From Kordia sp. TARA_039_SRF (GTDB lineage Bacteria; Bacteroidota; Bacteroidia; Flavobacteriales; Flavobacteriaceae): a stretch of DNA of 64,000 nucleotides. Of this stretch, positions 1 to 64,000 are shown piece after piece. The notes beneath the pieces are model-generated. The model did no database searches and was not told the origin of the DNA. It saw only the letters and a program-made list of their open reading frames with translations. Position 1 is the first letter of the stretch. The number at the start of each line of letters is the position of its first letter. The translations under genes and the position numbers were made by a program. The DNA lies in the NCBI GenBank assembly GCA_006383075.2, contig SMNH02000002.1:321127-385126 (forward strand), given 5' to 3'.

Positions 1-42
1 CGTAAAAAATGTACCTTTTATTTGTGCAGCTTTTTATAAGCA

Positions 43-393
43 TTACGACCAACTACGCACAACAGATTTTATTCCGTGTACGACATAGTTCCAATCAATA
101 GTTGTCGTAGAGCCTGAAGCTCCTGAAATGTCTTCCAGTTGATTGTCACTAAGTTCGGTATTTCCATAATTATTTGGTTTCGCAGGTATATTTAGATAAA
201 TATGGTTTGGATTCGTTTGGTCTTCTACTACGAGTATTTTCCCTTCAGGGACGTTCCCTTCTTTTCCCGTAAATTTATTGAGCGTTTCTAAAGGCTTTTT
301 GATTAAGTTCTTTTTGAAAACGCTATCTTCCCAAGCTTTTTTGTAAATGCTTGTAAGGAAATATTGTGCTTTTTGCTGTTCTGTTAATGCCAT
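43..393 (-). CDS. NHLP-leader RiPP precursor peptide
   Basis: A 116-residue peptide resembling the nitrile-hydratase-like leader peptide (NHLP, TIGR03793-type) precursors of ribosomal natural products. Seen: a leader of about 90 residues with the family pattern AWEDSVFKKNLIKKP (20-34), VPEGKILVVED (48-58), IYLNIPAKP (65-73) and ELSDNQLEDISGA (80-92), which matches the usual end of the leader just before the double-Gly-like cut. The predicted core after G91 or A92 is about 24 residues, rich in Ser/Thr, Trp, Val and Arg, with no Cys. That argues against lanthionine or thiazole products and for other chemistry or an unmodified peptide. It lies 104 bp downstream of the AraC gene on the same strand. 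No modification enzyme is obvious except possibly the ThiF-like E1 at 2758-3513; further genes may lie before base 1. Family call is firm, product unknown. Confidence 0.82.
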   Translation of the reverse strand: MALTEQQKAQYFLTSIYKKAWEDSVFKKNLIKKPLETLNKFTGKEGNVPEGKILVVEDQTNPNHIYLNIPAKPNNYGNTELSDNQLEDISGASGSTTTIDWNYVVHGIKSVVRSWS

Positions 394-497
394 TTTTTAG
401 AGGGTTTATGTGTTTGTAAAAGTAGTTGTTACCATACATACGAAACTGCCAAAAAGACGACAAGAACACCAAAATAAAGAGCTGCAGCTGTTTTGTT

Positions 498-1157
498 TTA
501 AAGTCTTCTTGCTTTTAGAAGTTCTTTTGGAAACACACCATATTGCTGATTGAACAGTTTTGAAAAATAGTGCGTATCATAATACCCTACTGCGTATGAT
601 ATTTGCGAAATAGTATCGTAAATATAATCGTCAATGAATTGTTTGGCTTTGTGCAAGCGCAGTATTCTAATGTATTTGTTTGGCGTAAGATGTAGCAAAC
701 TTTTGATTTTCCGATGCAATTGACGTTCGCTTACCGCCAATTTATATGACAAATCGTAAAGATTGAGGTCTTTATGTTTGATGTTTTTATACACTTCACT
801 CTCTAACTCCATCAACCATTTAGCATCTTGTTTAGAGATTTTATTCGGGTTGATTTCTTGTTTGCACATTGATTGTACGCGCTCATTGCTATAATATATT
901 TGGTAAATTAATGGTAGGTTTTCGGTAGTTGCGTCAGAGCTTGCGCGCTCTACCACTTTTTCTATTAAGCTAGCAATTTGTTGACTGCTTGAAAAAATGA
1001 TATCGCTCGTATTGTCTTGTGTTGTCACTATCTTCCCCTTTGATAGTTTTTGATTGGCTTCTATAATGGAATCCAAAGGTGCTTTGATTTCCTTTACGAA
1101 TTGCATCAACATTTCTGAAGAACTCCAATCAATGTTATTAGCATTCAAATTATTCAT
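498..1157 (-). CDS. AraC-type regulator with a degenerate histidine-kinase-like N-terminus
   Basis: A 219-residue protein ending in an AraC/XylS helix-turn-helix domain (about 125-219: SERQLHRKIKSLLHLTP, then the second helix-turn-helix with ISYAVGYYD and FSKLFNQQYG). The first 70 residues read like a HisKA dimerisation helix pair (FVKEIKAPLDSII near residue 20, then IIFSSSQQIASLIEKVV), but the phospho-accepting His of the usual HExRTPL box is absent (VKEIKAPL). It therefore looks like a shortened relative of the hybrid two-component regulators common in Flavobacteria, without sensor, ATPase or receiver domains. It starts 19 bp after the acyltransferase stop, so the two are probably co-transcribed, and the RiPP precursor follows. 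Likely a local DNA-binding regulator; its signal is unknown. Confidence 0.85.
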   Translation of the reverse strand: MNNLNANNIDWSSSEMLMQFVKEIKAPLDSIIEANQKLSKGKIVTTQDNTSDIIFSSSQQIASLIEKVVERASSDATTENLPLIYQIYYSNERVQSMCKQEINPNKISKQDAKWLMELESEVYKNIKHKDLNLYDLSYKLAVSERQLHRKIKSLLHLTPNKYIRILRLHKAKQFIDDYIYDTISQISYAVGYYDTHYFSKLFNQQYGVFPKELLKARRL

Positions 1158-1178
1158 GGTTTTGGTAGTTTAAAATGA

Positions 1179-1859
1179 TTATGCAGTGTACTTATATGGT
1201 TGGATGGTTTCTATCTTCCTTGTTGGAAGCATATATGGATCTATAACATCACTATCTAGTATGCCAGCTAAGTGTAGGTTTTTGACGTAAAAATCAATCA
1301 ATCCATCGTAGCTCATCGCAATAGGAATGGTTTCTGAGCCTAAGTATTCAATAGATTCGCCAATAATGTCTGTTTTAATTCCTAAGATGTTTAAAATGCG
1401 TAAAAGTTTACTATCGCATTCCGCAAAAGCGATGTTGTCTTTGTGTTCACAAATAGGAGCAATAGCATTCACCATCAATTTTTTAAGCAAACTAATGTCG
1501 CGCACTCCCTTTTTGATTGCAAAACGCCCAATGTGATATATATTATTTACATTTGGGTTTTTAATCACTAACAGCGGATTGATTCCAAAAATCTTCTGTA
1601 GTGGTAACACGTCTGTAAAGTTCCATTGTAAGACACGAATGGTTCCTAAAATGGCTCCATATTCGTCTTTGCTTACAAACACCTTAGCGTTTTTATAGTA
1701 ATCCAATTCCTCTTTGCAGATATCACTGATATCTTTTTTGTAATTTCCTGGAAGATTACTTTCCGAATGGTGTTTGAAGTTTTCTTGTACAACAAACTCA
1801 GCCAAGTTGTACATTTGGTTTTCCTGAAGTTTTTCTAAGTAATTGTTTGAGAGTATCAT
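1179..1859 (-). CDS. FeeM/LuxI-like N-acyltransferase (GNAT fold)
   Basis: A 226-residue protein that reads like the N-acyl amino acid synthase / autoinducer-synthase branch of the GNAT fold. Seen: GTIRVLQWN (72-80) for the central strand, YHIGRFAIKKGVR (108-120) matching the Ex(G/S)RxAV core of FeeM-type enzymes, LLKKLMVNAI, AECDSKLLRILNILGI (146-161) and IGESIEYLGSETIPI (166-180), a typical C-terminal substrate wall. Family knowledge: such enzymes transfer an acyl chain from ACP or CoA to an amino acid or homoserine lactone; which substrate is used here cannot be read. The ATG at 1859 was chosen because a TAGCTTTG promoter box (1880-1887) lies in the longer reading (ATG 1895 or GTG 1898). 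It is divergent from a PAS-LuxR regulator and leads into the AraC and RiPP genes. True LuxI identity is unproven. Confidence 0.7.
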   Translation of the reverse strand: MILSNNYLEKLQENQMYNLAEFVVQENFKHHSESNLPGNYKKDISDICKEELDYYKNAKVFVSKDEYGAILGTIRVLQWNFTDVLPLQKIFGINPLLVIKNPNVNNIYHIGRFAIKKGVRDISLLKKLMVNAIAPICEHKDNIAFAECDSKLLRILNILGIKTDIIGESIEYLGSETIPIAMSYDGLIDFYVKNLHLAGILDSDVIDPYMLPTRKIETIQPYKYTA

Positions 1860-1879
1860 GATTATATATGTTTTATACT

Positions 1880-1887
1880 CAAAGCTA
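1880..1887 (-). promoter_or_regulatory. -7 promoter box TAGCTTTG of the acyltransferase gene
   Basis: On the minus strand TAGCTTTG matches the Bacteroidetes -7 consensus TAnnTTTG and lies 20 bp before the ATG at 1859. No clear -33 TTTG was found. This favours the shorter acyltransferase start. Confidence 0.5.
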
Positions 1888-1948
1888 AATAGCATCACTT
1901 TCAGTTTTTTTACACAAAAGAGTAGTTCTGAATTGGTTACATAAAAAA

Positions 1949-1964
1949 CTACCCAAAAGGGTAG
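1949..1964. promoter_or_regulatory. Perfect 16-bp palindrome CTACCCAAAAGGGTAG, candidate lux-box-like operator
   Basis: A perfect inverted repeat with 6-bp arms CTACCC/GGGTAG around AAAA, in the space between the divergent acyltransferase and PAS-LuxR genes. It ends 16 bp before the LuxR -7 box at 1981-1988, so it covers the usual -33 region, as expected for an activator or autoregulator site. A related 16-mer lies before the ThiF gene at 3560-3575, 12 of 16 positions identical. The binding protein is inferred to be the adjacent LuxR-type regulator. Confidence 0.65.
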
Positions 1965-1980
1965 GTGAAAAAAAAAGTGG

Positions 1981-1988
1981 TATCTTTG
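1981..1988 (+). promoter_or_regulatory. -7 promoter box TATCTTTG of the PAS-LuxR gene
   Basis: Exact match to the Bacteroidetes TAnnTTTG -7 element, 14 bp before the ATG at 2003, directly downstream of the 16-bp palindrome. Confidence 0.7.
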
Positions 1989-2002
1989 TTAAAACTGCCG
2001 CC

Positions 2003-2761
2003 ATGACAAAAATTGACGACTTTTTTTCTTTCAGGAATACTGTAGGGGGTGTTTCTGACGAAGAAAAAAAACAGACATCCAATTACCTAGAACCCATTAA
2101 AGCTTTTGCAAGAACTACTTACAAAAGCATCTATATTATTGATTACCAACAGAAAGGATTTGAGTACGTTTCTGACAATCCGCTATTTTTATGCGGACAT
2201 ACTTCTGAAGAAGTGAAGGAAATGGGATATGCCTTTTATTTTAAATATGTGATTGAGTCTGATCTAAGTTTGTTGCTAAAAATCAATACTATTGGGTTTG
2301 AGTTTTATGAAAAAATTCCTGTAGAAGAGCGAAAAAACTATACAATTTCTTACGATTACCATCTAAAAAACCAAGAAGGAAAGAAGATTTTAATCAATCA
2401 AAAGTTGACGCCTCTTTTTTTAACACAAGATGGTAAAATTTGGAAAGCATTGTGTATTATTTCGCTTTCTGGAGAAGATGATGCTGGTAATATTAAAATT
2501 TACAAAAAAGGAGATAATAAAGTATTCCACTACGATTTGGAAGGTGATTTTTGGAAAGAAACAGAAGTCATCAGATTGACCAGCAGAGAGAAAGAAATTT
2601 TGCAGTATTCTACACGTGGTTTTACAATTAATGAAGTGGCAGAAGCTATTTTTGTGTCGCCTGACACTGTAAAGTTTCACCGAAAGAAATTATTCGAAAA
2701 GCTGGATGTAGCAAACATTTCTGAAGCAATTGTTTGTGCTACCAACAATCAACTTATTTAA
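2003..2761 (+). CDS. PAS-like domain LuxR-family transcriptional regulator
   Basis: A 252-residue regulator. The C-terminal 60 residues are a LuxR/GerE helix-turn-helix: LTSREKEILQY, then GFTINEVAEAIFVSPDTVKFHRKKLFEKLDV split over the recognition helix. Residues 40-165 look like a PAS fold (SIYIIDYQQKGFEYVSDN, then GHTSEEVKEMGYAFYFKYV), the form found in a Bacteroidetes family of PAS-LuxR proteins; it is not the classical autoinducer-binding domain. The gene is divergent from the acyltransferase across a 16-bp palindrome and overlaps the convergent ThiF gene at the stop codons (2758-2761), so the three genes form a tight unit. Inferred role: activator responding to a small molecule, possibly the acyltransferase product. 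The ligand is unknown. Confidence 0.85.
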   Translation: MTKIDDFFSFRNTVGGVSDEEKKQTSNYLEPIKAFARTTYKSIYIIDYQQKGFEYVSDNPLFLCGHTSEEVKEMGYAFYFKYVIESDLSLLLKINTIGFEFYEKIPVEERKNYTISYDYHLKNQEGKKILINQKLTPLFLTQDGKIWKALCIISLSGEDDAGNIKIYKKGDNKVFHYDLEGDFWKETEVIRLTSREKEILQYSTRGFTINEVAEAIFVSPDTVKFHRKKLFEKLDVANISEAIVCATNNQLI

Positions 2762-3513
2762 TCGCTCATTAAGGTAGAAAGGTAGAATTCTGGAAATGTT
2801 TTAATATGCTTATCCGTAGCAATATTAAACAATACATGTGTACACATAGCAGCAACTGTCCACGAAGCAATTGAAAGTTGTGGTGGTGGCAGAGAGCCTT
2901 TTTCTTTTTTGTATTTTTCAATCACTTCATCAATCCAGTGATGAGGTGTTCTCCAAAATTTTAAATAGTTGGAAGCATATTCCACCATTTTTACTTCGTT
3001 AAATTTTTCTTGTGGTTTTTCTATGGATGTAAGCGATAGTCCTTTGGGTGAAATTATAGTTAACAATCCGCCCCAACCCAAATTGTACGGATGCAAGACA
3101 GGAATTCCTTTTTGTTGACATATTTCATCAAAAAGTAACGGCACTTCCGATGAAAAATCTAAGGCATTGATGGCAATTTTATGGCCTTCAATAAAGTCAG
3201 CTACATTATCTTTCGTCAAAAAACAATTGTGCACTTCAATATTAGCGTTTTTATTAATTGACTTTAGTCTGCGTTTAATTGCGCTTACTTTGTCCACAGA
3301 AATATCTTCTTCTGTGTAATTCTGTCTGTTAAGGTTTGAGGTTTCAACTTGATCGCCATCAACAATCGTAATATTTTCAAAACCTAACCGTAAAGCACAC
3401 TCGGCAATCACGCTTCCAATTCCAGAACCTCCCAAAAGAATTGGACACTGCTTGATGATTTCCTGTTCTTGATTGCTCAGGTATATTCTATTTCTATCGT
3501 ATCTACTTTCCAT
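2758..3513 (-). CDS. ThiF/MoeB/HesA-family E1-like adenylyltransferase
   Basis: A 251-residue E1-like protein. Seen: nucleotide-binding loop GGSGIGS (28-34), DGDQVETSNLNRQ (52-64) with the Asp and the SNLNRQ arginine finger typical of ThiF/MoeB, and KVSAIKRRLKSIN for the next helix. No CxxC zinc pairs are present and no obvious catalytic Cys loop, so it may only adenylate, or form acyl-AMP on a peptide or small molecule. Known relatives activate C-termini of sulfur carriers (ThiS, MoaD) or modify peptides such as microcin C7 (MccB) and TOMM precursors. No ThiS/MoaD-like partner is visible, but a RiPP precursor lies 2.4 kb away. It has its own promoter and a palindrome like that of the regulator gene, and its stop overlaps that of the convergent luxR-type gene. 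Substrate unknown. Confidence 0.85.
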   Translation of the reverse strand: MESRYDRNRIYLSNQEQEIIKQCPILLGGSGIGSVIAECALRLGFENITIVDGDQVETSNLNRQNYTEEDISVDKVSAIKRRLKSINKNANIEVHNCFLTKDNVADFIEGHKIAINALDFSSEVPLLFDEICQQKGIPVLHPYNLGWGGLLTIISPKGLSLTSIEKPQEKFNEVKMVEYASNYLKFWRTPHHWIDEVIEKYKKEKGSLPPPQLSIASWTVAAMCTHVLFNIATDKHIKTFPEFYLSTLMSD

Positions 3514-3529
3514 TTTTTAGGATTTATCA

Positions 3530-3537
3530 CAAAGTTA
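3530..3537 (-). promoter_or_regulatory. -7 promoter box TAACTTTG of the ThiF-like gene
   Basis: On the minus strand TAACTTTG fits TAnnTTTG and lies 16 bp before the ATG at 3513. The palindrome at 3560-3575 lies 22 bp upstream of it. Confidence 0.6.
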
Positions 3538-3559
3538 TACTATATACGATTACACTTTG

Positions 3560-3575
3560 CTACACTTACGGGTAG
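3560..3575. promoter_or_regulatory. 16-bp imperfect palindrome CTACACTTACGGGTAG upstream of the ThiF gene
   Basis: Same layout as the palindrome at 1949-1964 (CTACnC-N4-GGGTAG), with 12 of 16 positions identical. Its centre is about 55 bp before the ThiF start codon and just upstream of a TAnnTTTG box. Inferred to be a second operator for the PAS-LuxR protein. The rest of the 3514-3808 gap is AT-rich with nothing else recognised. Confidence 0.55.
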
Positions 3576-3808
3576 CTTTTTATAAGTCGTTTTTTCACCA
3601 TTAAAAAAGATAAAACTGAATGTGATAATTATGTATGATTTTTTGGTGTATTACTATTTTTAATCTGTAGATTGTAAAAATAGGATTTTTGATGAAACTT
3701 CATAACGTCAACACAGAATTTTATTGTTAAAATTAACAAATTACTTATATTCCATGTTGTTTTCAATGAAATTTGAAGAACTATTTTCAGCAGCTATACC
3801 AAGTTCTT

Positions 3809-4564
3809 CTAACTTTTAAACCCAATCGGATACAGCTTTGCATGCTCAATTAACACACTTTTGTTAAACTGCATAAAATTCTCAATAGCAATAATTCCAT
3901 TCTCATATTCTACGTCTGAAATAAGATGCAATTGCGAGTAATTTCGAAGTTTTGCCTCTTCTTGAATGGATTTCATACTGCGACGATACGTGTACACTCT
4001 TTTTTCAATTTTAGTATCAAACCCTGTCGTTTCTAGGGTGCGAAAAAGTGTATCCATGGAATAAAATCGTAAAATGTCTTCTTGATACACATCTGGAAAA
4101 AATTGATACACCCACGATTTTTTCATATCGTACGGATGAATTGTATTGATGTGATACACGCCTTTTTTTTGCAATACGCGGTAAATTTCACCAAACGCTT
4201 TTTCCTTGTCCGTAAAGTGATGATACGAATGATTGCAAATGACATAATCGAAATAATTATCCTCAAAAGGAATCGCTTCGGCTTCGGCTAATTTTACCGT
4301 AATAGAATCATTATCGTTATTTTTTTGAAAGATTTCCAACATTGCTTCAGAAGGCTCAATGCCAAACCATTCAATTTGTCCGCGTCCTTCAAAAAATTGT
4401 TGTTGCTTCATTAAATAGTTTCCTGTACCACAACCAACGTCCAAAACACGAAGTGCCTTTTTATGCTGTAACAAGCCTTTGATATGTACGTCTGGATTGA
4501 TGTTGTGCTGTGCTTTGCTTTCGTTGTAGGTATCTTCAATGTTGGAGTAATTGGTATCTCTCAT
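3809..4564 (-). CDS. Class I SAM-dependent methyltransferase (UbiE/Methyltransf_11 type)
   Basis: A 251-residue cytoplasmic methyltransferase. Motif I is RVLDVGCGTGNYL (about 39-51), followed by FGIEPSEAMLEIF (motif II acid), an AEAIPFEDNYFDYVICNHSYHHF stretch around 93-117 (motif III/IV, seen in parts) and FGEIYRVLQKKG, the usual post-motif helix of Methyltransf_11 enzymes. The substrate cannot be read. It stands alone on the minus strand: 295 bp from the ThiF gene and 325 bp from the GH8 gene. It could be a small-molecule methylase; there is no evidence that it belongs to the upstream RiPP locus. Confidence 0.85.
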   Translation of the reverse strand: MRDTNYSNIEDTYNESKAQHNINPDVHIKGLLQHKKALRVLDVGCGTGNYLMKQQQFFEGRGQIEWFGIEPSEAMLEIFQKNNDNDSITVKLAEAEAIPFEDNYFDYVICNHSYHHFTDKEKAFGEIYRVLQKKGVYHINTIHPYDMKKSWVYQFFPDVYQEDILRFYSMDTLFRTLETTGFDTKIEKRVYTYRRSMKSIQEEAKLRNYSQLHLISDVEYENGIIAIENFMQFNKSVLIEHAKLYPIGFKS

Positions 4565-4889
4565 TATTTTACTAAAATTTAATGCAGCACAACAGTATGT
4601 TTAAGTTTCTGATAGATATTACCTATCTCCCAATTCTCTTCTCTCCTATTCCAAACTAAAGAAATTAAATTCTGAATGTACGTTGGTTCTTACTGAATGA
4701 ATTCTGTAAGAAAAATAACTATTTTCCTAACTCTTAAATTTACGAATTAAAATACCAACCTGTATGAAAAAGTATAAAATTTGTGATTTTTTTAAAAAGA
4801 TGAGACGAATTAGAGCAAGTTCAAATCATAAAAAAACTAACTAAAAACCGAGAATAAAGAATAATTCCTCACAAGGTTTCTCATCAATT
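4565..4889. other. Intergenic stretch without a recognised gene
   Basis: 325 bp of AT-rich sequence between the methyltransferase start and the GH8 stop, both on the minus strand. No ORF, terminator hairpin or TAnnTTTG box clear enough to call was found. Confidence 0.4.
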
Positions 4890-5993
4890 CTACTCATACT
4901 TCACAAACATTCCATGCTGCATTTGTAAGGTCAGTAAGCGTAAAATATCGTTGAAATAGCTATCATTAAACGTATTGATATTTTCTTCGTAAGCAGTATT
5001 GATAAAATACTGATTGTCAGAAACTAGCGTAGAAACTGCAAAACAACCAACAAATGCGCTCGTTTTCTCCTCTCTAAAAGCAGTGCCATCCAACTGATAA
5101 CCGTCTGTAATGTTAGCAATTCCTATTTTCTGTACAAATCTGTTGATAGCGTCGTTATATGTTTTTGCGCGTGCATCACCAAACCATACATAATCTTTCG
5201 CAATGCGCCATGGCGTTCGCGCGGCGTCATAGAAATAGCGTTTTCCACCGTATTTTGCCCAACTTACATTATCCGCTGGTGTTGTGCCATCTGCCTTGCA
5301 CCAATCGGGCACCAAACCTGTTTCTGCATTCCAACTTTTAAATAAAATTTCATAGCATTTGTCGCTTACTTTATGCCAGAAATCATCATTGGTTACATTG
5401 GCAAATACTTTAAAATAGGCTGGCGCAAAGTACGACGGATTGGTCGTCATGCTTCCGCCCCATGCGTCGCCTGCCTTTAATACATAAGTTTCAGGCTCAA
5501 CCATGTGTTTTTTTATCAATCCTATGATTTTTTTGGCTTCCGCCAGATAGTACTCATCTCCAATCAACTTGTGAGCCAATAACAAACCGTACGCGACATC
5601 AACATCAGCGTCGGTTGCGGCATTTTCGCCTGCGGTATTTCCTTCAGAATCTATTTTCCAATGCATCAAACCGTTGGCGTCCAAGTGTGTGTTGTAGTAT
5701 TTGTAAAAAGCATCAAAAGTGGCTTTGTCTTTCATCATGGCTGAAATCAACAATCCGTAGCCAATTCCTTCGCTTACCGTATGCGACATGTCATCAAATA
5801 AAATACGCTTGGCGCCTTTGGGACAACCTTGAGAAGTCACGTATTTAGCTTTCCACGTTGTGTATGTTTTATTGACGATATCTTCTTGTAGATTGCTAGG
5901 CAAATTTCCATACGGATACGAATGTTGCGATTTTTTGGAACAACTCATCGCAACCAACAAAATCACCAAAATGCTTATTACATTAGTTTTCAT
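4890..5993 (-). CDS. Glycoside hydrolase family 8 lipoprotein
   Basis: A 367-residue exported enzyme of GH8, the family of endoglucanases, chitosanases and reducing-end xylanases that act by inversion in an (alpha/alpha)6 barrel. The N-terminus is a lipoprotein signal with lipobox LVAMSC (Cys18). Seen: SHTVSEGIGYGL with the likely general acid Glu75, and AATDADVDVAYGLLLA (125-140) with the conserved Asp pair of GH8. RTPWRIAKDYVWFGD (about 260-274) matches the late conserved segment. It is probably surface or periplasmic and digests a beta-1,4-linked polysaccharide, but cellulose, chitosan and xylan cannot be told apart from the sequence. No SusC/SusD pair lies nearby, so it is not part of a visible polysaccharide utilisation locus. 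Confidence 0.88.
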   Translation of the reverse strand: MKTNVISILVILLVAMSCSKKSQHSYPYGNLPSNLQEDIVNKTYTTWKAKYVTSQGCPKGAKRILFDDMSHTVSEGIGYGLLISAMMKDKATFDAFYKYYNTHLDANGLMHWKIDSEGNTAGENAATDADVDVAYGLLLAHKLIGDEYYLAEAKKIIGLIKKHMVEPETYVLKAGDAWGGSMTTNPSYFAPAYFKVFANVTNDDFWHKVSDKCYEILFKSWNAETGLVPDWCKADGTTPADNVSWAKYGGKRYFYDAARTPWRIAKDYVWFGDARAKTYNDAINRFVQKIGIANITDGYQLDGTAFREEKTSAFVGCFAVSTLVSDNQYFINTAYEENINTFNDSYFNDILRLLTLQMQHGMFVKYE

Positions 5994-6097
5994 CTGCTAA
6001 AAATAATGTGAAAAAACTGAGGAATTTCTTTTTGAAAAAATACTACTAAAAAAATATAATTTCGAATTAGTACATGACTTACTTTTTAGCTCGAAAC

Positions 6098-7735
6098 CTA
6101 CGCTTTTAAATCAATTTCCTTGATGTTTTTGATACGATTTCGCTCCAAGAACGCATCAATAGTTTCAAAATGTTCAATAACGCGCTGGTCTTTAAATTCG
6201 AATACTTTTTGCGATAGTCCTTGAAGAAAATCACGGTCATGAGAAACCAAAATTAACGTACCGTCAAAAGCTTTGAGCGCATCTTTTAACACATCTTTGG
6301 AGCGCAAATCTAAATGATTGGTTGGCTCATCTAAAATCAACAAATTCACAGGTTCTAACAACAGTTTTACCATCGCCAAACGCGTTTTTTCTCCACCAGA
6401 AAGCACACTGACTTTTTTGTCAATGTCATCACCTTGAAACATAAATTGTCCTAAAATATTTTTGATTTGCGTGCGAATGTCTCCTTTCGCAACTTCATCA
6501 ACCGTTTGGAAAATTGTCAAATTCGGGTCGAGCAAAGACGCTTGATTTTGCGCAAAGTATCCTACTTTTACATTGTGTCCGAGCGTGCAAGTACCTTCAT
6601 GTTCAACTTCACCCAAAATAGATTTAATCATCGTCGATTTTCCTTCTCCATTTCGACCGACAAACGATACTTTTTCGCCACGCGCAATCGAAAAACTAGC
6701 ATTTTTAAACACGACATGTTCTTCATAGCTTTTAGACAAATCTTCCACAATCACAGGATAATCGCCTGAACGCGGCGCTGGTGGAAATTTGAGTTTTAGC
6801 GCAGAATTGTCAACCTCATCTACTTCAATAATTTCTAATTTTTCAAGCATTCGAACACGTGAAGCTACCTGATTTGTTTTGGAGTACGTTCCCTTAAAAC
6901 GCTCAATGAACGCCTGATTGTCCGCAATAAATTTTTGCTGTTCTTGATAGGCTTTTAGTTGATGCGCACGACGATCTGCACGCAATTCCAAATAATGCGA
7001 ATAGTTGGCTTTGTAATCGTAAATGCGTCCCATCATGACTTCAATGGTACGATTGGTGATGTTGTCAATAAACGCTCTATCGTGCGAAATCACCATCACT
7101 GCATTTGCTTTGTTCACCAAGAAATTCTCCAACCAAATTACCGATTCGATGTCAATGTGATTTGTTGGCTCATCCAACAGAATTAAATCGGGTTTTTGCA
7201 ATAGAATTTTCGCCAGTTCAATTCGCATACGCCAACCTCCACTAAATTCACTCGTCATGCGTTGAAAATCATCTTGTTTGAAACCGAGACCTTTTAGTGC
7301 TTTTTCAACTTCTGCATCGTAATTTATCTCTTCTAACGCGTAATAACGTTCGCCCAATTCAGAAACTTCTTCAATGATTTTCATATACGCGTCACTTTCG
7401 TAATCGGTACGCGTTTCTAGTTGCTTGTTGAGTTCATCCATACGGTCTCGCATTTCAAAAATATGCTGAAATGCTTTCGAAGCTTCTTCAAAAACAGTAC
7501 AGTTATCTTCCGTTAACAAATGCTGTGGCAAATATGCAATTACGGTGTCTTTGGGTGCATTTACTTTTCCGCGTGTTGCGTTTTGCACGCCTGCAATAAT
7601 TTTCATCATTGTCGATTTTCCAGCGCCATTTTTTCCCATCAACGCGATTTTATCATTTTCGTTAATGACAAAATTCACATCGCTAAATAACGTTGTTCCA
7701 CTAAATTCTACCGCAATATTGTCAACCGTAATCAT
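6098..7735 (-). CDS. ABC-F family ATPase
   Basis: A 545-residue soluble protein with two ABC cassettes in tandem and no membrane segment, the hallmark of the ABC-F family of ribosome-associated ATPases (translation factors or antibiotic-resistance relatives). Cassette 1: Walker A GKNGAGKST (35-43), signature FSGGWRMR, Walker B LILLDEPTNHID. The linker is basic (LRADRRAHQLKAYQEQQKF). Cassette 2: GRNGEGKST, signature LSGGEKTRLAM, LLILDEPTNHLD. The length and short linker fit the housekeeping YbiT/EttA-type group better than the resistance proteins, but this cannot be settled here. It is transcribed alone on the minus strand; the neighbour at 7822 is divergent. Confidence 0.93.
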   Translation of the reverse strand: MITVDNIAVEFSGTTLFSDVNFVINENDKIALMGKNGAGKSTMMKIIAGVQNATRGKVNAPKDTVIAYLPQHLLTEDNCTVFEEASKAFQHIFEMRDRMDELNKQLETRTDYESDAYMKIIEEVSELGERYYALEEINYDAEVEKALKGLGFKQDDFQRMTSEFSGGWRMRIELAKILLQKPDLILLDEPTNHIDIESVIWLENFLVNKANAVMVISHDRAFIDNITNRTIEVMMGRIYDYKANYSHYLELRADRRAHQLKAYQEQQKFIADNQAFIERFKGTYSKTNQVASRVRMLEKLEIIEVDEVDNSALKLKFPPAPRSGDYPVIVEDLSKSYEEHVVFKNASFSIARGEKVSFVGRNGEGKSTMIKSILGEVEHEGTCTLGHNVKVGYFAQNQASLLDPNLTIFQTVDEVAKGDIRTQIKNILGQFMFQGDDIDKKVSVLSGGEKTRLAMVKLLLEPVNLLILDEPTNHLDLRSKDVLKDALKAFDGTLILVSHDRDFLQGLSQKVFEFKDQRVIEHFETIDAFLERNRIKNIKEIDLKA

Positions 7736-7821
7736 GTGCTATTTTTTTGAGATTGCGAAATTAGCAAAAAGCCATTTGGTTTTTGTTTTTTATCTGTGAA
7801 ATTTGCGTTAGTTTTGAATAT

Positions 7822-8289
7822 ATGGTCATAGATATTATAGACGAGCAATATTTTAAGAAAACTAAATTTAGAAGAATACTTTCTAAAATAGTTTTATTCA
7901 TGTTTATTGTATGTATCACATTATTTGCCATGATTGGGTTATTTTCTTTAACTGATTATCAAGTTTATCTTGATATATTATGGTTTATTTTTATAAGTTT
8001 ATTTTTCATTATTTATTTCTTCGATCAGTCGCTTTATATAAGAAGCGGGACTATTCATTTTGAAAATAATTTGATGATTATTACTCGTGAAGATACTACT
8101 GAACATCTTGACTTAACTAGCATTGCTAAAATAAAGTTCAAAAAAACAGGTCGTAAATGGTTTATACTCGAAATAGGAAAACAACAGATTTTAGTTGAGC
8201 TTACACTTGACAAAAAACTAAAGCTTTTTAACAAGCTAGAACAGTATACAGTAAAGGTTATACAGCCAAAAAAATGGTATCAATTTTAA
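7822..8289 (+). CDS. Hypothetical membrane protein with two TM helices
   Basis: 155 residues from the ATG at 7822 (a longer in-frame start at 7783 would lie in the control region of the ABC-F gene). Two closely spaced hydrophobic stretches are seen near residues 25-45 (VLFMFIVCITLFAMIGLF) and 55-72 (ILWFIFISLFFIIYFF). They are followed by a hydrophilic part with beta-strand pattern (GTIHFENNLMIITRE, FILEIGKQQILVEL), like the small PH-like membrane proteins common in Bacteroidetes. No enzyme motif. Base composition is more AT-rich than its neighbours. Function unknown; a divergent partner of the ABC-F gene only by position. Confidence 0.65.
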   Translation: MVIDIIDEQYFKKTKFRRILSKIVLFMFIVCITLFAMIGLFSLTDYQVYLDILWFIFISLFFIIYFFDQSLYIRSGTIHFENNLMIITREDTTEHLDLTSIAKIKFKKTGRKWFILEIGKQQILVELTLDKKLKLFNKLEQYTVKVIQPKKWYQF

Positions 8290-8418
8290 AGTATCCAGTA
8301 TATATTTAACTACTATACTTACATATTTTTCTTATATTTATTTTAGTTTTGTATGAATTTTACTTTTTTTTTATAAAAAGCCATAATTAAGCTTTTTCAA
8401 ACTCACTGTACCTTTTTG

Positions 8419-9015
8419 ATGTCAGAAGCAACTTCAATTGTATATCAAATTTATCATGACAAACAGCTTTCATTTACGAAAGCTGAAGTCAATTTTATTG
8501 AAAAAAAATATCAAAAAGTTACGTTTAAAAAAGGCGCTATTGTGTTACGTGCTGGCGAAAAAGTAGATTATCAATATTTTGTGGCAGACGGTTGTTTGAG
8601 AACGTATTTAATCTCCAAATCAGGAAAAGAACACACCATTCAATTTGCCATCAAAGGTTGGTGGATTAGCGATTATATCGGCTTTTTCTCTGGAACTGAT
8701 GCTGTGCTTACTATCGAATGTTTGGAAGATGCTACACTTTACAAAGTCTCCAGAAGTGATGTAGAAGAAATCTTCAATCAAGTTCCCCAAACCGAACGCT
8801 TTATTCGTAAAAAGCTAGAACGCTCGTTTGTTAGTTTTCAAAAACGAATTTTAGCCAACTTATCACAAACCGCCAAAGAACGTTATCTCAATTTTGCTCA
8901 CGATTATCCACATGTAGAGCAATCGGTTAAAAATTATCATATTGCTTCCTATTTGGGAATTACTACTGAAAGTTTGAGTCGAATTCGCAAAGAAATTGGA
9001 ATCACACATTCTTAA
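8419..9015 (+). CDS. Crp/Fnr-family regulator
   Basis: A 198-residue Crp/Fnr-type protein. Residues 10-120 form a cyclic-nucleotide-binding-like beta roll (FKKGAIVLRAGEKVDYQYFV, then IQFAIKGWWISDYIGF), typical of the Bacteroidetes group that lacks the cAMP phosphate-binding motif. The C-terminus carries a short helix-turn-helix (YHIASYLGITTESLSRIRKE). The ATG at 8419 was preferred over a TTG three bases earlier. The DJ-1 lipoprotein gene follows 58 bp downstream with its own promoter, so this regulator may control that gene; that is inference. Confidence 0.88.
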   Translation: MSEATSIVYQIYHDKQLSFTKAEVNFIEKKYQKVTFKKGAIVLRAGEKVDYQYFVADGCLRTYLISKSGKEHTIQFAIKGWWISDYIGFFSGTDAVLTIECLEDATLYKVSRSDVEEIFNQVPQTERFIRKKLERSFVSFQKRILANLSQTAKERYLNFAHDYPHVEQSVKNYHIASYLGITTESLSRIRKEIGITHS

Positions 9016-9047
9016 CATATATCAATTTTTTTTTCGTTTTAAAAAAA

Positions 9048-9055
9048 TATATTTG
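9048..9055 (+). promoter_or_regulatory. -7 promoter box TATATTTG of the DJ-1/PfpI gene
   Basis: Exact TAnnTTTG match 18 bp before the ATG at 9074. It lies inside the longer reading frame from 8996 and supports the later start. Confidence 0.55.
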
Positions 9056-9073
9056 CAAAATAATCATTCCCCT

Positions 9074-9841
9074 ATGAAATATATAATGAGTGTACTCGCT
9101 GTCATTATAGTGATAACGGCATGTACATTAACTGAAAAAAAACCTCAAAAAGAACCTCAACAAATGAAAAAAGTATTATTTGTTTTAACGAGCCACGATC
9201 AATTAGGAAACACGGGAGAAAAAACGGGTTTTTGGATTGAAGAATTCGCTGCGCCGTATTACACGTTAAAAGATGAAGGTGTCAATATTACGTTAGCTTC
9301 TCCCAAAGGAGGACAGCCGCCAATTGACCCAAAAAGTGCCGCTGATGATGCACAAACACCAGCTACTAAACGATTTAATGCTGACAAAGAAACGCAGCAA
9401 TTATTAGCAAATACCACGCAATTGGACAAGGTAAACGCTACAGATTATGATGCCATTTTTTACCCTGGCGGACACGGTCCTTTGTGGGATTTATCTGAAA
9501 ACCCAACTTCTATCAAACTTATTGAATCTTTTTACCAAAGTAACAAACCTGTTGCTGCAGTATGTCATGCACCTGCAGTTTTTAAAAGCACAAAAAATGT
9601 AGATGGAACACCGTTAGTTCAAGGTAAAAAAGTTACTGGTTTTTCAAATGCTGAAGAAGAAGCGGTACAATTAACAGACGTAGTGCCATTTTTAGTTGAA
9701 GAAATGCTAAAAGAAAATGGCGGAACCTACAGTAAAGCTGAAAACTGGAACCCACACGTTGTAAAAGACGGTTTGTTGATTACAGGACAAAATCCTGCAT
9801 CTTCCGAGAAAGTAGCCGAAATGCTTTTAGAAGCATTGTAG
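9074..9841 (+). CDS. DJ-1/PfpI-family lipoprotein (class I glutamine-amidotransferase-like)
   Basis: A 255-residue exported protein. The ATG at 9074 gives a clean lipoprotein signal with lipobox VITAC; the longer frame from 8996 would bury it. The mature part is a DJ-1/PfpI fold close to the Hsp31-like group: KVLFVLTSHDQ as first strand, TGFWIEEFAAPYY with the conserved Glu, DAIFYPGGHGPLWDL, and the nucleophile elbow AAVCHAPAVF with the Cys. Relatives are glyoxalases/chaperones or general stress proteins. A lipid-anchored member is unusual because most are cytoplasmic. It follows a Crp-type regulator gene and ends at a strong terminator. Confidence 0.88.
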   Translation: MKYIMSVLAVIIVITACTLTEKKPQKEPQQMKKVLFVLTSHDQLGNTGEKTGFWIEEFAAPYYTLKDEGVNITLASPKGGQPPIDPKSAADDAQTPATKRFNADKETQQLLANTTQLDKVNATDYDAIFYPGGHGPLWDLSENPTSIKLIESFYQSNKPVAAVCHAPAVFKSTKNVDGTPLVQGKKVTGFSNAEEEAVQLTDVVPFLVEEMLKENGGTYSKAENWNPHVVKDGLLITGQNPASSEKVAEMLLEAL

Positions 9842-9866
9842 AAAATATCTCAATCATCAATATGTT

Positions 9867-9906
9867 TAAAAAAAGGGAACTTACGCAATTGTAAGTTCCC
9901 TTTTTA
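9867..9906. terminator. Bidirectional intrinsic terminator
   Basis: Perfect 10-bp stem GGGAACTTAC/GTAAGTTCCC (9875-9884 and 9891-9900) with a 6-base loop, preceded by an A run and followed by a T run. It works for both the DJ-1 gene and the convergent small membrane protein gene. Confidence 0.92.
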
Positions 9907-9924
9907 TCTTTGTCCTTTTCGTAT

Positions 9925-10089
9925 TTAGGAATCTTTTTTTGCTTCTTTCCACTCGTCAAAACGTTCTTTTAAAGCGCCTCCTACCCAATATGGTACGATA
10001 AACGTTAATAAAAGAATCATTAACCAAAATCCAATGGTTAAAATAGTAAGGAAAGCTAAGAAGCCTAAATATTGATCAAATTCAAACAT
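9925..10089 (-). CDS. Small membrane protein, 54 residues
   Basis: The ATG at 10089 (MFEFDQYLGF) gives a 54-residue protein with one long hydrophobic stretch (about residues 8-38, including FLTILTIGFWLMILLLTFIV) and a charged tail KERFDEWKEAKKDS. A start at 10140 would add 17 residues with poor membrane-protein character. No family recognised. It sits between a bidirectional terminator and the metallophosphoesterase gene, reading away from the latter's stop. Confidence 0.6.
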   Translation of the reverse strand: MFEFDQYLGFLAFLTILTIGFWLMILLLTFIVPYWVGGALKERFDEWKEAKKDS

Positions 10090-10179
10090 ATTTTCCGGAA
10101 TTTTATCGAATTCAGCACAAAGATATTGGTTTCTATTCAATATTCATACTGAATCGGATAGAATTATTAACAAGGAATT

Positions 10180-11583
10180 TTAATTTTTGTGAACATCTAC
10201 CGCATCTTCATGAATCAACTTTACATCCTGATTACTTTTAGCGCCTAAGGTCATATTTACATGCGTGACTACTTCTTTGTCTGACTCGTTTGCTAAGGTT
10301 GTAAAAATAGGCGTATTGGGTTTGGTAACTTTGTAAACTTGACTAAATGTATAACTGGAATCTTTCACAAAAACAAAGTCCGTATTATTTACTTTTTGTA
10401 AAGTGTCGGTCTTTTGTGTTGGAGATGCAAAATACGTTTCAAAATCTAACAAACTAAAATTGCTGGTATCATAGGTAAATATTTTAAACGCAGGATTGTT
10501 ATCATGATTTACGGCAATGCCAGGCGTGGAAATGGAGAATGAAACCATATCTTTCGGATTGTTTGGAGTCCCAGCAGCTGGTGGCGTTGCGTTGTAAATT
10601 CTACGTAAGCCGTCTGTATGTGTATGTCCATTCAACAATCCTGTAACATTAGATTTATAAGTTGCCAACAAACTGATAAATCCGTCGTGTAGTTTATGTG
10701 TATTTCCTGCTAAATCTTTATACATAAGTGCAGGATTCCACATTGGTTTTCCGCCATAACCATCAATTCCAACAGGAATATGCATCATAATCATAACGCG
10801 ATCATCTTTTCCTAAACCTTGCAATACACCTTCTAGCCAATGCATTTGTTCTTGTGTTGCTTCTTGCTGCGAAATATGATCGTCACCGTACACATATTCA
10901 CCTGCTGCATTTTTTTTGCTATTATAAGCGATGTGATAATCACCTGCTGCATCTTTATCTTCTTTGGCAGAAAAAATCACTGTATTTAAAGCAATGACTT
11001 TTAAGGTGTTTTTTCCGTCTATGATATCTACTGAATAATATCCGAAATCTTCTTTAAAATCTAAATTGGCAATTTTTACAGAAGAAGAATTCGCATTAAG
11101 CACAGGCCACGGATTGATGCTGTCTTTATCTTTTTTCAGTACAGTATTGTTATTGCCATTAGCAAACGAATGATAATCTCCTTCAAGCGAATCATTATTT
11201 CCTGGTAAATATAAAATTGGAATCTTAATATCGAGATTTCGTAAATTTTCCAGCATAATATGTGAGTTTTGCGCGCGGACAGCATCAATATACGCTGGCA
11301 AATCGCCCAAATACACCATAAATTTTGGCTGCTCTTGCTTTACAACAGCTTCAATTTTTGTTTTCGCTCTGCTCCATAATTGTGTTCCAGAAACATTTCC
11401 AAATTCAGTCGTTGGCATACTTCCATCAATATGAACATCTGAAAGTGACAAAAATGTACTCGTGCTAGAACTATCTATGACAACATTAGGTTTCGGATTG
11501 GGAGTTGGTGTTGGTTTTTTTTTGTCTTTACAGGATAAAACACACAGCAATAACAGCGCGATGTAGAAAAAAGTGGTCTTCAT
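10180..11583 (-). CDS. Calcineurin-like metallophosphoesterase lipoprotein
   Basis: A 467-residue exported protein with lipobox LLCVLSC (Cys18) and a Pro/Thr linker (KPTPTPNPKPN). The metal-binding blocks of the calcineurin-like fold are all present: LSDVHIDG (D and H), YLGDLPAY, YLPGNNDS (GNxD version of GNHD), MMMHIPVG and LNGHTHTDG. The order and spacing resemble the acid-sphingomyelinase-like branch of secreted phosphodiesterases. The C-terminal 100 residues form an extra domain often seen in that group. Probable role: surface or periplasmic phosphodiesterase or phosphatase; the substrate is not readable. Confidence 0.85.
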   Translation of the reverse strand: MKTTFFYIALLLLCVLSCKDKKKPTPTPNPKPNVVIDSSSTSTFLSLSDVHIDGSMPTTEFGNVSGTQLWSRAKTKIEAVVKQEQPKFMVYLGDLPAYIDAVRAQNSHIMLENLRNLDIKIPILYLPGNNDSLEGDYHSFANGNNNTVLKKDKDSINPWPVLNANSSSVKIANLDFKEDFGYYSVDIIDGKNTLKVIALNTVIFSAKEDKDAAGDYHIAYNSKKNAAGEYVYGDDHISQQEATQEQMHWLEGVLQGLGKDDRVMIMMHIPVGIDGYGGKPMWNPALMYKDLAGNTHKLHDGFISLLATYKSNVTGLLNGHTHTDGLRRIYNATPPAAGTPNNPKDMVSFSISTPGIAVNHDNNPAFKIFTYDTSNFSLLDFETYFASPTQKTDTLQKVNNTDFVFVKDSSYTFSQVYKVTKPNTPIFTTLANESDKEVVTHVNMTLGAKSNQDVKLIHEDAVDVHKN

Positions 11584-11934
11584 TTTTAGTAGTTTTTATT
11601 GGTTTTGGTCAAAAACACAAGATACTAAAAACGTCCACAATCTCTTACAAGTAGTTTTACCCTATTTTCTCAACATACGTTATTGCGATAAAATCTTTCA
11701 AATCTTATTTATTTCTAAAATATATTTCAATTCAATTTAGAAAATAATGATAAAAAACGTTCATTAAATATCAGTTTTTCAAAATTTTCAAAAATAATTG
11801 ATTCCCTCAATCCATGATTATTCCTATCCTCAAAATTAGGTTTCCAAAAATACTCACACGCGCACTGTTTTTCCCTTTTTTAATTCCTTTTAACACAAAA
11901 AATCGTAATTTTGTACTGGAAAAAAACCAATCAG
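11584..11934. other. Divergent intergenic region of the phosphoesterase and fumC
   Basis: 351 bp, AT-rich, without a credible gene. It holds the TAATTTTG -7 box of fumC at 11906-11913; the phosphoesterase promoter was not clear. Confidence 0.5.
11906..11913 (+). promoter_or_regulatory. -7 promoter box TAATTTTG of fumC
   Basis: Matches TAnnTTTG, 21 bp before the ATG at 11935. It lies upstream of and overlaps the alternative start at 11911, which supports the later start. Confidence 0.5.
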
Positions 11935-13332
11935 ATGGAATACAGAATTGAAAAAGATACGATGGGCGAAGTAAAAGTTCCCGCAGATAAAATCTGGGGA
12001 GCACAAACAGAACGCTCAAGAAATAATTTTAAAATCGGCGCGCCTGCAAGCATGCCGTTAGAAGTAGTGTACGGATTCGCTTATTTAAAAAAAGCGGCGG
12101 CGTTTACCAACTGCGAATTAGGCGTATTACCAATAGAAAAAAGAGACTTAATTGCTGCGGTTTGTGATGAAATTCTAGCTGGAAAACACGATGACCAATT
12201 TCCGTTGGTTGTATGGCAGACAGGTTCTGGAACGCAATCCAACATGAACGTAAATGAAGTAATTGCCAACAGAGCGCATCAATTAGCAGGAAAGAAAATT
12301 GGAGAAGGCGAAAAAACCATTCAACCAAATGACGATGTCAACAAATCACAATCGTCAAACGATACCTTTCCTACAGGAATGCACATAGCGGCATACAAAA
12401 AAATTGTAGAAACGACCATTCCAGGCGTAAAACAATTACGCGATACCTTAAAGAAAAAATCAGAAGAATTTAAAGATGTCGTAAAAATTGGGAGAACGCA
12501 CTTGATGGACGCCACGCCGTTAACGCTTGGACAAGAATTCTCTGGCTATGTATCGCAATTAGATCACGGATTAAAAGCCTTACAAAACACCTTACCACAT
12601 TTAAGCGAATTGGCGTTAGGAGGAACTGCCGTTGGAACGGGATTAAACACGCCAAAAGGATACGCCAAACGTGTTTCTGAATTCATCGCGCGTTTTACAG
12701 AATTGCCTTTTATCACTGCTGAAAACAAATTTGAAGCTTTAGCAGCTCACGATGCTATGGTAGAAACGCACGGCGCTTTAAAATTACTAGCTGTTTCGTT
12801 AAACAAAATCGCGAATGACATTCGTCTCATGGCATCTGGACCACGTTCAGGAATTGGGGAACTAATCATTCCTGCTAACGAGCCTGGAAGTTCTATCATG
12901 CCTGGAAAAGTGAATCCAACACAATGCGAAGCGTTGACAATGGTATGTGCGCAAGTCATGGGAAACGATGTTGCCGTTACTGTCGGTGGAACGCAAGGAC
13001 ACTATGAACTCAACGTGTTCAAACCAATGATGATTTACAATGTATTGCAATCGGCACAATTGATTGGCGATGCCTGTGTAAGTTTTGATGTAAACTGTGC
13101 TACGGGAATTGAACCAAATCACGGAAGAATTAAAGAATTGGTCAACAACTCTCTAATGTTAGTCACTGCGTTGAACACCAAAATTGGGTATTACAAAGCG
13201 GCTGAAATCGCGAATACAGCACATCAAAACGAAACTACGTTGCGTGAAGAAGCTATCAACTTAGGCTACGTAACTCCAGAAGAATATGACGAATGGGTGA
13301 AACCTGAAGATATGGTTGGCTCATTAAAATAA
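11935..13332 (+). CDS. fumC: Fumarate hydratase class II
   Basis: A 465-residue class II fumarase, the iron-free tetrameric enzyme that interconverts fumarate and L-malate in the TCA cycle. Starting at [16 protein letters not shown] gives the standard N-terminus and length. Seen: [12 protein letters not shown] (about 22-33), [14 protein letters not shown] (substrate binding), [28 protein letters not shown] with the catalytic-base His region, and the fumarase/aspartase signature [13 protein letters not shown]. Single gene with its own promoter; the downstream gap carries a heptad repeat tract. Cytoplasmic housekeeping enzyme. Confidence 0.97.
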
Positions 13333-13423
13333 TTCTTTTTACAGAAACAATTTAAAAGGTTGTTTGAAAAACTTAATGTTGTAGTTTATACACTAGTTGA
13401 GTTTTTTGGATGACCTTTTTTTA

Positions 13424-13451
13424 GTTTCTGGTTGCTAGTTGCTGGTTGTTC
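13424..13451 (+). repeat. Heptad tract GTTTCTG-GTTGCTA-GTTGCTG-GTTGTTC
   Basis: Four consecutive 7-bp units of the type GTTnCTn downstream of fumC. Same class of degenerate heptad tract as those flanking the four-helix-bundle genes at 23.3 and 25.0 kb, but with another word and no gene inside. Confidence 0.7.
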
Positions 13452-13565
13452 TTTTTTTTCACTTTATCTTTTTTTGAAAACGTTAAACCTTACAAATCTC
13501 ATCGCTTTTTATTTTACTAAAAATTATTTCTATCTTTCAATACAAAGAAATCAAAACGACACCTC

Positions 13566-14108
13566 ATGGACAAAGCTTTAGAAACAATGATTACCAACAT
13601 GCCTGGCAAAACGGGAAAATCGTTGGAAGAATGGTTAAAAATCCTAAAAACAAAAACATTTACAAAACATTCAGAAGCAGTCAATTTTCTCAAAAAAGAA
13701 CATGGCGTTACGCACGGTTTTGCCAATACTATTATGCATCTTTCCAAAAATGATACGACTACAGAAATCGATTTGGTAGCAGCACAATACGAAAAGAAAC
13801 CAGATTTAAAACCTATCTACGATGCGCTTAAATCCTATATAGAAACCTTAGGAAACGACATCGAATTCGCACCCAAAAAAGCCTATGTGAGTGTTCGCAG
13901 AAAAAAGCAATTCGCCATCATACAACCTTCTACCAAAACACGTGTAGATGTAGGTTTAAACCTAAAAGGAACAGAAGCTACAGATATCCTAGAAAACTCA
14001 GGAAGTTTCAGCGCCATGTGCACACATAGAATTCGCTTAACAAACACCGAAGATATTTCAGAAGCTGTAAAAAACTGGTTAAAAGAAGCCTTCGAAGCTG
14101 CTGGGTGA
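13566..14108 (+). CDS. DUF4287/DUF5655 protein
   Basis: A 180-residue cytoplasmic protein of two small domains. Residues 1-60 (GKTGKSLEEWLKILK, then FLKKEHGVTHGFANTI) are the DUF4287 pattern, a helical domain. Residues 75-180 (YDALKSYIETLG, APKKAYVSVRRKKQFAIIQPS, RVDVGLNLKG, HRIRLT) match DUF5655, a domain with a nuclease-like beta core of unproven activity. The two domains occur together in many bacteria as a conserved hypothetical. It stands alone between repeat tracts (13424-13451 and 14124-14187). Confidence 0.8.
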   Translation: MDKALETMITNMPGKTGKSLEEWLKILKTKTFTKHSEAVNFLKKEHGVTHGFANTIMHLSKNDTTTEIDLVAAQYEKKPDLKPIYDALKSYIETLGNDIEFAPKKAYVSVRRKKQFAIIQPSTKTRVDVGLNLKGTEATDILENSGSFSAMCTHRIRLTNTEDISEAVKNWLKEAFEAAG

Positions 14109-14123
14109 TTTTTTTAATGTAAC

Positions 14124-14187
14124 AATTAATCAATGAAAAAATGTAGCAATTAAGCAATGTGATAATTTGATAATGTGCCAATTTGAT
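14124..14187 (+). repeat. Period-8 repeat tract, eight AATNNNNN octads
   Basis: Eight uninterrupted octads, each starting AAT: AATTAATC, AATGAAAA, AATGTAGC, AATTAAGC, AATGTGAT, AATTTGAT, AATGTGCC, AATTTGAT. The exact 8-bp period is not due to coding. Similar tracts occur in gene gaps of many Flavobacteria; function unknown. The remainder of the gap to 14324 is simple-sequence-like DNA with no gene. Confidence 0.8.
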
Positions 14188-14324
14188 AATTAAACACTCA
14201 CAAGCTAACCAACTCACCTACCAACATACCAAAAGCAAAGCGACACCAAAAAATGTTAAAAACAACGTGAATAACTCCAAAATTATCATCAAAAATAATA
14301 CGCTAAAATCTGAGTAAAAAAATG

Positions 14325-14332
14325 TAAATTTG
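14325..14332 (+). promoter_or_regulatory. -7 promoter box TAAATTTG of purL
   Basis: Exact TAnnTTTG match 34 bp before the purL ATG at 14367. No PurR-like site or riboswitch was recognised in the leader. Confidence 0.6.
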
Positions 14333-14366
14333 CCTTTTCAAAACAACAACACACAAAACATATAGA

Positions 14367-17300
14367 ATGATTCATTTCTTTGGAAACGTACACAGCAAAG
14401 TATTTGCTGTTCAAACAGTAAAAGAATTATCAACAGAAAACGTTGCAAAGCTCAACTGGCTTTTTGGCAATACCACGAAAATCGAACAAGCATCATTGGA
14501 TGCTTTTTTTGTTGGTCCTAGAGCCGCAATGATTACGCCTTGGAGTACCAACGCAGTCGAAATCACCCAAAACATGGGAATTGAAGGCATTATCCGTATT
14601 GAGGAATTTAAAGCTGTGGCGGAAGATTTTTCAGAGTTTGATCCGATGATTTCTCAAAAATTCAACGGACTGCATCAAGATACTTTTACCATTGCCATTG
14701 AACCTGAAGCCATTTTGGAAATTGATGACATTGCGGCTTACAATGAACAAGAAGGGTTGGCACTAAGCACTGAAGAAATTGAATATCTGAACGATTTAGC
14801 GAAAAAGCTCAATAGAAAATTGACGGATTCTGAAGTGTTTGGCTTTTCACAAGTGAATTCAGAACACTGCCGACATAAAATTTTCAATGGAACTTTCGTG
14901 ATTGACGGTGAAGAAAAACCAACATCGTTATTCAAACTTATCAAAGAAACCTCTAAACAACATCCAAACGATATTGTTTCTGCATATAAAGACAATGTAG
15001 CTTTTGTAAAAGGTCCTAAAGTGCAGCAATTTGCTCCAAAATCTGCCGATAAACCCGATTTTTACGAAGTGCAAGAATTTGATTCTGTCATCTCGCTAAA
15101 AGCGGAAACACACAACTTCCCTACTACGGTTGAACCGTTTAACGGAGCTGCAACAGGTTCAGGAGGTGAAATTCGCGACAGATTGGCGGGCGGACAAGGC
15201 TCATTACCTTTAGCTGGAACTGCAGTGTACATGACAGCGTATTCTCGTTTGGAAGAAGCAAAACCTTGGGAAAACGCTATGCCAGCACGCGATTGGCTCT
15301 ACCAAACACCAATCGATATCTTAATCAAAGCATCTAATGGAGCATCTGATTTTGGAAACAAATTCGGGCAACCGTTAATCTGTGGTTCCGTATTGACCTT
15401 TGAACACGATGAAGCTTCCGACAATTTAAACGTAACGTCGCGAAAGTTAGGGTATGACAAAGTCATTATGCAAGCAGGCGGAATTGGTTACGGAAAAGCA
15501 AATCAAGCTATCAAACACATACCAAAAACGGGGGATAAAGTCGTAATTTTAGGTGGTGAAAACTACCGAATTGGAATGGGCGGCGCGGCAGTTTCATCTG
15601 CAGATACGGGAGAATTCTCTACAGGAATTGAATTGAATGCAGTTCAACGTTCCAATCCTGAGATGCAAAAACGCGCAGCAAATGCCATTCGCGGTATGGT
15701 GGAAAGTGATGAAAATTATATTGTTTCTATTCACGATCATGGTGCGGGAGGACATTTGAATTGCTTGTCTGAATTGGTAGAAGAAACTGGTGGAAAAATT
15801 GATTTGGATAAATTGCCTGTGGGCGACCCAACACTTTCTGCAAAAGAAATTATCGGAAATGAATCGCAAGAACGTATGGGATTGGTGATTGCGGACGAAC
15901 ATATAGAAACACTGAACAAAATTGCGCAACGCGAACGCTCTCCAATGTACACTGTTGGAGATGTAACGGGCGACGACCGTTTTACGTTTGAATCTGCCAC
16001 GAAAGGCGATAAGCCAATGGATTTAGCATTGAGCGATATGTTTGGAAGTTCACCAAAAACCATCATGAACGACAAAACGGTTTCGCGTAACTATGCGGCG
16101 CTTCAATACGATACAAACGAATTTGAGACATATCTCACGCAAGTGTTACAACTAGAAGCCGTAGCCTGTAAAGACTGGTTGACCAACAAAGTAGACCGTT
16201 GTGTTGGCGGAAAAGTTGCCAAACAACAATGTGCAGGTCCGTTGCAATTACCATTAAACAATGTAGGCGTCATGGCGTTGGATTATGCCGGAAAAGAAGG
16301 AATTGCCACTTCCGTAGGACACGCACCAATTTCAGGATTGATAAGTCCAACAGCAGGAAGTCGAAATGCGATTGCAGAAGCATTAAGCAATATTATTTGG
16401 GCGCCGTTAAAAGACGGATTGCAAAGTGTATCGCTTTCCGCAAACTGGATGTGGCCGTGTAAAAATGAAGGTGAAGATGCACGTTTGTACGAAGCGGTTG
16501 CTGCAATTTCAGCATTTGCAATTGACTTGGGCATCAACGTGCCAACAGGAAAAGATTCCTTGTCGATGAAGCAAAAATACCCGAATGAAGAAGTCATTTC
16601 TCCAGGAACGGTAGTTATTTCTGCGGCAGCCAACTGCAACGATATTACCAAAGTGGTAGAACCTGTATTTCGTAAAAATGCAGGCGATATTTACTATATC
16701 AATTTGTCTCAGGACGATTTTAAACTTGGCGGAAGTTCCTTTGCACAAACACTACACAAAATAGGCAACGAAACCCCTACCATTGTTGATGCTGCACAGT
16801 ATAAAAAGACGTTCAATGTGATGCAAGAACTCATCAAGCAAGATAAAATTGTGGCGGGACACGATGTCGCTTCTGGCGGATTGATAACGACACTGCTTGA
16901 ACTTTGCTTTGCGGATAACAATGTAGGAGCCAACTTGAACTTTGATGCGCTTAACGAAGCGGATTCTATCAAATTATTATTCTCAGAAAATAACGGAATC
17001 GTTTTTCAGGCAACTGACAATTCGGTAGAAACTACGCTTGAAGCTGCTGGAATTATGTTTTACCATCTTGGAAAAGTTACCGAGAGTGACCGATTAAACA
17101 TTAAAAATCAAGAAGATAAATTTAGCTTAAGCGTTGCAGAATATAGAGACACGTGGTACAAAACCTCGTTCCTACTCGACCAAAAACAAACGGCAAATGG
17201 TTTGGCGAAAGCACGCTATGAAAACTATAAAAATCAACCACTAACATACACATTCCCAACTCACTTTACAGGAAAAATTAACGATATGGTAGATGGTCGA

Positions 17301-18062
17301 GATGCGTCGAGACCAAAAGCGGCTATTATTAGAGAAAAAGGAAGTAACAGCGAGCGCGAAATGGCGAATGCGATGTATTTAGCTGGTTTTGATGTAAAGG
17401 ATGTACACATGACCGATTTGATTTCGGGACGTGAAACGCTGGAAGACATTCAATTTATTGGTGCCGTTGGTGGATTTTCCAACTCAGATGTATTAGGTTC
17501 TGCCAAAGGTTGGGCAGGTGCCTTTTTATACAACGAAAAAGCCAATACGGCATTGAAAAACTTCTTTAAACGAGAAGACACGCTTTCGGTTGGAATTTGT
17601 AACGGTTGCCAATTATTTATGGAATTGGAAGTCATCAATCCAGAGCATGAAGCGCATGGAAAAATGACCTACAACGATTCTCAAAAACACGAAAGTGCCT
17701 TTACTTCTGTGAAAATTCAAGAGAACAACTCGGTGATGCTTTCGTCTTTAGCAGGAACAACTTTAGGCGTTTGGATTAGTCACGGAGAAGGAAAATTTAA
17801 GCTTCCATACAGCGAAGATCACTATCAAATTGTAGCGAAATATGGTTATGAAGGCTATCCAAGCAATCCGAACGGTTCTGACTTTAATACTGCCATGCTG
17901 TGCGATGCTACAGGAAGACATTTGGTGACAATGCCACACATTGAGCGTTCTACATTTCAATGGAATTGGGCACACTATCCAGCAGGTCGCAACGATGAAG
18001 TTTCTCCATGGTTAGAAGCTTTTGTAAATGCTCGGAAGTGGATTGAAGAAAAGAATAAATAA
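14367..18062 (+). CDS. purL: Phosphoribosylformylglycinamidine synthase, long single-chain type
   Basis: A 1231-residue FGAM synthase, fourth step of de novo purine synthesis (FGAR + ATP + glutamine to FGAM). Layout of the long PurL: N-terminal PurS-like part (1-140), linker with SEHCRHKIFNG, two AIRS-like synthase halves (AETHNFPTTVEPFNGAATGSGGE in short blocks; HDHGAGGHLNCLSE; VGDPTLSAKEIIG; GPLQLPLNNVGVM) and a C-terminal class I glutaminase (980-1231) with nucleophile Cys in SVGICNGCQLF and the His/Glu of MPHIERSTFQWNW. The length is normal for the large PurL of Bacteroidetes and Proteobacteria. Own promoter and terminator. Confidence 0.98.
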   Translation: MIHFFGNVHSKVFAVQTVKELSTENVAKLNWLFGNTTKIEQASLDAFFVGPRAAMITPWSTNAVEITQNMGIEGIIRIEEFKAVAEDFSEFDPMISQKFNGLHQDTFTIAIEPEAILEIDDIAAYNEQEGLALSTEEIEYLNDLAKKLNRKLTDSEVFGFSQVNSEHCRHKIFNGTFVIDGEEKPTSLFKLIKETSKQHPNDIVSAYKDNVAFVKGPKVQQFAPKSADKPDFYEVQEFDSVISLKAETHNFPTTVEPFNGAATGSGGEIRDRLAGGQGSLPLAGTAVYMTAYSRLEEAKPWENAMPARDWLYQTPIDILIKASNGASDFGNKFGQPLICGSVLTFEHDEASDNLNVTSRKLGYDKVIMQAGGIGYGKANQAIKHIPKTGDKVVILGGENYRIGMGGAAVSSADTGEFSTGIELNAVQRSNPEMQKRAANAIRGMVESDENYIVSIHDHGAGGHLNCLSELVEETGGKIDLDKLPVGDPTLSAKEIIGNESQERMGLVIADEHIETLNKIAQRERSPMYTVGDVTGDDRFTFESATKGDKPMDLALSDMFGSSPKTIMNDKTVSRNYAALQYDTNEFETYLTQVLQLEAVACKDWLTNKVDRCVGGKVAKQQCAGPLQLPLNNVGVMALDYAGKEGIATSVGHAPISGLISPTAGSRNAIAEALSNIIWAPLKDGLQSVSLSANWMWPCKNEGEDARLYEAVAAISAFAIDLGINVPTGKDSLSMKQKYPNEEVISPGTVVISAAANCNDITKVVEPVFRKNAGDIYYINLSQDDFKLGGSSFAQTLHKIGNETPTIVDAAQYKKTFNVMQELIKQDKIVAGHDVASGGLITTLLELCFADNNVGANLNFDALNEADSIKLLFSENNGIVFQATDNSVETTLEAAGIMFYHLGKVTESDRLNIKNQEDKFSLSVAEYRDTWYKTSFLLDQKQTANGLAKARYENYKNQPLTYTFPTHFTGKINDMVDGRDASRPKAAIIREKGSNSEREMANAMYLAGFDVKDVHMTDLISGRETLEDIQFIGAVGGFSNSDVLGSAKGWAGAFLYNEKANTALKNFFKREDTLSVGICNGCQLFMELEVINPEHEAHGKMTYNDSQKHESAFTSVKIQENNSVMLSSLAGTTLGVWISHGEGKFKLPYSEDHYQIVAKYGYEGYPSNPNGSDFNTAMLCDATGRHLVTMPHIERSTFQWNWAHYPAGRNDEVSPWLEAFVNARKWIEEKNK

Positions 18063-18085
18063 TTCATTATCAATATATAACATTG

Positions 18086-18116
18086 AAAAAGACTTGCCTA
18101 ACAGCGAGTCTTTTTT
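18086..18116 (+). terminator. Intrinsic terminator after purL
   Basis: 9-bp stem AAGACTTGC/GCGAGTCTT with one G-U pair, 6-base loop CTAACA, then TTTTTT. It starts 26 bp after the purL stop. Confidence 0.88.
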
Positions 18117-18247
18117 GCGTAAATTCTCAACACAAATCACAAATACTTAAAGATTTCTCAAAAAAAACATAGCGATTTTTAACATTCTTTTGAAAATGGT
18201 TGACAATTTTCATAATTTGCAACTTCATACATAAACCAAATCAGAGA

Positions 18248-20023
18248 ATGACGAATGTAACCCGATTATTTGATTTTCCGTACTATCAATTAGCCAATTA
18301 TCCTTTAGAAAAATCGCTCACTTCCTTTAAAGATGGAAAGTGGACTTCCATTTCTACGCAAGAATATATCAATCAAGCCAATGCCATTAGTAGAGGACTT
18401 TTGCGCTTGGGCGTGAAACCGAATGATAAAATCGCCGTGATATCCACAAATAATAGAACAGAGTGGAATGTGATGGATATTGGTGTTTTACAAATTGGTG
18501 CGCAAAATGTTCCAATTTATCCAACCATTGCAAAAGAAGATTACGAATATATTTTAAATCATTCGGAAGCTATTTATTGCTTTGCGTCTGATGAAGAAAT
18601 TGTTGAAAAACTCAACGCCATCAAAGGCAATACAAAATTAAAAGGTGTGTATACTTTTGATGAAGTTGCGGGTGAACACAACTGGGCAGAAGTTTTAAAA
18701 CTTGGAGAAGATACCAGCAATGACGACGAATTGCAAGCACGAAAAGATGCTGTAAAATCAGAAGATTTAGCCACCTTAATATATACGTCTGGAACTACAG
18801 GAAAACCAAAAGGTGTAATGTTAGCACATAGCAACTTGGTTTCCAATGTTTTGGATAGTCAAAAACGTGTTCCGTTACACAACGGAAAGGCAAGAGCATT
18901 GAGTTTCTTACCGGTTTGTCACGTATTTGAACGTATGATTTTATATTTATATCAATACTGCGGCATTGAAATTTTCTTTGCAGAATCTATTGAAAAAATC
19001 AGTGACAACTTAAAAGAAGTCAAGCCAAACGTTATGACGGCTGTTCCGCGTTTATATGAAAAAGTATATGATAAAATTTACGCAAAAGGAGCTGATTTAA
19101 CAGGAATTAAAAAGAAATTATTCTTTTGGGCGATTGAGCTCGGATTGCAATACGAACCATACGGCAAAAACGGATGGTGGTACGAATTCAGGCTTAAAAT
19201 TGCACGCAAACTTATCTTTAGTAAATGGCAAGAAGGTTTGGGCGGAAACTTAGAATTGATGGTTTCTGGAAGTGCGCCATTACAAGCACGATTGACACGT
19301 GTATTTGCTGCGGCTGGAATTCCAATTATGGAAGGCTATGGTTTAACAGAAACCTCGCCTGTAATCTCTGTAAATGACCAACGCAATGGCGGATTCCGAG
19401 TAGGAACTGTAGGACGTGTGATTGATAATGTAGAAGTCAAAATTGCTGACGATGGCGAAATTTTAGTAAAAGGACCAAACGTAATGCAAGGTTATTACAA
19501 AGATCCTGAAAAAACAGCTAGCGTTATGACAGATGGTTTCTTCCACACGGGAGATATCGGAGAAGTGAGTGCAGACGGTTTCTTAAAAATTACCGATCGT
19601 AAAAAAGACATGTTCAAAACATCTGGTGGAAAATATGTCATTCCAGCGTTGATTGAAAACCGTTTCAAACAATCACGTTTCATTGAGCAAATCATGGTGA
19701 TTGGAGAAGGCGAAAAAATGCCAGCTGCGTTGATTCAGCCAAACTTCGATTTCATCAAAGACTGGATAGAAAAGAAAGGAAAAAACATCGGTTCGTCTGA
19801 AAAAGAAATCTGTGCTTCTGAGGAAATCATTGCCAGAATTCAAAAAGAAGTTGATGAAGCCAATAGTCATTTCGGGAAGTGGGAACAAATCAAACGTTTT
19901 GAGCTTATTCCTGTAGTTTGGTCTATTGACGGCGGCGAACTCACACCAACTATGAAGATGAAACGAAAAGTTATCAAAGGAATTTACAAAGACTATTGTG
20001 ATAAGATTTATGATAGAGCGTAA
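18248..20023 (+). CDS. Long-chain acyl-CoA synthetase (AMP-forming)
   Basis: A 591-residue FadD-like enzyme that activates fatty acids to acyl-CoA through acyl-AMP. The ATG at 18248 (MTNVTRLFDFP) was chosen over an upstream start at 18200. Motifs: P-loop-like LIYTSGTTGKPKGVMLAH (about 176-193), LSFLPVCHVFER, AMP-binding EGYGLTETSP, FHTGDIGE, and KITDRKKDMFKTSGGKYVIP with the catalytic Lys region. The form resembles the FadD15/FACL group found in Bacteroidetes. It lies just before a marR gene and a beta-oxidation operon, so its product likely feeds that pathway. Confidence 0.93.
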   Translation: MTNVTRLFDFPYYQLANYPLEKSLTSFKDGKWTSISTQEYINQANAISRGLLRLGVKPNDKIAVISTNNRTEWNVMDIGVLQIGAQNVPIYPTIAKEDYEYILNHSEAIYCFASDEEIVEKLNAIKGNTKLKGVYTFDEVAGEHNWAEVLKLGEDTSNDDELQARKDAVKSEDLATLIYTSGTTGKPKGVMLAHSNLVSNVLDSQKRVPLHNGKARALSFLPVCHVFERMILYLYQYCGIEIFFAESIEKISDNLKEVKPNVMTAVPRLYEKVYDKIYAKGADLTGIKKKLFFWAIELGLQYEPYGKNGWWYEFRLKIARKLIFSKWQEGLGGNLELMVSGSAPLQARLTRVFAAAGIPIMEGYGLTETSPVISVNDQRNGGFRVGTVGRVIDNVEVKIADDGEILVKGPNVMQGYYKDPEKTASVMTDGFFHTGDIGEVSADGFLKITDRKKDMFKTSGGKYVIPALIENRFKQSRFIEQIMVIGEGEKMPAALIQPNFDFIKDWIEKKGKNIGSSEKEICASEEIIARIQKEVDEANSHFGKWEQIKRFELIPVVWSIDGGELTPTMKMKRKVIKGIYKDYCDKIYDRA

Positions 20024-20050
20024 ATAGCTCAATCAGTGACTATAGAACAG

Positions 20051-20185
20051 AAAAACTGTCTAAAAAAGTATTAGATTGTCATTCTGAACTTGATTCAGAA
20101 TCTCACCCAAGTGTCAATCACAGTTATGGGAAACCGAATCAAGTTCGGTTTGACGGTACTTTCAAACTTTTTAGACAGTTTTTTT
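20051..20185. repeat. Composite REP/BIME-like element within a long terminator-like stem
   Basis: Two 27-nt arms in opposite orientation, 20078-20104 and 20128-20154, share GTCAnnnnGAACTTGATTC(A/G)G, and each has its own small hairpin. They sit inside an outer 16-bp inverted repeat AAAAACTGTCTAAAAA (20051-20066 / 20168-20183) that ends in a T run and probably terminates fadD transcription. The rest of the 20024-20302 gap holds no gene. Confidence 0.8.
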
Positions 20186-20302
20186 ATGCTCAAAAAACGG
20201 CACTTAATAATACAAAATCCTCAATTCAAAACCATTTTTCTACCATTCTCCTACTCCAACTCCTAAAATTTTAGCAAAATCATAAAATTATTTTTTATTT
20301 TT

Positions 20303-20318
20303 ACTATGCGTGCATAGT
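20303..20318. promoter_or_regulatory. MarR-type operator palindrome ACTATGC-GT-GCATAGT
   Basis: Perfect 7-bp inverted repeat with a 2-bp centre, ending 9 bp before the -7 box of the marR gene. Size and place fit an autorepression site of the MarR-type regulator encoded at 20352. Binding is inferred. Confidence 0.75.
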
Positions 20319-20327
20319 ATTTTTTCA

Positions 20328-20335
20328 TATATTTG
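20328..20335 (+). promoter_or_regulatory. -7 promoter box TATATTTG of the marR/fad operon
   Basis: Exact TAnnTTTG match 16 bp before the ATG at 20352, directly downstream of the palindrome. Confidence 0.7.
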
Positions 20336-20351
20336 AAGCACAAACAACTAT

Positions 20352-20816
20352 ATGAAAGAAAAAACAATAGATCATGTAATGCGAGCTACATGGCAAGCCA
20401 TCTCCAAAATGTATAATGAGGAGGCAGGAAAATATGGCAGCACCATGGCTACAGGATTCACATTACTTAGTATTGATCAAGAAGAAGGAACACCATCTAC
20501 CGCGCTCGGCCCGAAAATGGGCATGGAAGCTACGAGTCTCTCGCGTACCTTAAAAGGTATGGAAGAAAAAGGACTCATCTACAGAAAAAGAAATCCTAAA
20601 GATGGCAGAAGTGTATTAATATGTTTAACCGATTTTGGGAAAGAAATGCGAGACGTTTCTAAAACGACGGTTTTGCGCTTTAACGATGCCATTCGCGCCA
20701 ACATTGAACAAGAAAAATTAAAGCATTTCTACGAAGTTTCAGAAGTCATTCTTGAACTTATCAGTAATAAAAAAATATATGCTGAAGAAGACGTAGAAGC
20801 TGCCGCAAATAAATAA
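20352..20816 (+). CDS. MarR-family transcriptional regulator
   Basis: A 154-residue MarR-type winged-helix protein: N-terminal dimer helix, DNA-binding part with LGPKMGMEATSLSRTLKGMEEKGLIYR split around residues 55-80, and the wing RKRNPKDGRSVLICLT. It is the first gene of a beta-oxidation operon and sits behind a perfect palindrome, so it is likely a repressor released by acyl-CoA or a fatty acid, as for other fatty-acid MarR regulators in Bacteroidetes. The ligand is inference. Confidence 0.9.
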   Translation: MKEKTIDHVMRATWQAISKMYNEEAGKYGSTMATGFTLLSIDQEEGTPSTALGPKMGMEATSLSRTLKGMEEKGLIYRKRNPKDGRSVLICLTDFGKEMRDVSKTTVLRFNDAIRANIEQEKLKHFYEVSEVILELISNKKIYAEEDVEAAANK

Positions 20817-20894
20817 TAAGAATCAACATATACAGAAATCTACTTACGCATAACAAAGTACATTTTACCTAACAATCTAAAAATTGAAAAAAAG

Positions 20895-23300
20895 ATGAAA
20901 CGACCAATTACCAAAATAGCAGTCATCGGTTCTGGAATCATGGGTTCTGGAATTGCCTGTCATTTTGCCAATATCGGAGTCGAAGTGTTACTATTAGACA
21001 TCGTACCATTTGAACTTTCCGAAAAAGAAAAAGCGAAAGGATTAACGCTTGAAGACCCTATAGTTCGCAACAGATTGGTTAACGATAACCTTGCTGCGTC
21101 TCTAAAATCAAAACCATCACCGATTTACTCACAAAAATTCGCTAACAGAATTTCTACAGGAAATTTAACCGACGATATCCACAAAATAAAAGATGTCGAT
21201 TGGATTATTGAAGTAGTAGTGGAACGATTAGACATCAAACAAAAAGTATTTGAGCAAGTTGAAAAACACAGAACGCCAGGAACGTTAATTACTTCCAACA
21301 CGTCTGGGATTCCTATCAAATTTATGAACGAAGGTCGTAGCGAAGATTTTCAACAACACTTCGCGGTAACGCACTTTTTCAATCCGCCACGTTATTTAAA
21401 ATTATTTGAAGTAGTTCCAGGACCAAACTGCAAACAAGAAGTTACTGATTTCTTGATGATGTACGGTGAAAAATTCTTAGGAAAAACGTCGGTACTAGCA
21501 AAAGATACACCTGCCTTTATCGGAAACAGAATTGGAATCTTCGGAATTCAAAGTCTATTCCACCAAGTAAAAGAACTCGGACTAACGATAGAAGAAGTAG
21601 ATAAATTAACAGGTCCTGTGATTGGTCGACCAAAATCTGCTACGTTCCGTACGGTTGATGTTGTCGGATTAGACACGCTTGTACACGTAGCCAACGGAAT
21701 CTACGAAAACTGTCCAAACGATGAAGCACACGACTTATTCAAGTTGCCAGATTTCATCAAAACGATGATGGAAAACAAATGGTTAGGAAGCAAAACCGGA
21801 CAAGGTTTCTACAAAAAAACGGTTAACAAAGAAGGTAAAAAAGAAATTCTTTCGTTGGACTTAGATACGATGGAATATCGCGAAAAGAAAAGAGCCAAAT
21901 TTGCTACGCTAGAACTCACAAAAACTATTGATAAACCAATTGACCGTTTTAAAGTATTGGTCGGTGGAAAAGACAAGGCAGGTGAATTTTACCGTAAAAA
22001 CTTCGCCGCGATGTTTGCATATGTGCAAAACAGAATTCCTGAAATCTCGGACGAACTCTACCGAATTGACGATGCAATGAAAGCTGGTTTTGGCTGGGAA
22101 AACGGACCGTTTGAAATTTGGGATGCTGTCGGCATCGAAAAAGGTATTGAACTCATGAAAGCAGAAGGTTTAGAACCAGCTGCTTGGGTTACAGAAATGG
22201 TTGCTGCTGGCGAAAAAAGTTTCTATACTGTAAAAGATGGTGCAACGTATTATTATGACATTCCAGCGAAAGCACAAACGAAAAAACCTGGACAAGATGC
22301 ATTCATCATCTTAGATAATATTCGCAAATCGAAGGAAGTTTGGAAAAACAGTGAAGCGGTTATTGAAGACTTAGGCGACGGCATCATCAACTTAGAATTC
22401 CAGTCGAAAATGAACACCATTGGTGGTGGCGTTTTACAAGGAATCAATAAAGCGATTGATTTAGCCGAAAAAGACTTCCAAGGATTGGTTATTGGAAATC
22501 AAGCAGCCAACTTCTCTGTGGGAGCCAACATCGGAATGATTTTCATGATGGCTGTCGAGCAAGAATATGACGAATTGAACATGGCAATCAAAATGTTCCA
22601 AAACACCATGATGCGCGCGCGCTACTCCTCTATTCCTGTAGTCGTTGCTCCGCATGGAATGACACTCGGTGGTGGATGCGAGCTTTCCATGCATGCTGAT
22701 AAAGTGGTTGCTGCCGCAGAAACGTACATTGGATTGGTTGAATTTGGTGTCGGAGTGATTCCTGGCGGTGGAGGGTCCAAAGAAATGGCATTACGCGCAT
22801 CAGATACTTTTAGAAAAGGTGATGTAGAATTGAACGTATTGCAAGAATACTTTATGACCATCGGAATGGCAAAAGTAGCCACTTCTGCATACGAAGCGTT
22901 TGACATGGGCGTATTACAACAAGGAAAAGACGTTGTAGTCGTAAACAAAGATCGTCAAATCGCAACGGCAAAAGCACATGCGAAATTGATGGCAGAATCT
23001 GGGTACACACAACCACCACGTAGAAAAGATGTAAAAGTACTTGGAAAACAAGCCTTAGGAATGTTCTTAGTAGGAACAGACGCAATGGAAGCCAGCAGAT
23101 ACATCTCTGAGCACGACAAAAAAATCGCAAACAAACTAGCCTATGTAATGGCTGGTGGCGATTTATCAGAACCAACACTCGTAACGGAAGACTATTTATT
23201 AGACCTAGAGCGCGAAGCATTTTTAAGTCTATGCACAGAACGTAAAACGTTGGAGCGTATTCAGCATATGTTGAAGACGGGCAAGCCCTTGAGAAACTAG
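20895..23300 (+). CDS. 3-hydroxyacyl-CoA dehydrogenase / enoyl-CoA hydratase fusion
   Basis: An 801-residue bifunctional beta-oxidation enzyme with the dehydrogenase first. Seen: Rossmann motif VIGSGIMGSGIACHFANIG in blocks (8-27), NTSGIPIKF, HFFNPPRYLKLFEVV (dehydrogenase His), GFGWENGPFEIWDAVG in the C-terminal 3HCDH half, and a crotonase domain in the last 300 residues (ANFSVGANIGMI, HGMTLGGGCELSMHAD, GLVEFGVGVIPGGGGSKE). The order (dehydrogenase then hydratase) is the reverse of E. coli FadB/FadJ and matches the FadN type of Bacillus and Bacteroidetes. It converts enoyl-CoA to 3-ketoacyl-CoA for the thiolase at 23745. Confidence 0.95.
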   Translation: MKRPITKIAVIGSGIMGSGIACHFANIGVEVLLLDIVPFELSEKEKAKGLTLEDPIVRNRLVNDNLAASLKSKPSPIYSQKFANRISTGNLTDDIHKIKDVDWIIEVVVERLDIKQKVFEQVEKHRTPGTLITSNTSGIPIKFMNEGRSEDFQQHFAVTHFFNPPRYLKLFEVVPGPNCKQEVTDFLMMYGEKFLGKTSVLAKDTPAFIGNRIGIFGIQSLFHQVKELGLTIEEVDKLTGPVIGRPKSATFRTVDVVGLDTLVHVANGIYENCPNDEAHDLFKLPDFIKTMMENKWLGSKTGQGFYKKTVNKEGKKEILSLDLDTMEYREKKRAKFATLELTKTIDKPIDRFKVLVGGKDKAGEFYRKNFAAMFAYVQNRIPEISDELYRIDDAMKAGFGWENGPFEIWDAVGIEKGIELMKAEGLEPAAWVTEMVAAGEKSFYTVKDGATYYYDIPAKAQTKKPGQDAFIILDNIRKSKEVWKNSEAVIEDLGDGIINLEFQSKMNTIGGGVLQGINKAIDLAEKDFQGLVIGNQAANFSVGANIGMIFMMAVEQEYDELNMAIKMFQNTMMRARYSSIPVVVAPHGMTLGGGCELSMHADKVVAAAETYIGLVEFGVGVIPGGGGSKEMALRASDTFRKGDVELNVLQEYFMTIGMAKVATSAYEAFDMGVLQQGKDVVVVNKDRQIATAKAHAKLMAESGYTQPPRRKDVKVLGKQALGMFLVGTDAMEASRYISEHDKKIANKLAYVMAGGDLSEPTLVTEDYLLDLEREAFLSLCTERKTLERIQHMLKTGKPLRN

Positions 23301-23326
23301 ACTTTTAGATACTAGATTATAGACTA
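23298..23326 (+). repeat. Left heptad flank of four-helix-bundle cassette 1 (TAGAnTn units)
   Basis: TAGACTTT-TAGATAC-TAGATTA-TAGACTA, starting at the stop codon of the upstream gene and running into the ATG of the four-helix-bundle gene. TTAGATACTAGAT (23305-23317) is a perfect inverted match to 23701-23713 on the other side of the gene. Confidence 0.85.
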
Positions 23327-23691
23327 TGGGACGACATAATTTTAAAAAATTGAAAATTTGGCAAGACGGAATAGCCTTAGTGCGTCATAATTACGAATTG
23401 ACCAAAACGTTCCCAGATATTGAAAAGTTCAATTTAGTCACACAAATGAATAGATGTGCTCTTTCGATTCCTTCAAACATAGCTGAAGGTTCTAGCAAAA
23501 GCACTGACAGACATTTTAAAAAATTTCTAGAAAACAGTTTAGGCTCTGCCTTTGAGTGGGAAACGCAATTGATTGTTTCTTATCAAGAAGGCTACTTGGA
23601 TAAAAATAAATTTGAAGAGTTAGAAAATAAAATATTACAAATTCAAAAAATGTTGGGAAAGTTTATAGATAACATAGATGAAAAAGTCTAA
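23326..23691 (+). CDS. Four-helix-bundle protein (S23/IVS-type, TIGR02436)
   Basis: A 121-residue all-helical protein of the 23S-rRNA-intervening-sequence / four-helix-bundle family: FKKLKIWQDGIALV, LTKTFPDIEKFNLVTQMNRCALSIPSNIAEG in blocks (26-56), and SLGSAFEWETQLIVS. The family was first noted in rRNA insertions and includes relatives of the accessory protein Avd of diversity-generating retroelements; its role as a free gene is unknown. It is lodged between fadJ-like and fadA genes of an operon and bounded by inverted heptad repeats, so it looks like an inserted cassette. A second, broken copy lies at 24978. Confidence 0.9.
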   Translation: MGRHNFKKLKIWQDGIALVRHNYELTKTFPDIEKFNLVTQMNRCALSIPSNIAEGSSKSTDRHFKKFLENSLGSAFEWETQLIVSYQEGYLDKNKFEELENKILQIQKMLGKFIDNIDEKV

Positions 23692-23715
23692 AATCTAGAC
23701 ATCTAGTATCTAACA
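23687..23715 (+). repeat. Right heptad flank of four-helix-bundle cassette 1 (TCTAnnA units)
   Basis: TCTAAAA-TCTAGACA-TCTAGTA-TCTAACA, beginning just inside the gene's end. The word is the reverse complement of the left flank (TAGA), and ATCTAGTATCTAA at 23701-23713 is a perfect 13-bp inverted match. Confidence 0.85.
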
Positions 23716-23744
23716 TCTCTTTTTCAAAATAAACAATAAAAACT

Positions 23745-24938
23745 ATGAGTAAAGTAGCATACATAGTAAAAGGATATAGAACCGCGGTTGGGAAATCTAA
23801 AAAAGGAGTTTTCCGATTTAAAAGAGCGGACGAGTTAGCTGCCGAAACCATTCAATACATGATACAGCAGCTACCAGAATTTGATGTAAAACGCATCGAC
23901 GATGTTATCGTTGGTAACGCAATGCCAGAAGGTTCGCAAGGACTGAATATGGCGCGTTTAATTTCTTTGATGGGATTAAAAGTAGAAGATGTTCCAGGAG
24001 TAACCGTAAATCGTTTCTGTTCGTCAGGATTGGAAACTATCGGAATGGCAGTCGCGAAAATTCAATCAGGAATGGCAGATTGTATCATTGCCGGAGGAAC
24101 AGAAAGTATGAGTTCGGTACCGATGACAGGATTCAAAACTGAATTAAACTATGACCTCGTTAACGAAGGACACGAAGATTATTATTGGGGAATGGGAAAT
24201 ACGGCAGAAGCAGTTGCTGAGCAATTCAACGTTTCTCGTGAAGACCAAGATGAATTCGCATACAATTCACACATGAAAGCATTGCGTGCCTTGGCAGAAG
24301 ACCGTTTTCAAGACCAAATCGTACCAATTGATGTAGAACAAACCTACATTGACGCAAACGGTAAAAAAGCCACAAAATCATACACGGTAACCAAAGACGA
24401 AGGACCACGTAAAGGAACCAGCATTGAAGCCTTGGCAAAATTACGTCCTGTATTTGCGCAAAACGGAAGTGTTACCGCAGGAAACTCTTCACAAACAAGT
24501 GACGGAGCAGCCTTTGTCATGGTGATGAGTGAAGAAATGGTGAAAGAATTAAATCTAGAGCCTGTAGCGCGTATGGTAAGTTATGCCGCCGCAGGAGTGC
24601 CACCAAGAATCATGGGGATTGGTCCTGTAGCAGCCGTTCCAAAAGCATTAAAACAAGCAGGATTGACACAAGATCAAATCTCGTTAATTGAATTAAACGA
24701 AGCCTTTGCATCGCAATCATTAGCAGTTATCAGAGAATTGAACTTAAATCCAGACATCATCAACGTAAACGGTGGTGCTATTGCTTTAGGACATCCATTA
24801 GGTTGTACAGGAGGAAAACTCTCAGTTCAACTATTTGATGAAATGCGCAAGCAAAACATGCAAGGCAAATACGGAATGGTTACCATGTGCGTAGGAACTG
24901 GACAAGGAGCAGCGGGGATTTTTGAATTTCTGAATTAG
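23745..24938 (+). CDS. fadA: Acetyl-CoA acyltransferase (3-ketoacyl-CoA thiolase)
   Basis: A 397-residue thiolase that cleaves 3-ketoacyl-CoA to acetyl-CoA and a shortened acyl-CoA. Seen: VNRFCSSGLETIGMAVAKIQ in blocks with the nucleophile Cys (about 89), GGTESMSSVPMTG, LNEAFASQSLAV, NVNGGAIALGHPLGCTGG with the catalytic His, and the C-terminal MVTMCVGTGQGAAGIFE with the second Cys. Normal length. It follows the dehydrogenase/hydratase gene, separated only by the four-helix-bundle cassette, and is followed by a second, broken cassette and the acyl-CoA dehydrogenase. Confidence 0.95.
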   Translation: MSKVAYIVKGYRTAVGKSKKGVFRFKRADELAAETIQYMIQQLPEFDVKRIDDVIVGNAMPEGSQGLNMARLISLMGLKVEDVPGVTVNRFCSSGLETIGMAVAKIQSGMADCIIAGGTESMSSVPMTGFKTELNYDLVNEGHEDYYWGMGNTAEAVAEQFNVSREDQDEFAYNSHMKALRALAEDRFQDQIVPIDVEQTYIDANGKKATKSYTVTKDEGPRKGTSIEALAKLRPVFAQNGSVTAGNSSQTSDGAAFVMVMSEEMVKELNLEPVARMVSYAAAGVPPRIMGIGPVAAVPKALKQAGLTQDQISLIELNEAFASQSLAVIRELNLNPDIINVNGGAIALGHPLGCTGGKLSVQLFDEMRKQNMQGKYGMVTMCVGTGQGAAGIFEFLN

Positions 24939-24969
24939 AACCAAGATTGTTAGAAACAAGAATCAAGAC
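24937..24969 (+). repeat. Left heptad flank of four-helix-bundle cassette 2 (AGAnnCA units)
   Basis: AGAACCA-AGATTGTT-AGAAACA-AGAATCA-AGACTTTT starting at the fadA stop codon. AGAATCA is the exact reverse complement of the TGATTCT units in the right flank at 25340-25360. Confidence 0.85.
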
Positions 24970-24977
24970 TTTTAATT

Positions 24978-25333
24978 GTGCATAATTTTAAAAAGCTTAA
25001 CATTTGGATAGACAGTATGGACTTAGTTGGTCATATTTACAAGCTTACTAGGACATTTCCAGATATTGAAAAGTTTGGATTAGCTTCTCAAATGAATCGT
25101 TGCGCAGTTTCTATTCCTTCTAATATTGCGGAAGGTACTAGTAAAAGTTCTGACAAACATTTCAAAAAATATTTAGAAGACAAGACAGCTTAGGTTCTGC
25201 TTTTGAATTAGAAACACAATTAATCATTGCTTTTAGAGAAAAGTATTTGACAGAAAAAGAATATAACATATTAATAAAGACAGTAAATCAATTACAAAAA
25301 ATGATATCAAGATTCAAAGACAGACTCGGTTAA
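24978..25333 (+). pseudogene. Four-helix-bundle protein gene, frameshifted by a 5-bp duplication
   Basis: Second copy of the four-helix-bundle family, starting at GTG 24978 (HNFKKLNIWIDSM, LTRTFPDIEKFGLASQMNRC in parts). The frame stops at 25193 after residue 71. The sequence AGACA occurs twice in tandem at 25178-25187; removing one copy restores LEDSLGSAFELETQ and an open frame to the TAA at 25331-25333, collinear with the intact copy at 23326. The broken protein would lack its last two helices. The cassette still carries both inverted heptad flanks. A recent replication slip is the simplest explanation; an assembly error is possible. Confidence 0.85.
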
Positions 25334-25339
25334 CAGTCC

Positions 25340-25360
25340 TGATTCTTGACTCTTGATTCT
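25340..25360 (+). repeat. Right heptad flank of four-helix-bundle cassette 2 (TGAYTCT units)
   Basis: TGATTCT-TGACTCT-TGATTCT, inverted relative to the AGAnnCA units at 24937-24969. It lies just before the acyl-CoA dehydrogenase gene. Confidence 0.8.
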
Positions 25361-25378
25361 AAAAATCATATCAAACAA

Positions 25379-27193
25379 ATGAGCACAGAAGCAATAAACA
25401 AAGACATCTTACGCGGGGGACAGTTCCTTGTGAAAGAAACAAAATGTGAAGACGTATTTACTCCAGAAGATTTCTCGGAGGAGCAAAACATGATGAAAGA
25501 ATCGGTAAAAGAATTCGTTGATCGTGAAATTTGGCCAAACAAAGAGCGTTTTGAAAAGAAAGATTATGCACTTACGGAAGAAATCATGCGTAAGGCAGGT
25601 GAACTTGGATTTTTAGGAATTGCGGTTCCTGAAAAGTATGACGGAATGGGTATGGGATTCGTTTCTACCATGTTGGTATGTGATTATATTTCTGGTGCCA
25701 CAGGTTCCATCGCAACCGCTTTTGGAGCGCATACGGGGATTGGAACTATGCCAATCACATTGTACGGAACGGAAGAACAGAAGCAAAAATACGTTCCTGC
25801 ATTGGCAGTAGGAGAAAAATTTGGAGCGTATTGTTTAACAGAGCCAGGCGCTGGTTCGGATGCAAACTCTGGAAAAACGAAGGCTGTTTTATCCGAAGAT
25901 GGAAAACACTACTTAATTTCTGGACAAAAAATGTGGATATCGAACGCTGGTTTTGCGGAAGTATTCATCGTATTCGCTCGTATTGAAGATGACAAAAACA
26001 TCACAGGATTTATTGTAGAATACGACAAAGACAATCCAAACGGAATGACCTTGGGTGAAGAAGAACACAAACTCGGAATTCACTCCTCTTCTACGCGTCA
26101 GGTGTTCTTTAATGAAACCAAAGTTCCTGTAGAAAACATGCTTTCTGAAAGAGGAAATGGTTTTAAAATCGCGATGAACGCCTTGAACGTTGGACGTATC
26201 AAGTTGGCAGCTGCGTGTTTAGATGCGCAACGTCGTGTTATTACCGAAGCAACGAAGTATGCCAACGAGCGTATTCAGTTCAAAACGCCGATTGCGAAAT
26301 TTGGAGCGATTAAATCAAAAATTGCAGAAATGGCAACCGCATGTTACGTAGGAGAATCTGCGTCATACCGTGCAGCAAAAAACATTGAAGATCGTATTGC
26401 TATTCGCGAAGCAGAAGGAAACTCATTTCAAGAAGCTGAATTAAAAGGTGTGGAAGAATACGCGATTGAGTGCTCTATCTTAAAAGTAAAAATCTCAGAA
26501 GATATTCAAAAAGTAACCGACGAAGGAATCCAAATTTTTGGAGGAATGGGATTCTCGGCAGACACACCAATGGAATCTGCATGGAGAGACGCGCGTATTT
26601 CTCGTATTTACGAAGGAACCAACGAAATCAACCGTATGTTGGCGGTAGGAATGTTGGTGAAAAAGGCGATGAAAGGTCACGTAAACTTGTTGGAGCCAGC
26701 GATGAAAGTTGCGGATGAATTGATGGGAATTCCGTCGTTTGACATTCCAGACTACTCTGAACTCTTCTCAGAAGAAAAAGAAATGGTAGCGAAGTTGAAA
26801 AAAGTATTCTTAATGGTGGCAGGTTCTGCGGTTCAAAAATTCGGACCACAATTAGAAGAACACCAGCAATTATTGATGGCTGCGGCAGATATCTTAATTG
26901 AAATCTACATGGTAGAATCGGCAATCTTACGTACTGAAAAGAACGCAAAACGTTTCGGTGAAGATTCGCAAGAAGTACAAATCGCGATGACTCGATTGAA
27001 CTTATTCAACGCTGTAGAGAAAATTACGACCAAAGCCAAAGAAGGAATCGTATCTTTTGCAGAAGGTGACGAGCAACGTATGATGTTAATGGGCTTAAAG
27101 CGTTTTACAAAATACGCAAATATGCCAAACGTAGTTGCTTTACGTAACACCATCGCAGAAAAAGTGACTGCTGAAAACGAATACTGTTTCTAA
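25379..27193 (+). CDS. Acyl-CoA dehydrogenase
   Basis: A 604-residue FAD enzyme that makes trans-2-enoyl-CoA, the first step of beta-oxidation. The ATG at 25379 (MSTEAINKD) is preferred over an upstream start at 25346. Seen: MMKESVKEFVDREIWP (N-terminal helical domain), YCLTEPGAGSDANSGKTKA, ISGQKMWISNAGFAEVF (middle beta domain), NVGRIKLAAACLDAQRR, QIFGGMGFSADTPMESAWRDARISRIYEGTNEINR in blocks, with the Glu region of the acyl-CoA dehydrogenase signature. An extra C-terminal helical part of about 150 residues makes it longer than typical 380-residue enzymes; this long form is common in Bacteroidetes. Last gene of the operon, followed by a terminator. Confidence 0.95.
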   Translation: MSTEAINKDILRGGQFLVKETKCEDVFTPEDFSEEQNMMKESVKEFVDREIWPNKERFEKKDYALTEEIMRKAGELGFLGIAVPEKYDGMGMGFVSTMLVCDYISGATGSIATAFGAHTGIGTMPITLYGTEEQKQKYVPALAVGEKFGAYCLTEPGAGSDANSGKTKAVLSEDGKHYLISGQKMWISNAGFAEVFIVFARIEDDKNITGFIVEYDKDNPNGMTLGEEEHKLGIHSSSTRQVFFNETKVPVENMLSERGNGFKIAMNALNVGRIKLAAACLDAQRRVITEATKYANERIQFKTPIAKFGAIKSKIAEMATACYVGESASYRAAKNIEDRIAIREAEGNSFQEAELKGVEEYAIECSILKVKISEDIQKVTDEGIQIFGGMGFSADTPMESAWRDARISRIYEGTNEINRMLAVGMLVKKAMKGHVNLLEPAMKVADELMGIPSFDIPDYSELFSEEKEMVAKLKKVFLMVAGSAVQKFGPQLEEHQQLLMAAADILIEIYMVESAILRTEKNAKRFGEDSQEVQIAMTRLNLFNAVEKITTKAKEGIVSFAEGDEQRMMLMGLKRFTKYANMPNVVALRNTIAEKVTAENEYCF

Positions 27194-27254
27194 GAGTCAA
27201 AACATATAAAAGATAATTCTAAACACATTAGGTTTTAGAATTTAGTTGTTTGTA

Positions 27255-27282
27255 AAGCCATCTCACTTGAGGTGGCTTTTTT
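27255..27282 (+). terminator. Intrinsic terminator of the fad operon
   Basis: AAGCCATCTCA-CT-TGAGGTGGCTT stem with one G-T mismatch pair, followed by a T run. Confidence 0.85.
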
Positions 27283-27302
27283 GTATTCTAAATGCTCTTT
27301 TT

Positions 27303-27352
27303 TGTCATTCCTACGTTCATGCTGAGCCTGCCAAAGTAAAGGCAGGAACCCA
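27303..27352. repeat. REP-like intergenic element (GTCATTCCTACG type)
   Basis: GTCATTCCTACG with an internal hairpin CCTGCC-N8-GGCAGG. This resembles the dispersed intergenic repeats of Flavobacteria; others here are at 20051-20185 and 61404-61471. The remainder of the gap to 27685 holds only small hairpins such as AAAACCT-CAGC-AGGTTTT near 27465-27480, with no gene. Confidence 0.6.
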
Positions 27353-27685
27353 CTCACTACTCCAACATGAAAAAGAAGTGTAAACACCTAAATTACAAAT
27401 ACTTACATCTTCCCTAAAAAACCACCGCATCTTTCTCAAAAAACCTCCTCTACTTTTACCCAAAACCTCAGCAGGTTTTGGTCATTTCCTCAGCAGGTTT
27501 TTGGAGATACCTTATTTGGGGTAAAATGTTGGTTGGTTTTTTATGTTTTTTTGTGATGTAAAAGAAGATTTTTTTGTGTTACGGGAAACCACATTGTGTA
27601 TGTGTGGGTTTTGTTTTACATTTATAAAAAATAACAGGAAGTTGAGATGAAAAAAGTTACTGTTATTTACCCTATTTAGTACAAA

Positions 27686-27720
27686 AACAGGAATTCCTGT
27701 TATACATACGTTGTGCACCA
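27686..27720 (+). repeat. Left boundary of cassette 1: palindrome plus GTTGTGCA box
   Basis: A perfect 16-bp palindrome AACAGGAATTCCTGTT (27686-27701) is followed by ATACATACGTTGTGCACC. The box GTTGTGCA (27710-27717) is an exact inverted match to TGCACAAC at 28367-28374 after the gene. The sequence ATACGTTGkGCAC recurs before the next gene (28491-28503). Confidence 0.7.
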
Positions 27721-27737
27721 TTAAAAAAATAATACTA

Positions 27738-28358
27738 ATGAAAAAAGAAACTACTGAAGTAATAAAAAATACTGGATTCCCTTGGGAGAACCTTTTTCCA
27801 GATATCTTATGGATATCATTCTGGTTATTTCTTTTATTTATTACAAAAGAATTTATCAAAAAAATCATAACAGCTCTATTGAATAGAGTTAAACACGGAG
27901 CAGGAATGAAAATTGGCTCATTTGAATTGGATGGACTTAAAGTAAGTGGTAACAATAATTTGTCAAACAACCATTTTGAAATTAGTGAAGACCAAAATAA
28001 TATGCGTGGGAAAGACAGAGCCAATGTCTATAAATTACATAGAGGAGCAATGTTGACTCACAAAATATTTAAGTCAAAAAAAGATGGACAATTATATGAT
28101 ATTTTGATTTATGTAATTCCAAATAAGAGCAGTAACCTAATTCAAGTAAAGAGTGTTGAGTATTATTTTGGTAAATTTTGGGGGCATAAAATTTTCACAT
28201 CAAATGACAGAAGTAATGGATTTGCGATAGCAACTTCTGCCTACGGACCATTTTTATGTACTGCTAAAATCAACTTTAACGACGGAAAATCAGAGCTAGT
28301 TTATAGATATATAGATTTTGAAATGGGAAATGTTGCTGAAATAACGAATGACGAATAA
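27738..28358 (+). CDS. Membrane-anchored prokaryotic YEATS (pYEATS) domain protein
   Basis: 206 residues from the ATG at 27738. One TM helix near residues 22-42 (LWISFWLFLLFITKEFI), a short linker, and a C-terminal immunoglobulin-like domain of about 95 residues with the pYEATS pattern: DGQLYDILIYVIPNKSSNLIQVKSVEYYFG in blocks, SNGFAIATSAYGPFLCTAKINF and a final YRYIDFE strand. Prokaryotic YEATS domains are known from membrane-linked proteins predicted to act in signalling or conflict systems with TIR and other effectors. Here it lies in a cassette-like unit bounded by inverted boxes. The ligand is unknown; the domain call rests on strand pattern. Confidence 0.65.
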   Translation: MKKETTEVIKNTGFPWENLFPDILWISFWLFLLFITKEFIKKIITALLNRVKHGAGMKIGSFELDGLKVSGNNNLSNNHFEISEDQNNMRGKDRANVYKLHRGAMLTHKIFKSKKDGQLYDILIYVIPNKSSNLIQVKSVEYYFGKFWGHKIFTSNDRSNGFAIATSAYGPFLCTAKINFNDGKSELVYRYIDFEMGNVAEITNDE

Positions 28359-28364
28359 AATAAC

Positions 28365-28504
28365 GTTGCACAACACGGTGTATAATTAATTACGGCTGAA
28401 TTTCCTCACCGGAAATTCAATCTTATTAATTATCTTTCCACAACAACGGAAAACGACTCGCGTCCTTTTCCTGCAAAAAATCATACACAAATACGTTGGG
28501 CACA
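28365..28504 (+). repeat. attC-like junction between cassette 1 and cassette 2
   Basis: It opens with TTGCACAAC (partner of GTTGTGCA at 27710) and ends with GTTGGGCACA at 28495-28504 (partner of TGTGCCCAAC at 29407). Between them lie nested inverted repeats: GTGTAT/ATACAC, ATAATTAAT (28382-28390) / ATTAATTAT (28425-28433) and TGAATTTCC (28397-28405) / GGAAATTCA (28411-28419). Outer boxes that match across the gene, with a folded middle, are the plan of integron attC sites. No integrase is visible, so the name is descriptive only. Confidence 0.6.
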
Positions 28505-28520
28505 ATATGAAAAAACATCT

Positions 28521-29399
28521 ATGAAACAAAAATCGACAATGGATTATGAACGGATTCTCTTAAAAGACCCTTTATTTACAGAATACTCGTTACGCGATGT
28601 AAATGATATGGACTTACTTAATCTGCTATATTTTCTTGGTGATAATAGTACTTACAATCATCTAAATATAATTGACAGTTATTGTCCTATCTGCAAAAAA
28701 GATACAACTTTCAATAGTGAGCAATCCGACCAACAAGAGTTGAGTGACTTATTAGGTGATGCAGGAATGTATAGTGGATTTTCAGGAGAAAAAAGAGAAA
28801 TCACCTTAATTGAAGAATTAGAAAAAAGATGTGTTTTTATAAGAAAATTTAATTGCCCACGAAAACCTCATGACTCGGCTCATAGCCAAATTTTCATTTT
28901 TAGAGTAATTGGTACAACTCTTATTAAAATTGGACAACATCCAACATTAGCGGATTTATCGAAACAAGACCTAAAAAAATATCGAAAACTGAATGATAAT
29001 ATTTATTCGGAGTTAAACCGAGCTGTTGGATTATCAACACACGGAGTTGGAATTGGTTCTTTCGTTTACTTAAGAAGAATTATCGAAAAACATATTGTAT
29101 ATCCAAAAATACAGGAACTTATTGCTGAAGGAACTCTTACTAATGAGCAAATTTCTAAATCCGATTTTAAAGAAAAAATTAAACTATCTAAAGACAAGTT
29201 ATCTTCTTTTTTGGTTGAGAACACTAAAATTTATTCTATTTTAAGTAAAGGTATTCACGAACTTGAAGAAGAAGAATGTAAAAGTTACTTTCCGATATTA
29301 AGAACAGCTATAGAGATAGTTTTAGACGAGGAAATTGAACAAAAAGAAAAGGAAAAAAAGAATAAGTTAATATCTGACCAATTGAATAAATTTAAATAA
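28521..29399 (+). CDS. Hypothetical protein with a zinc-ribbon-like N-terminal part, cassette 2
   Basis: A 292-residue soluble protein. The N-terminal third has CPIC (about 56-59), a later Cys at about 105 and NCPR near 113, which could bind zinc. The C-terminal half is helical (GIGSFVYLRRIIEKHIV, then YSILSKGIHELEEEECKSYFPILR), a pattern recurring at the end of several uncharacterised proteins linked to DUF4145-like or HEPN-like helical domains. The tail is very rich in Lys and Glu. No enzyme motif recognised. It sits between GTTGGGCACA and its exact inverted partner, so it behaves as the second unit of a cassette pair. Function unknown. Confidence 0.6.
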   Translation: MKQKSTMDYERILLKDPLFTEYSLRDVNDMDLLNLLYFLGDNSTYNHLNIIDSYCPICKKDTTFNSEQSDQQELSDLLGDAGMYSGFSGEKREITLIEELEKRCVFIRKFNCPRKPHDSAHSQIFIFRVIGTTLIKIGQHPTLADLSKQDLKKYRKLNDNIYSELNRAVGLSTHGVGIGSFVYLRRIIEKHIVYPKIQELIAEGTLTNEQISKSDFKEKIKLSKDKLSSFLVENTKIYSILSKGIHELEEEECKSYFPILRTAIEIVLDEEIEQKEKEKKNKLISDQLNKFK

Positions 29400-29406
29400 A
29401 AAATAC

Positions 29407-29482
29407 TGTGCCCAACAATGGCTATAAGTAATTGCTTGTTCTCGCCTACTTCTGAAAATCCTCGCGAATTTTCAGTTTAGTC
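29407..29482 (+). repeat. Right boundary of cassette 2: TGTGCCCAAC box plus hairpin
   Basis: TGTGCCCAAC (29407-29416) is the exact reverse complement of GTTGGGCACA upstream of the gene. It is followed by a TATAAGTAATT stretch like that at 28380 and by the hairpin CTGAAAAT-N8-ATTTTCAG ending near 29479. No GTTGGGC-like closing box was found before the next gene, so the array ends or decays here. Confidence 0.65.
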
Positions 29483-29558
29483 ATAATTTTAGAGTCAAGT
29501 ACTAGTCTTTGTAACTATTCATATCTGAAACTATCTACCTTAATCTAAAAAATCATAA

Positions 29559-30608
29559 ATGGCAAGAATATATGGAACTATAGAATCTCTAAAATCCTTG
29601 AAATCTGAATTAGAAGATAAAGGAGTTTCTAGATTTAGTTCTGTAAGAGAAATTAAATATTTTTTGTCAAATTATGAATCAGAAAGACTATCGATTCTTG
29701 ATGAAATATCGAACAAGTTAGAAAAAGAATATTCAGAAACTTGTAAAAATCTTGAATTAAAAATCAAGAAAAAATCTGAAATCATCAATTTTGAAGAAGA
29801 AAAGATAAACAATAAAGTTTCTGAATTACGAATAAAAATTGATTCAATTCAGAATAACAAAAAAGGAAACGTATTAAAGAACATAATTTCAAATATTCAT
29901 CTTTACTTTCTAAAAAAACAATCCAATCGCTATCTGAAAAATAAAACTGAATTCATAAATTCATCTGTAAAAGAAATATCTATACACATTAAAAATGATG
30001 AACTTTTCATCGAAAAATATAAAACGGAAAAACAAAACATAATTGAAAGAAGGGCTAAACCTAAAATTGATGAATTGGAATATATTCGAAATGTAATACG
30101 AAATTCTAAAAACTTGATTTCAGGAGCCATTGGAGAAAATTTAGTCGTTAAGGAAATAAAAAAACTATCCGATGATTATGTTTTAATTAATGATTTTAAT
30201 TTAAATTTTTCTAGCCCTATTTTTTTTAAAAAACAGCATCAAAATATCTATTCCATACAAATTGATCATCTTTTAATATCTAAGGCTGGTATTTTTATAA
30301 TTGAAACAAAAAACTGGAGTAAATCATCCGTAGAATCAATTAGTTTACGATCACCAATAGAACAAATTGAAAGAGCAAATTTTGCTCTTTACATATATAT
30401 TTCTCAAAATATAACTCTAAACGAACACCACTGGGGAGAACAAAAAATTCCAATACGAAATCTTATCGTGATGATTAACAATAAACCTAAAGGAGAATTC
30501 AAATACGTAAAAGTAAAGCTCTTAAAAGAAATGAATAATTATATTAACTATTTTGAGCCTATATTGACAGAAAAGCAAGTAAACAAAATAGCCGACATTT
30601 TAATTTAG
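29559..30608 (+). CDS. NERD-domain protein with N-terminal coiled coil
   Basis: 349 residues. Residues 1-180 are strongly charged and helical (repeated Glu/Lys/Ile heptads, for example DEISNKLEKEYSETCKNLEL), predicted coiled coil. Residues 190-310 fit the NERD nuclease-related domain: ISGAIGENLVVKEIKKL, IQIDHLLISKAGIFIIETKNWS with the restriction-like core D-(x)n-ExK. NERD proteins are predicted nucleases of the restriction fold, often in accessory islands. It directly follows the cassette array and is very AT-rich, which suggests transferred DNA. Target unknown. Confidence 0.78.
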   Translation: MARIYGTIESLKSLKSELEDKGVSRFSSVREIKYFLSNYESERLSILDEISNKLEKEYSETCKNLELKIKKKSEIINFEEEKINNKVSELRIKIDSIQNNKKGNVLKNIISNIHLYFLKKQSNRYLKNKTEFINSSVKEISIHIKNDELFIEKYKTEKQNIIERRAKPKIDELEYIRNVIRNSKNLISGAIGENLVVKEIKKLSDDYVLINDFNLNFSSPIFFKKQHQNIYSIQIDHLLISKAGIFIIETKNWSKSSVESISLRSPIEQIERANFALYIYISQNITLNEHHWGEQKIPIRNLIVMINNKPKGEFKYVKVKLLKEMNNYINYFEPILTEKQVNKIADILI

Positions 30609-30673
30609 TAAAAAGCTGTAGACAATTAAAGCAACCAAAATTCTCAATACTAAATTCTAAAACCAAAAAACCA

Positions 30674-30681
30674 TACCTTTG
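30674..30681 (+). promoter_or_regulatory. -7 promoter box TACCTTTG of the rRNA methyltransferase gene
   Basis: Exact TAnnTTTG match 25 bp before the GTG at 30707. Confidence 0.55.
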
Positions 30682-30706
30682 CCAAAAACACAAGCAACAC
30701 AAAAAA

Positions 30707-31921
30707 GTGTCACAACTCCCAAACATCCCCACAAAAAAAATCGCCATCAAACTGAAACCTTCTGCGGAAGTTTTGGTAAAAAAAGGACATCCATGGGTGT
30801 TTGAAAATAGTATTGTCAAACAAAATAAAGAAGGAAGTTCGGGCGACTTGGCAATTATTTTTGACAATCGAAAGAATCAATTCTTAGCAGTTGGCTTTTA
30901 CGACTCGAATTCTCCTATTCGTATCAAAATCTTGCAAGCCAACACACCTGCAACGATTAATGCGGAATGGTTTACTACGAAAGTGCAAGAAGCCTACAAC
31001 AAACGAATCCCACTACTAGAAACAGATACGAACAGTTATCGCCTGATTTACGGCGAAAATGACAACTTACCATCACTCGTGGCTGATGTGTATAATTCGG
31101 TGCTGGTTGTGAAATTATATGCATCGTATTGGTTCTACTATTTAAAGGATATTTTACCTGCGTTACAACAAATCAGTAAAGCGAAGACAACGGTGTTGCG
31201 ACTCAGCCGAAATGTGCAAAAAGAAGGTAACGAATTTGGTTTTACAGACGGACAAATCATAGACGGCGAACTCGATAATGAAGTTGTCATCTTCAAAGAA
31301 CACGGTGTCAAATTCTCCGCAAACGTGATTCGCGGGCATAAAACAGGCTACTTTTTAGACCATAGAGCCAATCGGAAAAAAGTAGGCGAACTTTCCAAAA
31401 ACAAAACCGTACTGGATGTGTTTTCTTATGCCGGCGGATTCTCCGTGCATGCATTGGCTGGTGGCGCAAAAGAAGTGACAAGTTTGGATATCAGTGCGCC
31501 CGCGTTGGAAATTGCAAAAAGCAATGCCAAACTCAATTCGTTTTCTGGAACACATCACAGTATTGTGGGTGATGCGTTTGAGGAATTAAATCATCTGGCG
31601 AAAGCCAAAAAGAAATACGACATCGTTGTAATTGATCCACCGTCGTTTGCCAAAAGTGCTGCGGAAATCGGAAAGGCAATTACCAGCTATAAAAAACTCA
31701 CACAATTGGGTTTGCAACTCGTCAATAAAAAAGGACTGTTGGTATTGGCATCGTGCAGTTCACGCGTAACTTCTGAGATATTTTTCGATTTGGTGGAAGA
31801 AACCTTACTGCGAAATAATGCCAAGTATAAAATTTTGGAACAGACTTTGCATGACATCGATCATCCGATAGGGTTTAAAGAAGGTGCGTATTTGAAATGT
31901 ATCTATGTGAGAATTGATTAA
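30707..31921 (+). CDS. Class I rRNA methyltransferase, RlmI/RlmK-like
   Basis: A 404-residue protein starting at GTG 30707. The N-terminus is a PUA RNA-binding domain (KPSAEVLVKKGHPWVFENSI), followed by the EEHGVKF-type RlmI bridging domain and a Rossmann methyltransferase: GHKTGYFLDHRANR, VLDVFSYAGGFSVHAL (motif I), VTSLDISAPALEIA (motif II), DIVVIDPPSFAKS (motif IV, DPPSF) and LVLASCSSRV. Relatives methylate cytosine C5 of 23S rRNA. Base composition returns to that of the core genome after the accessory stretch. Confidence 0.93.
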   Translation: MSQLPNIPTKKIAIKLKPSAEVLVKKGHPWVFENSIVKQNKEGSSGDLAIIFDNRKNQFLAVGFYDSNSPIRIKILQANTPATINAEWFTTKVQEAYNKRIPLLETDTNSYRLIYGENDNLPSLVADVYNSVLVVKLYASYWFYYLKDILPALQQISKAKTTVLRLSRNVQKEGNEFGFTDGQIIDGELDNEVVIFKEHGVKFSANVIRGHKTGYFLDHRANRKKVGELSKNKTVLDVFSYAGGFSVHALAGGAKEVTSLDISAPALEIAKSNAKLNSFSGTHHSIVGDAFEELNHLAKAKKKYDIVVIDPPSFAKSAAEIGKAITSYKKLTQLGLQLVNKKGLLVLASCSSRVTSEIFFDLVEETLLRNNAKYKILEQTLHDIDHPIGFKEGAYLKCIYVRID

Positions 31922-32062
31922 TTAAAATGGCGTTAAGCTATCTTAATTACTGCTTACTTAGCGTTTTACAAAAATCCATTTTGCAGAAATACCCTCTTTA
32001 CCTTATCTTTATGGCTATTGAGTTGTATATTATTCAATTCCTCACTCAAAATAACTGATATT

Positions 32063-33520
32063 ATGATACGTAAGCATCTTTTTTTCGCATTTGCCCTATT
32101 AGTTTGCACAACACTTTTCAGTCAACAAAAGCTGAATATGGACTTGTCAAACTCCTGTAGTTTTGATGGCTCTCCTATTACAGGAGAAATTTATGGCTTT
32201 TCTTCCTCCAACGAGGCGATTAGTATTGTGGATGAAATTGTAGGACATATTGGACTCAAAAGAAATTTCCAAATACAGGCGAGTAACGTTCCCAATGCTG
32301 CGGCAACAATAAGAAGAAGTCCTAACGGAACCTACGAAAGATACATCTTATACAGTCAAAGTTTTATCAGCAAAATTATCAACCGTTCCAACTCGTATTG
32401 GGCTGCTATTGGTGTGATGGCACATGAAATTGCACACCACTTAAACGGACATACGTTAAAAGGACCAAGCCGACCACCAACTGAGCTAGAAGCAGATGAG
32501 TTTGCTGGTTTTATCTTATACAAAATGGGCGCAACATTGGAGCAAGCGCAATCCATGTTTAACAACAGTTTGATGTACACGCGTTACGAATCTGCAACGC
32601 ATCCTGCAACTTCTGCACGATTGGAAGCGGTAGCGGTTGGATATCAAAAAGCAAAAGAAAAAGACGGAAAAACGACGGTTAGTAAACTTCCTAATTACAA
32701 GAAAAACTATCCTTCAACTACGACAAAAACCAACTATCCAAATACGACTACGTATCCAAAAACTACTACTACCTATCCTAAAACCACTACAAAGCCTAAA
32801 ACCACCACTACTACCAACAACAAGGTATTTTCATTGGTGATGGGAAAAGGAACAGGATATTATGGGCAAACGTGGAAAACCAGAACTGATTTTCCTAACG
32901 AAGAAATTAAAAAAGGTTGGAATGAAGATAGATACATTACCTCACTCACGTATGGCGATAATAAGTGGACGCTTGTCATGTCGAAAGGCACAAAATATAC
33001 CACACAACGATGGCGTACGCGTACGTATTTTCCAAAAGATGAAATCAAAAAAGGTTGGGATGACGGATATGCTATTACTTCCATTACCTATGGTGATGGA
33101 ATGTGGGCACTTGTAATGTCGAAAGGAAGCGGATTCTACTCACAACAATGGCGTACACGTGCTAATTTCCCAAAAGATGAAATCAAAGAAGGATGGGATT
33201 CTGGTAGACAAATTACTTCGCTTTCCTACGGTGATGGCAAATGGGTATTAGTCATGTCGAAAGGTTCCAAATCCAAATTACAAAAGTGGCGAACTCGTTC
33301 GTACTTTCCGAAAGATGAAATCAAAAAAGGTTGGGATGACGACTACGACATTACCACTCTTACGTATGGAGACGGAAAATGGGTATTGGTCTTATCAAAA
33401 GGAAGTGGCTTGTATTCGCAAGGATGGAGAAAACGCACCTACTTCCCATCATCAGAAATACGCAAAGGTTGGGACGATGGAAAAACCATTATTTCTGTAA
33501 ATTATGGGGGAGATAATTAA
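32063..33520 (+). CDS. Secreted metalloprotease-like protein with five DUF7477-type repeats
   Basis: 485 residues from the ATG at 32063 (the longer frame from 32018 would hide the signal peptide). Signal peptide to about residue 20 (LVCTTLFSQQ). Residues 21-195 are a zincin-like domain with MAHEIAHHLNGH (HExxH at 121-125) and ELEADEFAGF, the third-ligand ExxAD motif of M48-type proteases, but without the M48 membrane helices. A Thr/Pro/Lys-rich linker (205-253, repeats of YPKTTT) leads to five tandem repeats of about 46 residues, each with LVMSKGsg, WRTRtyFPKDEIKKGWDD and ITSLTYGDGKW, matching the DUF7477 type usually seen behind kinase domains. Likely secreted; substrate unknown. Confidence 0.82.
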   Translation: MIRKHLFFAFALLVCTTLFSQQKLNMDLSNSCSFDGSPITGEIYGFSSSNEAISIVDEIVGHIGLKRNFQIQASNVPNAAATIRRSPNGTYERYILYSQSFISKIINRSNSYWAAIGVMAHEIAHHLNGHTLKGPSRPPTELEADEFAGFILYKMGATLEQAQSMFNNSLMYTRYESATHPATSARLEAVAVGYQKAKEKDGKTTVSKLPNYKKNYPSTTTKTNYPNTTTYPKTTTTYPKTTTKPKTTTTTNNKVFSLVMGKGTGYYGQTWKTRTDFPNEEIKKGWNEDRYITSLTYGDNKWTLVMSKGTKYTTQRWRTRTYFPKDEIKKGWDDGYAITSITYGDGMWALVMSKGSGFYSQQWRTRANFPKDEIKEGWDSGRQITSLSYGDGKWVLVMSKGSKSKLQKWRTRSYFPKDEIKKGWDDDYDITTLTYGDGKWVLVLSKGSGLYSQGWRKRTYFPSSEIRKGWDDGKTIISVNYGGDN

Positions 33521-33550
33521 TTTTGAATTGATATCACTACATAATTTTTT

Positions 33551-34024
33551 ATGAAAAAACACATTCTCACTACACTCCTACTATTTACCAACGTACTACT
33601 TTTTGCGCAAACCTATGTGTACAATGGAAATTCAAACTTTACAAACGATTTGATTTGTACGGTAGAAAATGGCAACGTATACGATGGCAACTCCAGTTTT
33701 AGACAAGATATTTTATACAACGTTAAAGATTCCAAAGTCTACTTGGGAAACATGAATTTTCTAAAAGATATTGTGGTGACTATTCGCGATGGGAAAATAT
33801 ATCGTGGGAATTCGTTTTTTCAAGGTGATATTGTATTCAACATACAAAATAATACTATTTATAAAGGAAATTCTATTTCGTCGTTTGACATCATTGCGCG
33901 TATAGAAGACGGCAAAGTCTATAAAGGGAATTCACGCTTTCGCGGCGATATACTATTTAATTTTGATGGTGAATTGACTACGGAAGAGTTTGTAGCGGTT
34001 TGGCTCACTGTTTTTGAAAACTAA
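33551..34024 (+). CDS. Small secreted repeat protein
   Basis: 157 residues with a signal peptide (MKKHILTTLLLFTNVLLFAQ). The mature part consists of about five and a half repeats of 22 residues built on VYxGNSxFxxDIxxxIxDGK, predicting short beta strands stacked as a solenoid or beta-roll. No family name known. It lies 30 bp after the metalloprotease-repeat gene, both exported, so the two are probably co-transcribed and may work together; that is inference. Confidence 0.7.
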   Translation: MKKHILTTLLLFTNVLLFAQTYVYNGNSNFTNDLICTVENGNVYDGNSSFRQDILYNVKDSKVYLGNMNFLKDIVVTIRDGKIYRGNSFFQGDIVFNIQNNTIYKGNSISSFDIIARIEDGKVYKGNSRFRGDILFNFDGELTTEEFVAVWLTVFEN

Positions 34025-34191
34025 AACACAACATCCTTAAAAAATGAAACTTTTTTGCAAGACGAAGTCGAAGCAATCTGCTTCTTAGGAAACTATTACA
34101 CTAACTAAAAAAAGATTGCCTCAAATCAACGCGAATTTTAAAACTCGTGCTAAAAAATCAAAAAATAGTATCTTAGCACAAAGTCTGTAGT

Positions 34192-35178
34192 GTGAAATAC
34201 ATTTCCATCAATCTCTACAAAAAAATGATTCATCATGCACTTGATGAAGGCTTGCACGCAGACGCACTCAAACAATTACCAACGCCTATTGACGCGATTC
34301 CGAATCTCAACGCTGTTCCAGCAGATCACTTTTTTGAATTGCACGAATTTTTAGACCAAAAGTTAGGCGCAGGATTTTCCGTGCGTGTGGGACAACAAAT
34401 GAAAATTGACGATTACGGCGTGTTAGGTTTGGCGTGGCGCACCTGTTCTTGGGTTGGTGAAATTTTTGACCGAAGCGAACGGTATTTCAAACTCTTGTCA
34501 GATACCTATGTGTTTAAGGTTGAAAAAGGTAGAGAGATTTCAAAAGTATATTTATATCGAGATGCGCATCGCCGCGGATTGGAACTTTCCAACGAAGCTA
34601 CCTTTTCTGCTACTGTCGTTGTGTTACAAGCGATGAGCGAACAACCCATTTTTCCTATATCAGTTGCGTTCAAGCACAGTCCGCCAAAGCGATTAGACGA
34701 TTACCACAAAGCATTTCAGTGTCCAATTTTGTTCAATCAATCACACAATATCATCGCGTATAAAACAGAAGATTTACAACTACGCACCGCCAAAGCGGAT
34801 AGCAGTATCAACAAATTTCTAGTAGAACGCGTCGAAGAAGAAGTCAACGGTATCGATATCAATTCCAACAAACTTATTACAGACATTGAGCAACTCATTG
34901 ACGATGCGTTACCTAGCGGCATTCCGAGCGTAGTTTCTATTGCTGAAATCTTAGGAATGAGCGCACGGACACTCACGCGCAGACTTGCAGAACACGAAAT
35001 CACTTTTCGCGATATCATTCAACAAAAACAAGAAGAACGCGCCAAGTTTCTGCTAACTCAATCAGATGCTAGCTTGGCTCAAATTGCCTTTGAAACAGGT
35101 TTTTCGGAACAAAGTGCCTTCAATCGTGCGTTTAAACGCTGGACAGGCAAAACGCCCATTTCTTATCGTAAATCATAA
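34192..35178 (+). CDS. AraC-family regulator with Arabinose_bd-type N-terminus
   Basis: 328 residues from GTG 34192. The N-terminal 200 residues (HALDEGLHADALKQL, IDAIPNLNAVPADHFFELHEFL in parts) match the PF12625 effector domain of OruR/ArgR-like AraC regulators. The C-terminal 100 residues are the double helix-turn-helix with SVVSIAEILGMSARTLTRRLAEH and IAFETGFSEQSAFNRAFKRWTGKTP. It lies 281 bp upstream of the DUF1772 and NmrA-type genes on the same strand and is their likely regulator. Confidence 0.88.
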   Translation: MKYISINLYKKMIHHALDEGLHADALKQLPTPIDAIPNLNAVPADHFFELHEFLDQKLGAGFSVRVGQQMKIDDYGVLGLAWRTCSWVGEIFDRSERYFKLLSDTYVFKVEKGREISKVYLYRDAHRRGLELSNEATFSATVVVLQAMSEQPIFPISVAFKHSPPKRLDDYHKAFQCPILFNQSHNIIAYKTEDLQLRTAKADSSINKFLVERVEEEVNGIDINSNKLITDIEQLIDDALPSGIPSVVSIAEILGMSARTLTRRLAEHEITFRDIIQQKQEERAKFLLTQSDASLAQIAFETGFSEQSAFNRAFKRWTGKTPISYRKS

Positions 35179-35459
35179 GATTATCAATACGTTCGCACAA
35201 ACTGTCAAAACATTGGCGTAAATAGTCAAACATCACTTCGCTACTTTCCTCAATTTTGTCTTATCAAACAAAAACAAACAGTTATGGTAAGTATCAACAT
35301 TATAATTTATAGCCTTATTCTAAAAATTTGCTCTATGCTCACTTCCGTAGATAATTACAATCATACGGCTGATGATGCCACTCAAATAGACTCTAAAACT
35401 ACCTACAATACGGAGAATATTTCAGTAAAATCAAACCATAACCTTACACACAAAACCAC

Positions 35460-35972
35460 ATGGATATTTCAATAAAACTCATCGTCGTTGTGATTGCGAT
35501 AGTACTCACAGGACTTTCCGCAGGCTTGTGTTTTACATGGACAAATGCCGTTACGCCAGGCATTGGCAGACTAGACAATGTAGGCTACTTACAGGCATTT
35601 CAAGCAATGAATCGTGCCATCATCAATCCGACGTTTCTCGTTGTCTTTTTTGGTGCATTTATAGCGCAACTCGTCAGTGTCTTCCTTTGGAAAAATGCGT
35701 CAAGTACCATTTTACTGCTCTTAATTGCAGCTACATTACTTTATTTCTTCGGATTGGTCATTGTCACCATTTTTGGAAATGTGCCGTTGAATGAGCTATT
35801 AGACAAAACCAATTTAGCAACCGCTTCCGCAGAAGAATTACAGCAACTACGCACGAAATTTGAAGTCCGCTGGAACCGATTCCATTTCATACGAACACTG
35901 ACTAGTACACTTTCATTTGGTAGCTTAGTAATAGCACTTATGTATATAGTCAGCTATCAAACAAACAGCTAA
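35460..35972 (+). CDS. DUF1772 (anthrone-oxygenase-like) membrane protein
   Basis: A 170-residue membrane protein with four predicted TM helices: IKLIVVVIAIVLTGLSAGL (5-23), FLVVFFGAFIAQLVSVFL, ILLLLIAATLLYFFGLVIVTI and a last one near 145-165. The motif AGLCFTWTNAVTPGIGR and the later FEVRWNRFHFIRTL are the DUF1772 pattern; fungal relatives are called anthrone oxygenases. The ATG at 35460 is used; a 63-residue overlapping frame upstream is rejected. A quinone or polyketide oxidase-like role is conceivable but unproven. It precedes an NmrA-like oxidoreductase gene by 74 bp. Confidence 0.8.
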   Translation: MDISIKLIVVVIAIVLTGLSAGLCFTWTNAVTPGIGRLDNVGYLQAFQAMNRAIINPTFLVVFFGAFIAQLVSVFLWKNASSTILLLLIAATLLYFFGLVIVTIFGNVPLNELLDKTNLATASAEELQQLRTKFEVRWNRFHFIRTLTSTLSFGSLVIALMYIVSYQTNS

Positions 35973-36046
35973 CAAAACAACATAAGAATTTTTAAATCTT
36001 TTAATCCTTTAATCTTTCAATTAAAACATCATAAAAATCAAACACT

Positions 36047-36889
36047 ATGCAATCAAATATCTTAGTCATTGGCGGTACTGGAAAAACAGGTCGTCGCGTT
36101 GCAGACATCTTAAAAAACGAACAGCAAAACGTCTTTATTGGTTCTCGAAATAATACACCTGCTTTCGATTGGAACAATCCAGACACGTACAAAAGCGTCT
36201 TAAAAAACATGGATTGTGCATACATCGTGTACACTCCCGATTTGGCAGTTCCAGGCGCTAAAGAAGCCATTCAAACATTGACCGAAATCGCACTACAGGA
36301 AGGTTTGGAAAAAGTAGTTTTACTTTCTGGAAAAGGCGAAAAAGAAGCAGAAGCCTGCGAAGAAATTGTCGCAAACTCAGGACTAAACTATACCATTGTC
36401 CGTGCTTCTTGGTTCAATCAAAATTTTAGTGAAAGTGTCTTTTTAGAACCTATTTTGGCAGGGCATGTTGCTTTGCCGATGGCTGAAGCTGAAATTCCGT
36501 TTGTAGATGCCGACGACATTGCCGAAGTTGCTGCCAAAGCCTTGTTGGACGATTCCCTAAACGGACAAATAATCACCGTAACAGGTCCTGAAAAGTTAAC
36601 CTTTGCAGCAGCTGTACAAACCATTGCCAAAGCAGCTAACAAAACCATCCATTTTCAAGCAATTTCATTAGATACTTATTTAGAAGGCATGAAAAATGCA
36701 GGTATTCCTGACGATTTTATATGGCTTTTTGGCTATCTATTTAAAGAAGTATTGGGAAATGCTGACAATCAAACCATTTCGGATGACATTGAAAAAGTAT
36801 TGGGTAGAAAAGCCATCCGTTTCTCAGAATTTGCTCAAAAAACTGCTGCTACAGGCGTTTGGAATCAACCCATACCACAAAGTTTGTAA
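36047..36889 (+). CDS. NmrA-like NAD(P)-binding protein
   Basis: A 280-residue atypical short-chain dehydrogenase of the NmrA group: nucleotide loop VIGGTGKTGRRVADIL (6-21), VLLSGKGEKEAEACEEIV, YTIVRASWFNQNFSE (a common NmrA signature) and FVDADDIAEVAAKAL. Enzymes of this group are NAD(P)H sensors, azoreductase-like or isoflavone-reductase-like proteins. It probably shares a transcription unit with the DUF1772 gene and ends at a terminator. Substrate unknown. Confidence 0.85.
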   Translation: MQSNILVIGGTGKTGRRVADILKNEQQNVFIGSRNNTPAFDWNNPDTYKSVLKNMDCAYIVYTPDLAVPGAKEAIQTLTEIALQEGLEKVVLLSGKGEKEAEACEEIVANSGLNYTIVRASWFNQNFSESVFLEPILAGHVALPMAEAEIPFVDADDIAEVAAKALLDDSLNGQIITVTGPEKLTFAAAVQTIAKAANKTIHFQAISLDTYLEGMKNAGIPDDFIWLFGYLFKEVLGNADNQTISDDIEKVLGRKAIRFSEFAQKTAATGVWNQPIPQSL

Positions 36890-36916
36890 ACTACACACTA
36901 ACACTAACCACTTGCA

Positions 36917-36948
36917 AAGTCGCTTCTGTATGGAAGTGGCTTTTCTTG
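36917..36948 (+). terminator. Intrinsic terminator after the NmrA-like gene
   Basis: 10-bp stem AAGTCGCTTC/GAAGTGGCTT with two G-U pairs and loop TGTATG, followed by TTTTCTTGTT. Confidence 0.7.
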
Positions 36949-37061
36949 TTATTTCGCTTTAAAACTTCAGTGTAAATAGTTATAATTGAGCGCGTCAAAT
37001 TGTATATGTGTGATGTTTAGTTTACATTTATATCATATTCGCCAGTTATAAAAATGGACGT

Positions 37062-37466
37062 ATGACATTTTACCAATCGGAAATACAACGTATAAAAAAG
37101 GCTTGTTTCTCTAACGAAAAGCAACTAGAAATCGCGATTGGTGTTAAAAATTATATTGAAGCAAATTATGAACATAATTTGAATTTGGATGTTTTATCAC
37201 ACTTAAAATTTGTCTCTAAGTACCATTTATTGCGCTTATTTAAAAAATATTACGGCATGACGCCGAGACAATATTTAATTGATGTTCGAATTGAAAAATC
37301 GAAAGAACAGCTACAACAGCAACTTTCGGTAACGGAAACTTGCTTTGCTGTAGGTTTTGAAAGCGTAGGCTCCTTCAGCAGTTTGTTTAAAGCAAAAACA
37401 GGCAAATCACCCAGCGAATATCAAAAAGAGCAACTTTCGAGAAGCAACTCAATTTTAAAATCCTGA
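37062..37466 (+). CDS. Short AraC-family regulator
   Basis: A 134-residue protein that is little more than an AraC DNA-binding domain: LDVLSHLKFVSKYHLLRLFKKYYGMTP as first helix-turn-helix (in blocks) and CFAVGFESVGSFSSLFKAKTGKSPSEY as the second. It lacks an effector domain. It is followed within 31 bp by a glyoxalase/VOC gene and then a VOC lipoprotein gene, forming a likely operon that it may regulate. Confidence 0.88.
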   Translation: MTFYQSEIQRIKKACFSNEKQLEIAIGVKNYIEANYEHNLNLDVLSHLKFVSKYHLLRLFKKYYGMTPRQYLIDVRIEKSKEQLQQQLSVTETCFAVGFESVGSFSSLFKAKTGKSPSEYQKEQLSRSNSILKS

Positions 37467-37497
37467 TTTTTGACTTTTAATCAACACATCGAAACAC

Positions 37498-37893
37498 ATG
37501 AAAGTTACGCTTATCAGTATTCCCGTTCTAGACCAAGAAAAAGCACTGCAATTTTACACGGAAAAACTAGGGTTTATCAAAAAGAAAGATATGCCGCTAG
37601 AAGGCGGAAATAGATGGATTACGCTCGTTTCCAAAAAAGCACCTGACGGAATTGAAATTTTATTGGAACCTGCACCCTTACATTTTGAACCAAGTAAAGT
37701 ATACCAAGAAGCGTTGATGGAAAAAGGAATTCCATACACACAATTTGACGTAGACGATGTAGGTGCCGAATACGAGCGTTTGATTGCGCTTGGTGTTGAA
37801 TTTAGCGTAAAACCTACCGTGATGGGAACATTTAAATTTGCCGTATTCAATGATACTTGCGGAAATAATATGCAAATTGTAGAAATGCTGTAA
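37498..37893 (+). CDS. VOC/glyoxalase-superfamily protein
   Basis: A 131-residue vicinal-oxygen-chelate protein: VTLISIPVLDQEKALQFYTEKLGF is the first beta-alpha-beta-beta unit (in blocks), RWITLVSKKAPDGIEILLEP the next, and FAVFNDTCGNNMQIVEM the last strands with the metal-ligand Glu. Family members are glyoxalases, extradiol dioxygenases or drug-binding resistance proteins; this short type is often a lactoylglutathione-lyase-like hypothetical. It lies between the AraC gene and the VOC lipoprotein gene, with 14 bp to the latter. Confidence 0.88.
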   Translation: MKVTLISIPVLDQEKALQFYTEKLGFIKKKDMPLEGGNRWITLVSKKAPDGIEILLEPAPLHFEPSKVYQEALMEKGIPYTQFDVDDVGAEYERLIALGVEFSVKPTVMGTFKFAVFNDTCGNNMQIVEML

Positions 37894-37907
37894 ACCATAT
37901 TCAAAAG

Positions 37908-38453
37908 ATGAAAAAACTAATTCCAATACTACTAATCGCGGTTTTGTGTTGCAGTTGTAACAACTCGCAAAACAATCAAAATGCTGACGAATTGCAAAAC
38001 ATTCTCGCTGAAGTTGATAGTTTAAAAAAGCTCGTTCAAGAGAAAGCGGCTACCGAAAAAGGGCAAATTACTACATTTTTAACCTTTCAAGAATACAATG
38101 CGGAAGAAGCGATGAATTTTTATGTAGACGTGTTTGAAAACTCTAAAATACTTGACATTCGCCGTTATGGAAAAGATAGTCCCGCCAAAGAAGGTGCTAT
38201 TTTAATGGCGCGTTTTGAATTGAATGGAAGTCAATTTGCCTGTTCGGACAGTTATATAAAACACGCATGGGATTTTTCGCCAGCAGTCTCCAATTGGGTT
38301 GATTGCGCTTCGGAAGAAGAAATCAAGCGTTTGTTGGCAACTCTTTCAGAAGAAGGAAAAATCATGATGCCGCTAGATAATTATGGATTCAGTACATTAT
38401 TTGCCTATGTTGAGGATAAATTTGGCGTGTATTGGCAGTTGAATTTAGATTGA
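37908..38453 (+). CDS. PhnB-type VOC-domain lipoprotein
   Basis: 181 residues. The N-terminus is a lipoprotein signal (IAVLCCSC), then a short Asn/Gln-rich and coiled-coil linker (ADELQNILAEVDSLKKLVQEK), then a PhnB/3-demethylubiquinone-methyltransferase-like VOC domain: ITTFLTFQEYNAEEAMNFYVDVF in blocks, ILMARFELNGSQFACSDSY, and YGFSTLFAYVEDKFGVYWQLN. A lipid-anchored PhnB domain is odd, since these proteins are normally cytoplasmic. Third gene of the AraC-VOC-VOC set. Confidence 0.82.
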   Translation: MKKLIPILLIAVLCCSCNNSQNNQNADELQNILAEVDSLKKLVQEKAATEKGQITTFLTFQEYNAEEAMNFYVDVFENSKILDIRRYGKDSPAKEGAILMARFELNGSQFACSDSYIKHAWDFSPAVSNWVDCASEEEIKRLLATLSEEGKIMMPLDNYGFSTLFAYVEDKFGVYWQLNLD

Positions 38454-38475
38454 ATAAAAAAATAAAAATATTTTA

Positions 38476-39204
38476 ATGAAATACACTAAGAATGACATAT
38501 TACAAATGCTACGTTCTCAGTATGAATTTTCTATTGCATTTGATCCTGTAGTTATTCGCAACATGAACATAGAGTACGACAGTCTGATTTTTGATTGGCA
38601 AGATGCATGCGATTTGGTAAGCTCGAAAGAATTAGCTAATATTTTTCACAAAGAATTCAACATTAACAGACCTGTTTTTGAATTAGAACATATCCTCCAT
38701 GAAAAGAGCCATAAAACTGTAGGTGATTTTTGTGAATATATTTCATTTCATGCAAAACGAGAATCTATTGAGTCTGTAAAGCTTTTGGGCAAATATTGTA
38801 GAAGTGCAGCAATTTTTAAAGAACTCAAACGTAAACTAACCGAAAAAGGAGCAAATACTTCAAATTTAAAACCGAGTTCACACATCAATCCATTTTTTCT
38901 TAAATATGGCGGATTATTATTCAATGAAGTCAACTTGATGGCGCCTGGAACATTATCAAAATTTGAATATACATCGCATAAATTATCACGTATTGGACGT
39001 AATATTACCATACTTGGTTTTTTGCTTCTTATCGTAGTTGGACTGATGTGGAGTTTTCACTGGATATTACTTCTCCCAATTATTCTTGGCATAGTATCTA
39101 TTTTAATTGGTGACAAAAAACAACCTGAAAAATTAGATATTAATGGTTTTAAAACTTTTCGAGAATTAATCTACAGTATGGAACATAGATTAAAAGAGAC
39201 CTGA
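38476..39204 (+). CDS. Hypothetical protein with C-terminal TM hairpin
   Basis: 242 residues with no family recognised. The first 170 residues are soluble and mostly helical (SLIFDWQDACDLVSSKELANIF, VGDFCEYISFHAKRESIESV in parts). Two adjacent hydrophobic stretches follow at about 177-195 (ITILGFLLLIVVGLMWSF) and 197-213 (ILLLPIILGIVSILIG), then a short charged tail. It follows the VOC lipoprotein by 22 bp and converges on the DoxX-like gene, with 5 bp between stops. Confidence 0.6.
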   Translation: MKYTKNDILQMLRSQYEFSIAFDPVVIRNMNIEYDSLIFDWQDACDLVSSKELANIFHKEFNINRPVFELEHILHEKSHKTVGDFCEYISFHAKRESIESVKLLGKYCRSAAIFKELKRKLTEKGANTSNLKPSSHINPFFLKYGGLLFNEVNLMAPGTLSKFEYTSHKLSRIGRNITILGFLLLIVVGLMWSFHWILLLPIILGIVSILIGDKKQPEKLDINGFKTFRELIYSMEHRLKET

Positions 39205-39209
39205 AATTT

Positions 39210-39572
39210 TTACACAAAAACATACGCCCAATAAATTAACAGAGCTTGTATCGGTAATCGAATCAACGCAATGATTATTTGAACTTGTTTTCTTTTACGC
39301 TTCACGATTTGATAATATTTCCAGTTGGCTGGAAACACAGCTATTAGCAATGTAATAATTCCCATCGCTGCATACGAACGAGTAGTTTCAAACAGCAACG
39401 CAACTCCCAAACCGATTTCAATACTTCCGACCAAAATGTTTACGAGTTTAGGCTTCGGAACCCATTTTGGCGTGATTTTCAAAAAAATAGTAGGCGTAAC
39501 AAAGTGAAAGATTCCTGCCACCATATAAATAGCAGCCATGATGTATAACGAAGTAAGTGATGATGTTAGCAT
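39210..39572 (-). CDS. DoxX-like membrane protein
   Basis: A 120-residue protein with four predicted TM helices of the DoxX/DoxD-like small membrane family: YIMAAIYMVAGIFHFVTP (10-27), VNILVGSIEIGLGVALLFE, GIITLLIAVFPANW and LIRLPIQALLIYWAYVF. The GSIEIGLGVAL stretch is typical. Function uncertain (quinone-linked or membrane integrity). Convergent with the hypothetical membrane protein gene upstream in coordinate. Confidence 0.82.
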   Translation of the reverse strand: MLTSSLTSLYIMAAIYMVAGIFHFVTPTIFLKITPKWVPKPKLVNILVGSIEIGLGVALLFETTRSYAAMGIITLLIAVFPANWKYYQIVKRKRKQVQIIIALIRLPIQALLIYWAYVFV

Positions 39573-39745
39573 TTGGTAAAGTTAGTATTTTTTGTGATGA
39601 TTTAGACCAACAATATCTTCCTAATTCAAAACACAAGTTCCCTAAAAAGTACAGCGCATTCACTCAATGAACATGGTGAAAATTTGTTTTCTCTCAAAAA
39701 AACGCTAGCTTCGACATTATTGATTCAACATAAAAACCCTTCATT

Positions 39746-40225
39746 ATGAAAAGATTAGGACTTGTATTGCTCGCACTTATCGTTATCACAGCTTGTGGAA
39801 CTAAAAAATCGGCTTCGACAGCAAAAACAAGTACAGCAAGTATAAAAAAAGCAAAAAATAAAAACTACAAACAGGCCTTACGCGACAATTACACGTTTGT
39901 AGTAAAAGAAATTTCTACAGACGATTCCTATGGGTATTCTGCTGATAATGCTGTAGAAGTTGGTGGTGTCAAAGATTCCGAAGGTCCAATGAATGAGCGT
40001 CGTTACTTAAATGCTTTGACAGGTCCGAATGGTGAAGAAATCTCCTATTACCGCGCTGGAAGTTGTTGTCCTGTTCCAAGCGAAAATTCACCTTACGGAG
40101 ATAGTGCTATTTTAGATAAATATCGCGTTTCGTGGGAAGGCTCCAAAGATACCGTTACGATTTATATTAATATGTACGACTCTAGTCCGCTAAAAGCACC
40201 AAAAGGTTTTGGATTGCGAAGGTAA
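39746..40225 (+). CDS. Conserved Flavobacteria lipoprotein
   Basis: A 159-residue lipoprotein with lipobox LIVITAC (Cys17) and a Lys/Ser/Ala-rich linker. The mature domain holds DNAVEVGGVKDSEGPMNERRYLNALTG in blocks, GSCCPVPSENSP and VTIYINMYDSSPLKAPKGF. Relatives in Flavobacteria are often misnamed 2-dehydro-3-deoxyphosphooctonate aldolase; the sequence has none of the features of that TIM-barrel enzyme, and such a name should not be used. A CC pair may form a disulfide. Function unknown. Single gene. Confidence 0.75.
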   Translation: MKRLGLVLLALIVITACGTKKSASTAKTSTASIKKAKNKNYKQALRDNYTFVVKEISTDDSYGYSADNAVEVGGVKDSEGPMNERRYLNALTGPNGEEISYYRAGSCCPVPSENSPYGDSAILDKYRVSWEGSKDTVTIYINMYDSSPLKAPKGFGLRR

Positions 40226-40264
40226 CTGATATTTAATTTGATATATTGAAGTGATTTAAACTGT

Positions 40265-41515
40265 TTATTTTAATTGCTTAATAACCCATTGTAGTATGTT
40301 GTCTTTACCTTCGCGATAGTCATTCCAATTGTAATTTAATTGTACGTCTGGTTGAATACCTTGTGTAACAGTGTTTGATAAATTGAATTTTCTTTTAGAA
40401 TATGTAATAATTAGTTTTGAGTTTGGCAGTGTAAACTCATCCATATCTTGATAGCCTGTAGGATTAGAGCCTGTTGGTTGCCCTACTACTTTGGCATTTA
40501 GTAATTGTTGGAAAAGAGCCGTATTACTAGTTCCTGCAGAAAAGGTTTTATTACTCGTTAAAACAAATACTCCATTTTCCCAATCTACAGAGTCGGCAAG
40601 ATTTAGTGCATACGCTAAAATGGTTCCTACATATAAGTCGCCACCTCCATTATTACGCATGTCTATTATTACGTTTTTTATTTGATGCTGAGAAATGTAA
40701 TTTACAACTGTTTCTCCAAAGTTTTGCATTGCTGTAAAAGGTGGATAACTTTCAAAATGTATATATATAGCCTGCGTATTTTTGATTGGTGCAAACCATA
40801 AGTATGGAAATTTAGGATTGTTTGGCTTTGTAATTTCAGGCACACCAATAGTTTGATGTACAAAGTTTGAGGCATCCGCTTCTAAAGCATTGAGTGTTAT
40901 TTTTGTTTTTTTATTGCTAGCGTCTATAAATGTAAAGGTTGCTTCCTGTTTTTTGTTTGTTATGTTGAGAGCATGTAATACTTCACTAATATTCATATAG
41001 CTCCCTGTTCTTACTACTTGCGAATACTTATTCTCTACAAATTGTGCAACTTTTGAAACTTTCGTTGAAACCTCTTTGATAGGAACATCATCTATCGCAA
41101 TTAATGATGAATTTAATACGCTTTTATGTTCCTTGCTTATTTTTACAATATGCCATTTATTACTTATATATTCAACTTCAAAAGGATAACGATGCGTTGA
41201 CATATTTCGCAAAGAAACCGATGTGTGTCCATCTTGTACGCGTCTTGTTAAGCGCATTAGTTTTAGTATAATTTCAGCATCACTTAGTGAATTGAGATTG
41301 TTGTAAATTGAATTCCATTCCTCTAAAAATTCTTCTTTAGTAACCGAATGATATAGATTTATGTGTTTTTGTTCTAAAGATACTTTGTAGACTTCAAGAT
41401 CTTTCTTCCAATCAATTTTCTTTGATGCCTGTGCAAACAAGACGTTCAACGTTGAAATTAAAAGAAGAAATGTATACACAATGTGCTTTTTATACGAGTT
41501 TATTTGACTATTCAT
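40265..41515 (-). CDS. S41-family peptidase (tail-specific protease type), exported
   Basis: 416 residues with a signal peptide (HIVYTFLLLISTLNVLFAQ). Residues 30-130 form the N-terminal helical cap (VYKVSLEQKHINLYHSVTKEEF, LTRRVQDGHTSV), followed by a PDZ-like middle and the catalytic fold: NVIIDMRNNGGGDLYVG, VFVLTSNKTFSAGTSNTALFQQ with the nucleophile Ser in SAG, and GQPTGSNPTGYQD. The form is like the Bacteroidetes C-terminal processing peptidases of the S41 family. Its start overlaps the end of the beta-lactamase gene by 8 bp, so they are co-transcribed with the outer-membrane protein at 42716. Confidence 0.87.
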   Translation of the reverse strand: MNSQINSYKKHIVYTFLLLISTLNVLFAQASKKIDWKKDLEVYKVSLEQKHINLYHSVTKEEFLEEWNSIYNNLNSLSDAEIILKLMRLTRRVQDGHTSVSLRNMSTHRYPFEVEYISNKWHIVKISKEHKSVLNSSLIAIDDVPIKEVSTKVSKVAQFVENKYSQVVRTGSYMNISEVLHALNITNKKQEATFTFIDASNKKTKITLNALEADASNFVHQTIGVPEITKPNNPKFPYLWFAPIKNTQAIYIHFESYPPFTAMQNFGETVVNYISQHQIKNVIIDMRNNGGGDLYVGTILAYALNLADSVDWENGVFVLTSNKTFSAGTSNTALFQQLLNAKVVGQPTGSNPTGYQDMDEFTLPNSKLIITYSKRKFNLSNTVTQGIQPDVQLNYNWNDYREGKDNILQWVIKQLK

Positions 41516-42644
41516 TTTTTATTATTTTAAGAATATTATGAACCAAATTCAGCGTGCTTTTAGATGCTTCTAATTGGTTTAAGGTTCCTGCTATATATGT
41601 ATCTAATTGCGGACAATACCATAAAAAAGATGCAGTGCTTCCTGTATGTCCAATAAGTTCAAGGTTTGAATCTGTATTGTATTTCTCGTTTAAAGATACT
41701 TTTCGTAAACCAAAGCCATATTTCATTCCCTTTGTTTCATGCGTCCATTGCTGCATGGCTAAATATGTTTCTTTTCTTACTATTTGCCCTTTCCGTAAAG
41801 CTTCTAAAAAACGTATCAAGTCTTTTGTTGTTGCTACTAAACCTCCGCCGCCCCAATCAGCACTTAAACTTTTGATGGAAGACAGCTCTATGTTTCCAAC
41901 ATAAAACTCAGCCATTGTCAATTTATTATTTAAAGGAGATGATTTTAAGTTCAGGTAAGAGCTATTCATTCCTGACGGTTTAAAAATATGCTGTTTAAAG
42001 AATTCATCTAAAGACAAACCGCTTATTTTTTCAATAATTAATCCTAAAAGCACATATTCCGTATCACTGTAATGATACCCGTTACCAGGAACAAATTGCG
42101 ATTGCATCTTTTCTTTGGTAAATTGAATAATTTCCTCTGCTGACCAAGATTTATTGGTATTTACTAACAATTGGTTTATGATATTAGGACTTCCGTCAAT
42201 TGTTGCGTCTGTAAAATAATCTGGTAAGCCAGAAGTATGTTGTAATAATTGCGCAATAGTGATGTTTTCTGAATATTCTTTACCTTCAAAAACATGTAGT
42301 TTATTGATGAGTTTTTTAGGCAAGTATTGGGCTATGGCGTCTTCAAAATATAACTTTTTTTCATCTTTTAAGATACCTATTGCAGTAGCTGTTAGCATTT
42401 TGGTAATACTTGCGGTATAAAAAGGCGTATGGATAGATACAGTATTTCCTGAGTTCATTTTACTTTCTGCCAACTGAATATCAATTGCTTTAGTGGTAGA
42501 ATATATGTGTAGAAAAGCACTTTTAACTGTCTCTTTTTTTAATTCGGCTTTCAGCAATTTTTCAACGTCTTCTTTTACATTTTTTTGACCAAAACAAGAG
42601 AGTGAAATTAGGAGTAATAACCCGAATATTGTATTATTTTTCAT
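41508..42644 (-). CDS. Beta-lactamase-fold serine hydrolase
   Basis: 378 residues with a signal peptide (IFGLLLLISLSCFGQ). The class C beta-lactamase/esterase fold is shown by the SxxK motif in ASITKMLTATAIG (nucleophile Ser), the YSD triad in YHYSDTEYVLLGLI (variant of YxN) and HTGSTASF for the KTG-like motif. Such proteins are D-aminopeptidases, esterases or peptidoglycan-related hydrolases; true lactamase action is not implied. It overlaps the S41 gene, so both probably belong to one transcript that starts before 43321. Confidence 0.88.
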   Translation of the reverse strand: MKNNTIFGLLLLISLSCFGQKNVKEDVEKLLKAELKKETVKSAFLHIYSTTKAIDIQLAESKMNSGNTVSIHTPFYTASITKMLTATAIGILKDEKKLYFEDAIAQYLPKKLINKLHVFEGKEYSENITIAQLLQHTSGLPDYFTDATIDGSPNIINQLLVNTNKSWSAEEIIQFTKEKMQSQFVPGNGYHYSDTEYVLLGLIIEKISGLSLDEFFKQHIFKPSGMNSSYLNLKSSPLNNKLTMAEFYVGNIELSSIKSLSADWGGGGLVATTKDLIRFLEALRKGQIVRKETYLAMQQWTHETKGMKYGFGLRKVSLNEKYNTDSNLELIGHTGSTASFLWYCPQLDTYIAGTLNQLEASKSTLNLVHNILKIIKNE

Positions 42645-42715
42645 TTGTTGCTATTTTCTTATCATTGAAGTGTTTTTAAAATTTTTCTCATGGTTGCAAA
42701 TTTATCTTGTTTCTA

Positions 42716-43321
42716 TTAGAACCAACTAAAACCTACACCTATGTTGAATGACACAACATCTCTATGAGTGTCTCCTGTTAAAAATGCTCTCCCCATTACT
42801 AATTTTGACTGTAAATTTAACGCAAAGTTTTTCTTTTTATAAATTTCATATCCTGTACTAGCCATAAAAGCACAGCCAACATTCCAATCATCATTAACAT
42901 TATCTTTAATATCATACAGAGCTGGTGAGTCAATGGCTAAACCAATACCTCCGTGGATCCACCAACGATCCTTTACCCAATATTGGACGGAAGGAATGAA
43001 CGCTCCAAAATGTCGGTCATTGTCTTGAAATTCATAAATCATTCCAGGTATTGATGCCGTTATTGCCAACTTATCATTTAGCATATAACCAAATTTTAAT
43101 TCAGGAAAGCTGAGAGCTCCTTGCGATTTGTCAAACGTTTGAATGCCTTTACTGTCTTCAATGCTTATAACACCACCTCCAACGGCAAATTCAAACATAA
43201 AACCTTCACGTTTTGAAGCGATTTCAGTTGTGAAATTATTTTGCGCGAACGTTATTGTAGACATTACTATAAAGACAACGATTGCCATACACAGAATAGA
43301 TTCTTTTTTGATTGTTTTCAT
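42716..43321 (-). CDS. Outer-membrane beta-barrel-like protein
   Basis: 201 residues with signal peptide (IVVFIVMSTITFAQ). The mature part has alternating hydrophobic/aromatic strands, Gly and turn residues (GFMFEFAVGGGVISI, LKFGYMLNDKLAITASIPGMIYEF in parts) and ends in GVGFSWF with a terminal aromatic, the rule for outer-membrane barrels. No specific family. First gene of a transcription unit whose promoter shares the common 18-bp-spaced motif (43356-43401). Confidence 0.7.
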   Translation of the reverse strand: MKTIKKESILCMAIVVFIVMSTITFAQNNFTTEIASKREGFMFEFAVGGGVISIEDSKGIQTFDKSQGALSFPELKFGYMLNDKLAITASIPGMIYEFQDNDRHFGAFIPSVQYWVKDRWWIHGGIGLAIDSPALYDIKDNVNDDWNVGCAFMASTGYEIYKKKNFALNLQSKLVMGRAFLTGDTHRDVVSFNIGVGFSWF

Positions 43322-43355
43322 TTGTAACTATTTTTTGTTTTTTGATTTGATATCA

Positions 43356-43401
43356 CAAAGTTGAGATATTTATTGAAGTGAATCGTCTTGAATTATAATT
43401 T
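43356..43401 (-). promoter_or_regulatory. Shared activator-type promoter, copy A
   Basis: The -7-like box CAACTTTG (43356-43363 on the minus strand) is preceded after exactly 18 bp by AAATTATAATTCAAGACGAT (43382-43401). The same block with the same 18-bp gap recurs at 45160-45205 and 48005-48050. Upstream of the outer-membrane protein gene at 43321. Confidence 0.72.
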
Positions 43402-43419
43402 AGAACTTTACAACTCAAA

Positions 43420-44373
43420 TTACTTTTGCTTTTGCTTGATTTGCTTAGTTTCTTTTAATAAAATATTGCCTACTAGGTTTTGCATTTCATTAGATTTATA
43501 CATAGGAATTTGGTGTCCTACATTTTTCAGCCAAAACAATTGCTTTTTAGGTGCTTCAAGCTTTTTAAAAAATGCTTCGGTAAGTTGAGCGTTTGTTGTT
43601 AAGTCGTGTTCTCCAATTAAAATGTAGATAGGAATTTTAAAGACTGTTTTATCTTTTAACAAGTTTATAGCATATAGTTCTTTGTATAGAGGCATCCATT
43701 GTTTTTCCCATTGTTTAAAAAACTTCATGTACTGTTGAAATTCTGTATCTGAGATATGTGTCCCTTTAAAATTGCTTATCCATTTAAATTGAATTGCCAT
43801 ATCTTCTACAATTTTATAAGGTATGTCTACTGCTGTGAGTTGCTTAACTGCTTCAATATTGTCTTGTGTATTATAGTAGTTTATAAGTTTATTATTTGTA
43901 AGATGTTGACTTTTTTTATTATCTATTAAAGGACTAATTGCGACAAGTGAGTCTATTGCATTTGGATAATGTAATGCTAAATGAAATCCTAAAACAGTTC
44001 CCCAAGAATTGGCTACCAATACAATTTTATCCTTATTAAATTCTTTTAGTAGATATTTTAAAATTTCTTCTGCATCTTGCTTCATTTCTGATAAAGTTGG
44101 TGACTTTAAATTGCTATTCTTTGATTTCCCAGCTCCTCTCTGATCCCAATGAACAACCAAAAAATGCGTTTCCAATATATTAGTTATTTGCTGCCTATGA
44201 GATGAAGTAGCCGCTCCTGGTCCACCGTGTAGATATAAAAGAAGTGGTTTACTTTTATCTCCTTTAATACTTACAAATTGTTTTATGCCTCCAACTTCCA
44301 CGTATTGGGTTAAATGGATACTATTTGAATTACCTTTTGAGTTTTGTCCAAATACACTATTAGGATAGCACAA
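43420..44373 (-). CDS. Alpha/beta hydrolase (proline-iminopeptidase-like) with out-of-frame signal peptide
   Basis: 317 residues of an alpha/beta hydrolase: LLLYLHGGPGAATSS (oxyanion HGGPG), VVHWDQRGAGKS, nucleophile elbow LVANSWGTVLGFH with Ser, LIGEHDLTT (Asp) and NVGHQIP (His). This is the pattern of prolyl iminopeptidases and related esterases. Only a TTG at 44373 starts the open frame. An ATG at 44401 begins a typical signal peptide (MKHLLITIF) but in another frame; loss of one T in the ATTTTC run (44375-44380) would join the two as MKHLLITISLCYPNSVFG. So the gene may be broken at its signal peptide, or the base is an error. It follows the gene at 44466 on the same strand. Confidence 0.8.
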   Translation of the reverse strand: MCYPNSVFGQNSKGNSNSIHLTQYVEVGGIKQFVSIKGDKSKPLLLYLHGGPGAATSSHRQQITNILETHFLVVHWDQRGAGKSKNSNLKSPTLSEMKQDAEEILKYLLKEFNKDKIVLVANSWGTVLGFHLALHYPNAIDSLVAISPLIDNKKSQHLTNNKLINYYNTQDNIEAVKQLTAVDIPYKIVEDMAIQFKWISNFKGTHISDTEFQQYMKFFKQWEKQWMPLYKELYAINLLKDKTVFKIPIYILIGEHDLTTNAQLTEAFFKKLEAPKKQLFWLKNVGHQIPMYKSNEMQNLVGNILLKETKQIKQKQK

Positions 44374-44465
44374 TGAAAATAGTTATGAGTAAATGTTTCA
44401 TGATATTAGATTAAAAAATATGATATTGTAAAAATTCAATACCTTGTTCAACAAAGTATCTTGAT

Positions 44466-45110
44466 TTATAACCGTATTCCTATATAAAGATTAGGTTCAA
44501 AAAGGAAATATGATTTCCATTTACTGTCTAATTTCTTAAATGCTGTTGGCGTATTAGTGTCAATTATCCAATTTTGACAATGTATTTGAGGTTCGATAAA
44601 AATTCGTTTCTTTTTACCAAAAGCAATGTGATAGCCTATGTGATATGAAGTATATAACTTGAATCCGTTTGCTATTTTTTTATGGTTTAAGTCTAAGTAG
44701 GTTTTGTATTGCGGCAATACTTCTATTGCCGCAAATAATCCTTTCCAAAGCATTCGCTGGTACGATATTCCAATTCCTGTTTCACGCAGATAACCAGGAT
44801 AAAATTCAGTTTCAGAATCTATTTTATCTCTAAGTCCGTCCCACCATTGAATCCCCATAGGTTGAAACAATCGCCAAGTAGCAAATTTTACTCCAATGAT
44901 GTTTTTAGCATCTAATTCACGTTTTACATGAAATTCAATATGTTGTGTGTTCGTTCTTTCGCCTCCTTTCCCAATATTGCCCAAAATAATTGCAGGGAAG
45001 CTCACTCTGTATTTGAAATCTAAGTCATTATTTTTGAATGATTCTTTAGTGCTTTGCGCAAAAATATTTAAGGTACAAAGTGTAAAACTGATGATTACTA
45101 TTTTTCTCAT
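44466..45110 (-). CDS. Exported hypothetical outer-membrane-type protein
   Basis: 214 residues with a signal peptide (IVIISFTLCTLNIFAQ). The mature part shows alternating strands and turns (YRVSFPAIILGNIGKGGE, LYTSYHIGYHIAFGKK, FLFEPNLYIGIRL), which suggests a beta-barrel ending without an aromatic last residue. No family recognised. It starts a unit with the alpha/beta hydrolase and carries the shared promoter copy B. Confidence 0.65.
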   Translation of the reverse strand: MRKIVIISFTLCTLNIFAQSTKESFKNNDLDFKYRVSFPAIILGNIGKGGERTNTQHIEFHVKRELDAKNIIGVKFATWRLFQPMGIQWWDGLRDKIDSETEFYPGYLRETGIGISYQRMLWKGLFAAIEVLPQYKTYLDLNHKKIANGFKLYTSYHIGYHIAFGKKKRIFIEPQIHCQNWIIDTNTPTAFKKLDSKWKSYFLFEPNLYIGIRL

Positions 45111-45159
45111 TTTAATGTGTTTGTAATTGTTCGTTTTTTATTTTGATTAATTGATAAAG

Positions 45160-45205
45160 CAAAGAAACGTTAGAAATTAAAGTGTATCGTTCTGAATTAT
45201 GATTT
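45160..45205 (-). promoter_or_regulatory. Shared activator-type promoter, copy B
   Basis: -7-like box TTTCTTTG (45160-45167, minus strand), 18 bp spacer, then AAATCATAATTCAGAACGAT (45186-45205). The downstream leader (AACGAACAATTA) is also shared with copy C. Confidence 0.75.
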
Positions 45206-45272
45206 CATACCTTTTTGACATATCGTACTAATGTCGTTTTTGTGAAGTAGTTTTGCATTAGATATCATCACA

Positions 45273-45309
45273 AAAAAATGGCTTACCTTTTTTTGCTAAG
45301 CCATTTTTA
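45273..45309 (-). terminator. Intrinsic terminator after the acetyltransferase gene
   Basis: Stem AAATGGCTTA/TAAGCCATTT around CCTTTTTTTGC, with A and T runs on both sides, just beyond the minus-strand stop at 45318. Confidence 0.85.
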
Positions 45310-45317
45310 TACTTTTT

Positions 45318-45935
45318 TTAGAATATTTCTTCTGGAGACGAAGTGAGTTTATCTACATTTTGGGTAATTTTTTCAATGTCCCAATCCCACCATTTTAGTT
45401 TCAGTAGTTTTCTTATAGTGTCTTCAGAGAAACGTTTTTTGATTGATTTTGCTGGATTTCCTCCTACAATGGTATAGGGTTCTACATTTTTTGTAACTAC
45501 TGCTTTTGTGGCAATAATGGCGCCATCCCCAATTTGAACACCTGGCATTATAGTAGCTCCATGACCTATCCATACATCGTTTCCAATAATAGTATTTCCT
45601 TTGTCTAGATAGCTTTTCCCTTCCATAGCATGTTGCCAAGCTCCTCCAAATATAGCAAATGGATAAGCGGTTGTAGCTTCTGTTAAATGGTTTCCTCCAT
45701 TCATTATAAATGTTACGTCTGATGCAATCATACAAAACTTACCAATGATGAGTTTATCTCCTATGAAATCAAAATGGTATTTGACATTTTTTTCAAAGTT
45801 AGATACATCTTCAAAGTCATCGTAGTAGTTATAATCTCCCACAACAATGTTTGGGTTATCAATATAGTTTTTTAAAAAGCAAAGGTTTTGGTAATTCTGA
45901 ATTGGAAAAACCGTGTTAGAACTAGGAATTTTCAT
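45318..45935 (-). CDS. CatB/Vat-type hexapeptide acetyltransferase
   Basis: 205 residues with left-handed parallel beta-helix hexapeptide repeats ([38 protein letters not shown] in blocks) typical of the xenobiotic acyltransferase family (CatB chloramphenicol and Vat streptogramin acetyltransferases). [15 protein letters not shown] carries the catalytic His. [11 protein letters not shown] near residue 35 is the Vat-type entry loop. Real resistance is plausible but unproven; many environmental members act on other alcohols. It is last in a unit with the SDR and beta-lactamase-like genes. Confidence 0.88.
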
Positions 45936-45995
45936 AAAGATTGTGTTTGTTTTGATGAATAAAATAGCGCAATAGCTGAGATTTTCATTTGTAGT

Positions 45996-46868
45996 TTATT
46001 GAAATTCTTGGAATTTATTAGTTTCTCTAAGATAAAAATCTTTCAAATGCTGATTTCCATACAATGGGGCAATATTGTCTTCTGCCATTAAGGTTAAAAA
46101 AAATTCAATAGGACCGTATGTTTTCACGCTGGTAAAGGTTCGTAAACTCCAAATACTCAGTTTCCGAAGCCAATCTGGCAAATGAATTATTTTCACAGGC
46201 TTGTTTAAAGCTGTAAAAGCTAGTTTGCTAATGTCATTAAGGCTTAAAATATCTGGTCCGCCAATGGTTATTTCTTTATTGACATCATCTAAAGTGTTTA
46301 TAATGACTTTCGCCAAATCTTCTCCATGAATAGGATTAAATTTTTGATTTCCTGAGCCAAACAAATAAATACGACCCGATGTAGCCATTTGCAAAAAATC
46401 TTTCATGTCTGAGAAAAATCCATTCGGTCTTATAATAGTATAGTTTAAACCCGAAGATTTTAAAGCATCAACAAACTTTTCTTTAGCCTCAAAAATTTTC
46501 AACTTTCGATAGTTATTTCCATTGATTGCTGATATATAAACAAAATGTCTTACACCTGCTTTTTTTGCTTCTGTAAGCAAGTTCATATTGGCTTTATAAT
46601 CTACATCCATGTAGGTTAATCCATCTTTCTGCCTTGTAATGCCAATGGTAGATATTACAGTATCTATTCCTTTACAAATATCCCGTAAGGTTTCAGGTTG
46701 GGTTACTTCTGCTTGCTTTATTTCTAAATAGTTTTCACTTTCGTTTGGTAACTTATTAGGATTGCGTACAATAGCGATTACCTGATTTTGTTTTTCAATT
46801 AAAGTTTTTAATAAATAACTCCCCAAATAGCCTGTGGCACCTGCTAATAATACATTGGTATGTTTCAT
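45996..46868 (-). CDS. NAD(P)-binding SDR-like (NmrA group) protein
   Basis: A 290-residue protein with the nucleotide loop LLAGATGYLGSYLLKTL (7-23), VAIVRNPNKLP, DTVISTIGITRQKDG, VRHFVYISAING and YTIIRPNGFFSDM. The family includes atypical SDRs that act as oxidoreductases or NAD(P) sensors, and it resembles DoxX-linked or ubiquinone-chaperone-like members. It lies 25 bp after the beta-lactamase-like gene, so it is in the same unit. Confidence 0.85.
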   Translation of the reverse strand: MKHTNVLLAGATGYLGSYLLKTLIEKQNQVIAIVRNPNKLPNESENYLEIKQAEVTQPETLRDICKGIDTVISTIGITRQKDGLTYMDVDYKANMNLLTEAKKAGVRHFVYISAINGNNYRKLKIFEAKEKFVDALKSSGLNYTIIRPNGFFSDMKDFLQMATSGRIYLFGSGNQKFNPIHGEDLAKVIINTLDDVNKEITIGGPDILSLNDISKLAFTALNKPVKIIHLPDWLRKLSIWSLRTFTSVKTYGPIEFFLTLMAEDNIAPLYGNQHLKDFYLRETNKFQEFQ

Positions 46869-46893
46869 TATTGCTAAGTTTAGGAGCCCCGTT

Positions 46894-47973
46894 TTAATTA
46901 AACTCGTTTGTTAATAATTGTTGAATTAAGAAGTTACGTTGAGAACCTGTTAAATCTTGTTGGTTGCTTAGCAATACAATTGTAGCGTTATGTGCTGGTA
47001 CAAAGCCAATCATACTCCAAAAGCCATTGATATCGCCTCCATGCCAATACATTGTAGTATTACTTTCTTGCGTAGTAAACCATCCTAAGCCAAAGTCAAC
47101 ATATCCATTCGGCACATTTTGCGCAAATATTTCGTTTTTTTCGGCTTCAGTAAACCAACTAGTCTTTACAGCATTTGTCCAAGTTTCCATATCTTTTGGA
47201 GAACTACTAAAATCACCCGCACCAAACGGAATAGTCATAGGATATGTACTGTTAGGAGTTCCATTTAAATATCCTTGAGCATGTGCGTTGATATCTATTA
47301 CATCTGTTCCTTTGTATGAGTTGTTCATGCCTAACTGATTGAATATTTTCTGCTGTACATATTGATGAAATGTCATACCAGATAATTGCTCTACTAATAA
47401 CGCTGAAATAAGATAGTTGGAGTTACAGTATTCCTTGCTTGCACCAGGCATAAAATTAAGTCCATTTTCAGTTATTAACTCTGTGATTGCAGTATAAATA
47501 TCTTCTGTATCTAGCACATATCCATCTTCAAATGCTTGTTCTACCAATAATTGATACTCTGGAATACCTGATTGATGCGATAATAAATTTGCAAGGGTAA
47601 TTTGATTACCATTTGGGAATTCTGTGTCAAATTCATCTAAAGTCTGATTAAAACTACTTATAAACCCATCCCGCTTTAGTTGTACTAACGCTGCTGCTGT
47701 AAACGTTTTGGTTACAGAACCAATACGATAAGCCAGTTCTTCATCTTGAGATAATGCTGTGCTTTCATTTGCCAATCCAAAACCTTGACGCACCAAATCA
47801 TTTCCGTTTTTAGTGATGATAGCATATCCTTGAAAATCTATTTCATTCAATAAATTTTCAACAGTTGTATAGCTGCTTGTTGGTATATTAGTATCATCGT
47901 CGCTTGAACAAGATGTAAAAAGCCCTAAAATTGATACCGTAAATACTACTAAGAATTTGTGTAATGTTGTCAT
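46894..47973 (-). CDS. Beta-lactamase-fold lipoprotein
   Basis: 359 residues with a lipoprotein signal (ILGLFTSC). Class C beta-lactamase fold: IGSVTKTFTAAALV (SxxK), EYCNSNYLISAL (YxN) and MYWHGGDINGFWS for the third motif. LLSHQSGIPEYQ fits the family's conserved loop. Likely an esterase, D-amino peptidase or cell-wall hydrolase anchored in the membrane. First gene of a unit with the SDR and acetyltransferase genes, preceded by shared promoter copy C. Confidence 0.88.
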   Translation of the reverse strand: MTTLHKFLVVFTVSILGLFTSCSSDDDTNIPTSSYTTVENLLNEIDFQGYAIITKNGNDLVRQGFGLANESTALSQDEELAYRIGSVTKTFTAAALVQLKRDGFISSFNQTLDEFDTEFPNGNQITLANLLSHQSGIPEYQLLVEQAFEDGYVLDTEDIYTAITELITENGLNFMPGASKEYCNSNYLISALLVEQLSGMTFHQYVQQKIFNQLGMNNSYKGTDVIDINAHAQGYLNGTPNSTYPMTIPFGAGDFSSSPKDMETWTNAVKTSWFTEAEKNEIFAQNVPNGYVDFGLGWFTTQESNTTMYWHGGDINGFWSMIGFVPAHNATIVLLSNQQDLTGSQRNFLIQQLLTNEFN

Positions 47974-48004
47974 AATTGTTCGTTTTTTTTAATTAATTAT
48001 GATG

Positions 48005-48050
48005 CAAAGATTCATCCGATTTTTGAAGCAATCGTTCTGAATTATAATTT
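48005..48050 (-). promoter_or_regulatory. Shared activator-type promoter, copy C
   Basis: -7-like box AATCTTTG (48005-48012, minus strand), exactly 18 bp spacer, then AAATTATAATTCAGAACGAT (48031-48050). It lies between the TPR-AraC regulator gene stop and the beta-lactamase-like gene. Confidence 0.78.
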
Positions 48051-48069
48051 GAAACGAACTAATAATGAT

Positions 48070-49845
48070 TTAGCATGAATTGGCTTTCATCCAAGCTCTT
48101 GGAGTAATACCCTCAATTTTTTTAAAATACGTATTAAACACACTTTTTGAGTTAAAACCACTATCATAAGCTAATCCAAGAATCGTAAGATGCGAATTCT
48201 TAGGATCTAAAGCTATATTTTTGAAATGTTTTAAGCGGTAAGAGTTAACAAAATCGTTAAAATTAAGGTGAAAAGCTTTGTTAACTACATAAGATATTTT
48301 ATTCGTATTTAATTCTAAAACATCTGCAACAAGTTTTAAACTCAATTGTGGGTTTAAAAATGGTTTTTCTTCATCAAAATACCTAAACAATTCTTCTTTT
48401 ACGATTGCTATTTGTCCATTATCTAAAATATTTGAAGCTAATTTTTCTTTGTCCTCCTTAGGTGATTTTACCTCTGAAAGCGACAAATTGGAACAATGCA
48501 ATTCTGTAAACGGATGTATTTTATGCAGCGGCTGTAAAAAAGGCTCTTGCCTATAATTTATAACTTGACCTCGCCTTTGTTGAATCATATCATGTAAACG
48601 AGAAAACGCCAACTCTGTATAACTTGAATTACTTAAAATAAAAATGTCATAAGGAACCAACAAAGTTTCTGCACTACCATTATTTGCCCATTTTTTTATA
48701 ATTTCTTCTGGAACTTTAGCATCTTTTTTATTGATAAGGCTAAATAGTAGTTCTTTTTCTTCTATCAGTGACGTTCCACCTATAAACTCTTCAAACTGCT
48801 GTTTTTTGTTAAGCCATATCAAGCAAAAACATTTTAAATGATGTGCTAACTCTAATTCAGGGTTAAGCGTTAATGCATAATCAACATTATCTAATGCTTC
48901 ATCAAATTGACGTTGATAGTAGTAAATATGTGCTAATGTGTAATAATTATTTGCTGAAAGCGGATCTACCTCCAACAATTTGTTTGCATACACTAAAGCT
49001 TCGTCAAAAAAACCTAGCGCTATAAATAACTCTGTCATGGCTTCCAAGCCATCAATATGATTCGGATTTATTTTTAACACTTTATGAATGTGTATGTACG
49101 CGTTTTTAAAATCCCATTCTTCCCAAAAAAACTTACCTACATAAGATAATGGATATTCAGGTAAAGAAGTGTCTATTTCTTTAGCTACTAAAAGATTACT
49201 AATAGCCAAATCCATTGCTTCTTGATAGGGCATATAACCCCACATTGCCAACAAACCAAAACATTGTAAATTAGCATAATAGGCTTTCGCATAATTTTTA
49301 TCTAAAGCAATAGCTTGGCTGTAATAAGATATTGCTTGATTTATGCTTTCAGGTGTCCATTTTAACTGTAATGAGCGTCCTTTTAAAAATAATTGATAAG
49401 CATCAACATTACTTGTAGGTTGTGTAATTAATTGTTTTTGAACATCAAAATGTCCAAAATTATTTCGAACCTCATCTGCAATTGCCAAGCTAATCTCATC
49501 TTCTAAGTCGAAAATATCAATTAATTTTCTATCAAATTTTTTAGACCAATAGTGTATTCCATCGCTAACGTCTATCAACTGTGCGGTAATTCTAAGTCGT
49601 TCTTGAGACTTTTTTATGCTTCCTTCAAGAATCGTGTTTACTCCAAGTTGATTTCCTATAATTCTTACATCTATATCTTTTCCTTTAAAAGCAAATGAGG
49701 ATGTTCTTGCAATAACTTTAAGCTCTTTAATTTTTGTCAGAGCATTGATAATTTCTTCTGTAATTCCATCACAAAAAAATTCATTGTCAATATCATTACT
49801 CATATTAACAAAAGGTAGTACGGCTATAGATTGTGTAGTATTCAT
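48070..49845 (-). CDS. TolB-N/TPR/AraC regulator
   Basis: A 591-residue fusion. Residues 1-130 resemble the TolB-like N-terminal domain (COG5616) also found in adenylate-cyclase-like regulators: SIAVLPFVNMSNDIDNEFFCDGITEEI in blocks, FKGKDIDVRIIGNQLGV and GTHYWS-like GIHYWSKKFDR. Residues 140-370 carry TPR-type helices (YSQAIALDKNYAKAYYANL, ANNYYTLAHIYYYQRQFDEAL). The last 100 residues are an AraC DNA-binding domain (ADVLELNTNKISYVVNKAFHL, LGLAYDSGFNSKSVFNTYFKK). No sensor kinase or membrane part. It is upstream of three transcription units that share one promoter motif and is the best candidate to bind it; that is inference. Confidence 0.85.
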   Translation of the reverse strand: MNTTQSIAVLPFVNMSNDIDNEFFCDGITEEIINALTKIKELKVIARTSSFAFKGKDIDVRIIGNQLGVNTILEGSIKKSQERLRITAQLIDVSDGIHYWSKKFDRKLIDIFDLEDEISLAIADEVRNNFGHFDVQKQLITQPTSNVDAYQLFLKGRSLQLKWTPESINQAISYYSQAIALDKNYAKAYYANLQCFGLLAMWGYMPYQEAMDLAISNLLVAKEIDTSLPEYPLSYVGKFFWEEWDFKNAYIHIHKVLKINPNHIDGLEAMTELFIALGFFDEALVYANKLLEVDPLSANNYYTLAHIYYYQRQFDEALDNVDYALTLNPELELAHHLKCFCLIWLNKKQQFEEFIGGTSLIEEKELLFSLINKKDAKVPEEIIKKWANNGSAETLLVPYDIFILSNSSYTELAFSRLHDMIQQRRGQVINYRQEPFLQPLHKIHPFTELHCSNLSLSEVKSPKEDKEKLASNILDNGQIAIVKEELFRYFDEEKPFLNPQLSLKLVADVLELNTNKISYVVNKAFHLNFNDFVNSYRLKHFKNIALDPKNSHLTILGLAYDSGFNSKSVFNTYFKKIEGITPRAWMKANSC

Positions 49846-49859
49846 TGGCTAAAGATTTC

Positions 49860-49867
49860 CAAATCTA
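49860..49867 (-). promoter_or_regulatory. -7 promoter box TAGATTTG of the TPR-AraC gene
   Basis: Exact TAnnTTTG match on the minus strand, 14 bp before the ATG at 49845. The rest of the 49846-50179 gap is AT-rich without other calls. Confidence 0.6.
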
Positions 49868-50179
49868 CAAAAACCAAAACGCTTTTTCGCCATAAATTTG
49901 AATGGAATTACTCGCCTGTAATCAAGTAAGCTATTTAAATCTAAAACGCATAATTTTACGAATACTTTATAAAGAAAATTCAATGTTATTTCTTAAGTAA
50001 ATATCAGAAAAAGCTATCATCGAAAAACTCACGCAAAAAATATAAAAATGCTTTTTCACAATTTGATAAATAAAAGAGAAACAAACATCCAAACCATATT
50101 CTGTTAAAAAACACACACAAAACTCTGCATCTTTTCAAAATTCCGTACATTTAGAAACACCAAACTAAACAACCCAAAC

Positions 50180-51442
50180 ATGAAAAAATTACTGCGTTTG
50201 CTCGTATTAATGCTTCCGCTTGCGATATATTGTCAGCCCAATACGGAAGTTTTTCTCTATAATCTTTCCACAGAGAACAATCAAATACAGCTTACGGATG
50301 GAAAAAACATTTCCAATAATGAAGGCTATGACAATCAACCTTCGTTTCAATACGAAAATAAAATCCTCTTCTCTTCTACCCGAAATGGACAAACAGATAT
50401 TGTTGCTTATCATACCAACGATGGTAAAAAACAATGGCTGAGCAACACACCACAAGGCAGTGAATATTCGCCTACAAGAATTCCTACAGCCAAAGATATT
50501 TCTGCTATCCGTTTAGACACCACTGGATTGCAATTATTGTACAGATATCGCGGTAAAAAAAACTATCCTATTCATAAAGAATTGGTGATTGGATATCATG
50601 TATGGCAATCGCGTGATATGTTGGTTTCTTTTGTTTTGGGCGATGTTTCTAAATTGGTAGTTTCTAACTTAAAAAATAATACAGATTATACCGTCGACAC
50701 TAATATTGGACGTTCATTGCACAACATTCCCAACTCAAATTTGGTAAGTTACATTAGCAAAAAAAATGATGTTTGGGAAATTCGTTCGCTCGACGTTAAC
50801 ACGTATGAAACAAAAAAAATCGCCAACACCGTTCCAAATGTGGAAGACATGTGCTGGTTGAATGATGGCTCTATCTTAATGGCGAAAGGAAAAGCCTTGT
50901 ACAAATTGCATCCCGAGAAGGACAAAGACTGGAAAATCATCAAACTTTTTGACAAAGCATCTTTTGACAATATTACGCGTATTGCGGTGAATCAACCCAA
51001 TAATAAACTTGCCTTAGTAGCAGAGCCTGAAAAAACACTCGCGCCTACGTTAGAAAACATTCGTTGGATTGCCGGCAATTGGAAAGGCGAAGCCTTTGGC
51101 GGCATTGCGGAAGAAAACTGGAGCGAACCTTCGGGCGATTCTATGATGGCAACGTTTAAATTAATTGTGAATGGAAAAGTCAACTTTTACGAAATTGAAA
51201 CGATTTCGGAAGTCAACAACAGTTTGATATTACGACTGAAACATTTTAACAACGACTTAAAAGGTTGGGAAACCAAAGACGAAACTGTCGATTTCCCGCT
51301 GATAAAAGTCACGCCCAACAAAGCCATTTTTGAAGGAATGATTTTTGAATCCGTAGACGCCAACAACATGATTGTGTACGTAACCATCGGACAAAAAGAC
51401 GGCAGCAACGCCATTGTTCCTTTCTATTACACAAAAAAATAA
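50180..51442 (+). CDS. WD40/TolB-like and DUF6265-like exported protein
   Basis: 420 residues with signal peptide (LVLMLPLAIYCQ). Residues 20-275 carry TolB-like beta-propeller repeats (NQPSFQYENKILFSSTRNGQTDIVAYH in blocks, SRDMLVSFVLGDVSKLV). Residues 285-420 form a lipocalin-like domain (IRWIAGNWKGEAFGGIAEENW, GDSMMATFKLI) matching the DUF6265 type. Likely a periplasmic binding or sensing protein, no enzyme motif. It is followed 33 bp later by the M28 peptidase gene, probably one unit. Confidence 0.75.
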   Translation: MKKLLRLLVLMLPLAIYCQPNTEVFLYNLSTENNQIQLTDGKNISNNEGYDNQPSFQYENKILFSSTRNGQTDIVAYHTNDGKKQWLSNTPQGSEYSPTRIPTAKDISAIRLDTTGLQLLYRYRGKKNYPIHKELVIGYHVWQSRDMLVSFVLGDVSKLVVSNLKNNTDYTVDTNIGRSLHNIPNSNLVSYISKKNDVWEIRSLDVNTYETKKIANTVPNVEDMCWLNDGSILMAKGKALYKLHPEKDKDWKIIKLFDKASFDNITRIAVNQPNNKLALVAEPEKTLAPTLENIRWIAGNWKGEAFGGIAEENWSEPSGDSMMATFKLIVNGKVNFYEIETISEVNNSLILRLKHFNNDLKGWETKDETVDFPLIKVTPNKAIFEGMIFESVDANNMIVYVTIGQKDGSNAIVPFYYTKK

Positions 51443-51475
51443 AAACTCATTAAATAAACATTTAGCCTAAAAAAT

Positions 51476-52813
51476 ATGAAAAAAAATATCCTCGCTCTCC
51501 TACTCTTTTCCATCACCATTGCAACAGCACAAACCGACCCGCGTTTATACGACATTATTGATGCGGTTTCGGCAGATCGTATTGAAAATGATATCCGCAC
51601 TTTGGCAAATTTCGGTACGCGAAATACCTTTAGTGATACAGTTTCTGAAACACGTGGTATTGGAGCTGCCAGACGCTGGATTAAGAAAGAATTTGAGCAA
51701 ATTTCTAGCAATTGTGACAACTGTTTGAATGTGTTCTACCAAAAAGATTTCGTAACGAAAGAAGGCAATCGTCGCGTACCAAAAGATGCGTGGGTTGTAA
51801 ATGTAGTGGCAATTCAAAAAGGAACAAAATATCCAAATCGATATGTGATTATGAGTGGCGATATTGATTCGCGCGCTAGCGATACGATGGACTTTACCAC
51901 AGATGCGCCAGGTGCCAACGACAACGCTTCAGGAATGGCAGGAACCATAGAAGCTGCGCGTGTATTATCGAAATATCAATTTAAAAATAGCATTATTTAT
52001 GTGGGATTATCGGGCGAAGAACAAGGATTGTTTGGCGGACAAGGATTGGCAAAATACGCCAAAGAGCAAGGTTGGGATATTATTGGCGTACTCAACAATG
52101 ACATGATTGGAAATATTGAAGGTGTAGATGGTGTGATTGACAATCGCTCGTTCCGAATTTTCTCAGAGCCAGTGCCAGCCAACGAAACTGAACGTCAACG
52201 CAGAGCACGACGTTTTTACGGTGGCGAAGTTGATGGAATTTCGCGACAATTGGCACGCTATGTACACAAACAAACACAAACCTATATGCCAGAAATGAAC
52301 CCAATGATGATTTACCGTTTGGACAGATTTGGTCGTGGCGGACATCACCGACCGTTTAACGATTTAGGTTTTGCGGGAATCCGAATCATGGAAGCGCATG
52401 AAAATTACAATCGCCAACACCAAGATATTCGTGTCGAAAACGGTATCAAATACGGTGATGTGATTGAAGGTGTAAATTTTGATTATGCGAAGAAACTAAC
52501 GGCTGTAAATGCTATCAATTTGGCAAGTTTGGCGTGGTCGCCATTACCACCAAAAGATGTGAAAATCGGTGGTATTGTGGAACCAAGTGCAAAATTCAAA
52601 TGGTCTGCATCAGAAGATGATAATATTATTGGTTATAAAATTTACTGGCGTGATACCACTGCGCCACAATGGCAACATTCGCGCTTTGTAGGCGATGTGA
52701 CTGAATACACCTTAAAAGGCATTGTGATTGATAATTATTACTTTGGAATTGCTTCTGTGAGCAAAAACGGGCATGAAAGTTTAATTGTGTTTCCTGCGAA
52801 AACATTTCGATAA
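51476..52813 (+). CDS. M28-family aminopeptidase, exported
   Basis: 445 residues with signal peptide (ILALLLFSITIATAQ). The M28 zinc fold is shown by VIMSGDIDSR, GANDNASGMAGTIEAARVL (bridging Asp) and VGLSGEEQGLFGGQGLA (catalytic Glu pair), plus LNNDMIGN. The first zinc ligand, usually His in the HxD motif, is Asp in GDIDSR; this variant is seen in several Bacteroidetes M28 proteins but could change metal use. A fibronectin-III-like domain follows at the C-terminus (PPKDVKIGGIVEPSAKFKW, IIGYKIYWRD). Secreted peptidase; the unit continues with YdeI, 3 bp downstream. Confidence 0.9.
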   Translation: MKKNILALLLFSITIATAQTDPRLYDIIDAVSADRIENDIRTLANFGTRNTFSDTVSETRGIGAARRWIKKEFEQISSNCDNCLNVFYQKDFVTKEGNRRVPKDAWVVNVVAIQKGTKYPNRYVIMSGDIDSRASDTMDFTTDAPGANDNASGMAGTIEAARVLSKYQFKNSIIYVGLSGEEQGLFGGQGLAKYAKEQGWDIIGVLNNDMIGNIEGVDGVIDNRSFRIFSEPVPANETERQRRARRFYGGEVDGISRQLARYVHKQTQTYMPEMNPMMIYRLDRFGRGGHHRPFNDLGFAGIRIMEAHENYNRQHQDIRVENGIKYGDVIEGVNFDYAKKLTAVNAINLASLAWSPLPPKDVKIGGIVEPSAKFKWSASEDDNIIGYKIYWRDTTAPQWQHSRFVGDVTEYTLKGIVIDNYYFGIASVSKNGHESLIVFPAKTFR

Positions 52814-52816
52814 TTT

Positions 52817-53392
52817 ATGACAACGCTCAAAGAACTCTACTTTAAAAACGACACCGAATGGCGCGCGTGGTTGGAAAAAAATCACGACACGTCTAAAGGC
52901 GTCTATTTGATTTTTTACAAAGTAAGTTCTGAAGCTGAAAGTATGCGTTGGGAAGAAGCTGTAAAAGTCGCGCTGTGTTTTGGTTGGATTGACAGTACTG
53001 TTAAAAAATTGGATGAGGAACGCCGACGACAATATTTCTGTCCGCGAAAACCCAAAAGTGTGTGGAGCAAACTGAATAAAACCTATATCGTAGAGTTGAT
53101 TGCTGAAGGAAAAATGCACGAAAGCGGCTCGCAAAAAATGATTGACGCTATCAAAGACGGTTCATGGACAGCACTAGACGATGTAGAAAATTTGATTATT
53201 CCCAAAGATTTACAAACAGCTTTTGACGCCAATCCGACAGCGTTTGAAAACTATCAAAATTTTAGTCCATCATACCGAAAAAGCTATTTATATTGGTTGA
53301 ATCAGGCAAAACGTGAGGCAACTCGCGAAAAGCGTATTACAGAAATCATCCGATTGTGTAAAGCGAATATTAAAAGTAGAGACACGAGATAA
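52817..53392 (+). CDS. YdeI/OmpD-associated family protein
   Basis: 191 residues of the YdeI/YdhG-like family: WRAWLEKNHDTSKGVYLIFYK, MRWEEAVKVALCFGWIDSTVKKLDEERRRQYFCPRKP in blocks, then the C-terminal helical FDANPTAFENYQNFSPSYRKSY and ATREKRITEIIRLCKANIK. Members are linked by name to bacteriocin-protection and OmpD, but their biochemistry is unknown. It follows the M28 gene by 3 bp and precedes the permease gene by 8 bp. Confidence 0.85.
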   Translation: MTTLKELYFKNDTEWRAWLEKNHDTSKGVYLIFYKVSSEAESMRWEEAVKVALCFGWIDSTVKKLDEERRRQYFCPRKPKSVWSKLNKTYIVELIAEGKMHESGSQKMIDAIKDGSWTALDDVENLIIPKDLQTAFDANPTAFENYQNFSPSYRKSYLYWLNQAKREATREKRITEIIRLCKANIKSRDTR

Positions 53393-53400
53393 CAGATATT

Positions 53401-54696
53401 ATGATCAATTCTAACGAAAGTGATAAAATAGGACTCAAAGAAGCCATGTCAATTGGTATTGGCGGTATGGTTGGTGGAGGAATTTTTGCGGTTCTCGGAC
53501 TTGCCGTTGCATTGGCAAAAGGCGGCACACCAATTTCCTTTCTTATTGCAGGTAGTATTGCGCTGATAACTTCATATAGCTATGTAAAATTATCCTTAAA
53601 ATTTCCAGATAAAGGTGGCACTGTAAAGTTTATCAATGAAGGGTTTGGTGTTGGAATTTTTAGTGGTGGCATCAACAATTTATTGTGGGTAAGTTATATC
53701 ATTATGCTAGCCTTGTATGCTTCTGCTTTTGGTTCGTATGCACCAAATTTACTACAACTCACAGGAGATACGACTATAGATGCTCATCTGTTTTCTTCAA
53801 GTATTATCATTCTTGCAACAGCTATTAATTATTACAGCGTAAAAGTTGTAGGTAAAATAGAATCGTATGCTGTTGTCATTAAGTTACTAATTTTACTGTC
53901 ATTCGTAGGTATTGGTTTGTTTGGACTTATTGGAAATCCAAACTTGGAACAATTATCACCATCTAACTGGGAAGCTGCTTTTGATTTACTAACTGCTGGA
54001 ATGGTTATTTTTGTTGCCTATGAAGGTTTTGAATTGATTGCCAATGCTGCAACTGACATCAAAAATCCTAAAAAAAATATTCCGAAAGCCTATTATTGGT
54101 CTATTATTTTTGTGATTGTACTCTATTTTATCATCGCTACTATCACTGTGGGTTCGTTAGAGTTTGACCAAATTGCAAAAGCACAGGATTATGTTTTAGC
54201 AGAAGCCGCTAAACCTATGTTAGGACAAGTTGGATTTACCATCATTACAATTGCAGCATTGATATCTACTTTTTCTGCCATCAATGCTTCGCTTTACGGC
54301 GGAAGTAGAGTGAACTATGAAATTGCTGAAGATGACGAGCTTCCTAAAGAGTTTACGCGTAAATTATGGAATCAGCCTGTAGGATTGTTTATCACAGCAG
54401 TAGCAACGCTCATTTTGGTCAACACTTTGCCTTTGGAAAGCATTTCTACGGCAGGAAGTGTTGGGTTTTTATTGGTGTTTGCAATAGTAAATTGTGTGGG
54501 ATTCAAACTAGCAAAAAAGATACACGGAAAAAAAAGTATTCCATTGATAGGCGCTATGTTGTGCTTTATTGCCATGATTGCTTTATTGATACAGCATTAC
54601 ACAGAAAATCCATTAGATGTTTATATTGCTTTAGGAATTATTATAGGCTGTTTTCTGCTTGAATATGTATATAAAAAAGCTGAACCCACAGACTAA
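53401..54696 (+). CDS. APC-superfamily amino acid permease
   Basis: 431 residues with about 12 predicted TM helices. The N-terminal IGIGGMVGGGIFAVLGLAVALAKGG in blocks is the APC substrate-binding helix 1 with the unwound GGGIF; later VAYEGFELIANAATDIKNPKKNIP matches helix 6 and its loop. It probably imports or exchanges amino acids by cation coupling; specificity is not readable. It is last of the M28-YdeI-permease unit, and its stop abuts the convergent coiled-coil gene (54696/54697) without room for a terminator. Confidence 0.9.
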   Translation: MINSNESDKIGLKEAMSIGIGGMVGGGIFAVLGLAVALAKGGTPISFLIAGSIALITSYSYVKLSLKFPDKGGTVKFINEGFGVGIFSGGINNLLWVSYIIMLALYASAFGSYAPNLLQLTGDTTIDAHLFSSSIIILATAINYYSVKVVGKIESYAVVIKLLILLSFVGIGLFGLIGNPNLEQLSPSNWEAAFDLLTAGMVIFVAYEGFELIANAATDIKNPKKNIPKAYYWSIIFVIVLYFIIATITVGSLEFDQIAKAQDYVLAEAAKPMLGQVGFTIITIAALISTFSAINASLYGGSRVNYEIAEDDELPKEFTRKLWNQPVGLFITAVATLILVNTLPLESISTAGSVGFLLVFAIVNCVGFKLAKKIHGKKSIPLIGAMLCFIAMIALLIQHYTENPLDVYIALGIIIGCFLLEYVYKKAEPTD

Positions 54697-55746
54697 TTAC
54701 TGCAAATAATGCACAATAAGCGTATTTTTCTCTTCGCTGTTGCTGATACCGTAACCATCTCCAAACGCTACTTTGAAACGTACTTGAGCGTGTTTACTCA
54801 TGGCTCCTGCTAATTTTTCAGCAATATTTTTAGTTCCTTTATCGTAATAAAAAATAGTCGGTGTGTTGGCAAAAAAGCTAGGTTTTGTACGCCATTCAGG
54901 ATAGTTTTTTACTTTATAATTTTCTTTTTTTAAGATATTGAGTAAGTTATTTTTAACTTTTTCATTGGGATTGTATGAATAAAAGCGAACAGTGTATGCC
55001 CTATTAAGACTGGTAACACGCACTCTGTTGGGATCAATTTTAATTTCATCTACAGCTTTGGTATTGGATGTACGCTTGTACCCAACAGCAATCATATTTT
55101 GCCGCTCCATATTTTCTTTTGTATCTGGAATAGGAATGATGTTTTTAATAGCAACGTTTTGATTTTTTAAACTCTTTACCAATTCATATACTTCTTGTTT
55201 ATCAACATTTTTTCCATACCAAACCGTGTTACTTCCAGCTGCTGACGGATAATTTGCATTAGGTTGTCGTACACTTAAATTAAAGTTATCCAAACGCTTC
55301 ACCGTGTTAATCACTTTGGCGTTATCTCCTTTACATTGATAATATTGCACAATGGTTTTTTCATCAACTTTATAGGATATTTTTTCCAATTTGGTTTGCG
55401 CTACGTTTAATTTTGTCAACAATTGTTCTTTTGAGAGATTTTCTGAATTGAGACGTATTTTGGTGATTTCGTTTTGGATACTCTTCACTAGATTTAAAAT
55501 AGAATCTTGACTAGATTCTTTATTTTTCAATTCTAAAGCAATCAATTCCCGTTCTTTCGTCTCCAACTCTAGTTGTTGGTGCTCAATAGCTTGCATTTTC
55601 TTTTTATACTGTCCGTAGAAAATCATCGCAGCAACTAGGACAATCAAAAGCAAACCAACAACCAAAATCATATAATTATAACGCTTGTCTTTACGCTGCG
55701 CTTCGGCAATTGTTTCTTCTATTGTTTTATGTGTTTTCTTCGTCAT
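54697..55746 (-). CDS. Membrane coiled-coil protein with paired LytR_C/SPOR-like domains, third gene of the CHAT operon
   Basis: 349 residues: a cytoplasmic start with charged residues, one TM helix (about 25-45, YMILVVGLLLIVLVAAMIFYG), then a coiled coil of about 90 residues (HQQLELETKERELIALELKN), and two C-terminal domains of 70-90 residues (one near 160-225 with NTVWYGKNVDKQEVYELVKSL, one near 260-349 with PTIFYYDKGTKNIAEKLAGAM). The pattern tIfYyd/wYGk...A/ElakaL is that of LytR_C/SPOR-like ligand folds. It starts 10 bp after the CHAT stop, so the three genes form an operon. Probable anchor, sensor or substrate of the protease; function inferred from place only. Confidence 0.7.
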   Translation of the reverse strand: MTKKTHKTIEETIAEAQRKDKRYNYMILVVGLLLIVLVAAMIFYGQYKKKMQAIEHQQLELETKERELIALELKNKESSQDSILNLVKSIQNEITKIRLNSENLSKEQLLTKLNVAQTKLEKISYKVDEKTIVQYYQCKGDNAKVINTVKRLDNFNLSVRQPNANYPSAAGSNTVWYGKNVDKQEVYELVKSLKNQNVAIKNIIPIPDTKENMERQNMIAVGYKRTSNTKAVDEIKIDPNRVRVTSLNRAYTVRFYSYNPNEKVKNNLLNILKKENYKVKNYPEWRTKPSFFANTPTIFYYDKGTKNIAEKLAGAMSKHAQVRFKVAFGDGYGISNSEEKNTLIVHYLQ

Positions 55747-55756
55747 TGCTATATTT

Positions 55757-56716
55757 TTATGTGATAATTAATCGCATGAATTCCTCATTTAGTTCTTTAC
55801 GCTCATTATCGGTAAGTTGAGACAAGGCATTCATCAAACGTTTACGCTTTAGCTCAAATACATCTATCAAGGTAATTCTATTTTTTTTCTTTTGAATTTC
55901 TAAAAATGGATAGCTACTAAATGCTCCTGGAATTAATCCTAAAAGTGCAGAAGAGATATCTTTATTATTGCTTAAAAATAAAAACACGACCAACACTAAA
56001 CTTAACGCAATAGCGCCGTAAATCAATCTGTAATGAAAACTTACGCTTCTTTTGTAACCCGCTTTGGCAACCGCAATTTCTTCTTCAGAAACAATGGTAT
56101 TGACCAATCCGTCAGTTGATTCAGATGCCACAGCATCCGTGATTTCATCTTGTGGTAATGCTGCTTCATTCACAATCAATTTCGGAATGTATTCATCTCC
56201 TTGATCGGTCATGGCAATGCGCGACAATGCAATTTTAAACGAATCTTTAATCGTTCTACCATTGAATAAGGCATTGTAAAAATTTCTCGAAAAACTAATG
56301 GCAACATCGTCTGGAATTTCGTTTTTCATCCCAATGATATAAGCAATATTTTCATTAAAATCGTCCATGCCCGCCAAACTGTGACAGGTATTTAAAAATA
56401 CACATTGAATGTGATCGGTAAACCCCGACAATACATTGGACAACTTCTCAATAGATACTTCTTCTTTATAACCATCTACATCTTCCAGCAACAATTGTTC
56501 TTCTGTATTTCCATGTCCAGAAATATGTAAAATATTCGGTTTAATTTTTAGTAAATGGTCTATCAAAAGGTCTTTTGTAACGGCGCCTCTCGACTCAAAC
56601 TCGAATTTGGTTTTATCGTCACAACTGCCCCAAACATCGCGTATGGCGTTTTCTTCCACGTCCAAACGCAGTGCTTCGCTATCTATCGGATTGGCTTTGA
56701 TAAATAATATGTTCAC
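55757..56716 (-). CDS. CHAT-domain caspase-like protease with TM anchor
   Basis: 319 residues from GTG 56716. The caspase-like CHAT fold is clear: NILFIKANP first strand, NILHISGHG with the catalytic His (His68), LEDVDGYKEEVSIEKL, VFLNTCHSLAG with the nucleophile Cys (Cys111) and AISFSRNFYNALFNGRTIKDSF. A membrane helix follows at about 230-249 (LIYGAIALSLVLVVFLFLS), perhaps a second near 255-272, then a charged tail. CHAT proteases are the bacterial caspase relatives that cut partner proteins in defence (gasdermin activation, type III-E Craspase). Here it is sandwiched between a nuclease gene (16 bp upstream) and a coiled-coil membrane gene. No gasdermin or CRISPR gene lies nearby. Confidence 0.88.
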   Translation of the reverse strand: MNILFIKANPIDSEALRLDVEENAIRDVWGSCDDKTKFEFESRGAVTKDLLIDHLLKIKPNILHISGHGNTEEQLLLEDVDGYKEEVSIEKLSNVLSGFTDHIQCVFLNTCHSLAGMDDFNENIAYIIGMKNEIPDDVAISFSRNFYNALFNGRTIKDSFKIALSRIAMTDQGDEYIPKLIVNEAALPQDEITDAVASESTDGLVNTIVSEEEIAVAKAGYKRSVSFHYRLIYGAIALSLVLVVFLFLSNNKDISSALLGLIPGAFSSYPFLEIQKKKNRITLIDVFELKRKRLMNALSQLTDNERKELNEEFMRLIIT

Positions 56717-56732
56717 TGTGTTTGAAATGATC

Positions 56733-57671
56733 TTATAAAGTTAAATTCATACTATTGGCTTGTACTTCCATTTGCACACTTTCATTACTGACATTGCGCA
56801 CGTTGACACGCGATAAAATAATCCGTTCGGGAGCATTGCTTTGAAACAATTCCGCCGCCGATTCAAAAGACAATTCACTCAATTGCTCAATAAAAGACAC
56901 GGTTACTTGATAGGTCTCAGCATCTTTAAAAGCATTGAAATGTGTAGCGCGAACAGCTTCTTCCGAGCGACTCACAGGTTTAATGATGCGCTTTTTCTGC
57001 ATTTCTCGCTGTTGACTTGTCAAAAATCCTGCTCTGTGCAATTCGCCATCTTTTACGTAATACACTACTTTCCAAAACAAATACGGCAAACGTACAATTT
57101 CACCATTGACCGTTTTTAAAAATTCAGGATCGTCCGCTCTAAAAATAGGGCCGCTAAACAGGCAAATTTTCATGCTATGCTTTACCACTTCATGATGTAA
57201 AATATAATTTTCAATCTGTTTCCAAACGCCTCTGTTCAACTTACTTACTTGCGGTACGGCGTTTGTAAAGTAAAAGGTAGAACGCGCTGCGTATGTGGCG
57301 GCTTCTTCGTCCGTTCCCCATTGTACATCTTCACGTTTGGCTAAATGTCCTTTGTCAAAATCGTTCTTTTTGGCATTGTACAACGCGTTTCCCCACTGAC
57401 TTTCTTCTGGAATACGATCATCTTTCAACCAACGCTCGCTTCCTTCAAAAATATGTTCTCTTTTAAGCTTATAAAAATGTTTGCCATCTACATTTACGGC
57501 AGAATAATACGGAAACTTTCGAAACGGATTTTGCAATACGCTGTAATTAACGTACGGCAAATAATAATCGGAAACCGTTAAATTTGCTGCTGCAAACTTC
57601 TGTGTTTCACTATCGCTAATACGTGGCGCAGATACTTTATGTGTTTCGAAAAAATTGACTGAATACCCCAA
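56733..57671 (-). CDS. DNA/RNA non-specific endonuclease, first gene of the CHAT operon
   Basis: 312 residues. The betabetaalpha-Me nuclease core of the NUC1/NucA family is present: DFDKGHLAKRED with the catalytic His109 (DKGH, variant of DRGH), FTNAVPQVSKLNRGVWKQIE with metal-ligand Asn146 and Glu154, and LFSGPIFR for the following strand. No signal peptide is seen, so it seems cytoplasmic, unlike the usual secreted members; N- and C-terminal extra parts (1-65, 220-312) could hold an inhibitor or cleavage region. The open frame has no ATG or GTG start: TTG at 57671 is used, or ATT a few codons before. It heads a three-gene unit with the CHAT protease. Confidence 0.88.
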   Translation of the reverse strand: MGYSVNFFETHKVSAPRISDSETQKFAAANLTVSDYYLPYVNYSVLQNPFRKFPYYSAVNVDGKHFYKLKREHIFEGSERWLKDDRIPEESQWGNALYNAKKNDFDKGHLAKREDVQWGTDEEAATYAARSTFYFTNAVPQVSKLNRGVWKQIENYILHHEVVKHSMKICLFSGPIFRADDPEFLKTVNGEIVRLPYLFWKVVYYVKDGELHRAGFLTSQQREMQKKRIIKPVSRSEEAVRATHFNAFKDAETYQVTVSFIEQLSELSFESAAELFQSNAPERIILSRVNVRNVSNESVQMEVQANSMNLTL

Positions 57672-57960
57672 ATCAGTTACATTAATATGTTTCTAAAATT
57701 ATTAAATTTTGAAAGTTTACACAACATCACTTGTAAAAGTTTCTGTCTTAACAGGAAAATAAATTCGAATACTTCATTTTCATTGAACAATTCATACTTT
57801 AAATGCTTATAAAAACTTCATAAAGATTAGAAAACCACAAAATAATATATGAAAACAAAATGTGTAATCTGTTTTTAAAGCTTCTACAAAACACCTTAAC
57901 ACACTTTTAAGAAATTTTAACGTGATATTGGCTATTTTAGAAGCGTAAACCTATGACCAA

Positions 57961-60900
57961 ATGTTAAGAACCAAGCTTTTTGCCCTTTTGGGACTTTTCT
58001 TGATGTGTACAGCATTCGCGCAAGACAAAAAAACTACAGAAAAATGGGATGTTTCCAACCCTAAAGGAGATTTTAAGTATAAAAATCATTCATTCACAAC
58101 CAACGAAGGCACTTGGATGAATTTAGACGTAAGTCCAGACGGAAAAACGATTGTTTTTGACATGATGGGCGATATATACACAATTCCCATTACTGGTGGA
58201 ACTGCCAAAGCCTTGCGCACGGGAATTCCGTTTGAAATTCAACCACATTTCAGTCCTGACGGTTCTCAAATCCTGTTTACTAGTGATGCTGGCGGCGGTG
58301 ATAATATTTGGGTGATGAATGCTGATGGTTCAGATGCGAAACAAATTACCAAAGAAAATTTCCGCTTGCTAAACAACTCCACATGGATGCCAAATGGCAA
58401 TTCGTTTGTGGCGCGAAAACACTTTACCTCAACGCGTTCCTTAGGTGCTGGAGAAATGTGGCAATATCATATCACAGGCGGTTCAGGGTTGCAATTAACC
58501 AAACGTAAAAATGCACAACAAGACGTCAACGAACCATCTGTTTCACCTGATGGAAAATATTTGTATTACAGTGAAGATGTATATCCTGGCGGTTCGTTTC
58601 AATACAACAAAGACCCGAACAAGCAAATTTATGTCATCAAACGTTACGATTTTGAAACAGGAAAAACGACTCAAGTCACAGGCGGACCTGGCGGAGCATC
58701 GCGTCCACAAATTTCACGAGACGGAAAAAAACTGGCATTTATCAAAAGAGTTCGCACCAAATCTGTATTATACTTACACGATTTAGAAACGGGCGAAGAA
58801 TGGCCGTTGTACGATGCGTTGGACAAAGATCAGCAAGAAGCGTGGGCAATATTTGGTGTATATCCTAACTTTAGTTGGATGCCAAACAACAACGAAATTG
58901 TATTTTGGGCTGATGGGAAAATTCAGAAAATTGACATTATCTCGCTAAAAGTGACCAACATTCCTTTTACGGTAAATGCAACGATTCAAATTGCAGATGC
59001 GATTTCATTTAAAACACCTGTTGCACCTGATGAATTTGATGCAAAAGTCATTCGCCAAGCAGTAACTTCTCCGGATGGAAATACATTAGTATTTAATGCG
59101 GTTGGTTATTTATGGACGAAAAAATTACCCAACGGAACACCGAAACGCCTAACTTCAGGAACTGACTTTGAATCAGAACCAAGTTTTTCACCAGACGGAA
59201 AAGAAATTGTATATGTCACTTGGAATGATATCAACTTAGGTTCAGTGCGAAAAATTTCGGTTAATGGTGGAAACGATACACAATTGACTTCTGAAAAAGG
59301 AAGTTTTAGAACGCCTTCCTTCTCTCCTGATGGAAAGCATATTGTCTACAGAAAAGAAAAAGGAAACAGCGACCAAGGATTTACGTACGATAAAAATTCG
59401 GGCATTTACATCATGAAGTCTGATGGAAGCAATTCAAAATTCATCACGGCACAAGGTGAATATCCTCTTTTTTCTGCAGATGGCAAACGTATTTTTCTAC
59501 AAACTGGCGGCACCTATTTTGGAAGCCTCACAAAATCATTACTAAGCGTGAATCTTCACGGAAATGACAAACGCACACACTTTACTTCAAAATATGCAAA
59601 TAGAATTGTACCAAGTCCAGACAACAAATGGATTGCCTTTTCGCAATTGCACAAAGCGTATGTTGCCCCGATGATAATTACGGGACAAACAGTAAATTTA
59701 GACAACAAAACCAAAGCATTTCCTGTAACACAAATTGCAAAAGATGCTGGTGTCAACTTGCATTGGTCGCCAAATAGCAAAAAAGTAATGTGGACGTTGG
59801 GTGACGAATATTTTTCAAACGAGATTAAAGACAAATTCACATTTTTAGACAATTCGCCCGAAAAAGCAACAGAAATTACAACGAAAGGCACAAAAATAAA
59901 TCTCACATTACAAACTGATAAACCCAAAGGTCGTATCGCATTTACCAACGCACGTATCATTACGATGGAAAATGATGAAGTTATTGAAAACGGTACCATC
60001 ATTATCAAAGGAAATCGTATTGAAGCGCTGGGAAAAACGAGTGACATTCGCATTCCGAGAAATGTAAAAGTGTATGACATGTCTGGAAAAACTATCATGC
60101 CAGGTATGGTAGATGCACACGCGCATATTGGTGCATTTCGTTATGGACTCACCACACAAAAACACTGGCAATTCTATGCGAATTTAGCATTTGGTGTTAC
60201 CACGGCGCATGATCCTTCTGCAAATACAGAAACGGTATTTGCATTATCAGAACTTGTAAAAAACGGAACGCTTGTCGGACCACGACTCTACTCTACTGGA
60301 TTCATTCTTTACGGAGCTGATGGCGATTTTAAAGCTGTTGTAAACAATCTAGACGATGCGCGCTCTTCTATCCGAAGAACCAAAGCATTTGGCGCTTTAT
60401 CGGTAAAAAGTTACAACCAACCACGACGAGAGCAGCGACAACAAATATTACAAGCAGCTCGTGAAGAAGGTATTTTGGTAGTTCCAGAAGGTGGCTCTAC
60501 GTTTTATCACAACATGACCATGATTATGGACGGACACACTGGCGTGGAACACAACATTCCAATTGCGCCTGTATATAAAGACGTTCTTGAATTATGGGGA
60601 CATAGTAAAACAGGATACACACCAACACTGATTGTAAATTATGGTGGTGTCAATGGTGAATACTATTGGTACCAAAAAACCAATGTTTGGGAAAACGAAA
60701 AACTCTTAAAATACACACCAAGAGCCATCATTGACGCTCGTTCCAGACATCGTACTATGTTACCAGATGAAGAATATGAAAACGGACATATTTTGGTATC
60801 TAAAACGGCAAAAGCTCTAGCGGGTAAAGGTGTAAAAGTGAATATGGGCGCACACGGACAATTGCAAGGATTGGGCGCACATTGGGAATTATGGATGATT

Positions 60901-61251
60901 GCACAAGGCGGCATGTCGCCAATGGAAGCTTTAAAAACGGCGACTATCAATCCCGCAGCATATATTGGTGCTGACAATGATATTGGTTCATTAAAAGTTG
61001 GAAAATTAGCAGATTTAATCATCTTAGATAAAAATCCATTAAAAAACATTCAAAACACGGAAAGCATTACGCATACCATGATTAATGGTCGTTTATATGA
61101 CACCGAAACCATGAATGAAATAGGAAACGAACCAAAAGAACGCACAAAATTCTATTGGGAAAACAACAAATACAATGCAGCATTTCCATGGCACGAAGCA
61201 TCAAATAGCTTTATGCGTCCTGGCTGTGGCTGTCATTTAGGGCATCAGTAA
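57961..61251 (+). CDS. TolB-propeller/amidohydrolase fusion, exported
   Basis: 1096 residues with signal peptide (ALLGLFLMCTAFAQ). Residues 45-620 are TolB/WD40-like repeats (IQPHFSPDGSQILFTSD, EPSVSPDGKYLYYSED, RPQISRDGKKLAFIK and others). Residues 655-1060 are a metal-dependent amidohydrolase: GTIIIKGNRIEALG, MPGMVDAHAHIG (HxH metal ligands), MGAHGQLQGLGAHWEL and SLKVGKLADLIILDKNPL. Such fusions are common in Bacteroidetes and resemble imidazolonepropionase-like or prolidase-like enzymes; the substrate is unknown. The C-terminal GCGCH is unusual. Single gene with a 331-bp downstream gap of repeats. Confidence 0.9.
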   Translation: MLRTKLFALLGLFLMCTAFAQDKKTTEKWDVSNPKGDFKYKNHSFTTNEGTWMNLDVSPDGKTIVFDMMGDIYTIPITGGTAKALRTGIPFEIQPHFSPDGSQILFTSDAGGGDNIWVMNADGSDAKQITKENFRLLNNSTWMPNGNSFVARKHFTSTRSLGAGEMWQYHITGGSGLQLTKRKNAQQDVNEPSVSPDGKYLYYSEDVYPGGSFQYNKDPNKQIYVIKRYDFETGKTTQVTGGPGGASRPQISRDGKKLAFIKRVRTKSVLYLHDLETGEEWPLYDALDKDQQEAWAIFGVYPNFSWMPNNNEIVFWADGKIQKIDIISLKVTNIPFTVNATIQIADAISFKTPVAPDEFDAKVIRQAVTSPDGNTLVFNAVGYLWTKKLPNGTPKRLTSGTDFESEPSFSPDGKEIVYVTWNDINLGSVRKISVNGGNDTQLTSEKGSFRTPSFSPDGKHIVYRKEKGNSDQGFTYDKNSGIYIMKSDGSNSKFITAQGEYPLFSADGKRIFLQTGGTYFGSLTKSLLSVNLHGNDKRTHFTSKYANRIVPSPDNKWIAFSQLHKAYVAPMIITGQTVNLDNKTKAFPVTQIAKDAGVNLHWSPNSKKVMWTLGDEYFSNEIKDKFTFLDNSPEKATEITTKGTKINLTLQTDKPKGRIAFTNARIITMENDEVIENGTIIIKGNRIEALGKTSDIRIPRNVKVYDMSGKTIMPGMVDAHAHIGAFRYGLTTQKHWQFYANLAFGVTTAHDPSANTETVFALSELVKNGTLVGPRLYSTGFILYGADGDFKAVVNNLDDARSSIRRTKAFGALSVKSYNQPRREQRQQILQAAREEGILVVPEGGSTFYHNMTMIMDGHTGVEHNIPIAPVYKDVLELWGHSKTGYTPTLIVNYGGVNGEYYWYQKTNVWENEKLLKYTPRAIIDARSRHRTMLPDEEYENGHILVSKTAKALAGKGVKVNMGAHGQLQGLGAHWELWMIAQGGMSPMEALKTATINPAAYIGADNDIGSLKVGKLADLIILDKNPLKNIQNTESITHTMINGRLYDTETMNEIGNEPKERTKFYWENNKYNAAFPWHEASNSFMRPGCGCHLGHQ

Positions 61252-61257
61252 GTTTTT

Positions 61258-61278
61258 GATTGACGATTGACGATTGAC
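61258..61278 (+). repeat. Heptad tract (GATTGAC)x3
   Basis: Three exact 7-bp units right after the amidohydrolase stop. Same periodicity as the tracts that border the four-helix-bundle genes, with another word and no gene inside. Confidence 0.75.
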
Positions 61279-61337
61279 AATTTTTGATTGATGATTTGTG
61301 ATATTCTCAAACTGTTCTCGACTGAGCTCGAACCGAC

Positions 61338-61375
61338 ATGTTGAATGTTGAATGTTGAATGTTGAATGTTGAATA
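61338..61375 (+). repeat. Heptad tract (TTGAATG)x4 plus variant
   Basis: ATG then TTGAATG four times and TTGAATA, an almost perfect 7-bp tandem repeat in the gap before the BNR-protein gene. Confidence 0.85.
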
Positions 61376-61403
61376 AAATTAATTTTTCAATAAAAATCCA
61401 AAC

Positions 61404-61471
61404 CGTCACTTCGAGTGTTTTTCCTGCACATTGAGCTTGTCGAAATGAAAGGAAAAATGTATCGAGAAGTA
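61404..61471. repeat. REP-like element with long imperfect stem
   Basis: CGTCACTTCGAGTG ... ATCGAGAAGT can fold on TTTTTCCT/AGGAAAAA near the middle. This is a known type of dispersed intergenic repeat of Flavobacteria (GTCACTTCGAGTG ... ATCGAGAAG). The rest of the 61252-61582 gap is AT-rich with no gene. Confidence 0.7.
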
Positions 61472-61582
61472 CTATGAAATCAAAAACAGTAAACCAAAAA
61501 AGAACAAAAGCACAACAAAAACAAATTGACAAATCGACAAAAAACAAAAAACGAATAACAAAACAAACCAACCTAAAATAAG

Positions 61583-64000
61583 ATGAAAAAACTAATCCTA
61601 CTTCTACTCGTTTTTTCCGTATGGAACATTTCGGCACAGGAATTTTCTATGGAAACCGTAAAAAACATGAAACCGCGTAATATTGGTCCTGGCGGAATGA
61701 GCGGACGTGTGACGGCTATTGATGTCGTTACCGAAAATCCTGATGTAATGTACGTCGGAACAGCTTCTGGCGGACTTTGGAAATCTACTTCAGGAGGCAT
61801 CAAATGGGAACCGATTTTTGACAAAGAAGTCACCGCTTCTGTCGGTGCCGTTGCCATTCAACAATCCAATCCGAGCGTAATTTGGGTAGGAACTGGTGAA
61901 GGAAATCCTCGAAACAGTCTCAACGGCGGTTACGGAATTTACAAATCCTTAGATGGTGGAAAAAACTGGAAACTCATGGGATTGGAAAAAACCCGTCACA
62001 TTCATCGTGTAATTATTGATCCAACAAATCCTGATATTGTTTATGTAGCTGCCATTGGTTCTCCGTGGGGTGAACATCCAGAACGCGGCGTTTACAAAAC
62101 GACTGACGGTGGCGAAACGTGGTCAAAAATTCTATTCGCTAATAACAAAACTGGTGCAGCCGATTTGGTGATGGACCCAACAAATCCAAACAAACTCATC
62201 GCTGCCATGTGGGAACACAAACGCGATCCGTGGTTTTTCAAATCTGGTGGTGAAGGTTCTGGATTACACATTACACATGATGGTGGAAAAACTTGGAAAA
62301 AACTAACCGATAAAGAAGGATTGCCAAAAGGTGATTTGGGACGTATCGGAGTTGCCATCGCGCCAAGCAGTCCAAACGTAATATACGCACTGATTGAAGC
62401 TAAAAAGAACGCACTCTACAAAAGTACGGATGGTGGATTCAAATGGACAAAAGTGAATGACAAATCAGGTATTGGAAATCGTCCGTTTTATTACTCTGAA
62501 ATCTATGTCGACCCACAAAACGAAAACAGACTCTATACCATTTTTACGTATGTGAATGTTTCGGAAGATGGCGGAAAAAGCTTTCGTCAATTGATGCCAG
62601 CGTATGGCGTAAGCAATGGTGTGCATCCAGATCATCACGCATGGTGGATTCATCCAAACAACGGAAAATTTATGATTGACGGAAACGATGGTGGAATGAA
62701 TATTACCAAAGACCGTGGCGAAACATGGCGTTTTATAGGAAATTTGCCTGTCGCGCAATTCTATCACATCAATGTAGACAATGAATATCCGTACAATGTA
62801 TATGGCGGAATGCAAGATAACGGTTCATGGCGCGGCCCTGCGTATGTATGGCGTGCGCAAGGAATTCGCAATTCATATTGGCAAGAAATTTCGTTTGGGG
62901 ATGGATTTGACGTCGTGCCAGATAAAGACAATTCGCGTTACGGTTGGTCCATGAGTCAACAAGGTTTTGTGTCGCGCTACGATTGGAAAACAGGAAACAA
63001 TTATACCGTGCGACCAACGCATCCAGACCCAGATGTAAAACTACGTTTCAATTGGAATGCAGCGATTAATATTGATCCTTTTGACAATAATACACTCTAT
63101 TTTGGAAGTCAGTTTGTGCATAAAAGTACGGACAAAGGTTTAACATGGGAAGTGATTTCTCCAGATTTATCTACGAACGATCCTGAAAAATTAAAACAAG
63201 CAGAAAGTGGCGGATTGACCATGGATGCTACAGGCGCTGAAAATCACTGTACCGTGTTGGTGATAGAACCTTCTCCGTTAGAACGAAATATGTTATGGGC
63301 AGCTACTGATGACGGACGTGTTCATATAACACGCAATGGTGGACAAGAATGGACAGAAGTGACCAAAAATATTAAAGGATTGCCACAAGGAAGCTGGATT
63401 GTACAAGTAAAAGCTTCCAACAAAAGACAAGGAGAAGCACTATTAGTTGCCAACGATTACCGTCGTTTCAACTACGAACCGTATGCGTACCGAACTACCA
63501 ATTATGGTAAAACTTGGGAGCGTATTGTAGATGCTTCCGATGTAAAAAGCTATACCCTTTCTATTGTGGAAGATCCTGAAAATAGAAACTTACTGTTCTT
63601 AGGAACGGACGACGGTTTGTATATTTCCTTAGATGCTGGAAACAAATGGCAAAAATGGACGGCTGGCTATCCAACAGTTTCTACCAAAGATTTGGTAATT
63701 CAGCCACGTGAGCACGATTTAGTGATTGGAACTTTTGGAAGAGCGGCGTGGGTTTTAGACGATATTCGTCCGTTGCGTGCTATTGCGCGTGATCAGAGTA
63801 TTTTGTCTAAAAACATCGCATTATTTCAACCACCAACTGCTTATCAAGCAGCATATCAACAACCTACGGGAAGTCGTTTTGGTGCTGATGCGATGTATCA
63901 AGGTGAAAACAAACGTGGTGGCGCAATGATTTCGTACTATTTCAACAAAAAAGAAATGTCGAAATCAGATGCGAAAACCAAGAAGAAAGATACAGAAACT
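61583..64000 (+). CDS. BNR/VPS10-like secreted protein, partial
   Basis: The ATG at 61583 opens a frame of 806 codons that reaches the window end without a stop, so the C-terminus is missing. Signal peptide to about residue 18 (LLVFSVWNISAQ). The mature part is built of BNR/YCF48/VPS10-type propeller repeats with the Asp-box-like pattern SxDGGxxW: KSLDGGKNWKL, KTTDGGETWSK, ITHDGGKTWKK, KSTDGGFKWTK, ITKDRGETWRF, RNGGQEWTE, TTNYGKTWER and SLDAGNKWQKW. DPTNPDIVYV and MGMQDNGSW-like segments fit the sortilin-like group of secreted Bacteroidetes proteins. Enzyme action is not implied. Confidence 0.85.
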   Translation, partial: MKKLILLLLVFSVWNISAQEFSMETVKNMKPRNIGPGGMSGRVTAIDVVTENPDVMYVGTASGGLWKSTSGGIKWEPIFDKEVTASVGAVAIQQSNPSVIWVGTGEGNPRNSLNGGYGIYKSLDGGKNWKLMGLEKTRHIHRVIIDPTNPDIVYVAAIGSPWGEHPERGVYKTTDGGETWSKILFANNKTGAADLVMDPTNPNKLIAAMWEHKRDPWFFKSGGEGSGLHITHDGGKTWKKLTDKEGLPKGDLGRIGVAIAPSSPNVIYALIEAKKNALYKSTDGGFKWTKVNDKSGIGNRPFYYSEIYVDPQNENRLYTIFTYVNVSEDGGKSFRQLMPAYGVSNGVHPDHHAWWIHPNNGKFMIDGNDGGMNITKDRGETWRFIGNLPVAQFYHINVDNEYPYNVYGGMQDNGSWRGPAYVWRAQGIRNSYWQEISFGDGFDVVPDKDNSRYGWSMSQQGFVSRYDWKTGNNYTVRPTHPDPDVKLRFNWNAAINIDPFDNNTLYFGSQFVHKSTDKGLTWEVISPDLSTNDPEKLKQAESGGLTMDATGAENHCTVLVIEPSPLERNMLWAATDDGRVHITRNGGQEWTEVTKNIKGLPQGSWIVQVKASNKRQGEALLVANDYRRFNYEPYAYRTTNYGKTWERIVDASDVKSYTLSIVEDPENRNLLFLGTDDGLYISLDAGNKWQKWTAGYPTVSTKDLVIQPREHDLVIGTFGRAAWVLDDIRPLRAIARDQSILSKNIALFQPPTAYQAAYQQPTGSRFGADAMYQGENKRGGAMISYYFNKKEMSKSDAKTKKKDTET

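Follow-up and report, generated by a model that had tools for sequence, protein, structure and literature searches.

A three-gene operon encoding a soluble nuclease (NUC), a CHAT protease that carries a membrane module (CHAT) and a transmembrane (TM)/coiled-coil protein (COIL) is located in the window, i.e., the whole 64,000-nucleotide stretch of Kordia sp. TARA_039_SRF DNA under analysis. The trio could well represent a membrane-anchored protease-nuclease conflict module acting in suicide or defence, a reading to which we give about an even chance. Its direct basis is the gene set itself, the co-conservation of the genes, the conserved active sites, the mostly protease-linked clade of the nuclease, and a membrane module and socket shared with other loci. 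The role in defence is one that we infer, and protection against phage is putative.

The three genes and their occurrence in Flavobacteriaceae

The features of the locus, all on the minus strand, are the following.

56733..57671, minus strand: NUC, soluble nuclease of the Endonuclease_NS (NucA/EndoG) type, 312 aa from a TTG start (Pfam PF01223, E 7.2e-37)
57345..57356, minus strand: DKGH motif of NUC, residues 106-109, with the catalytic-type His109, followed by Asn146 and Glu154
55757..56716, minus strand: CHAT, caspase-like CHAT protease with a C-terminal membrane module, 319 aa, GTG start
56513..56515, minus strand: His68 of CHAT (SGHG), invariant in 11/11 aligned rows
56384..56386, minus strand: Cys111 of CHAT (NTCH), invariant in 11/11 aligned rows
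55760..56110, minus strand: C-terminal membrane module of CHAT, residues 203-319 (linker, hydrophobic segment(s), LKRxRL helix)
54697..55746, minus strand: COIL, TM/coiled-coil protein of 349 aa with its TM peak at residue 25, presumed to sense the envelope
55564..55746, minus strand: N-terminal socket segment of COIL, residues 1-61 (basic helix and TM)
54700..54999, minus strand: putative C-terminal LytR_C-like domain of COIL, residues 250-349
54697..56191, minus strand: strongly diverged allele relative to K. periserrulae, made up of COIL and of CHAT from about residue 176

Pfam matches and TM peaks confirm that the three genes are real, lie at these positions and have the Endonuclease_NS, CHAT and TM/coiled-coil identities that the sequence-only reading had assigned to them. 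Its description of a nuclease without a signal peptide also holds, as none is evident and hydropathy reveals neither a signal nor a TM segment in any of the 13 NUC proteins. The intact dyad and TM helix that it had attributed to CHAT are borne out by the invariant His68 and Cys111 and by a TM peak in 13/13 CHAT proteins, and the TM peak of COIL recurs in 13/13. Overall, the earlier observation is upheld in part, as is the interpretation that went with it. CHAT displays the feature of the CHAT peptidase family, a CHAT domain with a His/Cys dyad.

The co-conservation on which the earlier proposal depended was checked and found: 13 complete trios occur in three Flavobacteriaceae genera, in 9/11 Kordia genomes, in one genome of a second genus (g168) and in 3/7 genomes of a third (g222). 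The nine Kordia CHAT genes (the window's and those of 8/10 other genomes) are all adjoined by NUC and COIL. Outside Kordia, the complete trio was located in G192 (locus L060) and G246 (L061); at a limit of E 1e-40 it was recovered from 3/7 searched genomes of the genus of G246 and, around G192, from 1/60, namely G192 itself. It was not found outside Flavobacteriaceae in the samples searched. Gene order and strand are constant across the 13 trios, with gaps of 5-17 nt. The trio is missing in 2/11 Kordia genomes. An empty site left by clean loss in G007 and G009 was set aside as a reading, because their contigs end near the expected place.

The start codons of the first two genes are unusual. 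NUC begins with TTG in 9/9 Kordia genomes, and the codon at the CHAT start position is GTG in four copies, GTT in three, GTC in one and ATT in one. An in-frame ATT TCA, 4 nt past the nuclease stop and four codons upstream of the GTG, is kept in 9/9 Kordia genomes. These weak starts (56716-56732 of the window and the matching places in L014-L021) may provide control of two dangerous proteins. Because the CHAT start position lacks ATG, GTG and TTG in five of the nine Kordia copies, fusion of the two proteins through a programmed frameshift was considered; it was judged unlikely since the gap in L061 holds an in-frame stop, and the conserved ATT is the simpler start. In the CHAT alignment (A2), the starts of five Kordia copies were clipped by the start-codon rule, and the first ~20 columns comprise fewer rows. 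Short DNA repeats at the locus look like chance.

The nuclease, its protease-linked relatives and known systems

The solved chains nearest to NUC are those of Endonuclease G. His109, Asn146 and Glu154, which we take to be catalytic or metal-binding residues by analogy with the Serratia nuclease, are invariant in 12/12 rows (11 trio copies and one stand-alone relative). Because of this invariance, and because NUC precedes CHAT in 13/13 trios, the activity of NUC seems to be selected.

Most of the plasmid relatives of NUC that were scanned are linked to trypsin. A search of plasmids with NUC returned 148 records, and 16 places were hand-picked from the first 60 rows; among the 15 nuclease proteins scanned (the sixteenth, L106, was left out), 11 carry a fused Trypsin_2 domain, one, from Polaromonas, shares an operon with genes for a trypsin and an AAA_16/NPHP3_N protein, and three have neither a fused nor an operonic trypsin at threshold. 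The trypsin-nuclease fusion is also present in one genome elsewhere in the phylum (L079). A tree constructed from 56 nuclease domains contains a branch (support 100/99) that separates a 30-row side, made up of the trio nucleases, their relatives and the stand-alone G011 protein, from 26 other Bacteroidota Endonuclease_NS domains that include Kordia's own paralogues and have a hydrophobic N-terminus in 24/26 cases by a simple cut. The tree comprises 12/13 trio nucleases (L116 was left out, and L095 gave no usable ORF) and shows kinship, not frequency, because similarity to NUC guided the choice of relatives; the long branches of L079 and L125 lie beside the trio, whose exact position within its side is unsure. 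Apart from the trio nucleases, the proteins that score highest against the profile are those of G011 (284 bits, a member of that profile), L105 (189) and L124 (186). No protease was detected in these three best-scoring relatives, and the ~360-residue N-terminal part of L105 and L124 has no Pfam trypsin match at 1e-4. By domain kinship, NUC is placed in a mostly protease-linked NucA lineage, apart from Kordia's secreted-type nuclease, and CHAT is seen to occupy the usual place of trypsin beside a NucA-type nuclease.

Two loci of the relatives deserve mention in their own right. The G011 nuclease (L034:9605-10402) is a stand-alone 265-aa member of the clade of the trio; upstream of it lies a gene for a 261-aa protein without an assigned role, and the G011 genome has no CHAT-type match at E 0.001. 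On Ti plasmid NZ_CP039902.1 (L120, 53000-78000), annotation places four CHAT, two TIR, one caspase and two S8 peptidase genes within ~20 kb of a trypsin-NucA fusion gene.

The closest described class is that of the NucA-peptidase conflict systems ('System 3', NucA-trypsin), which, according to Kaur et al. (2020; PMC7159879), couple Endonuclease_NS to a peptidase, in some cases with a TM, occur mostly in alphaproteobacteria and are predicted to be activated by proteolysis. The trio likewise couples Endonuclease_NS to a peptidase, and NUC lies on the same side of the 100/99 branch as trypsin-linked NucA domains. Unlike in those systems, its peptidase is a membrane-anchored CHAT with its own TM/coil partner. 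Pfam found only CHAT as a peptidase in the trio, with no trypsin there or among the nine window neighbours, and no match to an EAD-named family, a domain present in some NucA-peptidase members, at E up to 1. The main text of PMC7159879 contains no word beginning with 'chat'. The trio is filed as a CHAT variant of the NucA-peptidase conflict system that fails the trypsin feature of the class.

A second comparison is provided by LypABC of Caulobacter, a tripartite cell-lysis system whose LypC combines a trypsin with a NucA-type endonuclease (PMC13236601). That source reports that the peptidase residues of LypA and LypC are essential for lysis and that the putative endonuclease residues of LypC are dispensable, which counters the simple version of our reading in which CHAT activates NUC. 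The trio resembles LypABC and CARD-NLR systems, as far as those are described there, in pairing a protease with a NucA-type endonuclease, LypC being likened by description only. It differs from them in that neither an NLR ATPase nor a CARD part was detected in it; no ATPase match was obtained in the three trio proteins or in the nine window neighbours.

Based on this precedent, CHAT itself could be the decisive executor, cleaving host or phage proteins or activating an unlinked lytic effector, with the nuclease only clearing phage or host DNA afterwards or restraining or stabilising the complex. The membrane module does occur in sister loci that have no NUC-profile ORF (0/13 non-CHAT loci, while 3/3 trio controls were detected), as would suit such an arrangement. 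The invariant active site of NUC and its constant place before CHAT argue the other way, and we regard an executor role of CHAT as unlikely.

EACC1-caspase two-gene systems, in which a single-TM protein stands next to a caspase-superfamily peptidase and which are thought to act at the membrane (PMC7159879), also share with the trio a TM protein gene beside a caspase-like peptidase gene. The trio departs from that account in its gene order, in having CHAT instead of a caspase, in the TM module on the protease and in the added nuclease gene. No EACC1-named Pfam match was found in 11 COIL members.

The membrane module shared with TIR systems

SAVED-CHAT proteins act in a caspase-cleaving cascade. 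The fold nearest to that of CHAT is SAVED-CHAT (PDB 8tl0), from which the trio protein differs in having no SAVED match and a TM module at its C-terminus. A profile of the last ~118 CHAT residues (A1) matched 20/397 Flavobacteriaceae genomes, with five CHAT-type matches (three from Kordia), 12 TIR-type, one cut at a contig end and two weak ones (G104 and G381) that were kept out of the type counts. A broader module profile matched 7/346 genomes of the order, five weakly and two at loci already known, and 2/395 in an overlapping sample of the phylum, both at known loci. All 12 TIR-type proteins match TIR_2. By BLASTP, CHAT and a TIR protein are 32% identical over 134 columns (E 7e-13), and the likeness is confined to the membrane module and its linker.

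A gene encoding a caspase C14-DUF676 hydrolase-TPR-S protein lies on the same strand in 12/12 complete TIR loci, and the TIR gene stands directly, or one small gene, behind it (12/12). SGHG and DCCH are invariant in this family (A7). The membrane module is followed by a coil-type gene in 13/13 CHAT loci and equally in 13/13 non-CHAT loci, where it encodes a small TM/coil-type protein, eleven of which were aligned. Comparison of the COIL profile with that of the TIR-type partners (hhalign, A4 versus A11) gave a probability of 96.5 and E 9.5e-10 over residues 6-61 only, a match that a shared TM can inflate; the two groups share the first ~60 residues, a basic helix and TM, and differ in the remainder. 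At full length, COIL and a TIR-type partner have no BLAST similarity in 2/3 pairs, and the third pair gives E 4e-4. The trio and the TIR loci are alike in the homologous C-terminal membrane module and the homologous first ~60 partner residues, and the TIR loci differ in the TIR head, the caspase-DUF676-TPR-S protein, the remainder of the coil protein, extra genes and the absence of a nuclease-profile match.

The TIR/caspase-hydrolase-TPR-S operon of Flavobacteriaceae (L055-L059, L062-L064, L066, L067, L022 and L023) often includes genes for two TM proteins, of 650 aa and ~200 aa, and a 74-aa gene with a weak PGDYG match, and is repeatedly found close to one and the same pair of flanking genes (~512 and ~419 aa). 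No description of this operon was found in the literature searched.

The economical reading is that the module and the start of COIL form a paired membrane socket, on which enzyme heads, sensors and soluble executioners would be exchangeable. The setting appears to be of the conflict type, because the same module with TIR heads clusters with caspase-hydrolase-TPR-S genes. In the proposed mechanism, COIL would reside in the inner membrane with its variable sensor part facing the envelope, and its N-terminal helix and TM would pair with the membrane module of CHAT. An envelope disturbance, phage entry or another intruder may act as the trigger that clusters the complex and switches on the caspase-like protease. 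CHAT would then cleave either the cytosolic EndoG/NucA-type nuclease or a factor that keeps it in check, after which NUC, as the killer, would degrade the nucleic acids of the infected cell. In the TIR version, taken as the parallel, a TIR head is carried by the same membrane module, and the soluble partner is a caspase-hydrolase that bears a presumed nucleotide sensor (TPR-S); TIR products reportedly activate caspase-like proteins in work on Thoeris. The COIL model consists of a helix (residues 9-100) followed by alpha/beta domains, with a pLDDT of 68 and a pTM of 0.34. Because this model is poor, we only infer the topology and sensor role of COIL. Matches of COIL to ZorB-type models in PADLOC (E 0.0012 and 0.12) are weak, cover only TM and coil, and were set aside.

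More tentatively, the CHAT membrane module and COIL might form a general inner-membrane receptor socket of Flavobacteriaceae, into which CHAT or TIR initiators and EndoG-like nuclease or caspase-lipase/TPR-S executioners plug, with the envelope sensor swapped between species; it would be a counterpart in bacteria of receptor-proximal initiator complexes feeding a protease-nuclease or TIR-caspase death pathway. If so, one small membrane platform of marine Bacteroidota bears either a protease-nuclease or a TIR-caspase pair, and offers a clean test of signal handover from bacterial receptors to interchangeable death effectors. Caspase-fold proteases and EndoG-family nucleases are both parts of animal cell death, and the trio would be a further case of the two working together. 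The NucA-peptidase class of Kaur et al. would likewise gain a CHAT variant equipped with a candidate sensor. In the open-licence papers that formed the scope of the search, outside which most subscription papers lie, no description of the trio or of the shared CHAT/TIR membrane module was found.

Divergence of the presumed sensor end and genomic neighbourhood

COIL and the CHAT membrane module are the most variable parts of the trio, which would suit a sensor. NUC and four flanking genes of the window are 87-92% identical in nucleotides to those of K. periserrulae, with dS values of 0.5-0.8. Residues 1-175 of CHAT are encoded with 88-96% identity per block, which drops to 53-72% from about residue 176; COIL is at 54% with dS saturated, and the next gene is back at 87%. 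Between K. periserrulae and K. zhangzhouensis, COIL has a dN of 0.13 and NUC of 0.22, though COIL evolves faster elsewhere. The sensor end seems to be exchanged or diversified between species with retention of the protease and nuclease domains, and COIL and the CHAT membrane module appear, from these sequence comparisons, to have recombined between species, a claim that rests mainly on the window/K. periserrulae pair because synonymous sites are saturated or nearly so in most of the remaining Kordia pairs. Strict co-exchange of the CHAT module and COIL as one unit was rejected as a general rule: all four type combinations occur among Kordia species, as read from identity tables with COIL typed by its C-terminal domain, and therefore the two do not always move together.

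The sequence-only reading had proposed a check for nearby defence genes; the window neighbours that were scanned look ordinary by Pfam (nine genes) and PADLOC (10 genes). A defence island was discarded, since PADLOC on the 10 neighbouring genes, out of the window's 50 ORFs of at least 150 aa, gave one marginal match, PDC-M58B (E 9e-06, covering 40 residues in an amidohydrolase/PD40 protein), which was judged to be chance. Along with the top-scoring NUC relatives in which no protease was detected, the restriction of the trio to Flavobacteriaceae in the samples searched and its absence from 2/11 Kordia genomes, such surroundings weigh against the conflict reading.

These ordinary neighbours would suit a housekeeping or developmental module for cell death or envelope stress rather than an anti-phage one, in which COIL would monitor the cell wall by means of its LytR_C-like domain, and the trio would serve to clear damaged cells or to recycle DNA. 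The chromosomal position and flanking genes of the trio are largely conserved between Kordia genomes, NUC and the CHAT domain have low dN/dS (window versus K. periserrulae) and the C-terminal fold of COIL appears LytR_C-like, all of which agree with such a role; the low dN/dS speaks equally for the conflict module. It fits poorly with the patchy presence of the trio (9/11 Kordia, 3/7 g222), the divergent sensor alleles and a platform common to TIR/caspase/TPR-S proteins, and we hold it to be improbable. Although inherited synteny could account for the Kordia copies alone, the notion of three independent genes that are neighbours by chance in one lineage is largely refuted and highly improbable, given that the same trio stands among other neighbours in two other genera and that a coil-type partner follows the module in every non-CHAT locus too.

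Further genes border some of the trios. Six of the nine Kordia trios (L014-L017, L019 and L021) have two genes upstream of NUC on the same strand, one of 533 aa, whose L014 copy was scanned with Pfam and matches FAD_binding_4, and one of ~117 aa that is lipoprotein-like; this pair is absent from the window, L018 and L020. In one Kordia genome (L019:12312-16773), a fused C-5 cytosine/Eco57I-type methyltransferase, an HTH gene and an unknown gene are inserted between COIL and the conserved flank. In G192 (L060:9482-11218), a patatin-like phospholipase gene lies on the same strand 38 bp past COIL and may be an added effector.
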